Origin: Candidatus Lariskella endosymbiont of Epinotia ramella
GTDB taxonomy: Bacteria > Pseudomonadota > Alphaproteobacteria > Rickettsiales > Midichloriaceae
Direction: 5' to 3'
Assembly (NCBI RefSeq): GCF_964019805.1
Contig: NZ_OZ026472.1
Coordinates: 248,001 to 312,000, forward strand
Length of the DNA: 64,000 nt
The notes beneath the pieces are model-generated. The model did not search any database, was not told the DNA's origin, and worked only from the letters and a program-made list of their open reading frames with translations. This document shows, piece after piece, positions 1 to 64,000 of this stretch. The stretch's first letter is position 1, and the number at the start of each line of letters is the position of its first letter. A program made the position numbers and the translations under genes.

Positions 1-634
1 TTTGTCTTTTTCTTTGGTAACTCTGAATTATAATGCAACTTATCAATGCCTTGATAACCAGTATCTGTAAGAACTTTAATCTCAGGGTGGATGTGAACTC
101 CGGATTCTTTAAATAACCTGAAATCATGACGCTTGCCATTAGAAAAATTAGTGCAAATGATTTCTTTTTTCCTTTTATCCACAATAAGCTGAGTTTTTAG
201 AGTATGTCGCCTCTTTTTTCCCGAATAAAAGTGCTTCTGTTTTTTTTAGGTCGTTCTATCGGTGTTTCAGTAGCATCAATTAACACAAGTTCGTATTCAG
301 AATCGCTTTTTAGTAATGCTTTACGTCCAGGTAGTGAAAATCGTTTATCTTTAATTAGAGTATCTTCAATCCAACGTATATTACGATAACAGGCACTTTC
401 ACTTATTCCATAACTGCGGGAAATATGAAAATATGTCCTGTATTCACGCAAGTACTCAAGCGTCATGAGTAATCGATCTTCTAAAGCCAATTTATTGGGT
501 TTTCCACCTTGAGACTTTAAAATAGCTTCAGCTTCTTTTAATATACTTAGTATAACTTCAAACGTTCCTCGTTTAATGCCAGTAAGCCTGCGAAACTCTT
601 CTGCGTATTCATCTTTGATGTTTTCAAACTTCAT
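1..634 (-). CDS. IS5-family transposase, partial (copy 1)
   Basis: The first reading frame runs from the probable ATG at 634 (an in-frame TTG lies at 667) and stops at 197. The second frame runs from about 182 past the window edge. In full copies the two join by a -1 frameshift on a run of eight A into a DDE transposase of about 273 residues. Here the last catalytic residue and the C-terminus are outside the window. Confidence 0.9.
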
Positions 635-691
635 GTTATCCTTGATAAAATCAAGGATTTTAATCAATTTATATGGTTATGCAAGAGGTCT
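1..691 (-). mobile_element. IS5-family element, copy 1 (cut by window edge)
   Basis: This is the transposase-5' part of the 898-bp IS5-family element that recurs seven more times in the window. Its outer end is the terminal inverted repeat GGTTATGCAAGAGGTCT at 675-691, followed by AAT. The other end lies before base 1. The visible sequence matches the full copies (for example 12512-13409), so this is a recent insertion. Confidence 0.95.
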
Positions 692-1052
692 AATATATGT
701 TACGCAACTTGCATTTTTGCTAATGTGTAAACACTCATGCAGTCCATAGTTTAAGCCGCTAACTTTTGTCATAATTTATACATTAAAATTTTATGGAAAA
801 TATATTGCAATTTTATTAAGAGATCGTATATTCTCTTCTAAAGAGTATATACCGCTAGGACTTTTAATATATTTCCCTTGGTTTTCTGGCGGTATTTTTA
901 TGTATAATTTAGTGTATTTTGAATTTTTCCGCAGTGTAGATTTAACAACTCAGGTGGTATACTGACAATATTTCACAATGACAAAGCAAAAGATATATGT
1001 TAGGTAGAGTTAGCTATGTCACTTAAACGCTTCAATTTATAAGTACCTATGT
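692..1052. other. spacer without a gene
   Basis: No convincing coding frame lies between the IS5 end and the lptC-like gene. The stretch is very AT-rich. The only clear structure is the stem-loop at 849-895 listed separately. The promoter of the lptC-like gene presumably lies here, but I cannot place it. Confidence 0.5.
849..899 (+). terminator. possible intrinsic terminator
   Basis: ATACCGCTAGGAC (849-861) pairs imperfectly with GTTTTCTGGCGGTAT (881-895), and a run of T follows. The loop is long, about 19 nt. It could end transcription of a gene removed or displaced by the IS5 insertion upstream. The evidence is structural only. Confidence 0.3.
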
Positions 1053-1649
1053 ATGGTCAACTTTAACTTGAATATTTTTAAAAAACGTAAAGATTTTATA
1101 TCATTTCTCAAGGTGTTTATCATCTTGTCTCTACTTGGAGTGTTGCTTATTATCTCATGGTTATATAGAATGACATCGGCAAATATGTTTAATGGAGCTA
1201 TTTTAGCTTTGCACAAGCATCCTGTTGGTGAGGTTGTAATAGAGGGGCTTTCGTTGAGCACAACAGATGAAAGTGGTAGAAATGTCGCTATAAAAGCTGA
1301 AACTGTTTTAAAAGAGGAGAAGAATTTGATAACTGCACAGTCTATCAATGCTTCTCTTTATATAAAGCGTATGAAAGTGGATGTGAGTGCTCAGGAAGGT
1401 GTAGTAGATCTAAATACGCATCTTTTAAAACTTAATGGCAATGTGCAGATGAAGAGTGATGCTGGTGATATGTTTGAGTGCAGCAATTTAGATGTTTTTT
1501 ATTCTAAAAATTTTGTTAGAAGTACAAGCCCACTACGTGTAATTACTAAATCTACAACAATAAATGCAGGAAGTCTTGAAATCATAGAAAATGATGTGGT
1601 GCACTTTGGTTCTGGTGTGCAAGTTGAGATTGCCAACTATACGCAATAA
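1053..1649 (+). CDS. lptC: LptC-like LPS transport protein
   Basis: A 198-residue protein with a basic N-terminus and one membrane anchor at about residues 17-38, followed by a periplasmic domain rich in beta-strands. The part with I-x-A-x-x-A and L-x-L-x-G-N-V patterns fits the LptC/YrbK family. LptC sits in the inner membrane and passes lipopolysaccharide from the LptBFG ATPase to LptA. Length and topology match the family (about 190-210 residues). The ATG at 1053 places the hydrophobic anchor where expected. It is not followed by lptA or lptB here; the next gene is pdhC after a 76-bp gap. Many Rickettsiales keep lptC away from the other lpt genes. The call rests on topology and repeat pattern, so the family is likely but not certain. 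Confidence 0.65.
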   Translation: MVNFNLNIFKKRKDFISFLKVFIILSLLGVLLIISWLYRMTSANMFNGAILALHKHPVGEVVIEGLSLSTTDESGRNVAIKAETVLKEEKNLITAQSINASLYIKRMKVDVSAQEGVVDLNTHLLKLNGNVQMKSDAGDMFECSNLDVFYSKNFVRSTSPLRVITKSTTINAGSLEIIENDVVHFGSGVQVEIANYTQ

Positions 1650-1725
1650 AATTTGTTGCAAGTGCTGTATGATGCGCATATTTTATTCTAGAAATATAAT
1701 CAATATTTATTAAGGTTTTATCAGA

Positions 1726-3018
1726 ATGGCTATAGCGGTTTTGATGCCAGCTCTTTCTCCTACAATGAGTGAAGGAAGTGTTGCAAAATGGATCAAAGAA
1801 GAAGGTGATTTGGTAGAACCAGGACAGATTTTAGCCGAGATAGAGACTGATAAAGCAACTATGGAAGTTGAAGCTGTAGATTCTGGAGTCTTAGGAAAGA
1901 TTGTTGTCAATGCTGGAACAACTGGTGTTAAGGTAAATAATCTAATCGCTATCATACTTGAAGATGGCGAAGGAAAGGAAGCAATTGATAAAATGCTTGC
2001 AGAATATGAGCATGATTCTTCAGTACATTCTGAGCAAGACAAGTCAAATTTTCTAATTGGTGATAATAATATTATAAGCTCTCACAGTACAAGTAATGAA
2101 GCTTCTAGCTCTTTGAGTGCGCAAAGTGGTGTTAGAAAATTTATAACCCCTCTTGCAAGGAGGATAGCTGCCAATGAAGGAGTGGATATATCAGGCATAC
2201 AAGGCACTGGCCCTGGTGGTAGAATTTTAAAGCGTGATATAGTTGCTAAAATAGCGCAGCAAGGCCCTAAAAAATCTAGTTCGTCATTACATTCCTCACA
2301 TGATAATTCACAGTCCACTTTTTCAGTTCAGAAGCTTTCAAATATTAGGAAGACGATTGCAACTCGTCTTGTGGAGTCTAAACAAAATATTCCGCACTTT
2401 TACTTGTCTCTTGACTGCGATGTAGATTCTCTTATGGAGCTTCGTAAGGATTTAAATGATTCTACTTCTATTAATATAGCATCTGGCAAAGCTTATAAAA
2501 TTTCAGTAAACGACATAGTTATCAAAGCTGTTGCGCTTGCAATGGCAAGAGTACCTGAGGTAAATTCCTCTTGGTCGAATGATGGAATAGTTATCTATGA
2601 TCGAGTAGATATTTCAATCGCAGTTGCCATTGAAGACGGTCTTATCACACCAATAGTGAGGGCTGCAAACACAAAATCGCTTGGTGAGATTTCAGAGGAA
2701 GTCAAGTCTTTGGCTGAAAAGGCAAAGGCTGGGAAACTCATGCCAGAAGAGTATCAAGGTGGTGGTTTTAGTATCTCAAATCTTGGTATGTATGGCATCA
2801 AAAGCTTTAGTGCTATTATAAACCCACCGCAAAGTGCAATACTTGCAGTTGGTGCAGTTACAAAGCAACCGGTAGTCAAAGGTAATGATATGAAAATAGG
2901 AAGTGTTATGAATATGACTTTATCCTGCGATCATAGGGTCATAGACGGTGCAAAGGCTGCCGAATTTTTAAGCGAAGTTCGAAAAATCATCGAAAAACCT
3001 GCTTTACTTTTGCTTTGA
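1726..3018 (+). CDS. pdhC: pyruvate dehydrogenase E2 (dihydrolipoamide acetyltransferase)
   Basis: This is the E2 core of the pyruvate dehydrogenase complex. It transfers the acetyl group from lipoamide to CoA and feeds acetyl-CoA to the TCA cycle. Domain order in the 430 residues: one lipoyl domain (about 1-78) with lipoyl-lysine K43 in the ETDKAT motif; a Ser-rich linker; a peripheral-subunit-binding domain (about 138-175, with GTGPGGR); a second Ser/His-rich linker; and the catalytic domain (about 200-430) ending with the D-H-R-x-x-D-G motif, H403 and D407. Length and architecture are normal for alphaproteobacterial PdhC. E1 and E3 genes are not in the window, so pdhC stands alone, as is common in Rickettsiales. 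Nothing appears broken. Confidence 0.95.
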   Translation: MAIAVLMPALSPTMSEGSVAKWIKEEGDLVEPGQILAEIETDKATMEVEAVDSGVLGKIVVNAGTTGVKVNNLIAIILEDGEGKEAIDKMLAEYEHDSSVHSEQDKSNFLIGDNNIISSHSTSNEASSSLSAQSGVRKFITPLARRIAANEGVDISGIQGTGPGGRILKRDIVAKIAQQGPKKSSSSLHSSHDNSQSTFSVQKLSNIRKTIATRLVESKQNIPHFYLSLDCDVDSLMELRKDLNDSTSINIASGKAYKISVNDIVIKAVALAMARVPEVNSSWSNDGIVIYDRVDISIAVAIEDGLITPIVRAANTKSLGEISEEVKSLAEKAKAGKLMPEEYQGGGFSISNLGMYGIKSFSAIINPPQSAILAVGAVTKQPVVKGNDMKIGSVMNMTLSCDHRVIDGAKAAEFLSEVRKIIEKPALLLL

Positions 3019-3071
3019 TGGAAAGATTGCCGATATCCTGATTTTATCAGTTTTATTAGTGTTAAAATCCT

Positions 3072-4028
3072 ATGCAAAAAATAGATCGTGTTGAAGTCGT
3101 ACAATATGATCCTAATTGGCCACGAATTTTTGAAGCAGAAGCCGTTCAAATCAAAAAGGCATTAGGATGTAACTGCATTGCTATCCATCATATTGGGTCA
3201 ACTTCAGTACCTGGTCTTGCAGCAAAACCTAAAATAGATATTATGGCCGTTGTCCTAGATTTATTTTTTAAAGAATCGCAGCTGGAAGCTATAGGATATA
3301 GAGATAGAGGTGGCTTCAATATTCCTCTGCAAAGGTATTTTACAATCAGAGCTGAGGAAAGAAGCATCAATCTTCACGTTTTTGAAGAAAACGATCCTGA
3401 AATTGAGTTAAATATCTTATTTAGAGATCATTTGTGCAGAAGTTCAAGTGCTAGAGAGGAATACGAGCTGCTTAAATATAGACTCATTGCAGAAGACTCT
3501 TCCCATAAGAAAAACGACTCTATTTATAGAGGTTATACTTTGGGTAAAAATGATTTTATTCAAAATGTATTAAACCAGTCTGGTTTTAACAGGTATAGAT
3601 TCGTGTTATGTGCACATACTACTGAATGGGATGCTGTGAGGTATTTTCGTGATAAGTATTTTTCTGCTTCTAGTTACGCAGATGATCCATATATTTGGAC
3701 ATTGAAACACTCTGAGCATGCTCATTTGGTTTTATATAAAGGCACAGAGATTATTGGTTATACACATATTCAGTTTTTGCCAGAGTCAAGATCCGCCATA
3801 CGGATTATTGTTGTAGATGAGAATCAACGAAATCAAAATGCAGGTAGTAGATTATTGGCTTTAAGCGAAAAGTGGCTTAGGAGCCTAGGCATCAAAAGCA
3901 TTCATGCAAAATCAAGAGAAAGCTCTTTGAAGTTTTATCTAAAAAATGGCTATACAAAAATGCCGTTTGATGATCTTAAAGGTAAGAAATCTGATACAGA
4001 TGACATTCAAATTGGTAAAATACTATGA
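3072..4028 (+). CDS. GrpB-family / GNAT acetyltransferase fusion
   Basis: A 318-residue two-domain protein. Residues 1-165 match the GrpB (UPF0157) family, a nucleotidyltransferase-fold group, with the hallmark G-S-T-S-V-P-G-L starting at G42-S43 and an acidic D-I-M motif at about 57-59. Residues about 185-318 form a GNAT acetyltransferase domain, with the acetyl-CoA loop residues Q-N-x-G-S-R-L-L around 257-264. GrpB proteins are poorly understood and have been linked to dephospho-CoA kinase fusions and to modification or resistance roles; the substrate here is unknown. The stop overlaps the ATG of the next GNAT gene by 4 bp, so the two are translationally coupled and probably work on related substrates. 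There is no sign of decay. Confidence 0.85.
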   Translation: MQKIDRVEVVQYDPNWPRIFEAEAVQIKKALGCNCIAIHHIGSTSVPGLAAKPKIDIMAVVLDLFFKESQLEAIGYRDRGGFNIPLQRYFTIRAEERSINLHVFEENDPEIELNILFRDHLCRSSSAREEYELLKYRLIAEDSSHKKNDSIYRGYTLGKNDFIQNVLNQSGFNRYRFVLCAHTTEWDAVRYFRDKYFSASSYADDPYIWTLKHSEHAHLVLYKGTEIIGYTHIQFLPESRSAIRIIVVDENQRNQNAGSRLLALSEKWLRSLGIKSIHAKSRESSLKFYLKNGYTKMPFDDLKGKKSDTDDIQIGKIL

Positions 4029-4501
4029 GCAATAAGATTAAAATTAGGCGTTATCAAGATGATGATGCACAATTTTTAATTCAGATTTTTTACAACACAA
4101 TACACATTGTTAATGCGAAAGATTACACAAAAGAACAGCTAAATGCTTGCTGTCCTACTACTTGTCTTGAGATTGAGAGATGGCAAAAGAAGTGGTCTAC
4201 TTTAATTCCATTTGTCGCGCAAATAGGCGAAACAATAGTTGGCTTTGCAGAATTTGAACCAAGTGGACATATTGATTGTTTTTATGTGCATCATGAATTT
4301 CAAGGTATTGGTGTTGGGACATTGCTCATGGGCGAGATAGAGAAAGAAGCGCGCTATAAATCAATTCCTAGGATTTATGCAGAGGTCAGTATTACAGCAA
4401 AGCCATTTTTTGAAGCGAAAGGATTTAATCTTGTCAGGCAACAAACCATTACGAGGTGTGGTGTGGAGCTGACCAATTTTGTTATGGAAATGCATATATA
4501 G
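4025..4501 (+). CDS. GNAT family N-acetyltransferase
   Basis: A 158-residue single-domain GNAT protein. It shows the C-terminal half typical of the fold: a substrate-side strand with F-A-E-F-E, the strand H-I-D-C-F-Y-V, the pyrophosphate-binding loop Q-G-I-G-V-G-T-L-L-M (about 98-107), and the final A-x-x-F-F-E-A-K-G-F motif (about 126-135). It resembles the YafP-like subgroup, which acetylates small molecules. Its ATG lies inside the end of the GrpB-GNAT fusion gene (ATGA overlap), so the pair forms a two-gene operon. The substrate cannot be told from sequence. Confidence 0.85.
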   Translation: MSNKIKIRRYQDDDAQFLIQIFYNTIHIVNAKDYTKEQLNACCPTTCLEIERWQKKWSTLIPFVAQIGETIVGFAEFEPSGHIDCFYVHHEFQGIGVGTLLMGEIEKEARYKSIPRIYAEVSITAKPFFEAKGFNLVRQQTITRCGVELTNFVMEMHI

Positions 4502-4559
4502 GTGGACTTACTTACGTCGAACTTGTGTATTATGGGGTATGTGCATAGTTTAAATTTCA

Positions 4560-4630
4560 AATTAGAATGCGCCGAATAAGACTAATGAGCATTTCAACGA
4601 CGACAATTTTTGAAATATGACCAGTATATA
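4560..4630 (+). repeat. R1 repeat, 3' end fragment
   Basis: The stretch GACGACAATTTTTGAAATATGA followed by a TATATA-rich tail at about 4597-4630 is a diverged copy of the R1 repeat end, whose common form is GCGCCAATTTTGAAAAGTATGA. The last bases abut the stop codon of the ABC ATPase gene on the other strand. Confidence 0.5.
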
Positions 4631-5386
4631 TCATATTTCGCCAAATTCAGCAGCAAGCTCAGCAGGTGTTAACACAGATTTTGTAACTTTATCATACTCT
4701 TTAACAAAAGAGCCATTTTTCAGGAGCAATAACCTATCTCCATATTTGATAGCATGTGCCATGTTGTGTGTAATCATGATACAAGTAAGCTTTTGCTTGC
4801 GCACAATCTGATTTGTTAATTCTATGGTATATTCACTACTTGCAGGATCTAAGGCTGCTGTGATTTCATCTAATAGCAGTATTTTAGAATCTTGTAGCAT
4901 AGCCATGACAATACTAAGCACCTGCCTTTGACCACCAGATAAGTTGCTTACCAGATCATCAATCCTATTCTCCAGCCCCATGTTTACTGTGCTTAATTTT
5001 TCTCTAAATAACCGAGTACGATTTTTGTTAGTAAACAGCTGTAACCCCCTTTTTTGTCCTCTTTTTAGTGCAAAAGCCATATTTTCCAAGATAGTCATAT
5101 TTTCCATTGTACCAGATTTTGGGTCCTGCATCACTTTGGATACTAGATTGGCTCTATATATCTGCGATGTATTGGTAATGTCTTGTTTTAGAATGAATAC
5201 TTTACCAGAATCTGGTTTTATAAACCCAGAGATTATATTAAACATTGTAGATTTACCTGCTCCATTGCCACCTATCACAACAACGAATTCTCCTTCTTTA
5301 ACATCTAAATTTAAGTAATTTAAGACTTTTCGCTCTAGCTTAGTATTCTTACCCAAAACAATATTAATATTCTCAAGTCTTAGCAT
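4631..5386 (-). CDS. ABC transporter ATP-binding protein (TrpZ-like)
   Basis: The ATPase of a three-part uptake system, 251 residues. Walker A G-G-N-G-A-G-K-S is at about 37-44, the signature L-S-G-G-Q at about 149-153 and Walker B L-L-L-D-E at about 169-173, followed by the H-loop I-T-H-N. It is closest in style to the ATPases paired with TrpX-type binding proteins and branched-chain-type permeases. It is the last gene of the operon and its start overlaps the permease gene by 7 bp. Together with the permease and the binding protein it should import a small ligand, probably an aromatic amino acid given the regulator in the same operon. The transport substrate is an inference. Confidence 0.88.
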   Translation of the reverse strand: MLRLENINIVLGKNTKLERKVLNYLNLDVKEGEFVVVIGGNGAGKSTMFNIISGFIKPDSGKVFILKQDITNTSQIYRANLVSKVMQDPKSGTMENMTILENMAFALKRGQKRGLQLFTNKNRTRLFREKLSTVNMGLENRIDDLVSNLSGGQRQVLSIVMAMLQDSKILLLDEITAALDPASSEYTIELTNQIVRKQKLTCIMITHNMAHAIKYGDRLLLLKNGSFVKEYDKVTKSVLTPAELAAEFGEI

Positions 5387-6225
5387 GCACGCCTCTTTGA
5401 TAAATACACTATTGCTATCACCATAAGTCCTGTGAGCAAGTTTAAATCAGCAGTTGCAAGACCTAAAGAATCACTATAAAGCGCAAAACTGATGAATAAT
5501 CTATATATGATAGATCCAATTAAACAGCTGATAGTTTGTACTAAAATAGACTGACTTGACATGACTCTTTCGCCAATCATTACTGAAGCAAGTCCTACAA
5601 TCACAGTGCCTATTCCGCTTCCAACATCAGCAAAGCCTTGATGTTGACTGAACAATGCACCGCCTAGAGCAATAATTGCATTACTGAAAACAAGTCCTAT
5701 TATGACCATAAGCTTAAAATTTACGCCGCTGTTTTGTGCTAACCTCTTGTTTTGACCTATACTGCGCAATGCCAAGCCAAAATCTGTCATGAGCAAGTAT
5801 GTGACAATAGCGCATATTGATAAGATGATAATAGTTAATGCAACTATAGGAGACTCAAAAAAGATAGTAGCGTCGTTAATAAGAGTAATATTGGGAATGC
5901 CATCCATAATACGCAGGTTAACTGAATAAAGCATAAAACTTACCAATATCCCAGAAAGTAAATTAGTGACTTGGAATTTGGTATATAATATGCTTGTAAT
6001 GCATCCTGCAACACCACCTGCAAATATGGCAGCTATCAAAGATAGCCAAGGATCAAACCCAGATTTGATCATAATACTTGAAACAGCAGCGCCTAAAACA
6101 AAGCTGCCATCACAAGTTAAATCTGGAAAATCTATAATACGAAATGTTAGGTATATTCCAATTGCAACAATTCCATAAATGATTCCGATTTCTAGGCTCA
6201 TTATAATTTCGTTTAGTGTCATCAC
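5380..6225 (-). CDS. ABC transporter permease (TrpY-like)
   Basis: A 281-residue, very hydrophobic protein with about eight membrane segments. The N-terminal stretch T-F-R-I-I-D-F-P-D-L-T-C-D-G-S-F is the hallmark of permeases that pair with PF04392 (TrpX-type) binding proteins. It forms the channel in the inner membrane and couples to the ATPase encoded just downstream. The first ATG (6225) and the second (6222) are both possible; the second gives a 1-bp shorter overlap with the preceding gene. The gene is intact. Confidence 0.88.
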   Translation of the reverse strand: MMTLNEIIMSLEIGIIYGIVAIGIYLTFRIIDFPDLTCDGSFVLGAAVSSIMIKSGFDPWLSLIAAIFAGGVAGCITSILYTKFQVTNLLSGILVSFMLYSVNLRIMDGIPNITLINDATIFFESPIVALTIIILSICAIVTYLLMTDFGLALRSIGQNKRLAQNSGVNFKLMVIIGLVFSNAIIALGGALFSQHQGFADVGSGIGTVIVGLASVMIGERVMSSQSILVQTISCLIGSIIYRLFISFALYSDSLGLATADLNLLTGLMVIAIVYLSKRRAC

Positions 6226-7193
6226 TTACTCTTTGTAATGATTTTTGTAGCGATCGCTTTAATGTCATTTGGTAATTGCATTCCAATTTTCTGCGCAGTA
6301 TCTTCATTGAGAAAAAGTTCTGTGCTAGCTGGAAACTCTACAGGTATCATACCTACATCTTCGCCTTTCAGGCTTCGAGCAATAATTTGTGCTGTTTGTA
6401 TGCCTATTTCATATTGATTAGGTCCAAGTGCTGCTAAAGCGCCTAGCTTTACAGCATCAGTATCGCTTACATAAACAGGTATCTTCACTTTAGTTGCAAC
6501 ATTAATGATTGTCTGCAAAGCAGAAAGTGCTGTGCTATCATTACTGATGAATATAGCATCGACGTTCGCAGCTAGCTTAGTTGATGCTTGAGCTACCTCT
6601 GAAGTTTTATTTGCAGCTTGCAATACCAAGGTTATGCCAAGTTTATGGCACAATTCTTCTAGTTTTTCTATCAAACTTAAAGAGTTAATTTCGCTTGGAT
6701 TATATAAAAATCCTAGTCGCTTTAAATTTGGTTGGATTTGTTGAAATAACGTGATTTGAGGCTTGAGTTCAACAAAATTTGATACGCCTGAAGTATTATT
6801 TCCTGGCTCTGATAAACTTTGTACAAGCTCAGCTTTTATGGGATCTGTGACTGAGCTAAACACTAGCTTTATTTTATTTTCTTTTGCGTATTTGGCAAAG
6901 CTTTGAGCGGAAATAGTAGCAACACCGACTACAACATCTGCTCCTTTACCAACAAATTTTGCTGCGATTTGAGAAGCTAAAGCGGGGTTGGCTTGTGCGG
7001 ATTCAACTCGCAGATCTAGATTGACACCACGCTCATACCCATTTTGTTCCAAACCATCAATAATTCCTTCTATAGTCATGTTTAGTGCCGGGTGTTCAAC
7101 TAATTTGTTAATGAATACCTTTTTCATATTTTCAGCAGCAAATGTATTCATTGCAAAAAATATAGATATTGCAAATGTCAGTACTTTCTTCAT
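6222..7193 (-). CDS. ABC transporter substrate-binding protein (TrpX-like, PF04392 type)
   Basis: A 323-residue periplasmic binding protein. A signal peptide (residues 1 to about 19, ending A-F-A) lacks a lipobox cysteine, so the protein should be soluble in the periplasm. The rest is a two-lobe type-I fold: L-R-V-E-S-A-Q-A-N and V-V-G-V-A-T in lobe 1, and F-I-S-N-D-S-T-A-L and V-Y-V-S-D-T-D-A-V in lobe 2, all typical of the PF04392 family. Known members bind tryptophan or tyrosine. It overlaps the regulator gene upstream by 4 bp (ATGA), so regulator and transporter are made from the same mRNA. Confidence 0.88.
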   Translation of the reverse strand: MKKVLTFAISIFFAMNTFAAENMKKVFINKLVEHPALNMTIEGIIDGLEQNGYERGVNLDLRVESAQANPALASQIAAKFVGKGADVVVGVATISAQSFAKYAKENKIKLVFSSVTDPIKAELVQSLSEPGNNTSGVSNFVELKPQITLFQQIQPNLKRLGFLYNPSEINSLSLIEKLEELCHKLGITLVLQAANKTSEVAQASTKLAANVDAIFISNDSTALSALQTIINVATKVKIPVYVSDTDAVKLGALAALGPNQYEIGIQTAQIIARSLKGEDVGMIPVEFPASTELFLNEDTAQKIGMQLPNDIKAIATKIITKSK

Positions 7194-7492
7194 GCTGAGG
7201 TTTTTTTATTTTTTAATTTTTGTAGTAAGGCAGAATAGCCTTGATATTGCTCATCTTTTAAAAATCTTGCTACCCGTCCTATTGTTGTTAAACTTGCTCC
7301 TGTTTGAGCATGAATTTCGCGATATGATAAGCCATTATTCAGTGCTTTGCATATCTGCCATCGTTCGGTGAGTGCAATTAATTCAGCTGGTGTGCATAAA
7401 TCTTTTAAAAAATTATATGCCTCTCTATCTGTTTCTAGCAAAAGTAGAGCTTGGCACAATTCTTTTATATTTTTATTATGATCATTAGTCAT
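7190..7492 (-). CDS. TrpR/YerC/YecD-family transcription regulator
   Basis: A 100-residue, all-helical protein of the Trp repressor superfamily (YerC/YecD subgroup). The central region L-C-T-P-A-E-L-I-A-L-T-E-R-W-Q-I matches the family core. The helix-turn-helix is L-S-Y-R-E-I-H-A-Q-T-G-A-S-L-T-T-I-G-R-V, about residues 55-74. Length fits TrpR (about 100-108). It is the first gene of the importer operon. Two tandem palindromes that resemble trp operator half-sites lie 13-41 bp upstream of its ATG and cover the -10 box, which suggests that it represses its own operon. The co-repressor is probably an aromatic amino acid; this is inferred, not shown. Confidence 0.88.
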   Translation of the reverse strand: MTNDHNKNIKELCQALLLLETDREAYNFLKDLCTPAELIALTERWQICKALNNGLSYREIHAQTGASLTTIGRVARFLKDEQYQGYSALLQKLKNKKTSA

Positions 7493-7504
7493 GCCTTACC
7501 TTGT

Positions 7505-7533
7505 TACTAAACTAGTATGCTACTAAAGTAGTA
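7505..7533. promoter_or_regulatory. operator: four trp-like half-sites at 8-bp spacing
   Basis: TACTA (7505), TAGTA (7513), TACTA (7521) and TAGTA (7529) each start exactly 8 bp apart. This makes two identical 13-bp palindromes TACTA-N3-TAGTA. The half-sites equal those of the E. coli trp operator, but the inner spacer is 3 instead of 6 bases. They overlap the -10 hexamer and the likely transcription start of the operon, a position expected for repression. Confidence 0.7.
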
Positions 7534-7553
7534 CGGCGGGTCTAATAAGTCAA
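7525..7553 (-). promoter_or_regulatory. sigma70-type promoter of the regulator-importer operon
   Basis: On the minus strand TTGACT (7553-7548) and TACTTT (7530-7525) are separated by 17 bp. The -10 lies inside the upstream palindrome of the operator. The predicted start falls near 7518, about 25 nt before the ATG. Confidence 0.55.
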
Positions 7554-7564
7554 GAAAAATAAAT

Positions 7565-7734
7565 ACTAATACCAACTTTCCCAAATAACAGAATATAGTA
7601 GCTGTATATTTTTTAGAAAATTTAAGATGAGCTTTAAAGTAAGCTTTACTAGAAGTACAGCGGCCATGGGGGCGCTTAATTTTTCTAAAAAGACGCAGCT
7701 AAAGTATTCTGTTATTTGGGAGAGTTAGTATAAT
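7565..7734. repeat. R3 repeat (MITE-like, copy 1)
   Basis: About 170 bp bounded by an inverted repeat: CCCAAATAACAGAATA near 7580-7595 and TATTCTGTTATTTGGG at 7705-7720, each followed outward by a shared ACCAACTT/AGTTAGTA-like tail. The interior holds no gene. Related copies lie at 9409-9577 and 57700-57799. Confidence 0.7.
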
Positions 7735-7740
7735 ATCCAA

Positions 7741-7845
7741 AGATTATGGCAGGACCGCGGCTAAAAGCTAATTGTTGTACATTGACCTTACGCAAAAATC
7801 TATTTGCGTAGCAAATAGATTTTTGACGGATAGACTCAATACCAA
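7741..7845 (-). repeat. R4 repeat (stem-loop repeat)
   Basis: This contains the R4 hairpin: AAAAATCTATTTGCG pairs with its complement around GTAG, and GACGGATAGACT forms the outer end at about 7833-7844. The AGCTAATTGTTGTACATT part seen in longer copies is also present. A short R1 end (ACCAACTCTTCATTTGCCTG, about 7851-7870) follows directly. Confidence 0.65.
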
Positions 7846-8023
7846 CTCTTCATTTGCCTGAGAGATATGGCTAAAGTAGCATAAAAGAGTCATGCTAAAC
7901 TTTGTCTTTTTGATAAATTTTAAGTCAGCTTCTTCCATAAAACAGCAGTTATGTTACTGCCTTCAAGCAAATAAAAATTTATTCCAAATACTTGTTTGTC
8001 ATGCTTGCTTTATAGTGCTTTAG

Positions 8024-9211
8024 CTATACATATGAGAGAATGGTATCTAGTGTATCATCCAATACATGAGCAAATAGTTCAAATTGTGATGACCAATAAT
8101 TATATGTGCTACGCGCAGCATTGTTAAAAGGTTCCATATAAGAATTAAATGGTGCGTCATATATTAAAATCACGTCTTCTTCTATTGCAGATTGGTTTTG
8201 CTCTGTATGACTGGTATGATTCATAAATTTTGCATATTCGTCGTAGGTTTTATAATATAGTCTTTTATGCTCAGCATATTCTTTATCTCTATATATATCT
8301 ATTATCCTTGGTGCTTTGCATATGTTTGCATCCTCCATATTCACTAATTTCTTTGGTGTATAAGCACTCACTCTGCTTATAGACATCATGATCGCACTGG
8401 TTAAGTATTCTTTTGGAAAATCTGCTATACTAGGCATAAAACTGAGGCCGCCAAATTTTGCAGTCAAAAGATTGAACGCTGCATCTGCAGTAGTGCTAAT
8501 GGAGCCTATATAATTCGTGGTTGTTTTTGTAATATCAATGATATTACCTGTCACATAAACAGCGGCTTTTGCTGCAAGTACTCTGCCAATCGTTACTTTG
8601 TTAATATTTGCACTCCAATTGATGGAGTCGTATATTTTAGTAAATCCGTTTTCCCACATAACATCAGCAAGGACTTTTATATAACTTTCTCCATCTTGCT
8701 GTATAGCTTTTACTTGAGGATGTACTTGTGTCATGATATCAACGAACGCTTGCCCTGTTAGGTCGCATGCTGAGTTTCTTATTGCGTGCAAATTACCCAA
8801 GCCGGATGCAAGAAGAGAGAGTTTACATACTCCTTTGATTGCATCTCCTGCAGGTCTATACCATTCGTATTTTTGTGTGCCATAATCCCAGCCACTATAG
8901 TAAGCATACGAGGCCTGAGCTACTTTGGTGAAGTCTCCAACAAAGCTACCGAAGTATGTAGAGTCACTATTGAGTTGTTCTAAGTTTATTCTTAGAGTTG
9001 AGCCAATAAACTGAATAAAGCCTTTGACAAAAAACTTAAGTGGGGCAAAACCAAATATTTCTTTTGTATTAGGAAATTCTTCTGAAATATGCTTGAAGAA
9101 CATCTCTTTAGGTTCATACCTGTAGTTCTGCGTGAATTTTCCAATTAATGGCATTGCATCGATGTAATCGTTCCACGTATTTGTTTTTGCTTTTGTATTA
9201 GTTTGTGACAT
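8024..9211 (-). CDS. hypothetical protein (395 aa)
   Basis: An intact 395-residue open frame of unknown function. It has no signal peptide and no motif I can name. The middle (about 205-255) holds small-residue and hydrophobic stretches (A-A-K-A-A-V-Y-V-T-G-N-I-I) that could be a membrane-interacting segment. The N-terminus is rich in Asn/Thr and the protein in aromatic residues (Y, F, W). It stands alone between repeat-filled spacers. Lineage-specific proteins of this kind in Rickettsiales are sometimes secreted effectors, but nothing here proves secretion. The length and clean frame make it a real gene. Confidence 0.7.
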   Translation of the reverse strand: MSQTNTKAKTNTWNDYIDAMPLIGKFTQNYRYEPKEMFFKHISEEFPNTKEIFGFAPLKFFVKGFIQFIGSTLRINLEQLNSDSTYFGSFVGDFTKVAQASYAYYSGWDYGTQKYEWYRPAGDAIKGVCKLSLLASGLGNLHAIRNSACDLTGQAFVDIMTQVHPQVKAIQQDGESYIKVLADVMWENGFTKIYDSINWSANINKVTIGRVLAAKAAVYVTGNIIDITKTTTNYIGSISTTADAAFNLLTAKFGGLSFMPSIADFPKEYLTSAIMMSISRVSAYTPKKLVNMEDANICKAPRIIDIYRDKEYAEHKRLYYKTYDEYAKFMNHTSHTEQNQSAIEEDVILIYDAPFNSYMEPFNNAARSTYNYWSSQFELFAHVLDDTLDTILSYV

Positions 9212-9971
9212 GTCTTTTGATAAATAAAATAATAAATACAGCTTAATAAAATTTGGCAGATCGACCTTTTTACCTGAAAGAATTATTTATCCTTCATTTG
9301 CAGATGATACATAAAATATAATCTCAGTATCATTTTCATCATGGAAAAAGTGATCTATCAAAAATGATTGGATAGTAACCTCTACCTGCTATATACATGA
9401 GACATAGCTTATACCGACTCTCATAAATTACAGAACACTTTAGCTTCGTCTTTTCTTTAAAATTTAAGCACGCTCTTTGCCGCTGTACTTCTAGTATAGC
9501 TCACTTAAATCTCATCTTAAATTTTTCAAAAAATACGTAGCAAATATATGATGTTATTTGGAGAGGTTGGTATTAGTAAATATCCTAACATTCATAAATA
9601 ATAGAAACTGGCAGATTGTTAGATATTATTAATAATCTGCGTCATTCTCCTTTTAGTTGAATTTGGTTAATCTATGTTTTTATATTGTCTCTTTTACTTT
9701 CGATTATGCTTGTTTGCTTTGATGTAGCAAATTTTAGGGATTCTATACTGCATATTTGGTAGTGTAAAGCAAATAAAACAATCTTAATTTATGGTTTATC
9801 AAAAATGTTTATAAATGTTTTGTTGTCAAATTATAGCTATAGTTGTGTATAAATTTTTGTTTTCTTGTATATTTTTATGTGTGATATTCGTCTTTATTTA
9901 GAAAAATAAATTTCTCAATTAGATTGATGTGCAGTTGTGTATTTATTATACTGAGAGCTAATGTGAAATAA
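9212..9971. other. spacer with an R3 repeat, no gene
   Basis: About 760 bp of AT-rich DNA between the 395-residue protein gene and the pcm remnant. Apart from the R3 repeat at 9409-9577 I see no coding frame, RNA gene or clear terminator. Confidence 0.5.
9409..9577. repeat. R3 repeat (MITE-like, copy 2)
   Basis: It has the same ends as copy 1: a degenerate TACCGACTCTCATAAATTACAGAACACTTTAGC-type left end and ATGTTATTTGGAGAGGTTGGTATTA at the right end. Internal matches with copy 1 include GCCGCTGTACTTCTAGTA and TCATCTTAAATTTT, on the strand opposite to copy 1. It is more diverged than copy 1. Confidence 0.65.
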
Positions 9972-10001
9972 TTGGCAGAGTTACTTGGAATTTGGAGAGA
10001 T

Positions 10002-10372
10002 ATGAAAGTTGCAAAAGACGCATTCTATTTGGAGCGTACAAATATGGTGAGAAACCAGCTGATTCCAAATCAAATATATGATAGTCGCATATTAGATGCT
10101 ATGGAGAGCATACCTAGACATATTTTTGTAGAAGAAAAGTGGCGTCCTGTTGCATATGTAGATGAAAATATTCCAGCTTGCGTCGGGCGCGCAAGCTTCT
10201 TTCGCCGCTTTTACTTGCAAAGATGTTGTCTTGCTGTAATTTGAAGGATAATGCGACAGTTTTAGATGTAGGATTTGGTTCAGGCTATTCGATCGCCCTG
10301 CTTGCAAAGATTGTTAAAAGTGTTACTGCAATTGAGAGTAATGAGCATATGTTATTTCTTGCTGCGGATAAT
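10002..10372 (+). pseudogene. pcm: protein-L-isoaspartate O-methyltransferase-like, broken
   Basis: The N-terminal half of a Pcm-family methyltransferase. It starts at ATG 10002 behind GGAGAG and reads R-N-Q-L-I-P-N-Q and I-P-R-H-I-F-V typical of the family. At the GCGCGC run (10187-10192) the frame is lost; removing one GC unit restores G-R-K-L-L-S-P-L-L-L-A-K-M-L and the SAM-binding loop V-L-D-V-G-F-G-S-G-Y-S. The IS5 copy at 10373 then cuts the gene, and the C-terminal third is not found on the other side, where prs sequence begins. The gene is therefore doubly inactivated. Pcm repairs isoaspartyl residues in damaged proteins. Confidence 0.85.
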
Positions 10373-10405
10373 AGACCTCTTGCATAACCATATAAATTGA
10401 TTAAA

Positions 10406-10426
10406 ATCCTTGATTTTATCAAGGAT
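10406..10426 (+). promoter_or_regulatory. hairpin covering the transposase ribosome-binding site
   Basis: ATCCTTGAT (10406-10414) pairs perfectly with ATCAAGGAT (10418-10426) around a TTT loop. The 3' arm holds AAGGA, the ribosome-binding site for the ATG at 10430. The same structure is present in every IS5 copy of the window. Such hairpins limit transposase translation from transcripts that enter from outside the element. Confidence 0.65.
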
Positions 10427-10429
10427 AAC

Positions 10430-11250
10430 ATGAAGTTTGAAAACATCAAAGATGAATACGCAGAAGAGTTTCGCAGGCTTACTGGCATTAAACGAGGAAC
10501 GTTTGAAGTTATACTAAGTATATTAAAAGAAGCTGAAGCTATTTTAAAGTCTCAAGGTGGAAAACCCAATAAATTGGCTTTAGAAGATCGATTACTCATG
10601 ACGCTTGAGTACTTGCGTGAATACAGGACATATTTTCATATTTCCCGCAGTTATGGAATAAGTGAAAGTGCCTGTTATCGTAATATACGTTGGATTGAAG
10701 ATACTCTAATTAAAGATAAACGATTTTCACTACCTGGACGTAAAGCATTACTAAAAAGCGATTCTGAATACGAACTTGTGTTAATTGATGCTACTGAAAC
10801 ACCGATAGAACGACCTAAAAAAAACAGAAGCACTTTTATTCGGGAAAAAAGAGGCGACATACTCTAAAAACTCAGCTTATTGTGGATAAAAGGAAAAAAG
10901 AAATCATTTGCACTAATTTTTCTAATGGCAAGCGTCATGATTTCAGGTTATTTAAAGAATCCGGAGTTCACATCCACCCTGAGATTAAAGTTCTTACAGA
11001 TACTGGTTATCAAGGCATTGATAAGTTGCATTATAATTCAGAGTTACCAAAGAAAAAGACAAAAAAGCGACCACTAAGCAGGAAAGATAAAAAGAAAAAT
11101 CGTCAATTGTCTAGTGAACGTGTTTTAAATGAAAACGTCATAGGCATGATCAAACGATTTAAAATTATCGCTGATCGTTATAGGAACAGAAGAAAACGAT
11201 TCGGTTTAAGGTTTAATTTACTTGCTGGTATCTATAACTTTGAGCTTTAA
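10430..11250 (+). CDS. IS5-family transposase, two frames joined by -1 frameshift (copy 2)
   Basis: A DDE transposase. Frame 1 runs from ATG 10430 (an in-frame TTG lies at 10397) to the stop at 10867. It holds the HTH-like region and the first catalytic aspartate in L-I-D-A-T-E. Frame 2, open up to 11250, has the second aspartate in L-T-D-T-G-Y-Q-G and the glutamate in the S-E-R-V-L-N-E-N-V-I-G region. A run of eight A (10817-10824) followed by C gives A_AAA_AAC; a -1 shift there continues as K-Q-K-H-F-Y-S-G-K-K into frame 2 and yields about 273 residues, normal for the family. I chose the ATG because AAGGA precedes it at the right distance. Two-frame IS5 elements are typical of the IS427 group. 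Confidence 0.9.
10817..10825 (+). other. -1 ribosomal frameshift site in the IS5 transposase
   Basis: Eight A followed by C, read in frame 1 as AAA-AAA-AAC. A -1 slip puts the ribosome into the frame that begins CAG-AAG-CAC and keeps the conserved H-F-Y-S-G motif. The site is the same in every copy. Confidence 0.7.
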
Positions 11251-11270
11251 ATAGGTTATGCAAGAGGTCT

Positions 11271-11653
11271 AATATATGATCTATTCCTGCTGCAGCAATT
11301 ATTTTTCCAAGCACTCTCATAGCAACCGCTTCTTGTGTAACTAGTTGTTTATCTTGTCTGCTATAACCAAAATAGGGAATTAGGGCGATTACATTCTTTA
11401 TATTGTTAGATTGTCTAACAGCATCCGCTATCAAAAGTAGCTCCATTACGTTTTCTGATGCCGAACTATTTGTGGACTGTACTATAATAACTGTTTCGCA
11501 ATTCAGTTGCTCGGAAATTCTTACTTTCAATTCTCCATCTGCAAACTTCGTTAATTCTGCTTCTATATATTTAAATCCTAAGTGGTCGCTCAGTGTATAT
11601 GCAAAAGCCTTACTATTGCTTCCAGCTACTACTACTGTTTCTTGTTGTATCAT
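11271..11653 (-). pseudogene. prs: ribose-phosphate pyrophosphokinase, 3' part missing
   Basis: About 127 N-terminal residues of PRPP synthase, of roughly 310 in the family. It starts at ATG 11653 and shows F-A-D-G-E-L-K-V-R-I, the region V-I-I-V-Q-S-T-N, L-L-I-A-D-A and the ATP-side motif Y-F-G-Y-S-R-Q-D-K. The frame runs out at A-A-G-I-D-H-I when the IS5 copy begins. Beyond the IS lies pcm sequence, not the rest of prs. The flexible loop and the catalytic C-terminal half are absent, so this fragment cannot make PRPP. An intact copy elsewhere or import of nucleotides would be needed. Confidence 0.9.
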
Positions 11654-11762
11654 ATATTTAGCTAGTTTGCTTAAAGTGTTTCGATATTTAAAGGTTACTC
11701 GCTGATCATCAAATAGACTAACAGCAAAAATTTTTTATCGTATTTATGTGTATTTTATTTAT

Positions 11763-11927
11763 TAGACCTCTTCTTAAAAGAAGATGCCAGTGAAGCAAGT
11801 GCAAGTAGCATATGAAAGCGCGAGAAAATGCAGTGTACAAGGAGTACATGAGCATCCAAATGAAGGCAAAGGATGCGACAAAGCAATTGGCCGTCGGAAC
11901 AAGTTTGAAGAAGAAGTCTATTATTCA
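11763..11927. repeat. R5 repeat (MITE-like, copy 1)
   Basis: About 165 bp bounded by TTAGACCTCTTCTTAAAAG at the left and AAGTTTGAAGAAGAAGTC at the right, an imperfect inverted repeat. The interior shares GTGCAAGTAGCA with the copy at 19214-19373. The outer TAGACCTCTT resembles the tip of the IS5 inverted repeat. Confidence 0.55.
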
Positions 11928-11928
11928 A

Positions 11929-12066
11929 CATATATACCGCAGGTAAATGCAGAGTTGATATTTAGCTTACGTACATATGAAATTAAACTTCGAGAAAAGC
12001 TAGAAAGAATTAAGACCATAAAATACATAAGGAGCATTTTGACGATACCAATTTGAAAAGTATGAC
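11929..12066 (+). repeat. R1 repeat (long form)
   Basis: It begins TATATACCGCAGGTAAATGC, continues with GAGTTGATATTTAGCTTACG and an AAGCTAGAAAGAAT block, and ends TTGAAAAGTATGACGAGTAT. The same ordered blocks recur at several other places in both orientations. It is not coding: the 90-residue frame over this area runs across the R5-R1 junction. Confidence 0.65.
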
Positions 12067-12511
12067 GAGTATAGATAACTTTTTATCTATAAAATGAATG
12101 CGCTTGTTTCTGCTTCTAATATTAAAACATACTAAAACTCATAGTGCTCAATTGCATATTGTTTTAGTATATCGTGATGCGACATCTTCAGTCCAATAAT
12201 TTCTCCCATTGTATCAAAGTGGATAAATGAGTGATAGTTTGCACATGTCATTTTAAATGCATCGCTTATATAAGCACCTAAAGTATGCTCTGAGTTGAAT
12301 ATCTTGCATATCATTTCTATAGTAGTTTTTGCAGAAATTTGCTTTCCTCCTATTGCTCTGCACTGATCTAATGTAGACTTTGCAAGTGCTTTGGGTGCAT
12401 AATTTAGAGGAATGTAATCTCCTTTTCCTGTAATATCACATAGACTGTAATCTGCTCTAAAAAGAGCAATTTCTATTTTCAGCTTTTCTACTGCATCTTT
12501 CTTAAAAAAAT

Positions 12512-13409
12512 AGACCTCTTGCATAACCTATTTAAAGCTCAAAGTTATAGATACCAGCAAGTAAATTAAACCTTAAACCGAATCGTTTTCTTCTGTTCCT
12601 ATAACGATCAGCGATAATTTTAAATCGTTTGATCATGCCTATGACGTTTTCATTTAAAACACGTTCACTAGACAATTGACGATTTTTCTTTTTATCTTTC
12701 CTGCTTAGTGGTCGCTTTTTTGTCTTTTTCTTTGGTAACTCTGAATTATAATGCAACTTATCAATGCCTTGATAACCAGTATCTGTAAGAACTTTAATCT
12801 CAGGGTGGATGTGAACTCCGGATTCTTTAAATAACCTGAAATCATGACGCTTGCCATTAGAAAAATTAGTGCAAATGATTTCTTTTTTCCTTTTATCCAC
12901 AATAAGCTGAGTTTTTAGAGTATGTCGCCTCTTTTTTCCCGAATAAAAGTGCTTCTGTTTTTTTTAGGTCGTTCTATCGGTGTTTCAGTAGCATCAATTA
13001 ACACAAGTTCGTATTCAGAATCGCTTTTTAGTAATGCTTTACGTCCAGGTAGTGAAAATCGTTTATCTTTAATTAGAGTATCTTCAATCCAACGTATATT
13101 ACGATAACAGGCACTTTCACTTATTCCATAACTGCGGGAAATATGAAAATATGTCCTGTATTCACGCAAGTACTCAAGCGTCATGAGTAATCGATCTTCT
13201 AAAGCCAATTTATTGGGTTTTCCACCTTGAGACTTTAAAATAGCTTCAGCTTCTTTTAATATACTTAGTATAACTTCAAACGTTCCTCGTTTAATGCCAG
13301 TAAGCCTGCGAAACTCTTCTGCGTATTCATCTTTGATGTTTTCAAACTTCATGTTATCCTTGATAAAATCAAGGATTTTAATCAATTTATATGGTTATGC
13401 AAGAGGTCT
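12512..13409 (-). mobile_element. IS5-family element, copy 3 (complete)
   Basis: 898 bp with both inverted repeats, flanked by AAT on each side (equivalently TA inside the repeat tip). It sits in the 3' third of the hypothetical gene 12132-14998. Confidence 0.95.
12532..13352 (-). CDS. IS5-family transposase (copy 3)
   Basis: Same two-frame transposase as copy 2 with identical translation. ATG at 13352, frame-1 stop at 12915, frame 2 ending at 12532, slippery A run at 12958-12965. Confidence 0.9.
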
Positions 13410-13876
13410 AATGCATGTACAAGTCCATATCATATATTTTTCGTTTAAAATTCAGCATTTTGCAATTCAAAGCATCTTGTCCACGCAATAAGTACGCTAT
13501 AATACTTGTATACACATATTTTCTTCCATCCTCCGTTGTTTGAAATATTGTATCAGCGAAAACAATATCTTTTCTTGCATCTGCGCTGATGAAGTGAGTC
13601 TTTTGATGATATGTTTCATATCCTGTTGTATAAGCCATATGAGCTCTTGGACTTGAGCTCGTGTTGTATACCTCATACATAGATTTCGGTGAATTTACAT
13701 CTATTATGGCTTCATATATTTGCGTAAAAACAGTTTCACCAACTCGTTGATCTACAATTATGTCTTTCTCAAATATCCCAATAAATCGCAAGTTACTTAC
13801 ATCGAATGAGTGATTTGCAGCTTCTTCTAATATATCGTGATATGTAGAATGGTAATTTATGTTGGCTGGATTTAAT

Positions 13877-14774
13877 AGACCTCTTGCATAACCTATTTAA
13901 AGCTCAAAGTTATAGATACCAGCAAGTAAATTAAACCTTAAACCGAATCGTTTTCTTCTGTTCCTATAACGATCAGCGATAATTTTAAATCGTTTGATCA
14001 TGCCTATGACGTTTTCATTTAAAACACGTTCACTAGACAATTGACGATTTTTCTTTTTATCTTTCCTGCTTAGTGGTCGCTTTTTTGTCTTTTTCTTTGG
14101 TAACTCTGAATTATAATGCAACTTATCAATGCCTTGATAACCAGTATCTGTAAGAACTTTAATCTCAGGGTGGATGTGAACTCCGGATTCTTTAAATAAC
14201 CTGAAATCATGACGCTTGCCATTAGAAAAATTAGTGCAAATGATTTCTTTTTTCCTTTTATCCACAATAAGCTGAGTTTTTAGAGTATGTCGCCTCTTTT
14301 TTCCCGAATAAAAGTGCTTCTGTTTTTTTTAGGTCGTTCTATCGGTGTTTCAGTAGCATCAATTAACACAAGTTCGTATTCAGAATCGCTTTTTAGTAAT
14401 GCTTTACGTCCAGGTAGTGAAAATCGTTTATCTTTAATTAGAGTATCTTCAATCCAACGTATATTACGATAACAGGCACTTTCACTTATTCCATAACTGC
14501 GGGAAATATGAAAATATGTCCTGTATTCACGCAAGTACTCAAGCGTCATGAGTAATCGATCTTCTAAAGCCAATTTATTGGGTTTTCCACCTTGAGACTT
14601 TAAAATAGCTTCAGCTTCTTTTAATATACTTAGTATAACTTCAAACGTTCCTCGTTTAATGCCAGTAAGCCTGCGAAACTCTTCTGCGTATTCATCTTTG
14701 ATGTTTTCAAACTTCATGTTATCCTTGATAAAATCAAGGATTTTAATCAATTTATATGGTTATGCAAGAGGTCT
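13877..14774 (-). mobile_element. IS5-family element, copy 4 (complete)
   Basis: 898 bp, intact inverted repeats, AAT on both sides. It is the second insertion in the same hypothetical gene, 467 bp from copy 3 and in the same orientation. Confidence 0.95.
13897..14717 (-). CDS. IS5-family transposase (copy 4)
   Basis: Identical translation to copy 2. ATG at 14717, frame-1 stop at 14280, frame 2 ending at 13897, joined by the same A8 slip site. Confidence 0.9.
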
Positions 14775-15235
14775 AATATATTAATGCTCCATCGTTTTAT
14801 AAGCGTTAGCATCTCAGAATGTCTTGGAACATCCGATGCGCTCGTGAGTTTTAAGCTGCCAATATCACATGCCGTACAATTATTGTACCCTATAATTCTT
14901 CTGTATTTTAGTGCTGCATGTGCAATGTTATGGTTTGGAAAATCATCGTGCCAACTGTTAGATGGTAATAGCTTTACATCACAAATTACTTTGAACATAT
15001 GAATAATGGATACAAATAATTAGATTGCACCCCTTGCATAACTCAATTTCTGAGGATGCATGGTTTGAGTCGCATCAATGCTAAAGGGTAGGTTATGTAT
15101 ATTAGAATACACACCTCCTTTGCGCGTCTCAAGCCCCTACCACTTGCTCCTTAGAAATAACTTCTGCAAGCGCTCTATTGTTATTACTGCAAATAAAAAA
15201 CTGACTATGCTGCGCTGACAAAGTACCCAGATAAT

Positions 15236-15562
15236 TTGTACAATTGTCATACTTTTCAAAATTGGGCTTTTAGAATGCTCCTTATGTTACACTGCACACC
15301 ATTCTTTCTAGCTCTTTTGGAAGTATCACTTCGTATTTAAGCACTATAGGTCAAGCCACTTGCGCAGACCTTTTTGCCTGATTTTCAAGTATTACTTCGT
15401 TAATTTCCTTGCAAATGTCTATAATATTGAATTCAGCGATTAATTTGTACTTTCAAAAAATCATGCCCTTAAAATCTTCGCTTAGTGCACTTACTTAAGG
15501 CAGCGCCATGGCTTCGTATCAAAATCCAAAATGCCAACTCTGCATTTACCTTGCGGTATATA
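15236..15562 (-). repeat. R1 repeat interrupted by R2
   Basis: The R1 3' end (CATACTTTTCAAAATTG at 15249-15265) and the R1 5' end (CCAACTCTGCATTTACCTTG, about 15535-15554) are separated by an R2 unit at about 15330-15516. The octamer CTTCGTAT flanks the R2 unit on both sides (about 15325 and 15512), which looks like a target duplication made when R2 entered R1. Nothing else is seen in the 14999-15602 spacer. Confidence 0.55.
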
Positions 15563-15602
15563 CTCACAAAGGAATTGTTGAAGATATTGCATGTTAAATT
15601 AG

Positions 15603-17780
15603 CTATGACGTTGACATTTCTTTGATGAGTCGCACTATTGGAAGCTCTTGCATATCTACAGGAACACTTTTTATGTTGTAAGCTATAAAATTGCATCTTT
15701 TAGTCAATCTTTCTAATAAGATTATGAAATCCTTGCACTCTGGCAATGCAAATTCTCCAATTAAACTTTCTGCTATAACTATTTTATTTATTAGCATTGG
15801 AGGCAGTGTAGTTATTAGCATTTCTTCATCAAAGTAAGTTGGCTGCAAACCTTCATTTGCTACAGCTGCACTAGCGCATCTTTGTAATGTAAATCCTATT
15901 TCGTGTGGAGAGCATCGTTCTAGTGACGCAAATATATCGCTTGCTGACGTAGAACATTGTACAACTAACTCGCTATGTTTTTGCTTTAGCATTGCAAGAA
16001 GTTGCTTCAAGTCATCTAGGTATTCTGCATGAATTGAAAACAATAATCTGTCTAAATAAAATATAGCTTCATTTAAAGCAATAATAGAACCATCTAGATT
16101 GTTTACCTTGGATTTCTTCTTATAAGCAATATTATTGTATAGAGTTCTTAATTTGTTAATTAGACGTTCTTCACTCGATATAGCTCTATCTAAACGTTTC
16201 AGAGTACAAAAAAGATAAAGTATATGTCCCAAATTATTCATGATATTCAACGCTTCTGTGCATTTTAATATCAAATCACCAAGGAATTGCGGTATATTAT
16301 AATATATCCTTTCCTTCTCTGTCATTTCATCGCTAAATTCACAAAGATAAAGAATCGCATCGCATATTTCTAATACGCTCAGCTCTGCGTTGTTTGCTAG
16401 TCTTTTTTCAAGCTGTGTTTGCAATACCTTAAGAATTGCATCAACATTTAGTTCATTATGTAGATTATGTGGGCATGTGATAACGAATTTATTCAAACGT
16501 GTTATAGATCTAATATACTCCTCAAGCGACAGCTGAAGTGTGAATTCTATACCTCTGTTCAAATCAACTCTCACTCGGTTTATATTAAGATCCGAATGAT
16601 GATCTAGCAAAACTTGATTTGCAATTCTCTGACAAAAAAGCTCTTTATAAGATTCAATTATGTAGAGTATTTTTTCTTGCATAGAAGTGCTAATTTCTTT
16701 AGAGATAGTGATTTCTCGCACTTTAAGTAAAAGATCTAAAATTTGCTTGTTTATAGCTTTAGTATTTAAATGAGCTGCAAAGCCATGCATAACCTCTAGC
16801 ATCACTTCTAAATTATGTGTTATATAATCCATGCTATCTTGATATGCGTGCTCTTCTTCCATTGGAAGCACAATGCTTGTTATTTCAAATCGCTTGTCAT
16901 ATACTTTCTCAATAGCACTAACGATAAAGGACAGCTCTTCCTGTTTTGTGGCATTTCTACTAAGCACCAAGTAACGCTCTACTATCTTAGATATAATGCT
17001 TAATAGATCTAGTTCAGCTTTGTTATATCTATTACTATGATGATTTAGCGTTCTTTGCTTCAAGAGCTTTTCTATTCTTTGAGTATCAAAAACTAACTTG
17101 GAAAAGTAGTGATTAAGCACCTCGTATGAAGCATCTTTGCTACGCATTATCACTGCTAGTGTTTCTAAAATACCAATGTATATACTTTTTACTGCTACAC
17201 AATCAAAGCACCTTAATACTTGCAAGTTTGGTGTTAATATCTCTTCTTGTAATGTAGAAAGGAAAAGACCTGCAAAAATAGTATTAAAGAACTCTATAGT
17301 ATCTTTCGGTACGATACTACCATCCTCAAGTGCGCGCTTACTTTGATTTAGTGCTTGAAAGAATTTAAACAATAAAGCAATCTCTGCGCTTGAATAGCTA
17401 GTGTTAATAAAGCCACGAGTTATCCCATACTGCATTGTATAATAATAAGACTCTAATTCTTCAATTTGAAGGTTAGCAAAACATGTGATATATTCTTTCC
17501 ATTGATTTACTATATTTACGTCTTCAATCTCTTTAAGATGCAATATTTTAGCAAATAATTCGGTATCATTTAGAATATCAAATAGTTTTGCATAACACTT
17601 TTCCATTACACCGTTTTTAACATGGCTATAATTTGCAATACTCTCTAGCATGTTATATATGCAACATTCAGCTAGCTTAGTTGACCACAGCCCCATAAAA
17701 TAACCGCAGATTTGTTGTTTTCTATTACTTTTATTCGCTAAAATCGCAACTATTAGTTGTAAAGGCGCGATTCGCAGCAA
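15603..17780 (-). CDS. hypothetical helical protein (725 aa)
   Basis: A long intact frame of 725 residues with no recognised domain. It is almost wholly alpha-helical in character: many Leu/Ile/Glu/Lys heptad-like stretches, few Gly or Pro, and repeated blocks such as L-L-K-V-R-E-I and I-L-K-V-L-Q-T-Q-L-E-K. This suggests a solenoid or coiled-coil scaffold. No signal peptide or membrane span is evident, though the first 35 residues are basic and hydrophobic; a later start is possible, for example M29 or M44. It stands alone between repeat regions. Long helical lineage-specific proteins are frequent among Rickettsiales effectors and RNA-binding helical-repeat proteins, but I see no RAP, ankyrin or TPR signature. 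Confidence 0.65.
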   Translation of the reverse strand: MLRIAPLQLIVAILANKSNRKQQICGYFMGLWSTKLAECCIYNMLESIANYSHVKNGVMEKCYAKLFDILNDTELFAKILHLKEIEDVNIVNQWKEYITCFANLQIEELESYYYTMQYGITRGFINTSYSSAEIALLFKFFQALNQSKRALEDGSIVPKDTIEFFNTIFAGLFLSTLQEEILTPNLQVLRCFDCVAVKSIYIGILETLAVIMRSKDASYEVLNHYFSKLVFDTQRIEKLLKQRTLNHHSNRYNKAELDLLSIISKIVERYLVLSRNATKQEELSFIVSAIEKVYDKRFEITSIVLPMEEEHAYQDSMDYITHNLEVMLEVMHGFAAHLNTKAINKQILDLLLKVREITISKEISTSMQEKILYIIESYKELFCQRIANQVLLDHHSDLNINRVRVDLNRGIEFTLQLSLEEYIRSITRLNKFVITCPHNLHNELNVDAILKVLQTQLEKRLANNAELSVLEICDAILYLCEFSDEMTEKERIYYNIPQFLGDLILKCTEALNIMNNLGHILYLFCTLKRLDRAISSEERLINKLRTLYNNIAYKKKSKVNNLDGSIIALNEAIFYLDRLLFSIHAEYLDDLKQLLAMLKQKHSELVVQCSTSASDIFASLERCSPHEIGFTLQRCASAAVANEGLQPTYFDEEMLITTLPPMLINKIVIAESLIGEFALPECKDFIILLERLTKRCNFIAYNIKSVPVDMQELPIVRLIKEMSTS

Positions 17781-18403
17781 ATATTGACGCTATTAATTTG
17801 ATAGCATATATGAGAACATGCATCTTAATACAAGGTCAATATAAATTTAATATTTTCGCAATATTATTGTGCCGCACTCTCAAAATCTGATTGCAGAGCT
17901 TATAGCTTGCCTTTTTCTACACATGCTATATAATTCCCTTCAGTATTGAATCTTATGGCGTTGTGTACTTAATTGGATTGTAGTTGCTCTTCCTGTGTTC
18001 AAGGCTTGCGTTGTTACGTTGAATGGTATTTTGAAATAATTGTATTTTTCAATATTTTGCAAAGTCAGAAATCTCTACATGACAGATCGACCATCGGAAA
18101 ATAAAAAGTTCGTCAACATGTGATTGCAACATGTGACATTTTTTGTTTTTGACACTACCACAGAGACAATACCAGCATTTTATGTGAGTTACCTTCATGC
18201 ATTGCACATGAATCATGAATGTTTTGCATCATTTTAAAGATTTAGACCTCAACTTACTCTAGAGAAAAATTTGAGAGACATATAACTTCTTTTGTCATGA
18301 GTTAGACATGAGCGTGCAAATCTAAGATGTATTACTTTTACATAATAAACTGCAATTAGACATTTCTATTGTTTGATAATTATTAATTATTGGTCTTTCA
18401 ATT
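17781..18403. other. spacer without a gene
   Basis: About 620 bp between divergent genes. It must hold the promoters of the 725-residue gene (minus) and of yajC (plus). I find no open frame, tRNA or recognisable copy of the R1-R5 repeats. Confidence 0.5.
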
Positions 18404-18760
18404 ATGTTATCTGGATTATTTTCCTCAGTTGCTTTTGCCAGCGAAGCAGTTTCTACTGCACCTTCTACTTCCATAGACTTTTTAAAAAGTATGCTACCAC
18501 TTCTGCTCATCATGGTAGTTTTTTACTTCTTGTTAATTAGACCACAACAAAAAAAGATGAAACGACATCAAGAGATGCTGCGTGAACTAAAAAAAGGTGA
18601 GAAAGTTATATTGTCTAGTGGTATATTCGGTAGCATTGCAAAAATTGATGATACTTCCGAAACATTGAATGTGGAAATTGCTGAGAATGTCAAAATAAAA
18701 GTAAGGCGCGATGCTGTACTTGAAGTTTTGAATACTGAAGTTACAAGCCCAGCCAAGTAG
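18404..18760 (+). CDS. yajC: preprotein translocase subunit YajC
   Basis: A 118-residue single-pass membrane protein of the Sec translocon auxiliary complex (with SecD/SecF). A short N-terminal periplasmic part precedes the membrane helix at about 29-47 (M-L-P-L-L-L-I-M-V-V-F-Y-F-L-L), which ends in the family signature R-P-Q-Q-K-K. The C-terminal cytoplasmic domain carries G-x-x-V-I-L-S-S-G-I-F-G. Length and motifs are standard. SecD and SecF are not adjacent; a ferredoxin gene follows after 19 bp, so the two may share a transcript. Confidence 0.93.
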   Translation: MLSGLFSSVAFASEAVSTAPSTSIDFLKSMLPLLLIMVVFYFLLIRPQQKKMKRHQEMLRELKKGEKVILSSGIFGSIAKIDDTSETLNVEIAENVKIKVRRDAVLEVLNTEVTSPAK

Positions 18761-18779
18761 TAACAAATAATGCAAGAGT

Positions 18780-19127
18780 ATGGAGGTTGCTGTGCCTAAG
18801 ATTCACTTCATTGAAAGAGACGGTAATAAAAAAACTGTAGAAGCTCCTGTAGGACTTTCCTTACTTGAAGTTGCGCATAAATATGCCATTGACATTGAAG
18901 GGGCTTGTGAAGGCTCTCTTGCATGCTCTACATGTCACGTGATAATTTCTCCAGAATGGTTTGACAAACTCGAACAAGCAAAAGATGAAGAAGAAGATAT
19001 GCTAGATCTTGCATTTGGCTTGACAAAAACATCAAGACTTGGGTGTCAGATTATAGTAGATAACTCATTGGATGGTCTTGAAGTACGGCTTCCTGGAGCA
19101 ACACGTAATATAATGTTTAAAAATTAA
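18780..19127 (+). CDS. fdx: 2Fe-2S ferredoxin, adrenodoxin type
   Basis: A 115-residue [2Fe-2S] ferredoxin. The cluster ligands are C43, C49 and C52 ([11 protein letters not shown]) and a fourth cysteine in L-G-C-Q near residue 89. This spacing (C-x5-C-x2-C, then about 36 residues) is that of adrenodoxin/ISC ferredoxins, which donate electrons for iron-sulphur cluster assembly. In Rickettsiales the gene often lies with the isc cluster; here it follows yajC. A start at the inner M-P-like position is not available, so ATG 18780 is used; the first five residues may be dispensable. Confidence 0.92.
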
Positions 19128-19213
19128 TAATACATATTTATAAAAATTATTATTTAGTTATATACTGCACACTAGATACACTAAATGAATTAGTGTTATA
19201 AGATAATTAATTC

Positions 19214-19373
19214 TATATTAGACTGCTTCTTCAAACGCTTGTTTAAGCTTTGCTTGCATACCTTGAGGCTCACAAGACGCTTGTGTATTTCACATACATC
19301 GCTCTCATAGCGCTCCGTGTGCTACTTGCACCTATCTCAACTGTAACAAGTTTGAAGAAGTCTATTAGATAAC
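19214..19373. repeat. R5 repeat (MITE-like, copy 2)
   Basis: About 160 bp bounded by ATTAGACTGCTTCTTCAAAC and GTTTGAAGAAGTCTATTA, a good inverted repeat with TA-containing tips. The interior shares a GTGCAAGTAGCAC block with copy 1 at 11763, on the opposite strand. No gene inside. Confidence 0.65.
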
Positions 19374-19434
19374 ATGTGTTTTTTGTTCTGTTGCTAAAAA
19401 TCAGCAACCGTTATATGCATACTTATGGCCCGTT

Positions 19435-19899
19435 ATGCAGTACTTTAAAAATCATTATATGGAGGAAGCGATAAAGTATGCAAAAATTGCTGCATCGCTT
19501 GGAGAAGTGCCAGTTGGCGCAGTGGTTGTGTTAAACCATGATATAATCTCTGCTTCACATAACGAAGTTATAATTAGGAATGATCCAACGGCGCATGCTG
19601 AAATTTTAGCAATTAGAAAGGCATCATCTTTTTTATCATCATTTTATCTTGCTGAATGCGATTTATATACTACTCTTGAGCCATGTCCAATGTGCGCACA
19701 TGGGATTTCACTATCAAGAATCAAAAAACTTTTCTTCGGCAGTTATGACAGCAAAAGCGGTGGTGTCGATAGCGGCCCTAGGATATTTCACTCCACTTCT
19801 GCGCATCATATTCCTGAGGTGTATGGAGGTTTTTATAAAGAGGAATCAGCTGCTATATTAAAGGATTTTTTTTTAAAACACCGTACACTAAAAAATTAG
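19435..19899 (+). CDS. tadA: tRNA-specific adenosine deaminase TadA
   Basis: A zinc deaminase that converts A34 of tRNA-Arg(ACG) to inosine for wobble decoding, active in the cytoplasm as a dimer. The 154 residues carry the H-A-E motif (H54, E56: zinc ligand and proton shuttle) and P-C-P-M-C (C84 and C87: zinc ligands), preceded by the V-P-V-G-A-V-V segment of the family. Length is normal. The nadK gene starts 1 bp after its stop, so the two are one transcript. The ATG at 19435 is chosen; M9 (19459) would remove a helix that the family usually has. Confidence 0.93.
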   Translation: MQYFKNHYMEEAIKYAKIAASLGEVPVGAVVVLNHDIISASHNEVIIRNDPTAHAEILAIRKASSFLSSFYLAECDLYTTLEPCPMCAHGISLSRIKKLFFGSYDSKSGGVDSGPRIFHSTSAHHIPEVYGGFYKEESAAILKDFFLKHRTLKN

Positions 19900-19900
19900 C

Positions 19901-20695
19901 ATGATAAAAAAAAAGTATAAAATAGGCTGCTTTTTTGATAGCGCCTCTGAGCTCGCAATGACTGCATATAAAGAGCTTGCTTCCAGATATGATTTAATTG
20001 ATATGTGGAAGGAAGACTCAAAAGCTTGTGACGTTGCAATTACTATAGGAGGAGACGGAGTAATGTTGCGTGCGCTGCACAGAGTGATGAATACTAATAT
20101 ACCAGTCTTCGGAATGAATCGAGGATCTGTTGGTTTTCTGCTAAATCGCTATAGTGCTGAAGGATTGTTGGAAAGGATTGGAAATGCGGCTCCGATTAAT
20201 TTATTTCCATTGCAGATGGATACAATAACATTAGCTGGTGAGAAACGAAGTGCGCTTGCTATCAATGAAGTATCTCTACTTAGACAAACTAGTCAAACTG
20301 CAAAGATTATCATTAAAATAAACGGTCAAGTTAGGTTAGATTCCTTGGTTAGTGACGGCTTGTTGGTTGCAACACCTGCAGGAAGTACTGCGTATAATTT
20401 GGCTGTTAACGGTCCTATTATTCCTTTAAACGGAAATTTATTGGCTCTTACGCCGATCAGCCCATTTCGGCCAAGGAAATGGCATGGTGCGTTGTTATTA
20501 AAGAAAAATATAATAGATTTAGAAATTGTTGAGCCGCAAAAAAGACCTGTTAGTGCATCAGCTGATTCAGAAGAGATTAGAGATGTTGTAAAGGTGAGAA
20601 TTTTTGAGCGCTCCGATATCAATATGACACTATTATTTGATCAAGATGAAAGATTTGAAGAAAAAGTAATCAAAGAGCAGTTTGCTTGTATATGA
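19901..20695 (+). CDS. nadK: NAD kinase
   Basis: This phosphorylates NAD to NADP using ATP or polyphosphate. The 264-residue protein has the G-G-D-G motif at 50-53, with D52 as the catalytic aspartate, then the conserved N-R-G-S-V-G-F-L and the substrate region S-D-G-L-L-V-A-T-P-A-G-S-T-A-Y-N-L, which marks the family. Length fits alphaproteobacterial NadK (about 255-265). It is coupled to tadA with a 1-bp spacer. Confidence 0.95.
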   Translation: MIKKKYKIGCFFDSASELAMTAYKELASRYDLIDMWKEDSKACDVAITIGGDGVMLRALHRVMNTNIPVFGMNRGSVGFLLNRYSAEGLLERIGNAAPINLFPLQMDTITLAGEKRSALAINEVSLLRQTSQTAKIIIKINGQVRLDSLVSDGLLVATPAGSTAYNLAVNGPIIPLNGNLLALTPISPFRPRKWHGALLLKKNIIDLEIVEPQKRPVSASADSEEIRDVVKVRIFERSDINMTLLFDQDERFEEKVIKEQFACI

Positions 20696-20717
20696 TATTT
20701 TGATCATAAGATATGTA

Positions 20718-20815
20718 CATTATATACCGCAAGTAAATAAAGGGTTATTAATTTAGTCTTTCCGTCAAAAATCGATTTGCTACGTAAATAAATTTTTGAC
20801 TGATATACTATTTAT
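20718..20815. repeat. R1 end followed by R4 hairpin
   Basis: TATATACCGCAAGTAAATAA (about 20720) is an R1 5' end. It runs into an R4 stem-loop around 20755-20812, in which GTCAAAAATCGATTTGCTACG pairs with the AAATAAATTTTTGAC arm. The R4 hairpin lies about 60 bp after the nadK stop. Confidence 0.55.
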
Positions 20816-20832
20816 CATTTTAATAGACTGCT

Positions 20833-21342
20833 TTAAGCCGAGATCAGCCTAAAACAGATTAAAATCCTTCTATAAAAGTAGAATACAGGAAATACTTCAA
20901 AACAAAACATCCATACAGAATAGACTACTTCATTGATCTCTCCATTTGAATCTCGTATAGATGAATCCATTAAATCAGTAAAAAGAAGTAGGCAAATGTA
21001 TATCAAAGCCATGCGTATTGCAGCTGGAAGAGATAGACATGCGTAGTATTGTACAGATTTTGCAAAACCAAGATTTGTATTACGTATTAGATATATAGCA
21101 AATATATGGATCGCAATAGATATTGGATTAATCATTAATTGAGCAAAATTTCCACCAATTACATAATCCTGTAAAGTTATATGTCTAGATAAAAAACATA
21201 AGAGAATTCCAGTAAAAAAATCAAATATAGGAGAGAAAGCTATACTTGCTATGAAGTACTTCCACATAGTTGATTCTGTAATTTCATCATTTTTTAGCTT
21301 TAATGCTAATTGCATGTCGTTAAAGATGCGCATTTTCCCCAT
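20833..21342 (-). CDS. hypothetical membrane protein (169 aa)
   Basis: A 169-residue protein with about four to five membrane spans (around 27-50, 65-85, 100-122 and 135-155) and a short charged cytoplasmic N-terminus. I cannot assign a family with confidence; the layout resembles small Yip1-like membrane proteins. Its stop codon lies in a TTAAAGCAGTCTATTA stretch similar to an R5 tip, so the C-terminus may have been reshaped by a repeat. The gene is alone and its start at ATG 21342 is the only good one. Confidence 0.6.
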   Translation of the reverse strand: MGKMRIFNDMQLALKLKNDEITESTMWKYFIASIAFSPIFDFFTGILLCFLSRHITLQDYVIGGNFAQLMINPISIAIHIFAIYLIRNTNLGFAKSVQYYACLSLPAAIRMALIYICLLLFTDLMDSSIRDSNGEINEVVYSVWMFCFEVFPVFYFYRRILICFRLISA

Positions 21343-22145
21343 AAAATTGTATATACAAAGAGTAAATATAGATGAAAGTTTATTTTTACAGATATATGCG
21401 CGATTAGCTGCGCAACAATAGAGCTGCGCATAAAAAGCATTCGCTTTAAGTATTATAAAGTGGATTTTCTCATCGGCAATGAAAAAATATGAATAAAGCG
21501 TGTCATTTATATAATTTCATTCTCGATTGTTGCGGCAAGATGTATGTTTGCCTATTAATATAGAAAAAGCTAAATGATTCTAATAGACTTCTTCAAACTC
21601 GATTCAAGTGAGGTAGCTGTTTAGTCCCTGAGAATTATGGTATATATAAAAATACAGATTCATGGATGGAAAGTTTATGTGACAAATACTGCACGCTAAT
21701 GCCAGAACAACGGAGGTAATCCATAAAGAAATACGTAATTGTAAAGAGAGCATAATAAAAACAGCAAAGAGATTTAATGTTAACCCAAAAATCGTTGTGA
21801 AATGGAGAAAAAGAGAAGATACAAAAGATCTTCCAATGGGACCGAAAAAGATTAAATCCACAGTACTCTCTGAAGCTGAGGCAGGATCAATAGTCGCCTT
21901 CAGAAAAATTACACAATTACCTTTAGATGACGTATTATACAGCCCTCAGGAACCCATTCCTAACTTGACAAGATCAAAGCTTGCCATAGATGCCAAGCAG
22001 CGTCATGGCTGCTCTGTTTTACCTAAAAAGCAAGTTGCAGCGGGTTCTGATAAAAAGAAGTTTAAACAATACCCTATTGGATATTTTCACATTGATATTT
22101 ATACTGCACCCTTAATTCAAACCATTTGTTTTAAATGCTCCGATT

Positions 22146-22933
22146 TTTGAGAGTTTTCACATAAAGATAGATAAGGTTTGTTCTTGATATTGTGTAAATA
22201 TTTGTGGTGTTGTAAGAGCGCACCAAAGCTTGATGGATCCGTAGACCATTGACTCCTTCTTTGAAACGATCTTAGTACGCCGTGTCAATGATGTCGCGTG
22301 TTACTATTATCTCTCTCGATAGATACTGTGCCAGACTTGCCAATCGTATGACGCTTTTTTGGTAAAACTTTAGAAAAAGCATTCCAATCATCCGTATAAA
22401 AATGACATTCTTTCAGATGACTCACTTTGTCGTAGAGCTTTTGGAATGTTGCAGTATCACGATTGCCTGTAACCCATGCAACAGTTCTCCTTGTGCTACG
22501 ATCAACCGCCTTGATGATCCAAAGCTTGTTTTTTTTGAACCAATAAAATGCCACATCTCGTCAAATTCCATCTCCATAATATCCGAAGAGATGATTGGCT
22601 CCTGAGTCTTGTTCATCGCCTCTACTAACCAGCGATAAATTATGGACGGTGAGTGTCCTAATATCCTGCCTAACATAGAAAAAGAGGCCTTGCCAAGGCT
22701 ATATAGCATAACACATAGTGCTTTCTTAACGGCTGTTTGAGGCTTTTTGCGCAGATCGCCCTCAACAAAATTTAGAAGGCATGATCTGCACTTATAACGC
22801 TGTACACCCCTCACAATGCCGTTTTTTATAAAGCTATCGGAACCACATCCCTTACAACAAACCATAAAACCACCATTTAGTTCTTAAAACAGTGATCATA
22901 TCATATCTCTATCTAATTGTGAAAACTCTCAAA
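22146..22933 (-). mobile_element. IS1-family element inside the IS481 remnant
   Basis: About 788 bp bounded by TTTGAGAGTTTTCACA and its inverted repeat TGTGAAAACTCTCAAA. The size fits IS1 (about 770 bp). I see no clear target duplication, so the exact tips may differ by a few bases. Confidence 0.75.
22157..22865 (-). pseudogene. IS1-family transposase (InsA/InsB), frameshifted
   Basis: Frame 1 starts at ATG 22865 with a zinc-ribbon C-x-x-C...C-x-x-C (C-K-G-C-G, C-R-S-C) and runs to F-D-E-M-W-H-F-I-G-S-K-K. An A8 run there allows the -1 shift usual in IS1 and leads into W-I-I-K-A-V-D-R and F-Y-T-D-D-W-N-A-F (DDE residues). A second break occurs after N-T-R-H-H near 22288: the C-terminus L-T-R-R-T-K-I-V-S-K is in another frame and ends at 22157. 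The first shift may be programmed; the second is a mutation, so the transposase is probably dead. Confidence 0.8.
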
Positions 22934-23005
22934 GTTCTAACCGATAATGGTATTCAATTTAATGCGAGTTGCCAATTAATTGATTACTGTATGGTAGATT
23001 TTTAG

Positions 23006-23344
23006 CGCACTATATGTGACTTGAGTGTTTTGCAAATAAACAAAAACAACATATGAAAGAGGTTTTTGCATAAACGTACTGTTTTGTCGATGATTTTATG
23101 AAAGATCTATGGATCCGTATTACTGGTAATTAGCACCTTAGGAGGCTCAATTTTAATTGGCAATTCGCGCTACCATATCGTTTCGCAGAAACTGTACCAA
23201 AAATTCGCTCCTAAAAGACAACACCAATCAACTGCTGATCTTAATTTATATAACTTATGTTGTGGATTCAAACTATCAGATAATCTTTCCTAAAATATTC
23301 TACTTTGAGTATTATTAATTTTCACTTCTTCTGCTGGCATATAA
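23006..23344. other. spacer without a gene
   Basis: The stretch contains no convincing frame or RNA gene. It may include the far end of the IS481 remnant, but I cannot define its terminal repeat. Confidence 0.45.
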
Positions 23345-23507
23345 TACAAATCCGTAAGGTTTTTGTGAAAGTAGCATGCAGCATAAGGTCAATTAATATA
23401 TCCGAAAATTAGAGCAGAGCAGATCTAAAAGCTAATTTTTGTACATTTAACTTCTCCGCAATAATTTATTTGCGCAAGCAGATCAATTTTTGGCGGACAG
23501 ACTATAA
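23345..23507 (-). repeat. R4 repeat (long form)
   Basis: Read on the minus strand this has the three stem-loops of R4 in order: the CCGCCAAAAATTG-type hairpin (about 23450-23505), the ACAAAAATTAGC...CTAATTTTCGG hairpin (about 23405-23450) and the start of the ATCCGTAAGG hairpin (about 23350). It lies 38 bp beyond the 3' end of rpoH. Confidence 0.65.
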
Positions 23508-23544
23508 AACCTCATGTAACACAAATTATTACATTCTTGTAATC

Positions 23545-24411
23545 CTAGCTATTCCAGCTTACTCTCATAAAATCTCTTATCTTTTGCAAAGTACGCTCCT
23601 CAATCTGCCGAATACGCTCTCTTGACACATTATAGCGTACGCTTAGCGCATCTAGAGTACTTGGCTTTTCTCTCAAACGCCTTTCCGTTATTATATCTCT
23701 CTCACGCTCATTTAGAGAATCTAAAGCAGCACTAAGCAGTTTCATCCTACTTTGCGTATCGTACTTTTCGATGATCATATTTTCTTGTGTTTCCTCAGAA
23801 GCTGGAAGCGTATCAATAATTTCTGCATCATCTTCGTCACCATACGCATGACCATGCAATGAAACACAACCTGCATTAAAAACTGCAGCATCTACATATT
23901 TCTTTTCAATGCCGAGTTCTTCTGAAACCTCAGCATTGGTAGCCACTTCATCCTTCCTGCCGCTAACTAATCCTATCCTATCTCGTGCTTTCTTCAGGTT
24001 AAAGAATAGCTTTTTTTGTATGACAGACGTCCCAACCTTAACCAAGGACCACGACTTGAGTATATAATCCTGTATTGCAGCCTTTATCCACCACATCGCG
24101 TAAGTAGATAGTCTATGACCCATATCAGGATCAAATTTCTTTACTGCATGCATGAGGCCTATATTCCCCTCTGCAATTATATCTATCAGCGGGATGCCAT
24201 AATGACGAAATCTCATAGCAATTTTTGCTACAAGTTTTAAATGTGATGTAACAAGCTTGTGTGCAGCTCCTAAGTCTGCATGATCTCTACAACGCACCGC
24301 AAGAGAATACTCTTCCTCTGCACTCAACATTGGGATCTTCTGAATCTCTTTAAGGTACGCAGCAACACCACTCTCCTGTACTATAGTAGGTAAAAAAGCT
24401 TTTGCAGCCAT
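23545..24411 (-). CDS. rpoH: heat-shock sigma factor RpoH (sigma-32)
   Basis: A 288-residue alternative sigma factor that directs RNA polymerase to heat-shock promoters (dnaK/dnaJ, groESL, ftsH). Region 2 includes E-G-N-I-G-L-M-H-A-V-K-K-F-D-P and S-T-Y-A-M-W-W-I-K-A-A-I-Q. The RpoH box Q-K-K-L-F-F-N-L-K-K (about residues 132-141) identifies it as RpoH and not RpoD. Region 4 ends with the HTH N-V-S-R-E-R-I-R-Q-I-E. Length is normal. Its likely clients ftsH and dnaJ are in this same window. The ATG at 24411 follows GGAGGG, a strong ribosome-binding site. Confidence 0.96.
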   Translation of the reverse strand: MAAKAFLPTIVQESGVAAYLKEIQKIPMLSAEEEYSLAVRCRDHADLGAAHKLVTSHLKLVAKIAMRFRHYGIPLIDIIAEGNIGLMHAVKKFDPDMGHRLSTYAMWWIKAAIQDYILKSWSLVKVGTSVIQKKLFFNLKKARDRIGLVSGRKDEVATNAEVSEELGIEKKYVDAAVFNAGCVSLHGHAYGDEDDAEIIDTLPASEETQENMIIEKYDTQSRMKLLSAALDSLNERERDIITERRLREKPSTLDALSVRYNVSRERIRQIEERTLQKIRDFMRVSWNS

Positions 24412-25329
24412 AAGCCCTCCTTTATATTTTTGATCAGTTGAAGCGCGAAATTATTATACAATAAGATTTGATGATTTGCAAGATTAAGGATGCGATAAAT
24501 TATATTGAGTTAATAATATAGTTGTAATTTCTTTACTAAGAAGGTCATAATTTTAACACATCCATATATAAAAATGTATAAATTGCATATATGAAATGAA
24601 TAGATGTTGCAAAAAACTCTCAGTTTATATACATATAACACCGGGCTAGTTATAAAATCACATAAAATGATACATCATCTATCTATGATGGTAACCCTTG
24701 ATGCTTTGTTCATTTTGTAAAATAAGAATAAATTTTTATCATGTATTAATACCAAGATACTCTATGAACATTTATATATGGCACTGTGCTCAATAAATAC
24801 TTGTGTGAGGATTTTGAGCATGATTTGTTAGAGTACAAGTTAATTTTTACATCAAATGCTTTGACATCAAAATGCTTTGACATATTTGCAAGGAAGTTAA
24901 CAACGTCGTAATATGGAAAACTGTGCCAGCAAAGCTTACACAATGACTTTACGAGTAGTGTTATGCGAAGAAGATGTACATATGCTATTTTATCATTTTA
25001 GTAGTTGCTATAACATATTGACTCTACAAAAATAATTATATTATGTATTTTGAAAACTTTAGTAATATCACTCTTTACTCAATTTTCATACGTATTTAGA
25101 CGAATTATTATTTTATAATTAGCAACTCACGTTAAATAATGAACATTTTAAAAGTACTAACTTTTGGAGTATGACGAGTATATAATATTAATATAAAATG
25201 CAAATCTAATATATTAGGTTAAAACAGCTAAAACGCTATACAGTAAAAATTATTTCGCAAAATCGCAGTTGAAGCGCTATTTTTGAATAATATAGCCAAT
25301 GAAATACAGCATTAGCATGATAAGGTATT
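24412..25329. other. spacer with R2 and R1 repeats, no gene
   Basis: About 920 bp between the divergent rpoH and mlaA genes. An R2 unit occupies about 24785-24962 and an R1 end (GGAGTATGACGAGTATATAA) lies at about 25168-25187. The small frame at 24746-24943 falls in R2 and is not conserved in the other copies. The rpoH promoter should be near 24420-24500. Confidence 0.5.
24785..24962 (+). repeat. R2 repeat
   Basis: It starts GGCACTGTGCTCAATAAATA and ends ACAATGACTTTACGAGTAGT. Its interior has GAGCATGATTTGTTAGAG and TTTGCAAGGAAGTTAAC, both shared with the R2 units at 15330, 37190 and 57593. The ends are an imperfect inverted repeat. Confidence 0.6.
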
Positions 25330-26163
25330 TTGAGAATTATAATGTTTGTCATTAAAGACGTTTTTATGTCGCCCTACAACCTACTGAAACTAGCAACAAT
25401 AAATTATATACTAATACTAATTGTGTTGTTTTTAGCCAACAATATCGCAATAGGAAGTGACGAAAATATAGAATCTGAAGACTGGAGCAGTGCTCAGATT
25501 ATAGTAGAAATGCCAGATCATGATCACACTTTTCAATCCGAAAAAGCATCTACAATACATGATCCATACGAAAAATTTAATAGAAAAATTTTCGCATTCA
25601 ACAAATTTATGGATAGAGTATTTATAAAACCAGCAGCACTAGGTTATAGAAGAATATTCCCGCAATTTGTAAGAAATAGAATTTCCTCATTTCTAATTAA
25701 CTTACAAGAACCGCTATATTGCCTGCATAATCTTCTAACTTTGGAACCAAAAAAAGCAATGCAATCCTTTTCTAGGTTTACAGCAAATACAATATTTGGA
25801 GTTTTGGGACTGTTTGATGTTGCAAAGATGCATGGGCTGGGGCAAAAGCGAAAGACCTCAAGAGATACATTTGCAAAATATGGCTTTCCCTCTGGAGCAT
25901 ATATAATGCTTCCAATATTTGGCCCATCCACAGTGAGAGATAGTATATGTACTGTTTTAGATTTCGTAGTAGATCCTCTAGATATCGCTATTAGCTATAA
26001 TATTGAGTTTATCATAGTTAAAATAATTGTTGACGGCGTTGTGAAACGCGAGTACTTACTGAGGTATGATGATAAGATTGCTGGGATTGCCCTGGATGAA
26101 TATGCTTTTATGCGAAGCTTTTATGCGCAGCAATATTTTAGAGATATGGCCGATGAAAAATAA
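25330..26163 (+). CDS. mlaA: MlaA (VacJ) family outer-membrane lipid asymmetry protein
   Basis: MlaA removes phospholipids from the outer leaflet of the outer membrane and hands them to MlaC. The 277 residues show the family core: D-P-Y-E-K-F-N-R-K-I-F-A-F-N (about 77-90), the region L-I-N-L-Q-E-P, R-F-T-A-N-T-I-F-G-V-L-G-L-F-D-V-A (about 155-171) and G-A-Y-I-M-L-P-I-F-G-P-S. An N-terminal hydrophobic signal (about 17-37) is present, but I see no lipobox cysteine, although MlaA is usually a lipoprotein. mlaC overlaps its end by 11 bp. The start at 25330 or the ATG at 25342 are both possible. Confidence 0.92.
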   Translation: MRIIMFVIKDVFMSPYNLLKLATINYILILIVLFLANNIAIGSDENIESEDWSSAQIIVEMPDHDHTFQSEKASTIHDPYEKFNRKIFAFNKFMDRVFIKPAALGYRRIFPQFVRNRISSFLINLQEPLYCLHNLLTLEPKKAMQSFSRFTANTIFGVLGLFDVAKMHGLGQKRKTSRDTFAKYGFPSGAYIMLPIFGPSTVRDSICTVLDFVVDPLDIAISYNIEFIIVKIIVDGVVKREYLLRYDDKIAGIALDEYAFMRSFYAQQYFRDMADEK

Positions 26164-26878
26164 CATACAAATACGTTTTCAACTTTTCTTAATAATAATA
26201 TTCTCATTTGTATTCGTTGTATTTTTAACTCATGCTTCTGTTACAGTTGCTGGAAATGATACACGGCTTGCAAATCAACACAACAAAGGAAGTAAAGCAT
26301 CTGATAACAACCAGATTGCAGCAAAAGATAGAGAGGATGGAGTAAAAATCGTTGGAGATTTTGTTAAGGATGTCGCAAATAAAGTTGCAGCAGTTTTAAA
26401 TTCTAAAATCGCTCCTAATGCAAAGTCCCAACAACTAACAGAAATTTTTTATTCAATCGCAGATTATGAGTGGATGGCAAAGTTTGTCGTAGCAAGACAT
26501 TGGCGTAGTATGAGTCAGACACAGCAGCAGAGCTATATTGAGGCCTATAAGCATTACTTGGCTCATTCTTATGTGAAACATTTTAATGAGTACAATGGTC
26601 AGCGCTTTGAATTTGGATCTATCAGTGAGGTGAATACATCAAACTATGATGGACAATACATGGTTTCAGTGACAATTGCACAGAAAAACTCCGATGCTGC
26701 TCCGATAAATATTCTCTATAGGCTAAAGATGTATTCAAAAAACAGTATCAAAATTATAGATATAATAGCAGATAATGTCAGCCTGCTTGCGACTCAACGC
26801 GAAGATTTCAACTCTGTCATCACTCGTAGCGGAGTTCCTATACTTATAGAGAATCTGAGGAATGCTATCAATTCTTGA
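26153..26878 (+). CDS. mlaC: MlaC family phospholipid-binding protein
   Basis: A periplasmic carrier that shuttles phospholipid between MlaA and the inner-membrane MlaFEDB complex. I place the start at ATG 26153, inside the last codons of mlaA, because it gives a basic N-terminus and a clean signal peptide (M-K-N-N then a hydrophobic stretch to about residue 30). An earlier in-frame ATG at 26066 would add 29 residues that merely shadow mlaA. The mature part carries the family features F-V-V-A-R-H-W-R (about 110-117), S-Y-I-E-A-Y-K-H-Y-L and an I-K-I-I-D-I-I-A-D-N-V-S-L strand near the end. Length about 241 residues, normal for MlaC. Confidence 0.92.
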   Translation: MKNNIQIRFQLFLIIIFSFVFVVFLTHASVTVAGNDTRLANQHNKGSKASDNNQIAAKDREDGVKIVGDFVKDVANKVAAVLNSKIAPNAKSQQLTEIFYSIADYEWMAKFVVARHWRSMSQTQQQSYIEAYKHYLAHSYVKHFNEYNGQRFEFGSISEVNTSNYDGQYMVSVTIAQKNSDAAPINILYRLKMYSKNSIKIIDIIADNVSLLATQREDFNSVITRSGVPILIENLRNAINS

Positions 26879-26940
26879 TCAACTAAAGACTTAGCCATAC
26901 ACATATCTCTAATGCAATGAAGGTTTGGTGCTTAATGCAA

Positions 26941-27062
26941 TTATATACACATGCATATGAAGTTGGAATTCAAAAAGAGCTAAGAAAATTGTATAAGTGT
27001 TAATACTAATACATCGCTCGCCTTCTGAAGGCGCCAATTTTGAAAAGTATGACAAGTATATA
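26941..27062 (+). repeat. R1 repeat (5'-truncated)
   Basis: CACATGCATATGAAGTTGGA, TTCAAAAAGAGCTAAGAAAA and GGCGCCAATTTTGAAAAGTA in the usual R1 order, ending at TGACAAGTATATA. It fills most of the spacer between mlaC and murE. Confidence 0.65.
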
Positions 27063-27136
27063 TTTAGTTGATGCTTGTTGCTTGCTTGAAATTTGAGCTT
27101 GCCTTAGTTAATGAATAATTAAGCCATTTGGTTGTT

Positions 27137-28618
27137 ATGTCTAGTATAAACTTTATAGAAACTTCAGGAGTAAGGACGCTCAAAAATGATTCAAGGCTAG
27201 TGCGCCCTGGAGATATATATGTTACAAGCTCCAGCGATCAAAAATTAGTAAATGAGTATATATTAAATGCAGCACAAAATGGAGCAATTGCAATTGTTTT
27301 AAGCGACAAACTCAAAGTTGATAAACTTCCCAATATTCGTTACTATACCGTAGCAGATCCGCTCCTTTGCATGAGAGAACTCGCTGCTTTATTTTATCCT
27401 AAGCAGCCAGAATTTACAGTCGCTGTCACGGGGACGAATGGCAAGACATCTGTTGCTAGTTTTTACATGCAAATCTGCGCACTACTCAATATGAAAAGCG
27501 CTTCCATAGGAACATTAGGTGTTGAGGTATCTGACAAGACTGTCGATTTCACTGCAAACAGTGAAATATTAGCCGCTTCGCAGACTTTAACTACACCAGA
27601 TCACATAAGCTTGAGATATTTTTTAGATAAGCTCGCACAAAACAACGTCACACATCTTGCTATCGAAGCTTCTAGTCATGGCCTTGATCAAAATAGAATA
27701 GATGAAATCAATTTTAAAGCGGCTGGATTTACAAACTTTTCTCAGGATCATCTGGATTACCATGATTCTCTAGATTCTTACTTTGCTGCAAAATTACGCT
27801 TATTTCATGAAGTTATTGATGTTAATGCAAGTGCAGTTCTGAATGCTGACATAGATGTATTTAATAAATTATACAGTTGCTGCTCACTTAGAAAAATTAA
27901 TGTATTACAGTATGGTAAAAACGCAAATGACATAAGATTTGTTGGTCATGATAACGGTCATGTGCTGCTAGATGTATTTGGTAAGCGCTATAAAATAATG
28001 CTGCAGATACAACATGAATTTCAGATATACAACATAATGTGTGCGGTTGGACTTGCAATATCTGCAGGATTTTATATAGATGATATCTTAGCATCTACTG
28101 AAAAAATCAAAGCTGCTCCTGGCAGACTAGAAGTAATTTCAAATGCAAATGGAAAAACTATATACGTTGATTATGCTCATACACCAGATGGGCTGCATAC
28201 TGTGCTACTTGCACTGCGCAAAGGTTGCTTAAATAAACTGCACGTATTATTTGGCTGCGGCGGAAACAGAGACAAATCAAAACGTATAATTATGGGCCGC
28301 ATTGCTGGGAGTATAGCGGACTCTGTTATAGTGACAGATGATAATCCTAGAAATGAAGATGCTGCAAAAATTCGTGCAGATATAATTGCAGGAATTAGTG
28401 ATAAGCGTAAAGTTATAGAGATAAGCAATAGAAAAGACGCAATTACTGAAGCCATAAAAATGATGCAAGATGAAGACGTGCTGTTAATAGCTGGAAAAGG
28501 CCATGAAGAGTATCAAATCATAGGGGATCAAAAATACAAATTTAGCGATGCAGAAACCGCAAAGGATATTCTAAGAAATTTAGAATACATATTAAATAGT
28601 CTATCCGCCAAAAATTGA
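27137..28618 (+). CDS. murE: UDP-MurNAc-tripeptide synthetase MurE (meso-DAP adding)
   Basis: This adds meso-diaminopimelate to UDP-MurNAc-L-Ala-D-Glu in peptidoglycan precursor synthesis (cytoplasm, ATP-dependent). ATP-binding G-T-N-G-K-T at 99-104, the Mur ligase centre with E-A-S-S-H-G-L and F-T-N-F-S-Q-D-H-L-D-Y-H, and the D-N-P-R motif (from about residue 402), which selects meso-DAP over lysine. I take ATG 27137; the TTG at 27128 is in frame but weaker. The last codons, S-L-S-A-K-N-stop, lie in an R4 repeat that starts near 28600, so a repeat insertion created the present C-terminus. The organism should therefore make DAP-type peptidoglycan. Confidence 0.95.
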   Translation: MSSINFIETSGVRTLKNDSRLVRPGDIYVTSSSDQKLVNEYILNAAQNGAIAIVLSDKLKVDKLPNIRYYTVADPLLCMRELAALFYPKQPEFTVAVTGTNGKTSVASFYMQICALLNMKSASIGTLGVEVSDKTVDFTANSEILAASQTLTTPDHISLRYFLDKLAQNNVTHLAIEASSHGLDQNRIDEINFKAAGFTNFSQDHLDYHDSLDSYFAAKLRLFHEVIDVNASAVLNADIDVFNKLYSCCSLRKINVLQYGKNANDIRFVGHDNGHVLLDVFGKRYKIMLQIQHEFQIYNIMCAVGLAISAGFYIDDILASTEKIKAAPGRLEVISNANGKTIYVDYAHTPDGLHTVLLALRKGCLNKLHVLFGCGGNRDKSKRIIMGRIAGSIADSVIVTDDNPRNEDAAKIRADIIAGISDKRKVIEISNRKDAITEAIKMMQDEDVLLIAGKGHEEYQIIGDQKYKFSDAETAKDILRNLEYILNSLSAKN

Positions 28619-28690
28619 TTTGCTACGCAAATAAATTTCTGCGGAGACGTTAAATATGCAAAAATTAACCCAAGATGCGGTGCGGCATTG
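28600..28690 (+). repeat. R4 repeat overlapping the murE stop codon
   Basis: TAGTCTATCCGCCAAAAATT opens the first R4 hairpin, whose other arm is AAATAAATTTCTGCGGAG. GTTAAATATGCAAAAATTA continues the R4 consensus. The murE stop TGA (28616-28618) sits in the hairpin's left arm. Confidence 0.75.
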
Positions 28691-28870
28691 TTGCAAATGC
28701 GTAGAGCATATCCTTAAGTTTATCTGCCATTGCAATAAATTACACTCTAATTTCGACTATTGGAATATTATTCCAAGAGTATATTCCTTGAGCTTCTATT
28801 GATGAAGCTAAGTGATCTGTATCAAACCTTGCGGGTCTTTCTCATTGATTGTGTAAATTTTTTAGAGCCA

Positions 28871-30085
28871 TTAAAATCTCCCATCAAATTTGATTATAAA
28901 ATGAGCCATAGCTTCATTCCAGTTAGAGATAGGCATGGTCCATTTTTTGGTAATATAATCAATCGTTAGGTATAAAACCTTGAATACCGAATCATCATTT
29001 GGGAAAACACGCTTATTTCTTGTAACTTTTCTCAACTGACTATTCAGCGATTCTATAGCATTTGTAGTGTAAATTATCTTACGGATACTCTCTGGATATT
29101 GCAGAAATATTACAAGATTCTCCCAATTATTATACCAGGATTTTGCTATATGTGGATATCGTTTACTCCATTTCTTATCAAAAGATTCTAGGGCAAGATG
29201 CGCTTCATCTTCAGTAGCAGAGCTATAAATAAGCTTTAAATCTGATGCCAATAATTTTCTGTCTTTATATGATACATACTTCAGGCTATTTCTAATTTGA
29301 TGTACTATACAAAGCTGATGCTCAGTTTTGGGATAACTTGCGCATATAGCTTCAGACATACCAGTCAGGTTATCACTACAGGCAATTAATATATCTTTTA
29401 ATCCTCGATTCTTCAATTCAGTAAAATTACTAAGCCAGAATTTAGATCCTTCATTCTCACTTATCCATAATCCTAAAATATCTTTCCGGCCCTGTAAATC
29501 TATACCCAGCGCAACATATACTGATTTATTAATTATCTGTTTATCTTGCCTTACCTTAACTATTAAACAATCAAAATATACTATAGGATATAATGGTTCA
29601 AGAGGTCTACTCTGCCAAATTCTAACCTCATCAATTACATCATCTGTAACCCTACTAATTAAACTCTCACTAACTTCTGCTCCATATAATTCTTGTAATT
29701 GGATCTTGATATCAGACAAACTCATCCCCTTGGCATACAGAGATATTATCTTTTGATCTAAACCATCTATTCTTGTTTGATTCTTGGAGACAATTACAGG
29801 TGCAAATTTACCTTCTCTATCTCGCGGAATATTTAACTCGATACTGCCATTCTCAGTAATCAAATTCTTATTATAATGACCATTCCTGCAATTCTCAGTT
29901 TCAGACCTATCATATTTGTTATAACCTAAGTGTTCAGACATTTCTGCCTGCAAGGCTCTCTCCAAAATACTCTTCGTTAATTCCTTAATCAATCCATCCT
30001 GCTTCAGTACTGTCTTTAAATCCGCTCCTCCTTCTATCAGTAAATCTATCGCTTCATTTATTTTCTTATTCTTTTCTGTCTTCAT
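28871..30085 (-). CDS. IS256-family (Mutator-type) transposase
   Basis: An intact 404-residue transposase. The N-terminal region L-L-I-E-G-G-A-D-L-K and M-S-E-H-L-G-Y is typical of the family. The catalytic residues are D in V-Y-F-D-C-L-I-V-K-V-R, D in I-A-C-S-D-N-L-T-G-M, and E in Y-T-T-N-A-I-E-S-L-N-S-Q-L-R-K, with the C-I-V-H-Q-I-R-N-S motif between. It looks active. The promoter side of the element holds IS5 copy 5, 24 bp upstream of the ATG at 30085, which may alter its expression. Confidence 0.93.
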   Translation of the reverse strand: MKTEKNKKINEAIDLLIEGGADLKTVLKQDGLIKELTKSILERALQAEMSEHLGYNKYDRSETENCRNGHYNKNLITENGSIELNIPRDREGKFAPVIVSKNQTRIDGLDQKIISLYAKGMSLSDIKIQLQELYGAEVSESLISRVTDDVIDEVRIWQSRPLEPLYPIVYFDCLIVKVRQDKQIINKSVYVALGIDLQGRKDILGLWISENEGSKFWLSNFTELKNRGLKDILIACSDNLTGMSEAICASYPKTEHQLCIVHQIRNSLKYVSYKDRKLLASDLKLIYSSATEDEAHLALESFDKKWSKRYPHIAKSWYNNWENLVIFLQYPESIRKIIYTTNAIESLNSQLRKVTRNKRVFPNDDSVFKVLYLTIDYITKKWTMPISNWNEAMAHFIIKFDGRF

Positions 30086-30108
30086 TCTAATTACCTATAT
30101 TCTTTAAT

Positions 30109-31006
30109 AGACCTCTTGCATAACCTATTTAAAGCTCAAAGTTATAGATACCAGCAAGTAAATTAAACCTTAAACCGAATCGTTTTCTTCTGTTCCTATA
30201 ACGATCAGCGATAATTTTAAATCGTTTGATCATGCCTATGACGTTTTCATTTAAAACACGTTCACTAGACAATTGACGATTTTTCTTTTTATCTTTCCTG
30301 CTTAGTGGTCGCTTTTTTGTCTTTTTCTTTGGTAACTCTGAATTATAATGCAACTTATCAATGCCTTGATAACCAGTATCTGTAAGAACTTTAATCTCAG
30401 GGTGGATGTGAACTCCGGATTCTTTAAATAACCTGAAATCATGACGCTTGCCATTAGAAAAATTAGTGCAAATGATTTCTTTTTTCCTTTTATCCACAAT
30501 AAGCTGAGTTTTTAGAGTATGTCGCCTCTTTTTTCCCGAATAAAAGTGCTTCTGTTTTTTTTAGGTCGTTCTATCGGTGTTTCAGTAGCATCAATTAACA
30601 CAAGTTCGTATTCAGAATCGCTTTTTAGTAATGCTTTACGTCCAGGTAGTGAAAATCGTTTATCTTTAATTAGAGTATCTTCAATCCAACGTATATTACG
30701 ATAACAGGCACTTTCACTTATTCCATAACTGCGGGAAATATGAAAATATGTCCTGTATTCACGCAAGTACTCAAGCGTCATGAGTAATCGATCTTCTAAA
30801 GCCAATTTATTGGGTTTTCCACCTTGAGACTTTAAAATAGCTTCAGCTTCTTTTAATATACTTAGTATAACTTCAAACGTTCCTCGTTTAATGCCAGTAA
30901 GCCTGCGAAACTCTTCTGCGTATTCATCTTTGATGTTTTCAAACTTCATGTTATCCTTGATAAAATCAAGGATTTTAATCAATTTATATGGTTATGCAAG
31001 AGGTCT
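30109..31006 (-). mobile_element. IS5-family element, copy 5 (complete)
   Basis: 898 bp with both inverted repeats, inserted in the upstream end of the IS256 element. The flanks are AAT on the left and ATT on the right, so the three-base duplication seen at other copies is not matched here; only TA is shared. Confidence 0.95.
30129..30949 (-). CDS. IS5-family transposase (copy 5)
   Basis: Identical translation to copy 2. ATG at 30949, frame-1 stop at 30512, frame 2 ending at 30129, same A8 slip site. Confidence 0.9.
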
Positions 31007-31054
31007 ATTAATTCCAAATATAGGCTCTACTATAATTTACACAATCTTTGATAA

Positions 31055-31231
31055 AGACTCTTGTTATCTTCTCTTTCTTTTAGTCCAACACATATTGAAG
31101 ATGTGATGGCGGTAACGAATATCCCACGACATATTTTTAATCTTCTTATTATTGAACTTGAACTAGCTGGAATAATTGAGCGTACTTATAATAATAAATT
31201 GAGTATAATAGCAGAGCAATTAGATTTATAG
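31055..31231 (+). pseudogene. dprA: DprA C-terminal fragment
   Basis: About 58 residues in frame to TAG at 31231: S-P-T-H-I-E-D-V, then I-P-R-H-I-F-N-L-L-I-I-E-L-E-L-A-G-I-I-E-R. This is the winged-helix C-terminal domain of DprA, the single-strand DNA-binding recombination mediator needed in natural transformation. The Rossmann core is missing; the IS256 end starts 8 bp before. The fragment ends 1 bp before the ppsR start. Without the rest of dprA elsewhere it cannot function. Confidence 0.75.
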
Positions 31232-31232
31232 C

Positions 31233-32090
31233 ATGATGTTTAGTGAAAAAAAGAGCGTTGCGATTTACTTAATTTCAGATTCCTCTGGCGAAACTGTTTT
31301 GTCGGTTAGTAAAGCTGTCATTGCTCAGTTTTGTGATATTGCCGCTATAGAAGAGTATATATGGACACTTGTTAGATCAAAAACTCAGATAGATGACGCG
31401 ATTGACCAGATAAAGCAACAAGATAACGGAGTAGTTTTTTATACAGTCACAGATCAAGAGCTCAGGGATTATCTTGAGCATCGGTGTCGCGAAATAGGTG
31501 TTGTTTCTATATTCTTACTAAAGCAGTGTTTTGAAGCTATTGCTGGTGTTTTAGGAATAAAGACACCTATAACTGGTGCGCCAGGGAAATATAAAGTACT
31601 TGATGAGAGCTATTATCGGAGAATAGATGTGATAAACTATACTGTTCAGCATGATGATGGACAGGTTTCAGATGACTATGACGATGCTGATATACTATTG
31701 CTTGGAATTTCTAGGACTTCAAAATCTCCAACTGCTTTGTATTTGGCTCAGCGCGGGTTTAAGACTGCGAATATTCCGATTGTGAAAAACTTAGAAATTC
31801 AATTGGCAGCTATAAAAAAGCCGGTTATAGTTGGATTTATGATATCGGCAGATATGCTTGCGCAGATTAGGTCTAATAGAGCACTGAGAGCTGGTTCTTG
31901 CTTGCTTGAAGAAGATGATGTTTATGTTAGTTTAGCTGATATAAAAGATGAGTTGCGATATGCTAAGAAAATATTTTCACAGTTCAACATACCTGTAGTG
32001 GATGTAACAAGGAAAGCTGTTGAAGAAATTGCTGCTGAGGTGATAAACTTATATTGTCAAAAAAGAGGAGATCATAGAATGAAAGTTTGA
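31233..32090 (+). CDS. ppsR: pyruvate, phosphate dikinase regulatory protein (kinase/phosphorylase)
   Basis: A bifunctional DUF299 enzyme that inactivates PPDK (or PEP synthase) by ADP-dependent phosphorylation of a threonine and reactivates it by phosphate-dependent dephosphorylation. The 285 residues show the N-terminal L-I-S-D-S-S-G-E-T motif (about 13-21), I-T-G-A-P-G-K, and the P-loop G-I-S-R-T-S-K-S-P-T (about 159-168) used for ADP binding. Length is typical (about 270-285). Two ATGs in a row (31233, 31236) can start it. Its target, PPDK (ppdK), is not in this window. Confidence 0.92.
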   Translation: MMFSEKKSVAIYLISDSSGETVLSVSKAVIAQFCDIAAIEEYIWTLVRSKTQIDDAIDQIKQQDNGVVFYTVTDQELRDYLEHRCREIGVVSIFLLKQCFEAIAGVLGIKTPITGAPGKYKVLDESYYRRIDVINYTVQHDDGQVSDDYDDADILLLGISRTSKSPTALYLAQRGFKTANIPIVKNLEIQLAAIKKPVIVGFMISADMLAQIRSNRALRAGSCLLEEDDVYVSLADIKDELRYAKKIFSQFNIPVVDVTRKAVEEIAAEVINLYCQKRGDHRMKV

Positions 32091-32479
32091 TCAGCTTTAT
32101 AATGAGTTTTATCAGAGAATAATATATCATTTTATATATGGCTCTTTGTTGCTTGCTGAAGTTTTTGAAGATTCAGTCTTTAGAATTTGTATTGCTCTAT
32201 ATTACAATTTGAAGAGTAAAGCTTATTTGTAAATAATTTTTTGTTTGAATCATTTGTTATAAAAGCTGTTGTATTTATAAATATTTAGCTATAATGATGC
32301 GAGCTGACATTGGTTCGCATATTGTAGTGTATGTTCATAGCTGATGCTTTGTATTGAGTCAAATTTGCTGAGTTGATTTAATTTGTTTAGAGCTACTGTT
32401 TTCGTATAACTAATTTCTTTAAGTGTGATAGGAATTAATTTATTTGTATTTACTAGAGTTGATGGTCGTTAGGTATTAG
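32091..32479. other. spacer before ftsH, no gene
   Basis: About 390 AT-rich bases. They should carry the ftsH promoter. I see no repeat of the R1-R5 families, no RNA gene and no clear terminator. Confidence 0.45.
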
Positions 32480-34423
32480 ATGAAACAATTAAGAAATAAC
32501 AGGAATAATTTGTTGATCTGGCTTGTGATAGTCGGCGTTTTGCTGATGCTATATAATTTGCTGGATGATGCTGCGCTGAGTGGTAAGCGGGTCCCTTTTT
32601 CATATTTTCTTGAGCAAGTTCATGAAGGTGCTGTTAGTGAGGTTGGCATAAAAGGCAATGTAATAGATGGTCGTTATCAAAACGGGCAGCGATTCTCAAC
32701 GCTTGCACCTAATTTTTATCCAAGGTTAATAGACCAACTTGCTGAGAGTAAGGTGAAAATAGAGATTGTTCCTACAGAAAGTTCTTTTGGTTATCTGTTT
32801 AATATACTGCTTTCTTGGTTTCCTGTTTTGTTATTGGTTGGAGTTTGGATATACTTCATACGAAATATGCAAGGTGGTGGTGGCAAGGCGCTTGGGTTTG
32901 GAAAATCTAAAGCGAGGCTAATTTCGGATGCGAAAAACAAAGTGACTTTCGCTGATGTTGCTGGCATTGAGGAAGCTAAAGCTGAGCTGCAGGAGATAGT
33001 TGACTTCCTAAAAGATCCTATGAAATTTCAGAAACTGGGTGCTAGAATTCCAAAAGGTTGTTTGCTAATAGGTTCTCCTGGTACTGGTAAGACGCTTTTG
33101 GCAAGGGCTATAGCTGGAGAAGCTGGTGTGCCATTTTTTATTATCTCAGGTTCTGATTTTGTTGAGATGTTTGTGGGTGTTGGTGCAAGTCGCGTGCGCG
33201 AAATGTTTTCCGAAGCTAAGAAACAGGGGCCTTGCATAATATTTATTGATGAGATTGATGCTGTTGGAAGACATCGTGGTACAGGAGTGGGAGGTGGTCA
33301 TGATGAGCGCGAGCAGACATTGAATCAGTTGCTTGTAGAGATGGATGGTTTCGCTGAAAATGACGGAATCATAGTGATAGCAGCTACAAATAGACCTGAT
33401 GTGCTTGATCCTGCGTTGCTAAGGCCTGGAAGGTTTGATAGACAAATTACAGTGCCAACTCCAGACGTGCAGGGGCGTGAGAAGATACTGAAAGTTCATA
33501 TGCGTAATATTCCTATTGCGCCTGATGTAAATCCCAGAGTGCTGGCTCAAGGAACTCCTGGCTTTGCTGGAGCTGACCTTAAGAATTTAGTGAATGAAGC
33601 TGCGCTACTTGCCGCGAGGATTGGGCGTGAGATGGTTACTATGAATGAGTTCGAATCTGCCAAAGATAAAGTTATGATGGGTGCTGAGAGAAAATCTATG
33701 GCTCTGACAGATGAGCAGAAAGCTCTTACTGCATATCATGAAGCTGGGCATGCGCTGGTAGCTTGCTATTTGCCCGCTTCTGATCCTGTGCATAAAGCGA
33801 CTATAATCCCTAGAGGTAGAGCGCTTGGTGTTACTATAAGATTGCCTGAGGACGATAGGTTTTCTGTTACCAGGGAGAAGTTAAAGGCTGATATTGCGGT
33901 TGCAATGGGTGGACGTATTGCAGAAGAGTTGATTTTTGGTTATGAAAAAGTGACAACAGGTGCTGGTGGCGATATTAAAGCTGCGACTAAGATAGTGCGT
34001 CATATGGTAATGCATTGTGGTCTGAGCGATGAGATAGGGCCTATTCTTGTTGGTGATGATAAAGAGGAGGTGTTCTTAGGTTATAGCATGGGACGTAGTA
34101 CTCATATTTCAGAAGAACTAGCGAAGAAGATAGATCAGGAAATTAAGAAAGTGATAGATAGTGCATATGGAGTCGCGCATGATATAATTTCCTCAAACAT
34201 AGATCAGCTGCACTCTATAGCAAAGTCATTGTTAAAGTATGAAACTCTTACTGGTCATGAGATTAGAGGTTTAATCGAAGGTAAACCTGTGCAGAGAGAG
34301 GATTACAATGATGATAGTGTTATTGAGCCTTCTGTTCCGATTGCAGATGGTAATGGTCCTTTAGGTTCTGCACCTACTAGTGGTGTTGGAAGTACCAGCA
34401 GGCAAAGACCCCAGGAAGCTTAG
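32480..34423 (+). CDS. ftsH: ATP-dependent zinc metalloprotease FtsH
   Basis: A membrane-anchored AAA protease that degrades unassembled membrane proteins and short-lived regulators such as RpoH and LpxC. It has 647 residues: a first membrane helix at about 10-28, a periplasmic loop, and a second helix at about 110-130. The AAA domain has Walker [11 protein letters not shown] (from about residue 198), Walker B I-I-F-I-D-E-I-D and the second region of homology [12 protein letters not shown]. The zinc site is H-E-A-G-H (from about residue 424). Walker A has G-S-P where most FtsH have G-P-P, a mild change. Length is typical of Rickettsiales FtsH. An R4 repeat follows 21 bp after the stop. Confidence 0.97.
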
Positions 34424-34443
34424 TTAGCTTCGGCATCTTTTTA

Positions 34444-34670
34444 TATACCCGTCAACAATTGATTTGCTGCGCAAATAAATTGTTGTGGAGAAGTTAAATG
34501 TACAAAAATTATCTTTTAGATCTGCCCTGAGCTAATTTTTGGATATATTAATTGGCACTATGCTGCAAATATTTTCATAAAATCCGTAAGGTTTTTGCGC
34601 TTATTATAATATTTCCTTACGGATTTAAAACACTATTTTGACGCTTTAAGCGCTATTTTATATATAGTAA
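34444..34670 (+). repeat. R4 repeat (long form)
   Basis: This is one of the fullest copies. Hairpin 1 pairs AACAATTGATTTGC with GCAAATAAATTGTTG (34450-34485). Hairpin 2 pairs ACAAAAATTA with GCTAATTTTTGG (34501-34543). Hairpin 3 pairs AAATCCGTAAGG with CCTTACGGATTT (34579-34629). It begins about 20 bp after the ftsH stop. Confidence 0.8.
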
Positions 34671-34956
34671 ATTGAGCTGAGGTTTGCGCATTCAAGAATT
34701 GAACCAAAACATATATGTGTTATTGCTTTTTCCGGAAATCTTCGCTGTATGAGGATGCTATTTTCCTTTGAGTGTAACGCATATCTATGTATATACGCAA
34801 ACTACAACTTAATTTACCATAGCTTCTGAGATTTTTGATGCGTATAATTGAAAATATTATAGAATGGGTGTATAGCTTGAATTTTAAAATCTAAAATTAG
34901 AGCTTACAATATATAACATCTTCAACTTCCTTATACCATATAAGAGATTCTGGTAC
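34671..34956. other. spacer between ftsH and the phage-like genes
   Basis: About 285 bp between convergent genes. I see no gene or clear terminator. Confidence 0.4.
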
Positions 34957-35361
34957 CTACACTGAATTTTCTAGCACATAAACTGAAAGCAATATTTCTC
35001 CGTGCCAAATTGATGTATTTAGTTGTTTTATAGATGAAGTTGCAATTTTAGGGTTGCTAAATTCATATTTATTGCTAAAAAAGCTGAGGCTTTGCAAGAT
35101 GTATTGAAGCTTTGTCATTATGCTAGCGCAATCTAGATTGTTTTTGTGATTTGAGAATACTTCAAGTGCTACTTTGCATTGTGTGAATGTTTGATCTGCA
35201 TGTTGAACAAGAAGCGAGCGAAAGTCTGATAATCTGATAAATGGGTATTTTGCATTCTCTGGAACATAAGAGTATATCTCAGGTAGTAGTTCTTCATTAT
35301 CAGTTCTGCTGAAGCGAATATTTTTTATTATAGTTCGTTGTATTATTTCAAAGTACTCCAT
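34957..35361 (-). CDS. DUF3168-like phage tail completion protein
   Basis: A 134-residue protein starting at ATG 35361, at the edge of IS5 copy 6; a longer frame to 35478 only adds IS sequence. The order P-E-I-Y-S-Y-V-P-E-N-A-K-Y-P-F-I-R-L and later L-L-V-Q-H-A-D-Q-T-F-T-Q-C-K-V-A-L-E-V-F-S fits DUF3168 proteins (HK97 gp10 / GTA g8 type), which finish the tail-head joint of siphovirus-like particles. The gene before it in the operon, now separated by the IS, is a head-closure protein, the usual neighbour. The IS removed its upstream ribosome-binding context, so expression may be lost. Confidence 0.65.
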   Translation of the reverse strand: MEYFEIIQRTIIKNIRFSRTDNEELLPEIYSYVPENAKYPFIRLSDFRSLLVQHADQTFTQCKVALEVFSNHKNNLDCASIMTKLQYILQSLSFFSNKYEFSNPKIATSSIKQLNTSIWHGEILLSVYVLENSV

Positions 35362-35362
35362 T

Positions 35363-36260
35363 AGACCTCTTGCATAACCATATAAATTGATTAAAATCCT
35401 TGATTTTATCAAGGATAACATGAAGTTTGAAAACATCAAAGATGAATACGCAGAAGAGTTTCGCAGGCTTACTGGCATTAAACGAGGAACGTTTGAAGTT
35501 ATACTAAGTATATTAAAAGAAGCTGAAGCTATTTTAAAGTCTCAAGGTGGAAAACCCAATAAATTGGCTTTAGAAGATCGATTACTCATGACGCTTGAGT
35601 ACTTGCGTGAATACAGGACATATTTTCATATTTCCCGCAGTTATGGAATAAGTGAAAGTGCCTGTTATCGTAATATACGTTGGATTGAAGATACTCTAAT
35701 TAAAGATAAACGATTTTCACTACCTGGACGTAAAGCATTACTAAAAAGCGATTCTGAATACGAACTTGTGTTAATTGATGCTACTGAAACACCGATAGAA
35801 CGACCTAAAAAAAACAGAAGCACTTTTATTCGGGAAAAAAGAGGCGACATACTCTAAAAACTCAGCTTATTGTGGATAAAAGGAAAAAAGAAATCATTTG
35901 CACTAATTTTTCTAATGGCAAGCGTCATGATTTCAGGTTATTTAAAGAATCCGGAGTTCACATCCACCCTGAGATTAAAGTTCTTACAGATACTGGTTAT
36001 CAAGGCATTGATAAGTTGCATTATAATTCAGAGTTACCAAAGAAAAAGACAAAAAAGCGACCACTAAGCAGGAAAGATAAAAAGAAAAATCGTCAATTGT
36101 CTAGTGAACGTGTTTTAAATGAAAACGTCATAGGCATGATCAAACGATTTAAAATTATCGCTGATCGTTATAGGAACAGAAGAAAACGATTCGGTTTAAG
36201 GTTTAATTTACTTGCTGGTATCTATAACTTTGAGCTTTAAATAGGTTATGCAAGAGGTCT
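35363..36260 (+). mobile_element. IS5-family element, copy 6 (complete)
   Basis: 898 bp with ATT on both sides. It sits exactly where the stop of the head-closure gene met the start of the DUF3168 gene, so both frames survive but the operon is cut. It is oriented against the two phage genes. Confidence 0.95.
35420..36240 (+). CDS. IS5-family transposase (copy 6)
   Basis: Identical translation to copy 2. ATG at 35420, frame-1 stop at 35857, frame 2 ending at 36240, slip site at 35807-35814. Confidence 0.9.
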
Positions 36261-36261
36261 A

Positions 36262-36591
36262 TTATAATACCTCTTCTACAAACAATGTGAGAAACTTTTT
36301 ATTTTCTTGATAATCAATATAGTAAAGAACATGGAAGATTCTCTGTTGATAAATTGCCATAATACGGAGATTTGGAAGTTTTATATATCTTGTTAGTATT
36401 TGATGAGAATATTTTTGTTCAACTCTTCCAAATTGATATGTTTCTTTAAAACCAATTGGTGTAATATTTGCCCATATCTTATAACGAAATGCGCAGTTTG
36501 GTTTAAATGACTCATACATATCGTCATATTGCTCATGATAAGATTCTAGTATGATACGCTTATTCAGTTTACAAAATTTTGGTTGTAGCAT
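36262..36591 (-). CDS. phage head closure / head-tail joining protein
   Basis: A 109-residue protein of the SPP1 gp16 / HK97 gp9 type (PF05521). Family features are the early basic stretch L-N-K-R-I-I-L-E, the W-A-N-I-T-P strand, the T-R-Y-I-K-L-P-N-L-R-I and the strand F-H-V-L-Y-Y-I-D-Y-Q-E-N-K-K-F-L-T-L. Such proteins seal the portal channel after DNA packaging. It follows the DUF2793 gene by 22 bp. Its stop overlapped or nearly touched the next gene before the IS5 insertion. Confidence 0.7.
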   Translation of the reverse strand: MLQPKFCKLNKRIILESYHEQYDDMYESFKPNCAFRYKIWANITPIGFKETYQFGRVEQKYSHQILTRYIKLPNLRIMAIYQQRIFHVLYYIDYQENKKFLTLFVEEVL

Positions 36592-36613
36592 GTTGTTATA
36601 ATATTTAATTTTG

Positions 36614-36973
36614 TTATTTTATCTCAGTGATTGTCATTCCTTTCCATGTGTGATGTCTTGTTCTGAAAATGATTTTTTCTTCATCTAGAACTGCAAAAAT
36701 CATTCCTGGAGTTGGTGTTATAAAATTCCATTTATTAGTAAAAAAAGCGAGTTTTCCATCTGCCCCTTTCCATTCGCCGGAGCTGTTATCTGATAGTAGA
36801 TATAAATCTGAGTATTTAGGATTTATAGGTGGTGATGTCATAGTAGTGGAAATAATGCCATTATTAATCAAACACTCCATCTTTTGAAAATTTTCGTTTG
36901 CTACTAACTCTTTTTGAGCTTGATTCTGCGCTAAAAATATTAGCTCTAGTCTTTTGGATACATAATCTTTCAT
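36614..36973 (-). CDS. DUF2793-like phage/GTA protein
   Basis: A 119-residue protein. I start it at ATG 36973 because L-E-L-I-F-L-A-Q-N-Q-A-Q-K-E-L-V-A-N-E is the usual DUF2793 N-terminus; the in-frame extension to 37099 looks like spacer. Then come S-P-P-I-N-P-K-Y-S-D-L-Y-L-L, G-E-W-K-G-A-D-G-K-L-A-F-F and W-N-F-I-T-P-T-P-G-M, all family features. DUF2793 proteins occur in alphaproteobacterial prophages and gene-transfer-agent systems, often linked to tail fibres. It is first in this three-gene minus-strand block. Confidence 0.75.
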   Translation of the reverse strand: MKDYVSKRLELIFLAQNQAQKELVANENFQKMECLINNGIISTTMTSPPINPKYSDLYLLSDNSSGEWKGADGKLAFFTNKWNFITPTPGMIFAVLDEEKIIFRTRHHTWKGMTITEIK

Positions 36974-37099
36974 AGTGATGTAACTCTTAATATTTAGTAT
37001 TAATACTGTTTTTAGAAAATAACTAAGATATTTTGATATCTGCATAAGTAGGCGTTGCCGGCAAAGTGGCATAAAAATTGTTGAAAATCTATATTTCAA

Positions 37100-37879
37100 T
37101 CAATTAGCTGTTTTTGAAAAGTAAGTATCAGAAAGTGATATGTTCAGCAATGTTATATACTCATCATACTTTTAATTGCACCTCTTAGGCACTGCGCTTA
37201 AGTAAGTGCACGCGCATGAATTTGAAGAGCATGATTTTTTAGAGTGCCAGTTCATTTCTCTATATATATTTGCGAAGAAATTAACGAAGTAATAATTTAA
37301 AAATCAGGCCAAAGGAGTCTGCTCAAGTGACTTTGCCGGCACTGCATAGCTCTAACTTTCATATGTGCGCATCATTAAAGTACCAACTCTTCCTTTATTA
37401 GAGGTATAGTATAAAGTGTGAGTCTGGAAGAATACAATATAAATTGAAATTATATTAAGATATTTCTAAAAATTGCAAATTTTGTTATATTGCCAGATGT
37501 ATTGGCGATATTAATTATTTATTTCTCATAAAATGATAAGTATATGTGTAATTTATTTGAAAATATTCTATTTTTAATGATAACATAAAGATGTATCACG
37601 CTTAGATTTTTGAAATATGTTATTTTGTATTTCAATAAGTTTAGAGTTTTTAGCAAGTGATTTTGTCGTATCTAATGTGGTTTTATGAACAGATATTCAT
37701 ATGAGAGTAAGCTTAGTTTTTGCTTTATATGACTAACTTCTATTGTTTTAGAGATAGTGATCGTATTTATTAAAGCGGTTATTTTGAAACACATTCTTTG
37801 TAGTGTTTTGAAAAATTTATAATACCTTGCTTATAGCATTTACTAATAACTTGAATATAACTATTACTTATGAGGATTT
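37100..37879. other. spacer with R1 and R2 repeats, no gene
   Basis: The R1/R2 composite is at about 37150-37425. From 37426 to 37879 the DNA is AT-rich with no credible frame. Confidence 0.5.
37150..37425. repeat. R1 repeat containing an R2 unit
   Basis: R1 in minus orientation begins with CTCATCATACTTTTAATTGC (about 37158) and resumes with CATATGTGCGCATCATTAAA and GTACCAACTCTTCCTTTATT (about 37380-37400). Between them, from GGCACTGCGCTTAAGTAAGT (about 37190) to CCGGCACTGC (about 37346), lies an R2 unit. Confidence 0.6.
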
Positions 37880-38419
37880 ATGATGATGTTTCTGGCTAAT
37901 AAAAGTAATACTATGTTAAATTCTACAAATATTGATTTTAAAATTTATGATCATATAGATATAGCTGTGAATGATTTGGAGAATATAGGATATTATAAAG
38001 AATTAAATAAATATCATAGAAAGTTAGAAGATTTGCAAGAGGTATTGCCAGAAGATGCTGAGACAAGCGCTAAAGAAAGTGCTAAAGAGGTTATAGAGAT
38101 TGTTATGGCTATTGCGGCCATTAGCCTTGCTGGATTTATAATATATAAACTAGTGCAATGCTGTAATAATATTAAACAAAATTCTAATATTGTTGCTACT
38201 ATAGCTGGCACAGAAGCTGTATCTAGAATAGCTAAAAGCGTAACATGTGTTTCCATTAGTAAAGAGTATGACACGAAGTATGAGTCATATAAAAAATATC
38301 AGGATGATAATTTATATCATAACACAATTGTTGAAGATTATTTAGAGTTAGAGCTCATTGACGTCAACGGTGTAACAAAAATGGATTCTATATTTGATTA
38401 TATAGCATTACAGTCATAA
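37880..38419 (+). CDS. hypothetical membrane protein (179 aa)
   Basis: An intact 179-residue protein of unknown family. A charged N-terminal half has a predicted coiled stretch (Y-Y-K-E-L-N-K-Y-H-R-K-L-E-D-L-Q-E), then a single membrane helix at about 71-90 (I-V-M-A-I-A-A-I-S-L-A-G-F-I-I-Y), then Cys-Cys and an acidic, Tyr-rich tail. A bitopic protein with both sides charged could be a surface or inclusion-membrane protein, but this is a guess. It is preceded by AGGA at 37871. An R4 hairpin starts 12 bp after its stop. Confidence 0.6.
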   Translation: MMMFLANKSNTMLNSTNIDFKIYDHIDIAVNDLENIGYYKELNKYHRKLEDLQEVLPEDAETSAKESAKEVIEIVMAIAAISLAGFIIYKLVQCCNNIKQNSNIVATIAGTEAVSRIAKSVTCVSISKEYDTKYESYKKYQDDNLYHNTIVEDYLELELIDVNGVTKMDSIFDYIALQS

Positions 38420-38430
38420 GTCTTATATAG

Positions 38431-38487
38431 TCCATCCGCAAAAAATTTAGTTGCGTAGCAAAGCAATTTTTGGCGGATGGACTAATC
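38431..38487 (+). repeat. R4 hairpin (short form)
   Basis: AGTCCATCCGCAAAAAATTT pairs with the arm AAGCAATTTTTGGCGGATGG around TTGCGTAGC. It is the cleanest R4 hairpin 1 in the window, alone without hairpins 2 and 3. It may end transcription of the preceding gene, though it lacks a T-run. Confidence 0.75.
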
Positions 38488-38531
38488 ATTGTCATTGCTT
38501 AAGAAATGGGAATACACTTATGTTATTAATC

Positions 38532-39721
38532 TGTATTAGTCGACATTTTATCTTACATTTAGTAAATTAAATTAGTTATTAAATGGAGATAATCAATGAA
38601 CTTAAATCAAAAAATCATCAAACCGAAACTAGGTTTACTTGAATTGGCAAAAAGCCTTGGTAGTATATCATCTGCATGTAAGGCAATGGGTTATAGTAGA
38701 GATAGCTATTACAGATTTAAAGAACTATATGAAACAGGAGGAGAAGAAGCGCTATACGAGATAAGTCGCAAGAAGCCAATAATCGCTAATAGAGTAGATC
38801 CTGCAGTAGAAAAAGCAGTAGTTGATATGGCGATAGAGTACCCAGCATATGGACAACTTAGAGTATCAAATGAGCTGCAGAAGAGTGGTATACTTGTTTC
38901 TCCTGGAGGAGTAAGATCGATTTGGTTACGTAATGATTTGAATAATATCAATAAAAGATTGAAAGCCTTAGAAGCTAAGATGGCCCAAGATGGTATTATA
39001 TTGACCGAAGCACAGCTGCAAGTACTAGAGAAACGCCGTAATGAAAAAGAAGCACATGGAGAAATTGAGACACAACATCCAGGTTATTTAGGTTGCCAAG
39101 ATACATATTATGTAGGCAATTTCAAAGGGATAGGAAAGGTTTATGCTCAGGTGTTTATTGATAGCTACAGTAGATTTGCTGATGCTAAACTGTATACTGA
39201 CAAAACTGCAATTACTGCTGCTGATATGCTAAATGATCGAGTGTTACCATGGTATGAGAGTCAAGGGATACCGATGCTTCGTATTCTGACAGATCGTGGA
39301 GGAGAATATAAGGGAAATATAGAACATCATGCTTTTGAGTTATTTCTCAGTATAGAAGGTATAGAGCATACCACAACTAAAGCATATTCACCTCAAACTA
39401 ATGGTATGTGTGAACGTTTTAATAAAACTATGAAACAAGAATTCTTTGATACCGCTATGCGTAAAAAGATTTATACATCATTGGATGACTTGCAATTAGA
39501 TCTTGATATTTGGTTAGAATATTTCAACAATGAAAGACCTCATTCTGGTAAATATTGTTATGGAAAAACACCTATGCAAACTTTTCTGGATAGTAAAAAG
39601 TTAGCTGTTGAAAAGAATAATGAAATCTTGTATCTCAGTTACATATCTGACAGTCAAAACTTAAATGACAAGCAGATATAAATTTTATAACTGTCTGTAA
39701 GATCAAATCTTGACTTCTACA
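38532..39721 (+). mobile_element. IS481-family element, copy 1
   Basis: 1190 bp. Its ends, TGTATTAGTCGACATTTTAT and the complement TGTAGAAGTCAAGATTTGAT, form an imperfect 26-bp inverted repeat that runs on into CTTACA. A 7-bp target duplication ATTAATC flanks it on both sides (38525-38531 and 39722-39728). Confidence 0.92.
38596..39681 (+). CDS. IS481-family transposase (copy 1)
   Basis: An intact 361-residue integrase-core transposase. The N-terminal HTH is [19 protein letters not shown]. The DDE core has D in Q-D-T-Y-Y-V-G, D in L-T-D-R-G-G-E-Y and E in [12 protein letters not shown], and the C-terminus has F-N-N-E-R-P-H-S-G. It looks active. It differs from copy 2 (44714-45799) at a dozen or so residues, so these two copies are older than the IS5 burst. 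Confidence 0.93.
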
Positions 39722-39743
39722 ATTAATCGACAATTCGAGTTAT

Positions 39744-40391
39744 TTAGTCATAAATTGCTTTTAATCCATCAATATTTCCACTTGTGATAAGATCTAGGTG
39801 TTCTGTAATTTTTTCTACTGACCAATCCCACCACTTAAGCTTCAATAAAAACTCTATTGTTTCCTCATTAAATCTCCTGCGAATTTCCCTTGCTGGATTG
39901 CCACCAACAATCGTATAAGGTGCCACACTCTTTGTCACTGTACTGTTGCTGCCAATTATGACACCATCACCAACTTCTACACCTTGCATAATTGTAGCAG
40001 AATTTCCGATCCAAACATCGTTCCCAATTATCGTATCTCCTCTGCTTACCACATGCATTGGATCTTTCTCTTTCCAATCTCCACCAAAAACTTTAAAAGG
40101 ATATGTCGAGATTCCACTCATCGCATGGTTAGCTCCGTTCATAATAAACCGAACACCTGTTGCTATTTGACAAAACTTACCAAATATTAGCTTATCTCCA
40201 ATGAACTCAAAGAGATAAAGCACATTGTTCTCAAAATTATATACATCATCAGGGTCATCATAGTATGTATAGTCACCAACTATAATTTGCGGATTATTAA
40301 TGATATTTTTAAGATATACAGTTCGTGTTATACCATTTATTGGATACACTGTATTAGGGTTAGGATATCTTTGCTCAGCCATATTAGCCAT
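39744..40391 (-). CDS. Vat/CatB-like O-acetyltransferase
   Basis: A 215-residue left-handed beta-helix acetyltransferase of the xenobiotic (streptogramin A / chloramphenicol) group. Family features: N-P-N-T-V-Y-P near the N-terminus, I-G-K-F-C-Q-I-A-type strand (G-D-K-L-I-F-G-K-F-C-Q-I), catalytic His in N-G-A-N-H (H89), then hexapeptide repeats I-I-G-N-D-V-W-I-G, V-E-V-G-D-G-V-I-I-G, and the V-G-G-N-P-A-R-E-I-R-R-R-F exit. The C-terminal W-W-D-W motif is also present. It lies 2 bp after the ABC exporter gene, so both are made together. Vat homologues occur in bacteria without known resistance; the substrate here is unknown. Confidence 0.88.
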   Translation of the reverse strand: MANMAEQRYPNPNTVYPINGITRTVYLKNIINNPQIIVGDYTYYDDPDDVYNFENNVLYLFEFIGDKLIFGKFCQIATGVRFIMNGANHAMSGISTYPFKVFGGDWKEKDPMHVVSRGDTIIGNDVWIGNSATIMQGVEVGDGVIIGSNSTVTKSVAPYTIVGGNPAREIRRRFNEETIEFLLKLKWWDWSVEKITEHLDLITSGNIDGLKAIYD

Positions 40392-40393
40392 AT

Positions 40394-42178
40394 TTAATCT
40401 TCGTATTTCTCATCACCTAAAAATCCACCGACTTGTGCATTCCATAACCGCCTGTAGAGACCGTTCTTTGCAAGTAATTTATTGTGCGCACCATCCTCTA
40501 TAATCCGACCTCGATCGAAGACGAGTATGCGGTCCATACGCAGCAGGGTAGATAAGCGGTGCGCTATTACAATCGTTGTTTTGTCTTTCATCAATTCCCA
40601 TAAACTTTCTTGAATAAAACTTTCTGTTACCGAATCGAGCTGTGAAGTTGCTTCATCTAAAATAAGAATTGGTGCATTTTTCAGAATTGCTCTTGCAATT
40701 GCGATGCGTTGACGCTGCCCACCTGAAAGCCTAACACCACGCTCCCCAACCAGTGAATTATAACCTTGCGGGAGCTTTATAATAAATTCATGTGCATGAG
40801 CCTTTTTAGCCGCTTTTATCACTTCTTCATCAGTTGCATCAATCAAACCATAACGAATATTATCCATCAAGCTCCTGTGAAAAAGACTTGGATCTTGTGG
40901 AATCATAGCAATACTTGTACGTAGCGACTCTTGTGTTATGTCTCCAACATCATGACCATCTATGAGAATAGCACCATCTATTACATCATAAAGCCTAAGT
41001 ATTAGATTCACAAAAGTGGATTTTCCACTACCAGAATAGCCTACAAGCCCCACCTTCTGGCCTTGAAGTATCTCAACAGATTCGTTTTGAAAAAGAGTCT
41101 CATTCCCCTTGTAATTAAACTTAACATTATCAAAGATTATTTGACCACGATTGCACTGCAAAATGCTTGCATTTGGTTTATCTTGAATTTCCAAAAGCAT
41201 TATTAAAGCCGACAGACTTTGTTTACACTTTCCATAAGCCTGATTGAAATCATCAACGCGAGACATTGTATACCACATCATATGCCCTAGTTCCATAAAA
41301 AGACCTAAAATAAGAGCAAAGTCACCAACACTCACAATTCCCAGTTTATAAAAATAAATAAGAAAATAAACACTAAAACACATCATAGCTGCAATCATTG
41401 CACCTTGAGTGGTATGCAGGATCACTATAAACCCTTCTTTTTGTCTAGACGCTTTCAAGACTTTTCTAAAGAAATCATCCATTCTAGCAAGTTCAAAAAC
41501 TTTGCGCGAAAAAATGCGAATGCTGGCGTGATTAGAAATAGCATCAACCAACTGACCAGATACTGAAGATTCACTTGCAGCATGGCAATCAGCAAGTGTG
41601 ATTAAGCGTTTCGACATCCAAACGCTAAACGATGAAAAACAAATAAACCACATGAGCAAAATGTAACAAAACGTTGGATTCACGCTAAAACTTGCTACAA
41701 AAGACATCAGCAGCAACGAGGTACCTCTTATAAAATCAACTGAAATCCTATGCAAAATCATTTCGATACTATCTGCAAGAGTAGTAATCTGATTTGAAAG
41801 ACGTCCTGCTAAATTATCTTGAAAAAATTGATGTGAACCATCAATTACATGTTCAAATGTTGTCTTAACAATCTTTGTTTTGATAACTCCACGATACTTA
41901 TAGCTTATATATCCAACTCCACGCCAAGTAAAATTATCAAACACGATAAAATTCAAAACAATTAGACTGGCAGGGAAGTAGAGAATTGATACATCGCCAT
42001 CACTCACTTGCGGAAGAAGATTGATTACATGCTTCACAAGTATGCTGTTAAATGGGCCCCAAAACCCTGCAGCAAAAACCAGTAAAACAAAAACCAGTAC
42101 TATAGATTGATATTCTCGCAAAAAATACCATATGAATGGAAAAAGTGTTTTTGGCAATATCTTCCCTCTGTCTACCAC
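40394..42178 (-). CDS. ABC transporter, fused permease/ATPase (MsbA-like exporter)
   Basis: A 594-residue half-transporter that acts as a dimer in the inner membrane. The N-terminal half has about six membrane helices (up to about residue 320). The ATPase half has Walker A G-Y-S-G-S-G-K-S-T (about 380-388), the Q-loop, signature L-S-G-G-Q-R-Q-R-I-A-I-A-R-A (about 490), Walker B I-L-I-L-D-E-A-T-S-Q and the H-loop. It exports lipids, drugs or peptides. The Vat-like acetyltransferase follows after 2 bp, so a modify-and-export pair is plausible. Start at ATG 42178. Confidence 0.93.
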   Translation of the reverse strand: MVDRGKILPKTLFPFIWYFLREYQSIVLVFVLLVFAAGFWGPFNSILVKHVINLLPQVSDGDVSILYFPASLIVLNFIVFDNFTWRGVGYISYKYRGVIKTKIVKTTFEHVIDGSHQFFQDNLAGRLSNQITTLADSIEMILHRISVDFIRGTSLLLMSFVASFSVNPTFCYILLMWFICFSSFSVWMSKRLITLADCHAASESSVSGQLVDAISNHASIRIFSRKVFELARMDDFFRKVLKASRQKEGFIVILHTTQGAMIAAMMCFSVYFLIYFYKLGIVSVGDFALILGLFMELGHMMWYTMSRVDDFNQAYGKCKQSLSALIMLLEIQDKPNASILQCNRGQIIFDNVKFNYKGNETLFQNESVEILQGQKVGLVGYSGSGKSTFVNLILRLYDVIDGAILIDGHDVGDITQESLRTSIAMIPQDPSLFHRSLMDNIRYGLIDATDEEVIKAAKKAHAHEFIIKLPQGYNSLVGERGVRLSGGQRQRIAIARAILKNAPILILDEATSQLDSVTESFIQESLWELMKDKTTIVIAHRLSTLLRMDRILVFDRGRIIEDGAHNKLLAKNGLYRRLWNAQVGGFLGDEKYED

Positions 42179-42684
42179 AACTTTTACCTCCGCAAAAATA
42201 CTACATAATCTATTTAAAATATAATCTCATTACAAATTCTGGCGCTTTATTGAATGATAATATAAAAAAATCAAACGATTAAAGATCACCATATTCAGCA
42301 ATATCTCCATAAGTAATTAAATAAACGATTTATAAAATACAAGTTTTATTTATAAATATTCAAAATTAGCTAGAGGTGATGCAGTGAATATGTATAATAG
42401 TCATACTTTTCAAAATTAGCGCCTTAAAGATGCTAGTTATGTATTGATTATATACTACCTCGCGCTTTTTGAAGTCTCACTTCATTATGTGCGCAAGTTC
42501 AATACCAACTCTTCATTTACCGGCTGTATATATCATCGCTATATTTCTCTACTATTCGAAAGGAAGTAGAATTCCTTGAATATTATCTAATTTATGAGTG
42601 TCTCCCAAAGCGCCGCGTGACGATTTCTGCAATCAAATGCGCTATAACTGATCTATAAATATTTTATAGCAACTACTTCAGCTA
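42179..42684. other. spacer with an R1 repeat, no gene
   Basis: About 500 bp. The R1 repeat lies at 42385-42525; the rest has no coding frame. The exporter promoter should be within about 100 bp of 42178. Confidence 0.45.
42385..42525 (-). repeat. R1 repeat (long form)
   Basis: In minus orientation: AGTCATACTTTTCAAAATTA, GCGCCTTAAAGATGC, CTTTTTGAAGTCTCACTTCA, TTATGTGCGCAAGTTC and CCAACTCTTCATTTACCGG, the complete set of R1 blocks. Confidence 0.7.
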
Positions 42685-43203
42685 CTAACGCCCCTTTCCT
42701 TGATTTTTTCCACGAGATGCAGATTGTGCTTTTATCAAATTAACCCAAAACCCATTTTCCGCAGCAGTTTGCATACTCATTCTAGCGAGAATATATCCTA
42801 TTTTTTGTGAAGCTATAAATTTTGACCAAAATCCCTTTGGCTCTACCACTCCTACAATCTTTTCGCTAACCTCCACCTGAACCTTGCCTTTTTCCATATG
42901 TGGGTCATACTTAGTGACACCTTGAGTCTGCTCTATGTCATATAACATATCTTCTGATTTTACTACAGACTTTTCAGCATTCTCAAGTTTTACATCACGC
43001 ATTTTAGAAGACTTACCTTCGCTACCATTTTTTTTCTTTCCTTGCTCTGACAAATATTGTGACGATGACCTTATCGACTGTATAGCTCTGTCCACTTGCT
43101 TTGCGCTATACATCCTATAAAGATACACAACTAGCATATAAAATCCTATAGTAACCAGGCATGCTATTGAGGCAATAAAGAACATGTAGTAATAATAGTT
43201 CAT
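42685..43203 (-). CDS. hypothetical protein with N-terminal anchor (172 aa)
   Basis: One membrane helix at about 7-30, then a long basic and acidic, Lys/Ser-rich linker (about 35-110) and a C-terminal block with G-F-W-S-K-F-I-A-S-Q-K-I-G-Y-I and G-F-W-V-N-L-I-K-A-Q-S-A-S-R-G-K. The paired G-F-W motifs and the basic tail suggest a conserved domain, but I cannot name it. The topology points to a cytoplasmic C-terminal domain held at the inner membrane. It has its own spacer on both sides and looks intact. Confidence 0.6.
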   Translation of the reverse strand: MNYYYYMFFIASIACLVTIGFYMLVVYLYRMYSAKQVDRAIQSIRSSSQYLSEQGKKKNGSEGKSSKMRDVKLENAEKSVVKSEDMLYDIEQTQGVTKYDPHMEKGKVQVEVSEKIVGVVEPKGFWSKFIASQKIGYILARMSMQTAAENGFWVNLIKAQSASRGKNQGKGR

Positions 43204-43463
43204 AGAATTTTGTTGTTATATATCTGTTTTAGGTAACACGAGTTATTAATCGACCACTCAGGTTACATATGACATACGATAGATTTATTACTACATCTCT
43301 TTCCTTTATATATATATGATATACTAGAGTATGCAGAAATAAGGAAAGTGCAACCTATATTCTAAAATACTTTTCTTCAAACAATCTTCGTCTATATTTA
43401 ACTAATATTCCAAATTTCGAATCATTGTAATCACGAGAAACACTAAAAATTCTAGTAGCTCAA

Positions 43464-44111
43464 ATGAATAGATCACTCAAAAAAGAGGTAATAAGAAAAT
43501 CTGTACACATGACATCGGTTTTGATACCTATCTTTTATATGTTAACCGATTTTTCCACTTCTATCATTATATTTATCATTATATTAAATCTATGTTTAAT
43601 ATTCGATTTATTAAGACTGAGGGTATTAAAAGACTCCAGCATATTTAAAAACCTCATAAATATTACAGGAATATCCTCAATATTTAGAGAACATGAAAAC
43701 GAAAGAATAAGCGGAGCAAGTTATTTGCTTTTAGGCGCAGTCATATGTATAACATTCGTACCAAAAATTATATTTGTTATGGCATTCTTCATACTAGCAG
43801 TTGCGGATTCTGCAGCAGCACTTATAGGGAAGACATATGGCAAATATAAGATAAGAGAGAAAACTTTAGAAGGAACATGTGCATTTTTTATAGCATCGAT
43901 TTTTGCTGTCTTTCCTACTGCAATATTATACAATAACACTAATCTACAATTTATAGCTGTACTGCTTGTTTCAATCATCATTACCACATTTGCTGAGTTA
44001 TACCTCGCAAGTAGAATGCTAGATGATAATTTAATTATACCGCTTACATTTTGTATAAGCTACAGTATAATGTCCAGCTTTATTGAAGTAGGAAACTTAC
44101 ATCTCAACTAG
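43464..44111 (+). CDS. dolichol/phytol-kinase-like membrane protein
   Basis: A 215-residue polytopic protein with about six to seven membrane helices. The N-terminal R-K-S-V-H-M and later V-A-D-S-A-A-A-L-I-G-K-T-Y-G-K and K-T-L-E-G-T-C-A-F-F are the marks of the CTP-dependent polyprenol kinase / phosphatidate cytidylyltransferase superfamily (SEC59, VTE5 type). It would phosphorylate a lipid alcohol or diacylglycerol in the inner membrane; the substrate is not determined by sequence. It precedes the FliK-like gene by 24 bp. Confidence 0.75.
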   Translation: MNRSLKKEVIRKSVHMTSVLIPIFYMLTDFSTSIIIFIIILNLCLIFDLLRLRVLKDSSIFKNLINITGISSIFREHENERISGASYLLLGAVICITFVPKIIFVMAFFILAVADSAAALIGKTYGKYKIREKTLEGTCAFFIASIFAVFPTAILYNNTNLQFIAVLLVSIIITTFAELYLASRMLDDNLIIPLTFCISYSIMSSFIEVGNLHLN

Positions 44112-44673
44112 TAAAACCATTTTTACTAAAATAAAATGCACACAACGACGCCTATAAACGCACAATTACAAGTATCTGATACCGGAAAGATTAATATTGA
44201 CACAAGTAGTATCGTTACAATCTCAGACAGCTTCAAAAATCTGCAAAACGGTGCAAGTTTCAAAGGCTTGGCGAAAGAAATGCAAAATGGCGAAACTCTA
44301 ATTCAAACAAATTTTGGAGAAATAGTACTAACGCGCCAAGGAAGACACTCAATCTTTAACGGAGCCATTCAAATAGAAGTGGAACAATTAACAGATTCTT
44401 TAATAACACTCAAAATAACACAAGAAAAACAAAATATCTCAGACATACATCAAGAAAGGCCGCAAACTCCTAAAACGCTTGAAATTAGAATAAATAAAAA
44501 TCTCGCAAGTAATGCTACAACAAACGCAGATAGTCAAGTGAAATATAGTGAAATCCCAGTCATTCGAGATAAAATAAGCATGGGAATACAAAGACCAGAA
44601 GTAGAACTAAAAAGCATTTACATAGATAAACAGTTTTGGAATTCAATAGACCTCTTGCATAACCTATTTAAAG

Positions 44674-45863
44674 TGTAGAAGTCAATATTTGATCTTACAG
44701 ACAGTTATAAATTTTATATCTGCTTGTCAGTTAAGTTTTGACTGTCAGATATGTAACTGAGATACAAGATTTCATTATTCTTTTCCACAGCAAACTTTTT
44801 ACTATCCAAAAAAGTTTGCATAGGAGTTTTTCCATAACAATATTTACCAGAATGAGGTCTTGCATTGTTGAAATGTTCTAACCAAATATCAAGATCTAAT
44901 TGCAAATCATCTAATGCTGTATAAATCTTTTTACGCATAGCTGTATCAAAGAATTCTTGTTTCATAGTTTTATTAAAACGTTCACACATACCATTAGTCT
45001 GAGGTGAATATGCTTTAGTTGTAGTATGCTCTATACCTTCTATACTGAGAAATAACTCAAAAGCATGGTGCTCTATATTCCCTTTATATTCTCCTCCACG
45101 ATCTGTAAGAATACGAAGCATTGGTATCCCTTGACTCTCATACCATGGTAACACTCGATCATTTAGCATATCAGCTGCAGTAATTGCAGTTCTTTCAGTA
45201 TACAGTTTAGCATCAGCAAATCTACTGTAGCTATCAATAAACACCTGAGCATAAACCTTTCCTATCCCTTTGAAATTTCCTACATAATATGTATCTTGGC
45301 AACCTAGATAACCTGGATGTTGTGTCTCAATTTCTCCATGTGCTTCTTTTTCATTACTACGTTTCTCTAGTACTTGCAGCTGTGCTTCAGTCAAAATAAT
45401 ACCATCTTGGGCCATCTTAGCTTCTAATGCTTTCAATCTTTTATTGATATTATTTAAATCATTACGTAACCAAATTGACCTGACTCCACCAGGTGAGACA
45501 AGTATACCACTCTTCTTCAGCTCATTTGATACTCTAAGTTGTCCATATGCTGGGTACTCTATCGCCATATCAATTACTGCTTTTTCTACATTAGGATCTA
45601 CTCTATTAGCCATTATTGGCTTCTTACGACTTATTTCGTATAGCGCTTCTTCTCCTCCTGTTTCATATAGTTCTTTAAATCTGTAATAGCTATCTCTACT
45701 ATAACCCATTGCCTTACATGCAGATGATATACTACCAAGGCTTTTGGCCAATTCAAGTAAACCAATTTTAGGTTTGATTATTTTTTGATTTAAGTTCATT
45801 GCTTATCTCCATTTAATAACTAATTTAGTTTACCAAATGTAAGATAAAATATCGACTAATACA
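44674..45863 (-). mobile_element. IS481-family element, copy 2, nested in IS5 copy 7
   Basis: 1190 bp with the same 26-bp imperfect inverted repeats as copy 1. The 7-bp duplication TTTAAAG is seen at 44667-44673 and 45864-45870, in the IS5 sequence just past its left inverted repeat. Confidence 0.95.
44714..45799 (-). CDS. IS481-family transposase (copy 2)
   Basis: Intact, 361 residues, same motifs as copy 1 ([23 protein letters not shown]). Substitutions against copy 1 include Q-K to K-K near residue 96, D-K to E-R near 208 and F-N-N-E-R to F-N-N-A-R near the end. The last changes a position usually conserved in integrase cores, so its activity is less certain. Confidence 0.92.
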
Positions 45864-45864
45864 T

Positions 45865-46685
45865 TTAAAGCTCAAAGTTATAGATACCAGCAAGTAAATT
45901 AAACCTTAAACCGAATCGTTTTCTTCTGTTCCTATAACGATCAGCGATAATTTTAAATCGTTTGATCATGCCTATGACGTTTTCATTTAAAACACGTTCA
46001 CTAGACAATTGACGATTTTTCTTTTTATCTTTCCTGCTTAGTGGTCGCTTTTTTGTCTTTTTCTTTGGTAACTCTGAATTATAATGCAACTTATCAATGC
46101 CTTGATAACCAGTATCTGTAAGAACTTTAATCTCAGGGTGGATGTGAACTCCGGATTCTTTAAATAACCTGAAATCATGACGCTTGCCATTAGAAAAATT
46201 AGTGCAAATGATTTCTTTTTTCCTTTTATCCACAATAAGCTGAGTTTTTAGAGTATGTCGCCTCTTTTTTCCCGAATAAAAGTGCTTCTGTTTTTTTTAG
46301 GTCGTTCTATCGGTGTTTCAGTAGCATCAATTAACACAAGTTCGTATTCAGAATCGCTTTTTAGTAATGCTTTACGTCCAGGTAGTGAAAATCGTTTATC
46401 TTTAATTAGAGTATCTTCAATCCAACGTATATTACGATAACAGGCACTTTCACTTATTCCATAACTGCGGGAAATATGAAAATATGTCCTGTATTCACGC
46501 AAGTACTCAAGCGTCATGAGTAATCGATCTTCTAAAGCCAATTTATTGGGTTTTCCACCTTGAGACTTTAAAATAGCTTCAGCTTCTTTTAATATACTTA
46601 GTATAACTTCAAACGTTCCTCGTTTAATGCCAGTAAGCCTGCGAAACTCTTCTGCGTATTCATCTTTGATGTTTTCAAACTTCAT
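45865..46685 (-). CDS. IS5-family transposase (copy 7)
   Basis: Identical translation to copy 2: ATG at 46685, frame-1 stop at 46248, frame 2 ending at 45865. The guest IS481 lies just beyond its stop, so the coding part is whole although the element end is displaced. Confidence 0.9.
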
Positions 46686-47244
46686 GTTATCCTTGATAAA
46701 ATCAAGGATTTTAATCAATTTATATGGTTATGCAAGAGGTCTAATATTTTCGGAAAATTCACCGGCAAGAAAACTACTTTCAAATGAATTGTTATCGGCA
46801 AATATAGAACCAGAAGATAAAATAAAAGGAAATTTTGTTATAATCAGAGATAGTAATGTTATTTCTCGTATGGCTGGAAAAGAGTTTTTGATAAATGAAG
46901 ATGGAGCACTATACTTAAAATGCAATTTGATCACTCATGAACAATATAATGTAACATCTATCAAAACTATGCTTGGCTGCTTTATCCACGACAGCTATTC
47001 CTGGATGCACATGAAAAAAGGAGATGAGTTCTTAGTGATTCAACTCACATCACTTGAAATGAACAAAGATAACATTACCATAACCAGCCCAACTAAAGTA
47101 CAAATTGCTGAGAATTTCGAATTACTTAAGAATTTAATTCAGAAAGCGGAAGAAACTATTAGAAACGTAAGCGACATAAAAAACATGGATTATGGTTTAC
47201 TTCCATCATTTTCAAAAGAAACTAATCATCATTCACAAATCAAT

Positions 47245-48142
47245 AGACCTCTTGCATAACCTATTTAAAGCTCAAAGTTATAGATACCAGCAAGTAAATT
47301 AAACCTTAAACCGAATCGTTTTCTTCTGTTCCTATAACGATCAGCGATAATTTTAAATCGTTTGATCATGCCTATGACGTTTTCATTTAAAACACGTTCA
47401 CTAGACAATTGACGATTTTTCTTTTTATCTTTCCTGCTTAGTGGTCGCTTTTTTGTCTTTTTCTTTGGTAACTCTGAATTATAATGCAACTTATCAATGC
47501 CTTGATAACCAGTATCTGTAAGAACTTTAATCTCAGGGTGGATGTGAACTCCGGATTCTTTAAATAACCTGAAATCATGACGCTTGCCATTAGAAAAATT
47601 AGTGCAAATGATTTCTTTTTTCCTTTTATCCACAATAAGCTGAGTTTTTAGAGTATGTCGCCTCTTTTTTCCCGAATAAAAGTGCTTCTGTTTTTTTTAG
47701 GTCGTTCTATCGGTGTTTCAGTAGCATCAATTAACACAAGTTCGTATTCAGAATCGCTTTTTAGTAATGCTTTACGTCCAGGTAGTGAAAATCGTTTATC
47801 TTTAATTAGAGTATCTTCAATCCAACGTATATTACGATAACAGGCACTTTCACTTATTCCATAACTGCGGGAAATATGAAAATATGTCCTGTATTCACGC
47901 AAGTACTCAAGCGTCATGAGTAATCGATCTTCTAAAGCCAATTTATTGGGTTTTCCACCTTGAGACTTTAAAATAGCTTCAGCTTCTTTTAATATACTTA
48001 GTATAACTTCAAACGTTCCTCGTTTAATGCCAGTAAGCCTGCGAAACTCTTCTGCGTATTCATCTTTGATGTTTTCAAACTTCATGTTATCCTTGATAAA
48101 ATCAAGGATTTTAATCAATTTATATGGTTATGCAAGAGGTCT
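47245..48142 (-). mobile_element. IS5-family element, copy 8 (complete)
   Basis: 898 bp, AAT on both sides (47242-47244 and 48143-48145). It is the second IS5 insertion in the FliK-like gene. Confidence 0.95.
47265..48085 (-). CDS. IS5-family transposase (copy 8)
   Basis: Identical translation to copy 2: ATG at 48085, frame-1 stop at 47648, frame 2 ending at 47265, same slip site. Confidence 0.9.
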
Positions 48143-48837
48143 AATGTTGTTTTTGAAATGATGGCACTACTTGCTGGAATAAAGCGAACCTCTAAAGATG
48201 AATCCACAGAAAACACACCATCAACACAAAAAACAAATATATTAAGTTTGCTGAGAGAGGTTTATACACAAACTGCATCTCTAGAGTATCAGCTTATAAT
48301 GTTGCCTTTCTTTTATGACGGGAAAATTGAGTTCTGCAAGATTTATATCAAGAATGAAGAAGAAAAAAAAGATGACGATAATTCTCAAAATCCAGATAAA
48401 ACACTAAATTTTAAATTAGAAATAGATTTGCGTAATCTTGGACCAATTGTCATGGATGGCAAATTCACTAGTAAGTCTGGCCTACGAAAGTTAGAGTGTG
48501 AAATCCAAACAGAACATGGATTCCCATATTATGTTAAAGAGGAAATACATAGCGCTTTTTCCAACTGTTGTGAGGCATTAACACTGCAAGGAAAAATCTT
48601 GTTTTCACATATTCAACATCAAGAATTTGATGCTCAGTATGAACATGTAACCGATGATTCAGAAGATGCATATGAACATAGAAAGTATGATGTAGTAATG
48701 TAACTTGCATAGCATTCATAGCTCATGTAAAATATCAAAGCTATATTTGCAAATTTCCCTTATCATTAACAAACTCCTAATTCCCAACTAATACATTAGT
48801 TTAATTGCAATATACATGCAACAAATGGCACAAATAG

Positions 48838-50970
48838 ATGAATAAAGCACAACTTGAATATCCATACGGACTAAATGAGCATCAGATGGATGCTGTTTCA
48901 CACATTGACGGCCCAATACTTGTTCTTGCAGGAGCGGGCACAGGAAAAACAAAAGTGCTTACAACTAGAATAGCACACATTATATCACTTGGCGCAGCTT
49001 CACCAAATCAAATACTTGCAGTGACATTTACAAACAAAGCTGCAAGCGAGATGAAATCGAGAATCAGAAGCTTTGTTGGTGACGTTGTGGATGGAATGTG
49101 GATCGGGACTTTTCACTCTATAGCTGCAAAGATATTGCGTTACCATGCGAGTAAAGTGGGATTGTCAAATAATTTCACAATCATTGATACTCAAGACCAA
49201 TTGAGAATCGCAAAACAAATTCTAAGAGATATTGGTATTGATGAAAAACAGTATCCTCCTAAACTAATGCTATACATCATCGGCAGATATAAAGATAAAA
49301 GCTGGACACCAGATAAAGTTCCAGAATCTGAAGTTGGTGGGTTTGCAAGAGGGATGATGCGCCAGCTTTATGCGGAATATCAAAATAGGTTGTTATCACT
49401 TGGTGCTTTGGATTTTGGTGATCTTCTACTATATAATGTAGTTCTTTTTAATGAAAACCTTGATGTCGGATCATATTATCAGGAAAAATTTAAGTATATA
49501 CTTGTAGATGAATATCAAGATACAAATGTAATTCAGTATTTGTGGCTACGAATACTGACGCAAAGCAATAGTAACATATGCTGCGTTGGAGATGATGATC
49601 AAGCAATATATGGATGGCGCGGCGCTGAAGTTGCGAATATACTGAGATTCGAGAAAGATTTTCGCAATGCTAAAGTTGTAAGACTAGAACAAAATTATAG
49701 ATCCACATCTTATATTTTAAATTGCGCCGCTCAACTCATCTCAAATAATAGATCAAGACATGGCAAAACCTTATGGACAGCAGATTCTCATGGGGAAATG
49801 ATAAAGCTATACAGCTTCTTTAATGATAAGCATGAAGCAAGATTTGTAGCAGATGAGATAGATGTATTGCATAGATTACATAAACAACCACTTTCAGAAG
49901 TCGCAATCCTTGTGCGCGCGAGTTATCAAACAAGAAATTTTGAAGAAAGTTTAAACGCTTTTAGAATACCATATCGTATAGTCGGAGGTACAAAATTTTA
50001 TGAGCGCACAGAAATTAAAGATATCATTGCGTACATAAGATTGCTTGTTAACTTAGATGACGGTCTTGCACTAGAGAGAGCAATCAATATTCCAAAAAGA
50101 GGAATAGGAGATGCAACAATGCAGCAAATATATGAGACATCAAAAACTCATAGTATATCTTTATTTGCAGCAGCATCCAATATGGTGGAAAATCAAACTA
50201 TCAAGGGGAAAACAGCTGCCGCAATTCTATCATTTTTTGAACAACTGGCACGCTGGAGAAGTTTATTGAACAATATGAATCACACAGAAGTCATAGATAT
50301 CATGCTTGACGAAAGTGGATATAAGCAAATGTGGAAGAATCAAGATACAGAAGAATCAAAAGAGCGACTGGACAATATCAAAGAATTAGTAAATAGCATT
50401 AAAGAGTTTCCAGGTTTGTCAACGTATTTAGAGCATGTAAGCCTCCTTGGAGATACAGACGCGATTTATAATGATGATAAAGTGAACGTAATGACCATAC
50501 ATGCCGCAAAAGGACTAGAATTTTCTAATGTTTTTCTTCCTGGATGGGAAGAAGGGTTATTCCCTAGTGCAAGAACGGTCTCAGAATCTGGAAATACCGG
50601 AATAGAAGAAGAAAGACGCCTTGCGTATGTTGCAATCACAAGAGCTAAAGAAAGACTATACATTTCATATGCAAATACCAGAAGCGTATATGGGTCAATT
50701 CAATCTTCCACGCCATCTAGATTTTTAGATGAGCTACCTAGCGAAAGCTGCCAAGATATGTCAGAACTGCTGATGAAGAAGAAAAAAGATATCAATAACG
50801 CTCAACGAACAAAACAGCCAATCAATACTCAATCTGGTAAGAAAGTAGAACATAATGTGTTCGGAACTGGAATAATCTTAAATGTATATGATAGTATAGC
50901 TCAAGTCCTATTCGATCGAACAGGTCTCAAAAAAGTTTCTATAGATTATTTGAAAGATTGTGAGGAATAA
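48838..50970 (+). CDS. uvrD: UvrD/PcrA-type ATP-dependent DNA helicase
   Basis: A superfamily 1A 3'-5' helicase for nucleotide excision and mismatch repair and for clearing stalled forks. The 710 residues carry Q-motif L-N-E-H-Q (about 12-16), Walker A A-G-A-G-T-G-K-T (about 30-37), motif Ia F-T-N-K-A-A, Walker B D-E-Y-Q-D-T-N, motif III D-D-D-Q-A-I-Y-G-W-R-G-A, motif IV R-L-E-Q-N-Y-R-S, motif V V-N-V-M-T-I-H-A-A-K-G-L-E-F and motif VI Y-V-A-I-T-R-A. All are intact. Length is normal. uppS follows after 14 bp, so they probably share a transcript. Confidence 0.94.
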   Translation: MNKAQLEYPYGLNEHQMDAVSHIDGPILVLAGAGTGKTKVLTTRIAHIISLGAASPNQILAVTFTNKAASEMKSRIRSFVGDVVDGMWIGTFHSIAAKILRYHASKVGLSNNFTIIDTQDQLRIAKQILRDIGIDEKQYPPKLMLYIIGRYKDKSWTPDKVPESEVGGFARGMMRQLYAEYQNRLLSLGALDFGDLLLYNVVLFNENLDVGSYYQEKFKYILVDEYQDTNVIQYLWLRILTQSNSNICCVGDDDQAIYGWRGAEVANILRFEKDFRNAKVVRLEQNYRSTSYILNCAAQLISNNRSRHGKTLWTADSHGEMIKLYSFFNDKHEARFVADEIDVLHRLHKQPLSEVAILVRASYQTRNFEESLNAFRIPYRIVGGTKFYERTEIKDIIAYIRLLVNLDDGLALERAINIPKRGIGDATMQQIYETSKTHSISLFAAASNMVENQTIKGKTAAAILSFFEQLARWRSLLNNMNHTEVIDIMLDESGYKQMWKNQDTEESKERLDNIKELVNSIKEFPGLSTYLEHVSLLGDTDAIYNDDKVNVMTIHAAKGLEFSNVFLPGWEEGLFPSARTVSESGNTGIEEERRLAYVAITRAKERLYISYANTRSVYGSIQSSTPSRFLDELPSESCQDMSELLMKKKKDINNAQRTKQPINTQSGKKVEHNVFGTGIILNVYDSIAQVLFDRTGLKKVSIDYLKDCEE

Positions 50971-50984
50971 TATAGTTAGCTAAA

Positions 50985-51677
50985 ATGCAAAAGATCCCTA
51001 AACATATCGCAATCATCATGGACGGAAACGGGCGCTGGGCTCTACAAAATGGACTAAGGAAGGAAGAAGGACACAGAGAGGGAATAGTAGCGGCAGAAAG
51101 AATATTAAAAGCCTCCATAGCAAATGGCGTCAAATATTTAACACTATATGCTTTCTCTTCTGAGAATTGGGCAAGACCAAATAGTGAAGTGTCAAATTTA
51201 ATGAACTTGCTACATAAGTATTTACTAAATAACACAGAAGATCTAATATCCAGTGGCGTCAAAGTAATATTCATAGGAGATAAATCAAGCTTAGATCCTG
51301 CAATACAAGAATTAATGCAAATAGCTGAATCTTCCTCTGCACATAATAAATTTCACCTAGTAATTGCTATTAGTTATGGTGCAAGAAATGAAATAAGAAA
51401 TGCTGCGCTCGAAATGTGTAAATACGTTATTTCAAATAAAATTGAGCCTAACACGATTACAAGCAAGTTATTTGATAACTTTATGAGTAGTGATATTCCA
51501 GATCCTGATCTGCTTATAAGAACGGGCGGCGAAAGAAGGATTAGTAACTTTCTGCTATGGCAAATTGCATATACTGAACTCTATTTTAGCGATAAACTAT
51601 GGCCTGCTTTTTCTGAAGCTGATTTGATTGATGCAATTAAAGACTTTAGCTCTCGTGATAGAAGATATGGAAAATAG
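50985..51677 (+). CDS. uppS: isoprenyl transferase (undecaprenyl diphosphate synthase)
   Basis: A cis-prenyltransferase that condenses isopentenyl diphosphate on farnesyl diphosphate to make the C55 carrier lipid for peptidoglycan. The 230 residues show the catalytic H-I-A-I-I-M-D-G-N-G-R-W-A motif (D13), H-R-E-G, F-S-S-E-N-W-x-R-P, and near the end D-P-D-L-L-I-R-T-G-G-E-R-R-I-S-N-F-L-L-W-Q, all family signatures. Length is typical. Here it follows uvrD instead of preceding cdsA and rseP. Confidence 0.95.
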   Translation: MQKIPKHIAIIMDGNGRWALQNGLRKEEGHREGIVAAERILKASIANGVKYLTLYAFSSENWARPNSEVSNLMNLLHKYLLNNTEDLISSGVKVIFIGDKSSLDPAIQELMQIAESSSAHNKFHLVIAISYGARNEIRNAALEMCKYVISNKIEPNTITSKLFDNFMSSDIPDPDLLIRTGGERRISNFLLWQIAYTELYFSDKLWPAFSEADLIDAIKDFSSRDRRYGK

Positions 51678-51736
51678 AAAACATCCTAGCAGCTTGAGAA
51701 AAAACTAAAAATCTATATTAACTTCAATTTGATATA

Positions 51737-51815
51737 AGAGCTAATTTTTGTACATTTAACTTTCAGCAGAAATTTATTTGTGTAGTAAATCGATTTTTGA
51801 CAGACAGAAAGACTT
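51737..51815 (-). repeat. R4 repeat (short form)
   Basis: It contains AGCTAATTTTTGTACATTTA and the hairpin CAGAAATTTATTTGTG / AAATCGATTTTTGACAGAC. It lies about 60 bp after the uppS stop. Confidence 0.65.
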
Positions 51816-51949
51816 TCTAGTTCTTTTTGAAGTATGACGAAGAATATATCTCAAGTATTATAGCTCTTATAAAGTACGCGCACCCACAGAAGTCTCAGAA
51901 GCAGCATAAAATGCTGCCACGAGTGTTAAAATAGCGCTTTAAATCCGTA

Positions 51950-52113
51950 ATAAGCACAAAACCTTACGGATTTTGTGAAAGTAGTGTTTGCGCGCGGCAC
52001 AGGAGCAATTAATATATCCAAAAATTAGTGCATGGCAGCTCCCTAGCTAATTTTTGTACATTGAACTTCTCTGCAAAAATTGATTTGCTTGTGCAAATAA
52101 ATTTTTGGCGGAT
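51950..52113 (-). repeat. R4 repeat (long form)
   Basis: Read on the minus strand: GTCCATCCGCCAAAAATTTA hairpin, ACAAAAATTAGCT/CTAATTTTTGG hairpin, AAATCCGTAAGG hairpin. It ends 22 bp before the start of the LOG gene, facing away from it. An R1 end (TTTTTGAAGTATGACG) is at about 51827. Confidence 0.75.
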
Positions 52114-52135
52114 GGACTATAAAATATAAAAATTT

Positions 52136-52699
52136 ATGCCAATCACAAAAACTATCTGCATATTTTGTGGAGCAAAAAAAGGTCGTAATGACAGAATTAT
52201 TGAACTTGCAACAATTGTTGGCAAAATAATCGCAAGGAAGAATATAAATCTAGTATGCGGTGGTGGCAACACAGGTCTTATGAGCATTGTAACTGCAGCA
52301 GCTGTCTCTGAAGGTGGTTTTGTAACAGGTATTCTTTCTGATGGTTTGAAATCTGAAGTTCCAAATACCAATAGCACAAAACTCATTAAAACACCATGCC
52401 TGCAAACTAGAAAAAAAGTTATGATTGAAATTGCTGATGCATTTTTAATATTACCTGGGGGATATGGAACTTTAGATGAATTTTTTGAAATTATGGTATT
52501 ATATAGAATTGCTATGATCAAAAAACCAATAGTGCTATTCAACTATCTAGGATTTTGGGATGATATAATAAAGCAGATGGATCGAATACAACAAGAAGGA
52601 TTCTTAAGCCAACATGACAGCAAAGCACCAATTATAGTAAATAATATAGAAGAGTTTCAAAATTGGCTTTCAATTTTTGACTGCATTAGAGAGAAATAG
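52136..52699 (+). CDS. LOG family nucleotide phosphoribohydrolase
   Basis: A Rossmann-like protein of 187 residues that probably cleaves nucleoside monophosphates to base and ribose 5-phosphate (Lonely Guy / Rossman-fold TIGR00730 group). The N-terminal I-C-I-F-C-G-A-K-K-G, G-G-G-N-T-G-L-M (about 42-49), the catalytic R-K-K-V-M (R and K, about 90-94), and P-G-G-Y-G-T-L-D-E-F-F-E (about 110-121) are the family motifs. The bacterial role is not settled; purine recycling is likely. Length is typical. Confidence 0.92.
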   Translation: MPITKTICIFCGAKKGRNDRIIELATIVGKIIARKNINLVCGGGNTGLMSIVTAAAVSEGGFVTGILSDGLKSEVPNTNSTKLIKTPCLQTRKKVMIEIADAFLILPGGYGTLDEFFEIMVLYRIAMIKKPIVLFNYLGFWDDIIKQMDRIQQEGFLSQHDSKAPIIVNNIEEFQNWLSIFDCIREK

Positions 52700-52973
52700 T
52701 ATTATAACGCTTTAGCCATATAGCACTGCCTTCATCAGTGCATACTAAAAATAGATAATCGTCAAAACGCAATGTTTGAAAGTTGCCGTGATTCACGGCT
52801 TCATGTCAAAGCTCCCTAGAAAAAATAGCAAAGTTTTTGCTAAAAACACTACATGAGCTTTATATCTTTAGTTTCTATCTAAATAGCACTTGCAAGCAGA
52901 TGAAGCTTTTAATGTCATAAAAATCTTTTACTTGACCTTAAACATAAAGCTCCCTGCTCTTTTCAACTGACTA

Positions 52974-53907
52974 TTATAGCTAAAGCGTCATAAAAAGATT
53001 ATGACAAATAGTTTGTAAAGAGTTCATCAAGCGTACAGTTGGTATTACGTCGAATTTGTTTAGCTTGGGCCCATTTTTTCTCAATAGGATTTAAATCTGG
53101 AGAATATGGAGGCAAATAAAGCAATGTGTGGCAAGAATTTCCAATCAATTGCTGCATATCAACACCTTTATGAAAAGTTGCATTATCCATTACAATCACG
53201 CAATTTGGGGGAATATTGGGTAATAAAATGTTTTCCACCCAACATGTAAACACTGATGTATCAACCGATCCTGTTAGCAACCCAATAGCAACTAAAGTGC
53301 TTCCCATCAAAGCCCCAATAGCATTCGTTCTTGTCTTTGGCACCCCAATCATGCTTGCCATAGCAACGCCGTCCCTTAATCGAATAACCATGTGTTCTAG
53401 GCATATCGTGAGCAAAGCCGCTTTCATCAATATAAACAATTTGCTTCCCTTCATTTTCCAAATCAGCAATCCTTTGGCAAAACATAGATCTTTTTTCTGG
53501 ATCCGCTTTTGGATGATTTAGAGTTTTTTTTATAGCTAACACCTAAGCGATATTGCGCATCTCTTATCCCGGTTGTACTAGCACACAGGCGTGCTGCCCT
53601 TTCATAGCAATAGCTATCTGGATACTCTTCTATATCCTTCTTGAGTGCTACAACGTCTATTTTGCTCCATTTCTTATGCCTATACTTTTGTGGTTCAATA
53701 TTTTGACTCCAACGAAATATTGCAGCTTTGGATATTCCAAATTTCTTCGCAACCTCAGAAAATGATAACTCTTCTTTTGCCTTGATCTTTAATATCTTTT
53801 TTCTGAATGAGAGCGGATAGGTCATTTTTTTCTCTATAGTTATACCTTTGATAGCATAGCATAGCAAATCCTTCACTCATACTCCTTTTATAACGCTTTT
53901 GCTATAA
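52974..53907 (-). mobile_element. IS630-family element
   Basis: About 934 bp. The inverted repeats are TTATAGCTAAAGCGTCATAA (52974-52993) and TTATAACGCTTTTGCTATAA (53888-53907). IS630 elements duplicate TA on insertion, which fits the flanks. A related single end (TTATAACGCTTTAGCCATAT) occurs just upstream at about 52703, suggesting an older insertion nearby. Confidence 0.75.
52999..53876 (-). pseudogene. IS630-family transposase with two frame breaks
   Basis: Part 1 (53876 to about 53520) is the HTH region: L-S-F-S-E-V-A-K-K-F-G-I-S-K-A-A-I-F-R-W. An A8 run near 53523-53530 passes to part 2, I-V-Y-I-D-E-S-G-F (first D) and H-D-W-G-A-K. A second break near 53340 passes to part 3, N-C-V-I-V-M-D-N-A-T-F-H (second D) and Y-S-P-D-L-N-P-I-E-K-K-W-A (E). 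The first shift is at a slippery run and may be programmed, as in other IS630 members. The second is probably a mutation. Other small starts in this interval are shadows. The likely real N-terminus is the ATG of M-T-Y-P-L at about 53823. Confidence 0.75.
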
Positions 53908-54099
53908 ATGATTTATCAAATGCAAGGTTTGGTAGTTAAAAATAAATAATTTGGAGCTAAGAAAGAGACACATACTCCTCTTTCTCCATATTATAGAACA
54001 TAAGCAAGCATACTTACGCTAAATAAGTACCCATAAACATAGTCTCACTTAAACTGACATGTTTGTTATAAGTAAAAACATAATTTATTGTTAATTCGC

Positions 54100-54250
54100 T
54101 CATCCGCCAAAAATTATAATTTGCCATGTACCGCGCGCAAACACTACTTTTACAAAATACGTAAGGGTTTTGCGTTTATTATAATATTTTCTTACGGATT
54201 TAAAGCGCTATTTTTGCGCCCAAAGCACTATTTCATGCGCACTTTCGAGA
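54100..54250 (+). repeat. R4 repeat (hairpin 2 missing)
   Basis: CATCCGCCAAAAATTATAAT at the left and AATACGTAAGGGTTTTGCG / TTTCTTACGGATTT at the right are R4 hairpins 1 and 3. The middle is replaced or deleted. It lies beyond the 3' end of the lytic transglycosylase gene, which is on the minus strand. Confidence 0.65.
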
Positions 54251-54298
54251 CTTTTATAAGCGCACGTACTAATTCATCAATCAAAATTTGATATAGAT

Positions 54299-55210
54299 CT
54301 ACTGAATTACTGCTGGTCTTTCAGATGAATTTACACCACTACGAGCAAAAACTATAATATCGTCTGACAGTGCATCGCTTGAATCAACGCTTACAGTAGT
54401 GCTAGACTTTGTTTTTTTATCAAGCGTTTTTTGTGTATTTTGTACAAGCAGCTTATGATGCGTCCTAGAGCCATTCAACATAGGAGTTTTAGTATTAGAA
54501 TGTGCAGCATAAAGCACGCTTGGAGCAGATTTATTGACTGTTTGCCATGCGTTCTTTACTTTCGCATAGTATTCTTCCCCTTTTTCCTTGCTTCTGGAAT
54601 GATACATTGCTATTGCTCCTCTCCAGTTTCTAGTTTCTGCAAAGTTTTTTGATAAAAAATAAGCAGCATAAGCTATATTATAAGTTGGATTAAGAGCATT
54701 TTCAGGTTTCTTGAAATGATACTTGCCATGTACACGCCAATTCACCTGACCACATCCTACATCTATATTCTCAATTCCACGTGCAAGAGAAGACTTAAAG
54801 AACGCTAAAGCTTCTGCTTGCGTTTTAAAGTAATAGCTTTTACCGTTTATATTTAGAGACCAAGGATGTGGCAACAGCTTTTTCTTACTTTTGCTCCATA
54901 GACCGGATTCAACTAGAGCAATAGACTGAAGCAAACCTCTAGGTAAACCATACTTTTTTTCATATATAGAAATAGCACTAACACAGTGATTGTGATCTTG
55001 TGGCTCAATATTCTGAGCCTGATTAACTACAGGAGCGCTATATATAGCATTATTTAGATCTACTACAGCAGCATTCTGGTGCAATTGGCTTTTTAAAGAG
55101 TTATTGCCTATCGCTACATTTTCTGATGCGTAACAAGTAGTATAAAAGCACAAAATAGAATGGAATATCGTAATATAAATAAAACGTAAAATATAATTAT
55201 ACACCCTCAT
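54299..55210 (-). CDS. lytic transglycosylase (SLT domain)
   Basis: A 303-residue exported murein-cleaving enzyme. The N-terminus (residues 1-28) is a basic-hydrophobic signal ending near C-Y-A-S. The SLT domain (about 78-235) has the catalytic glutamate in S-I-A-L-V-E-S-G-L-W (about 101), then I-D-V-G-C-G-Q-V-N-W (about 157-166), N-P-T-Y-N-I-A-Y-A-A-Y-F-L and A-I-A-M-Y-H-S. The family also includes VirB1-like proteins, which open the wall for secretion systems. The C-terminal 70 residues are low complexity and Ser/Thr-rich. No secretion genes lie next to it, so a general role in wall turnover is as likely. Confidence 0.88.
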   Translation of the reverse strand: MRVYNYILRFIYITIFHSILCFYTTCYASENVAIGNNSLKSQLHQNAAVVDLNNAIYSAPVVNQAQNIEPQDHNHCVSAISIYEKKYGLPRGLLQSIALVESGLWSKSKKKLLPHPWSLNINGKSYYFKTQAEALAFFKSSLARGIENIDVGCGQVNWRVHGKYHFKKPENALNPTYNIAYAAYFLSKNFAETRNWRGAIAMYHSRSKEKGEEYYAKVKNAWQTVNKSAPSVLYAAHSNTKTPMLNGSRTHHKLLVQNTQKTLDKKTKSSTTVSVDSSDALSDDIIVFARSGVNSSERPAVIQ

Positions 55211-56071
55211 CGTCCTACATTTTTTGATGACAACCTTGCGGGAGGTGATTATGCGATAAACTCACAGTGAAGTCTACAAATAAAATGTGAATATTAATGT
55301 CATAAATGTAAGGAGTCCTAAAATTCAGGCTTCAGATATCAATAATATATTCTTTTGATGATTAATACGATAATTTTTTATTCTTCATGATAACTTTGCT
55401 TGATAAGCCTTTGCAGCAGTAGGTTTGAGCAACATTGTCGCATTAAATATATTAAGCATATATTAACAAATCGCTGCTAGATCTCAAATTTTTATCTTGA
55501 TATGATAAAAATTCAATGAAATAGAGTTTTGTTGCAAATTTAGCGAGTGTAGATATTACAAGCAATAATATAGTACTTCACACCTTAAAGATAATCATGT
55601 GTACATCGCAGGTAAATGAAGAGTTGATATTATACAAGCAATATATTTAGTAGAAAGATATATTTTATCTTGATGAGCCATTGAATTTTTCACTTTTTGC
55701 ACTATCTAAAACAGTGTCATTTCACTTATATACCGTAGATAAATAAAGAGTTGATATTTATTATGTATATATAAAGTTAGCCTTCAAAAAGAGCTATGAA
55801 GAATTGTAGCGCGTGTGTATATAAAATACATAATGAGCTTTTTAAATGCGCCAATTTTGAAAAGTATAAGGAATATATAAGGCTGCGAAACCACATGTGA
55901 CACAGGGTAAGATGTAGTTCTGTGGCTCGTCTGAAGCAAGATATTGTACTTTTTATATTGCAAATTGGCTGATTGTTTTGCATATTAAGGAGCTTTTGCT
56001 TGCAACCTTTTATTAGCATATTGCTGGTTGTAAGTTTGAAAAATTAACAGGATTAAAATTAGGGAGAACCT
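55211..56071. other. spacer with R1 repeats, no gene
   Basis: About 860 bp between the divergent lytic transglycosylase and dnaJ genes. It has an R1 end at about 55600-55635 and a full R1 at 55728-55880. No gene is seen. The promoter of dnaJ, a likely RpoH target, should be upstream of 56062; I could not place a heat-shock-type promoter with confidence. Confidence 0.5.
55728..55880 (+). repeat. R1 repeat (long form)
   Basis: TATATACCGTAGATAAATAA, GAGTTGATATTTATTA, CTTCAAAAAGAGCTATGAAG and GCGCCAATTTTGAAAAGTAT in order. Confidence 0.7.
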
Positions 56072-57226
56072 GTGCAACAAGATTATTATGCTCTACTTGG
56101 AGTCAGTAGAAATTCATCTGCCGATGAGATTAAAAAAGCTTATAGAAAGCTTGCAATGCAGTATCACCCAGATCGTAATCAGGGGAACCCAGAAGCTGAA
56201 AAAAAGTTTAAAGAGCTAACAGCAGCATATGATGTATTAAAAGATGAGAATAAAAGAGCTGCTTACGATAGATATGGCTCTGCTGCGTTTGATGGCATGC
56301 AAGGACAGCCTGGAGCTGGGTTTTCACACGACTTCTCAGATTTTGCAGACATATTTAATGGAATTTTTCAGGATTTTGGTGGAGGACCAAGAGGATCTGG
56401 CAATAAGAGAAAAACTAAGGTACGTGGCTCAGATCTGAGATATAATCTATCTATTACTCTTGAAGAAGCTTGCTCTGGTAAGAAATACGATATTAAGTAT
56501 AAAACTGCAGTACGTTGCGAGAGCTGTACAGGGAGTGGCAGCGCTGACAAAAATAATGAAAACATGTCGTGTTTAGCATGCGGAGGAAAAGGTGTAACAG
56601 TTTCACAACAAGGATTTTTCATGGTTGAAAGAACTTGTTCAACGTGTGGAGGAGCGGGTGTTGTAATTAAAAATCCGTGTAGAAGCTGTCACGGTCAAGG
56701 TAGAATTGAAAATGAGAAGAAGATTACTGTGAATATCCCAGCTGGTGTCGAAGATGGCATAAAGATCAGAGTTGCTGGAGAGGGCGAATGTGGAGTGCGT
56801 GGCGGAGCTGCAGGTGATTTATATATATTTATTAATATCTTACAACATCCTATTTTTGAGAGAAGAAAAGATGATCTTTATTGTACTGTGAGTATAAAAA
56901 TGACTACCGCAGCGCTTGGTGGCGCAATTCAAGTAAAGTGTTTGGATGGTTCTTTGGTTAAAGTCGCTGTACCACAAGGAACGCAGTTTGATACGCAATT
57001 GAAAGTGACTGGAAAGGGCATGCCAATTTTAAAATCAAATAAATTTGGCAATATGTTTGTGCGTGTTAAAGTGGAAGTTCCTTCAAATTTGACAGCTCGC
57101 CAAAAGGAATTGCTGAAAGAATTTGACAATGAATACACAAATGCACAGTCCGAAGATGAAGGTTTGTTTAGTAAGGTAAAGAATTTTTGGAGTGAGATAA
57201 CAAACGATAAGAATGACAATAAATAA
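56072..57226 (+). CDS. dnaJ: chaperone DnaJ
   Basis: Hsp40 co-chaperone of DnaK. 384 residues: J domain 1-70 with the H-P-D motif at 32-34; a Gly/Phe-rich segment (about 72-105); a zinc domain with four C-x-x-C-x-G-x-G repeats (C-E-S-C-T-G-S-G, C-L-A-C-G-G-K-G, C-S-T-C-G-G-A-G, C-R-S-C-H-G-Q-G); and C-terminal substrate-binding domains. The start is GTG 56072 behind AGGGAGA, and it matches the J-domain beginning of other DnaJ proteins. dnaK is not adjacent. RpoH in this window is the likely regulator. Confidence 0.96.
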   Translation: MQQDYYALLGVSRNSSADEIKKAYRKLAMQYHPDRNQGNPEAEKKFKELTAAYDVLKDENKRAAYDRYGSAAFDGMQGQPGAGFSHDFSDFADIFNGIFQDFGGGPRGSGNKRKTKVRGSDLRYNLSITLEEACSGKKYDIKYKTAVRCESCTGSGSADKNNENMSCLACGGKGVTVSQQGFFMVERTCSTCGGAGVVIKNPCRSCHGQGRIENEKKITVNIPAGVEDGIKIRVAGEGECGVRGGAAGDLYIFINILQHPIFERRKDDLYCTVSIKMTTAALGGAIQVKCLDGSLVKVAVPQGTQFDTQLKVTGKGMPILKSNKFGNMFVRVKVEVPSNLTARQKELLKEFDNEYTNAQSEDEGLFSKVKNFWSEITNDKNDNK

Positions 57227-57307
57227 ACTATTGTGTTTATAGTTTTATATATACGAAAAGCAGTATCTACAGCCAAAATAATTATTTAATAAATAAGAAA
57301 AAGCTGA

Positions 57308-57440
57308 TGTATACCGCAAGTAAGTGAAGAGTTGGTATTAAACTTCAAAAAGAGCTAGAAGAATTAATATGCAATGTATAACGAAATATATAAAGATCAT
57401 TTTCACAAGACGTCAATTTTGAAAAGTATGATGATTATAT
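57308..57440 (+). repeat. R1 repeat (long form)
   Basis: TATACCGCAAGTAAGTGAAG, AGTTGGTATTAAACTTCAAA, AAGAGCTAGAAGAATTAATA and CGTCAATTTTGAAAAGTATG in order. Confidence 0.7.
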
Positions 57441-57592
57441 ATATTGATGTGTGTACCTGATATTAAATAATATAGCTGGTTACATTTTGTCTGAAAAGCA
57501 TGTGGGAATTTTGCAAGATTAATGATGATAAAAAGATTGCCTAGTAGTACAGTGAGTATTTCTGCTTGCTCATTTGTCGAATTATGCGCTGG

Positions 57593-57850
57593 ACTCAAGT
57601 AAGTGCACGCGCGAGGATTGGAGGATTGTAAAAGCATGATTTTTTAGAGCGCAAGTTAATTTCTGAATCAAATACTTTTATATATTTAAGATAAGATTGG
57701 AGTTTAGCTGCACTAAAAACACAAGCTACCATGCGCGTACTTAAATTTTAAAGAAAAGAACTAAACTAAAGTATTCTGTTGCTTGGGAAGTTGGTATTAT
57801 ATGGAAAATCATGCCAAAGTAGTCTGCACAATAACTTTACAGGCAGCGCT
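57593..57850 (+). repeat. R2 repeat with an R3 piece inside
   Basis: It begins CTCAAGTAAGTGCACGCGC and ends CACAATAACTTTACAGGCAG. The R2 text is interrupted after ATATTTAAG at 57690 by R3 sequence that ends CTTGGGAAGTTGGTATTA (57783-57800), and resumes with TATGGAAAATCATGCC. Confidence 0.65.
57700..57799. repeat. R3 repeat (deleted copy)
   Basis: GTTTAGCTGC at the left and AAAGTATTCTGTTGCTTGGG plus AAGTTGGTATTA at the right match R3 ends. The inner part is shorter than in copies at 7565 and 9409. Confidence 0.55.
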
Positions 57851-58042
57851 TATAATACAGGTAATATCTTGAATATTTAATTTTACATGCTAATTCTGTA
57901 TTTAATTATTGGAAAAGTTTTTGACTTGCGCTAACATTCTCAAAAATTTCTATTTGTTTTGTCTCTATGCAGTAAGTTATGAAAGCTATTTTTATCATGA
58001 TTTTGCTGTTTTAGAGCTTCATATTTAATCTAATTAAATTTC

Positions 58043-58951
58043 ATGTCAGAAGAATTGCAAGGAGAGTCTTATAAGACGTTGCGCCCTACAGTCCCAGCAC
58101 TAGAGGAAATGTTGCAGAAAACTTTGCCTGTGCTAGATCATGGGTTTGTAAGGCTTATAGACTATATGGGAGATGATGCAGCTATAGTGCAAGCTGCACG
58201 CGTCTCTTACGGCCGCGGGACAAAAAGAGCAAATGAAGACAAAGGCTTAATAAATTATTTGATGAGGCATTCTCATACCACGCCATTTGAGATGTGTGAG
58301 ATAAAGTTGCACATAAAGCTTCCTATATTTATAGCACGTCAGTGGATTAGACATAGAACTGCAAGTGTGAATGAATATTCAGCGCGTTATTCTGTTTTAG
58401 ATAGAGAGTTTTATATTCCAAAGCGTGAACATTTAGCAAAACAATCTTCATTAAATAAACAGGGACGCGATGCATTGCTCTCTGATCACGAAGCAAATGA
58501 AGTGCTAGAGCTTCTAAAACATGATGCAAGCATGCTATATCGCAATTATATGCGAATGCTGAATATGGATGACGCAACTGGTGAAGTCATAGATCAAGGA
58601 AGAGATGGACTTACTAGAGAACTTGCAAGGATGAATCTATCACTAAATTATTATACACAGTGGTATTGGAAGATAGATTTACATAATCTGCTGCATTTCT
58701 TGAAACTGCGCGCTGATCCTCATGCGCAGTTTGAGATTAGAGAATATGCTGGTGTAATACTAGAACTTGTGAAGAAATGGGTGCCATACACATACGAAGC
58801 TTTCAGCAATTATAAACTCGGTGGGGCTCACATATCGGAAGCTGCGTTAAATGTGATAAGAGCGATGATTAATGGTAAGATTGTTGCTCAAGAAGAAAGC
58901 GGCATATCTAAACGTGAATGGTCAGATTTGATGGCTTTGCTTGGGAAATGA
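58043..58951 (+). CDS. thyX: FAD-dependent thymidylate synthase ThyX
   Basis: This makes dTMP from dUMP using methylenetetrahydrofolate and FAD. The 302-residue protein has the ThyX motif [14 protein letters not shown] (about 110-123), the segment [20 protein letters not shown], and the C-terminal [15 protein letters not shown]. Length fits the longer alphaproteobacterial form. ThyX replaces ThyA in Rickettsiales, which also removes the need for DHFR as part of the cycle. Confidence 0.96.
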
Positions 58952-59148
58952 ATTAACTTAACGAGAGCTGTTAGTTATGTTAATTATTTTATAATGGATA
59001 AATTATTTAAATAAGTGCAAAAATTGAGCCGTGAGCAATCTTACTAAGGTTTTTAAAATCGATGTTTTTGCAGAGTAGATATGTTCTATATTCATAGTGA
59101 TTAAACATCATAAACTAAAAATAATTATCTATAAGTAACTTTTACATT

Positions 59149-59784
59149 TTGTTTTATGTTTTATTAATGAATATGCAAGAAAGTTTAAATGATTATTTTG
59201 GTACAAGAGAATTAGAGCTATTGCAGAAATATTCTGAACTACTGCTGCTCTGGAATAAAAAAATAAATCTTGTCTCCCGCTCTGTCTTGACATATGAAGA
59301 TCTAATTCCACATATATTAGATTCTGCACTTTTGAGCAGATTTATTCAAAATAAGCATTTTAGTATAGCAGATATAGGAAGCGGAGGTGGGTTTCCTGGA
59401 ATGATACTTGCAATACTCGGCTATAATTGCGTATTATTTGAGAAAAACAGCAAGAAGACTGCGTTTTTATTAGAAGTCAAGGGAATGCTTAAAATTAATG
59501 CGCAAGTGGTCTGTGGAGATGTTAGAGATGCAAAAAGCAGTGTATTTGATGTGATAGTATCAAGAGCATTTTGTGATACTGTGATGCTGCTTGATTATAC
59601 GAAACACATTGCTGGGCAAAATACTAATTATCTGCTACATAAAGGAAAGGATTGGCAGAAAGAAGTAAGTAGCCTTATGAGAGATTGGCATTTTGATCTC
59701 GAAAATTATAATAATATTCATAAGCCGAATTCTAGTATTATATCGATTTCTAATCTGCAGAAAAATAGACATGACGCGCTCTAA
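59149..59784 (+). CDS. rsmG: 16S rRNA (guanine-N7) methyltransferase RsmG
   Basis: This methylates N7 of G527 in 16S rRNA with SAM. 211 residues (the ATG at 59167, M7, may be the true start). Motifs: L-L-L-W-N-K-K-I-N-L-V-S-R-S (about 32-45), H-I-L-D-S-A-L (about 57-63) and the SAM loop I-A-D-I-G-S-G-G-G-F-P-G (about 76-87). It was formerly called gidB and is typically found before parA-parB, as here. Its last 14 bp overlap parA. Confidence 0.93.
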   Translation: MFYVLLMNMQESLNDYFGTRELELLQKYSELLLLWNKKINLVSRSVLTYEDLIPHILDSALLSRFIQNKHFSIADIGSGGGFPGMILAILGYNCVLFEKNSKKTAFLLEVKGMLKINAQVVCGDVRDAKSSVFDVIVSRAFCDTVMLLDYTKHIAGQNTNYLLHKGKDWQKEVSSLMRDWHFDLENYNNIHKPNSSIISISNLQKNRHDAL

Positions 59785-60544
59785 GATCATCGCTATTGCT
59801 AATCAAAAAGGTGGAGTGGGTAAAACCACTACTGCTGTTAATTTGTCCACTGCGCTTGCCGCGGTTGGAAGTTCTATATTACTCATAGATTTTGATCCAC
59901 AGGGGAACGCTAGTACAAGCGTTGGTCTATCAAACCAACAAAGAGAGAATGATGTATATAAATTATTGTCGCATGGACTTGCAGTAGAATCTTCTATAGT
60001 AAAAACTCAGATTCCAAACCTTGATATTATTCCAGCAACTGTCGACCTTGCCGCTATAGAATCTGAAACTGCTGATCTTGATGGAAGGGAGTTTTTGCTC
60101 AAATCAAGGCTAAGGCATATGAATGCAGATTACGACTATATATTTATAGATTGCTGCCCTTCTCTTGGACTTCTGACAATGAATGCATTGGCAGCTGCTC
60201 ATTCCGTACTTATTCCTTTGCAATGTGAGTTTCTTGCGCTTGAAGGACTTGCACATCTACTTAATACTGTACAACTTATAAAATCGGCAGTAAATCGTGA
60301 CCTTTATATAGAGGGTGTTTTGCTAACAATGAGTGATAAGCGAAATAGGTTATCTCAACAAGTTGCAAAAGACGTAAGAGAAAAATTGAAAAAACTAGTG
60401 TATGATACTGTTATACCAAGAAACGTCAAATTGTCTGAAGCTCCTTCGCATGGCAAGCCAGCAATTTTGTATGATTTTGTATGCCTTGGCTCCATAGCTT
60501 ATATGATGCTTGCAAAAGAATTTTTAGCTAAAAATACTTATTAA
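59771..60544 (+). CDS. parA: chromosome partitioning ATPase ParA (Soj)
   Basis: A deviant Walker ATPase that moves ParB-parS complexes over the nucleoid. I start it at ATG 59771, inside rsmG, so that the 257-residue protein begins just before the deviant Walker A, K-G-G-V-G-K-T-T-T (about 14-22), as in other ParA proteins; the earlier frame start at 59693 only shadows rsmG. D-F-D-P-Q-G-N and D-C-C-P-S-L-G-L-L are the A' and B motifs. parB follows, but a 310-bp spacer with an R1 repeat separates the two. Confidence 0.95.
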   Translation: MTRSKIIAIANQKGGVGKTTTAVNLSTALAAVGSSILLIDFDPQGNASTSVGLSNQQRENDVYKLLSHGLAVESSIVKTQIPNLDIIPATVDLAAIESETADLDGREFLLKSRLRHMNADYDYIFIDCCPSLGLLTMNALAAAHSVLIPLQCEFLALEGLAHLLNTVQLIKSAVNRDLYIEGVLLTMSDKRNRLSQQVAKDVREKLKKLVYDTVIPRNVKLSEAPSHGKPAILYDFVCLGSIAYMMLAKEFLAKNTY

Positions 60545-60660
60545 TTAACTAGCATGTAGCTTAGGTAAGCACTGCAGCCCTGAAAAGAGAGCATCAAAAA
60601 GATCTGATGATTTGTCACAACATATTTTGGTTACTTCTCTTTTTGTACTGCCTCTCTTGA

Positions 60661-60830
60661 GAAGAGAAGAATTGGTATTTAACTTACGCACATACGAAGT
60701 GAGACTTCAAAAAGGGCTAGGAAGAACTAAGGTTGCATGTATAATCAATCAATACAAGCACTGCCAGCAACACCTATAACAAGCGATCTTTAAAAGGCGC
60801 CAATTTTGAAGTATGATTTAGTATGCATGT
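60661..60830 (+). repeat. R1 repeat between parA and parB
   Basis: AGAAGAATTGGTATTTAACT, TACGCACATACGAAGTGAGA, CTTCAAAAAGGGCTAGGAAG and GGCGCCAATTTTGAAGTATG, the R1 blocks in order. parA and parB are usually adjacent, so the repeat probably opened this gap. Confidence 0.7.
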
Positions 60831-60854
60831 AGATATTAAAAATAATTTACTATA

Positions 60855-61769
60855 ATGACAACTGAACGTAAAGTCCTTGGTAAGGGATTATCAGCATTGA
60901 TTTCTACAGATGCAGCATCACTGCTGCAGTTAGATGAAAGAAATCATGAGCATATGATATATATCTCGATAGATGATGTGGAGGTTAATCCATACCAGCC
61001 GAGGAGTACTATGACAAGTGATGAACTTCAGGAGTTGAGTGATTCTATCAAAGAATATGGAGTGCTTCAGCCTATTTTGGTTGCTAAAGGCAAAAATAAG
61101 AGATATTGCATAATTTCCGGCGAGAGAAGATGGAGAGCTTCTATTATTGCGGGTCTCAAGACAATACCTGTGATTTTTAAGAATTGCTCCGATCTTATGC
61201 TTTTGCAGATTGCGATCCTTGAAAATATACAGAGAGAAGATTTAACTCCAATTGAAGAAGCAAAAGCATATCAGCAATTAATAGATCAATTTGGTTATAC
61301 ACAAGATCTGCTTGCAGAGAAGCTGAACAAAAGCAGAAGTCATATAGCAAATATGATAAGACTACTAAGGCTTCCTCAAGAAGTGCAAGGATGGGTCGAT
61401 CAAAATCAGATTTCTGTCGGGCATGCAAAAGCTATATTCACAAGCGATGAGCCTGTAGAATTCGCAAAGCAGGTTATAGACCGTGGACTTAACGTGCGGG
61501 AGACCGAGCAACTTGCAAGAGCAAAAAAAGTTAAGAAAGATTCTGTAACTGTGACTCGTATTAAATCTTCTGAGAATATTGGAAACGCTCCTGAAGAAAA
61601 AGATCTAGATTTACTATCACTGGAGGAGAAAATGTCCAATAATCTTGGTTGCAAAACTGAGATAAAGTTAAGTGGTTCTTCTGGCTCAATCACACTATCA
61701 TTTAAAACATTGGAAGAATTTGACATATTGGTTTATGCTCTCTGTAGGCAAATTTCTGATATGTCTTAA
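60855..61769 (+). CDS. parB: chromosome partitioning protein ParB
   Basis: A CTP-dependent DNA clamp that loads at parS and works with ParA. 304 residues: N-terminal L-G-K-G-L-S-A-L-I (about 8-16), the CTP-binding region with S-G-E-R-R-W-R-A (about 90-97) and L-E-N-I-Q-R-E-D-L (about 118-126), the HTH K-S-R-S-H-I-A-N-M-I-R-L-L-R-L (about 159-173), and a short C-terminal dimer domain. All parts are present. I found no consensus parS site in the window. R4 starts 3 bp after the stop. Confidence 0.95.
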   Translation: MTTERKVLGKGLSALISTDAASLLQLDERNHEHMIYISIDDVEVNPYQPRSTMTSDELQELSDSIKEYGVLQPILVAKGKNKRYCIISGERRWRASIIAGLKTIPVIFKNCSDLMLLQIAILENIQREDLTPIEEAKAYQQLIDQFGYTQDLLAEKLNKSRSHIANMIRLLRLPQEVQGWVDQNQISVGHAKAIFTSDEPVEFAKQVIDRGLNVRETEQLARAKKVKKDSVTVTRIKSSENIGNAPEEKDLDLLSLEEKMSNNLGCKTEIKLSGSSGSITLSFKTLEEFDILVYALCRQISDMS

Positions 61770-61771
61770 TG

Positions 61772-61935
61772 TGTCTGTCCGTCAAAAATCTCTTTTGCCT
61801 CTCGCAAATAAATTTTTGCGGAAAGTTAAATGTACAAAAATTAGCTTGGGGAATGCCATGCACTAATTTTCGGATATATAATTTCTAATAGTTGCAAATA
61901 TTACTTAATAAAATCCATAAGGTTTTTGGCAATTT
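61772..61935 (+). repeat. R4 repeat (long form) directly after parB
   Basis: CTGTCCGTCAAAAATCTCTT / CGCAAATAAATTTTTGCGG hairpin, GTTAAATGTACAAAAATTAG / CACTAATTTTCGG hairpin, and AAAATCCATAAGGTTTTTGG. Only three bases separate it from the parB stop. Confidence 0.75.
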
Positions 61936-62267
61936 TGCCACTTTTTCTGCTGGATTTTGCCTGCATCATAATTACTTGTAGGCCAAGATAAATCCTTGGG
62001 CTTCTTAGAATTATGACGCAGGCAACTTTTTATTTAAGTGCAGCTTTATAGCTATATACTTTGGTTTAATATAAAATTTAGCTGCACTTAAGGGATACAT
62101 TATATATTATTAGCAATATACATACTTTCCTTCTTGTGATTTATGTTTTTGAAATGCGCTGATAACCGGTTTTATTTTGAAGGTTATGTCCTTGTATTGC
62201 TGCATTATTAATTTTTACTCAAGCGGGATTTTGATAAAATACTAATTTAACAAGGGGAATTCGGCCA
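61936..62267. other. spacer before nuoG, no gene
   Basis: About 330 bp with no credible frame. AAGGGGAA at about 62252-62259 is the probable ribosome-binding site of nuoG. Confidence 0.5.
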
Positions 62268-64000
62268 ATGCCAAAGATTGTGGTGGATGGGTTAGATATA
62301 GAAGTAGAGAATGGGACTACTGTTATTCAAGCATGTGAAATGCTTGGTATAGAGATTCCAAGATTTTGTTACCACGAAAGACTGGCGATAGCAGGAAATT
62401 GTAGGATGTGCCTTGTTGAGGTTGAAAAGTCTCCAAAGCCTGTGGCCAGCTGTGCTCATCCTATATCAGATGGGATGGTTGTGCACACAAACACTCCACT
62501 GGTGAGAAAAGCACGAGAAGGTGTAATGGAATTTTTACTTATAAACCATCCGCTAGATTGTCCAATATGTGATCAAGGTGGAGAGTGTGATCTTCAAGAT
62601 CAAGCCATAAAATATGGAAGAGGCGTCAGTAGATATAATGAATGTAAGAGAGTCGTAGAAGATAAAAACATAGGTCCATTGATCACTACACATATGACAA
62701 GGTGCATACATTGCACTAGGTGCATCAGGTTTTTAGAAGATGTCGCAGGAACGCAAGAGCTTGGAGCGCTTGGTAGAGGTGAGCATATGAAAATCTCTAC
62801 ATGTATCGAGAAATCCATAACGTCAGAGTTATCTGGAAACATCATAGATCTTTGCCCTGTCGGTGCACTAACGTCAAAGCCATACGAATTTAAAGCAAGA
62901 AGCTGGGAGCTTCGCAATACAGAAACTATAGATGTGATGGATGCAGTTGGCTCAAATATTAGAGTTGACTCAAGAGGTAGCGAAGTAATGAGAGTTTTGC
63001 CAAGACTAAACGAAGATATTAATGAAGAATGGATTTCTGACAAAACCAGATTCTCATATGATGGGCTGAAATATCAAAGGCTTGACACCCCTATGATAAG
63101 GGAAGCTGGAGGTAAGTTTAAAACAGTATCATGGCTTGAAGCTTATCAGGCGATTGGCGCTGCAATTTCTGCTTCGTCTCCTGACAAGATTGCTGCGATC
63201 GCAGGAGATTTGATAGATGTTGAAACAATGCTCCTCACTAAAGAATTATTAACAAAAATAGGCAGCTATAATTTCGATTGCAGGCAGGATGGAAGTCTTC
63301 TTGGAAATCAGGTGCGTGCATTATATACTTTTAATACTACGATTGCAGGGATAGAAGATGCTGATGCTTGTTTGATAGTTGGTAGCAATCCAAGACATGA
63401 AGCGACTATACTTAATGCACGTCTTAGGAAGGCATGCATACATAATGGCATGAATGTTGCATTGATCGGAGAGCAAGTTGATTTAACGTATAGGTATAAG
63501 CATCTAGGTGTAAACCCATGGATCTTAAAACAGATAGCAGATGCCGAGCATGATTATTTTGCTGACTTAAAGAATGCAAAGAATCCGATGATTATAATCG
63601 GATCAGGTATTTTGGCTCGCCCTGATTATGAAGTATTCCTACATTACGCAAGAGTTATTGCTGAAAATACTGGAATGGTGCGCGAAGATTGGAATGGATT
63701 AAATATTTTGCAGCGTGCTGCGTCAAGAGTTGGTGGTTTAGATATAGGTTTTTTACCAGGTTCTGGTGCTTTAAGTACAAAGCAGATTATGACAGATGCA
63801 AATATAATCATGTTGCTTGGCGCGGATGAATTAGATTTTAGTACAGTGAAAGAAGATGCTTTTATAATATATCAAGGACATCACGGTGATTTAGGAGCGC
63901 ATAGAGCAAACGTGATACTTCCTGGCGCTGCTTATACTGAGAAGGATGCAACATATGTGAACCTTGAGGGAAGAGCTCAAAGAACTCGTATTGCTTCATA
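62268..64000 (+). CDS. nuoG: NADH-quinone oxidoreductase subunit G (partial)
   Basis: This is the iron-sulphur subunit of respiratory complex I; the first 577 or so residues are in the window. It starts at ATG 62268. The N-terminal [2Fe-2S] domain has F-C-Y-H-E-R and C-R-M-C-L-V (about 35-50); the His-ligated [4Fe-4S] site follows as H-P-L-D-C-P-I-C-D-Q-G-G-E-C (about 98-111). Next comes T-R-C-I-H-C-T-R-C-I-R-F and D-L-C-P-V-G-A-L (about 145-205), and then the molybdopterin-like domain with V-G-S-N-P-R. No stop is seen before the window ends. Other nuo genes should follow or precede outside the window. Confidence 0.95.
   Translation, partial: MPKIVVDGLDIEVENGTTVIQACEMLGIEIPRFCYHERLAIAGNCRMCLVEVEKSPKPVASCAHPISDGMVVHTNTPLVRKAREGVMEFLLINHPLDCPICDQGGECDLQDQAIKYGRGVSRYNECKRVVEDKNIGPLITTHMTRCIHCTRCIRFLEDVAGTQELGALGRGEHMKISTCIEKSITSELSGNIIDLCPVGALTSKPYEFKARSWELRNTETIDVMDAVGSNIRVDSRGSEVMRVLPRLNEDINEEWISDKTRFSYDGLKYQRLDTPMIREAGGKFKTVSWLEAYQAIGAAISASSPDKIAAIAGDLIDVETMLLTKELLTKIGSYNFDCRQDGSLLGNQVRALYTFNTTIAGIEDADACLIVGSNPRHEATILNARLRKACIHNGMNVALIGEQVDLTYRYKHLGVNPWILKQIADAEHDYFADLKNAKNPMIIIGSGILARPDYEVFLHYARVIAENTGMVREDWNGLNILQRAASRVGGLDIGFLPGSGALSTKQIMTDANIIMLLGADELDFSTVKEDAFIIYQGHHGDLGAHRANVILPGAAYTEKDATYVNLEGRAQRTRIAS

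Follow-up and report, generated by a model that had tools for sequence, protein, structure and literature searches.

The 64-kb stretch of DNA analyzed here (the window), part of a source replicon represented by a single 1.59-Mb contig, carries a four-gene operon that is most probably a histidine importer operon, hisR-hisXYZ*, under histidine-corepressed autoregulation through a tandem operator. Once intracellular histidine is bound, HisR dimers would occupy a 20-bp operator at 7516-7535, covering the -10 element. Further HisR dimers would bind in tandem, at 8-bp offsets toward the start codon, and this tandem binding would shut off the importer together with the repressor's own gene. When histidine runs short, HisR would leave the operator and the importer would be made. 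Repression is what we infer as the direction of control. This kind of system is already known, HisR having been described with an importer (PMC9413887), and the window operon extends it. What is proposed is a concrete circuit for sensing histidine in a bacterium that depends on its host and has lost the ability to make this amino acid.

Profile searches identified on the minus strand a regulator gene, followed by the genes of a PF04392 binding protein, a permease and an ATPase (Table 1). Matches to PF01371/TIGR02531, PF04392, PF02653 and PF00005 uphold the gene families that an earlier note on this DNA had named, a TrpR relative and a PF04392-type importer. The closest named relative of the regulator is a Holospora undulata protein, 75% identical, and the order of the four genes is identical there. 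A search of the 1.59-Mb contig found a single intact copy of the regulator gene. The source bacterium is intracellular, Holospora-related and unable to make histidine. HisG and HisD were not found in its genome, which is 99% complete, and histidine import is therefore likely essential, although other substrates are still compatible with this setting. TrpA is likewise missing from the genome, so that auxotrophy does not point to histidine alone. An Rfam search of the window returned no riboswitch and no other Rfam element.

Table 1. Predicted features of the importer operon and its control region, and insertion sequence copies, in window coordinates.
Feature	Position	Strand	Basis
hisR, first operon gene; 100-aa repressor of the YerC/YecD type (TrpR family)	7190..7492	-	PF01371 E 7e-23; TIGR02531 66 bits
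hisX-type substrate-binding protein (PF04392), Asp244 + Gln260	6222..7193	-	PF04392 E 3e-76; selectivity columns
hisY-type permease (BPD_transp_2)	5380..6225	-	PF02653 E 3e-25; synteny in relatives
hisZ*-type ATPase	4631..5386	-	PF00005 E 3e-29; synteny in relatives
-35 TTGACT, starts 18 bp before operator	7548..7553	-
-10 TACTTT, within main operator	7525..7530	-
Main HisR operator CGTACTACTTTAGTAGCATA, 6-bp inner spacer, on -10	7516..7535	-	best PWM match, 17.5 bits
Second overlapping HisR register, +8 bp, 9.0 bits	7508..7527	-	PWM
Third overlapping HisR register, +16 bp, 5.4 bits	7500..7519	-	PWM
TACTA/TAGTA/TACTA/TAGTA chain, four half-sites at 8-bp steps	7505..7533	.
Insertion sequence copies, about 900 bp	1-692, 10370-11276, 12511-13413, 13876-14775, 30102-31013, 35359-36267, 45863-46749, 47244-48146

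The four half-sites upstream of hisR start at 7505, 7513, 7521 and 7529, exactly as first read, and the minus-strand promoter assigned to them (TTGACT-17 bp-TACTTT) is present as stated. No chain of four half-sites at 8-bp steps turned up in 4 Mb of sequence generated by a Markov model from the dinucleotide composition of the window; the chain is real and not a product of chance. The TACTA-N3-TAGTA pair on its own (TACTANNNTAGTA) occurs in the window at 7505 and 7521 only. In the 1.59-Mb genome it has four places, these two included, against seven for a reversed control pattern, and a lone pair is therefore unremarkable. The two remaining genomic places have poor motif scores.

To define the operator, a palindromic 20-bp motif was learned unsupervised from the upstream regions of 25 regulator-PF04392 importer operons, with the window excluded. 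The resulting motif is TGTaCTAncATgnTAGtACA; a separate motif from regulators that are not beside a PF04392 importer, and are mostly beside histidine biosynthesis genes, has the same architecture (TGTnTTAgCatGcTAAnACA). The main operator is the top match of the matrix in the whole window (P about 5e-7 per position; 0.03 expected in 64 kb) and ends 23 nt upstream of the start codon. It has the form of the proteobacterial-type 20-bp HisR palindrome TGTAnTA-N6, with a second half reading TAGCATA, as in Holospora. The sole exact match of GTACTANNNNNNTAGYA in the genome is this site, and a search for further genomic targets with one mismatch to GTACTANNNNNNTAGYA gave matches no more frequent than control. 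In 14 of 22 cases, the window among them, TTGAC precedes the operator by 17 or 18 bp, and the operator thus regularly covers the -10. Comparison of orthologous operons, which the earlier note had suggested, found the upstream site conserved. This conservation supports the proposal that a YerC/YecD-type TrpR relative autoregulates its own PF04392 importer operon through TrpR-like half-sites on the -10.

Tandem dimers of TrpR are spaced 8 bp apart. Upstream of the window gene, the second and third HisR registers follow the first at this step with far lower scores (9.0 and 5.4 vs 17.5 bits), and a fourth register at +24 scores 1.2 bits. With the main site kept in place, shuffling of the 3' flank yielded an equally good +8 register in 0.8% of cases (P 0.008). 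Among 73 HisR operators, 53 show one or more additional registers with a positive score at step 8, a count that takes in some related records and overlapping bases, and none has registers at steps 6, 7, 9 or 10; the regular spacing remarked on earlier is meaningful. With four registers, the window operator has the longest run among the 73.

The spacing might also be read more sparingly: only 7516-7535 would be used, and the 8-bp echoes would be remnants of a duplicated operator or of promoter sequence. Scores such as those of the +8 and +16 registers are indeed common across the window. Against this reading, which we regard as unlikely, stands a flank-only test that handles both relatedness and overlap, in which the bases outside the 20-mer were scored at every offset and similar flanks were removed. 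Among offsets 3-24, offset 8 came out strongest on either side of the site and in each context group, with z-values of 7.9 and 5.8 for 20 importer-linked sites and of 8.0 and 9.3 for 43 others; these values assume independent letters and sequences and are better taken as ranks than as probabilities. The signal recurred in these non-redundant sets, and neighbouring steps were without it. The 8-bp step is general among HisR operators in many other bacteria, and the flank pattern suggests cooperative tandem occupancy by HisR dimers. It also accords with the binding of E. coli TrpR to synthetic operators as tandem dimers (PMC8745587). On TrpR tandem spacing, nothing useful was found in the literature beyond PMC8745587, and PMC9413887 mentions neither tandem sites in operators nor Holospora, Rickettsia or endosymbionts.

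The regulator passes the YerC/YecD model (TIGR02531, 66 bits, cut-off 42.2) and fails the TrpR model (TIGR01321, 32.2 bits, cut-off 67.25); its PDB relatives are 3FRW, 3G1C and 3KOR. The YerC family, represented by B. subtilis YerC, corresponds to the histidine repressor HisR, whose 20-bp operators have been predicted in nearly 500 genomes (PMC9413887); the earlier statement that YerC/YecD proteins have few assigned operators does not agree with this figure. Histidine-dependent DNA binding in vitro has been reported for one member only, HisR of Ruminococcus gnavus (PMC9413887). The free-tryptophan site of TrpR is created by Gly85 (PMC8745587). At the corresponding column, the window regulator has Val, as do 65/65 aligned HisRs from both gene contexts. 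Four residues, Thr34, Arg44, Thr70 and Arg73, are invariant in the 65 HisRs of both contexts. In the alignment they occupy the columns of TrpR Thr44, Arg54, Thr81 and Arg84. By every test applied to its sequence, the window regulator is not a tryptophan sensor. A tryptophan-type regulator with its importer, tried as a candidate, fits neither the model scores nor the specificity residues.

The gene context of HisR was surveyed in 94 fetched records, some of them redundant, of which 30 place the regulator beside a PF04392 ABC importer, 42 beside histidine biosynthesis genes and two beside a polar-amino-acid importer. Regulators of the importer and biosynthesis contexts interleave in the tree, with nine label changes, and do not form separate clades, which favours one shared ligand. 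A hisR-hisXYZ* operon has been named in Wohlfahrtiimonas chitiniclastica (PMC9413887); it is collinear with the window operon, with identities of 53, 55 and 61%. The operator of the window operon is common to his biosynthesis operons, and the arrangement is that of the published hisR-hisXYZ*, of which the window operon appears to be the counterpart. Histidine would be the ligand of the regulator.

The survey also brought up two further arrangements. In records L039 (5294-6723) and L045 (5296-6739), HisR precedes an ABC importer of the polar-amino-acid type (PF00497/PF00528), presumed to be a third kind of histidine target of HisR; a good HisR operator precedes the importer operon in L039. Three same-family genomes (L009/L017, L013/L016, L015/L018) carry two TrpR-type domains within a single open frame, 203-241 aa long, which may encode HisR dimers in one chain. 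RmuC is among the neighbours of these frames, and no his genes or PF04392 importer occur in the fetched flanks.

In PF04392 binding proteins, two residues set the side-chain preference: Ala/Tyr in the Phe binder, Glu/Tyr in the Tyr binder and Ala/Gln in the Trp binder (PMC6816091). These selectivity columns were confirmed by a 16-residue spacing in all three solved binders, the PDB sequences entering the comparison with their aligned parts only. The window binding protein, with PDB relatives 3LKV, 6HNI and 3LFT, has Asp244 and Gln260 at these columns, a combination different from that of the Phe, Tyr and Trp binders. Asp and Gln were found in 27/27 HisR-linked binding proteins, W. chitiniclastica included, and Asp246, beside Asp244, is conserved in 26 of the 27. 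An acid and an amide would be plausible partners of an imidazole, and we infer histidine as the importer substrate. Among curated importer models TrpX (NF041285) comes closest, at 251 bits under a cut-off of 390.

The ligand expected from the resemblance to TrpR is thereby corrected. In the earlier note, one aromatic amino acid (tryptophan, tyrosine or phenylalanine) was both the signal sensed by the regulator and the cargo of the importer; this is probably wrong, and we give it little credence. Several observations do speak for it: each of the three PF04392 relatives with a solved structure binds an aromatic amino acid, no NCBIfam model comes nearer than TrpX, Gln260 is the residue of the Trp binder, TrpA is missing, and tyrosine genes are predicted targets of some HisR2 paralogs elsewhere (PMC9413887). 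However, the TrpX and TrpR models both stay under their cut-offs, and every HisR has Val at the Gly85 column. Position 244 is Asp throughout the linked proteins, where the Phe and Trp binders have Ala and the Tyr binder Glu, and the 42 related regulators beside histidine biosynthesis genes share the same operator.

It is very improbable that the true site consists of two independent 13-bp palindromes, TACTA-N3-TAGTA, with a shortened spacer and one dimer on each: although there are two exact copies 16 bp apart, and the exact N3 pair occurs in 5/25 orthologous upstream regions (N6 in 6/25, most other gaps 0), the unsupervised motif is a 20-bp N6 palindrome found in most orthologs and often near-perfect, half-site spacing is fixed in a TrpR-type dimer, and N6 registers overlapping at 8-bp steps explain the enrichment. 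The N3 pairs exist because HisR registers overlap at exactly +8 and +16 bp. The 3-bp inner spacer of the earlier note gives way to the ordinary 6-bp spacer in the conserved dimer site, 7516-7535. The associated picture of two dimers on one face of the DNA fails as well, as centres 16 bp apart are separated by about 1.5 turns of B-DNA.

Compared with known systems, the histidine operon proposed here resembles E. coli TrpR and its trp operators in fold family, in the TACTA-N6-TAGTA core, in 8-bp tandem dimers, which are predicted for the window, and in several DNA-contact residues. In contrast to TrpR, the window regulator has Val at the Gly85 column, fails the TrpR model and is predicted to use another corepressor, in a genome without trpA. 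Streptococcal TrpXYZ and the PF04392 binding proteins CD0873, VC_1101 and SP1069 share the binding-protein family and the gene trio, and their conserved binding of the amino and carboxyl groups is expected in the window protein too. The selectivity pair sets it apart (Asp/Gln, not the Ala/Gln of the Trp, Glu/Tyr of the Tyr or Ala/Tyr of the Phe binder), and control would lie with a repressor in the window operon, whereas S. suis trpX has a T-box. The likeness to hisR-hisXYZ* of W. chitiniclastica (PMC9413887) extends to the regulator family, the gene order and the 20-bp operator just upstream of hisR, with an importer 53-61% identical to that of the window. The window operator differs in its degenerate second half (TAGCATA) and in its two or three further 8-bp registers.

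More broadly, we lean, with some reserve, towards the view that in Proteobacteria and some other phyla the HisR operator is no single palindrome and consists of an array of dimer sites that overlap in steps of 8 bp, in the tandem mode of TrpR, so that array length could tune the sharpness of histidine repression, and that the Asp/Gln pair sets histidine specificity in PF04392 importers. The 8-bp grammar of the 53 operators suggests that the cooperative tandem binding of E. coli TrpR is common to HisR. With the Asp/Gln pair, histidine specificity could be tested simply from the sequence of PF04392 proteins, which are usually annotated as tryptophan/tyrosine or sugar-type. As far as PMC9413887, PMC8745587 and PMC6816091 go, the tandem grammar and the Asp/Gln pair are both undescribed.

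Elsewhere in the genome, a decayed second hisR-hisX pair lies at about 955.5-957.6 kb of the contig (L132/L135). Its regulator remnant is 33% identical over residues 52-94, and its binding protein, 57% identical, is disrupted by a frameshift and by an inserted IS. Upstream lies a site with a weak likeness to the operator (7.8 bits), and no permease or ATPase was found beside the pair. Two PF04392 paralogs, L130 and L131, considered as HisR targets, have no convincing operator nearby. The first of these (contig 1014044-1014775) is cut short by an insertion sequence and has no HisR alongside; read by eye, it also has Asp/Gln at the selectivity positions, an occurrence apart from HisR that counts against the histidine reading.

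Within the window, a 395-aa open frame at 8024-9211 has zero Pfam/NCBIfam matches. Just upstream of the operon promoter, at 7569-7731, lies an inverted-repeat element with arms of about 58 bp that are 83% alike. A second copy, 82% identical, is located near 9409-9578, and the element resembles a mobile element of the small, non-autonomous kind. The window further contains many near-identical copies (>99%) of an insertion sequence with two frames and a length of about 900 bp, which also disrupts two PF04392 genes at other places in the genome and is the element that cuts L130.
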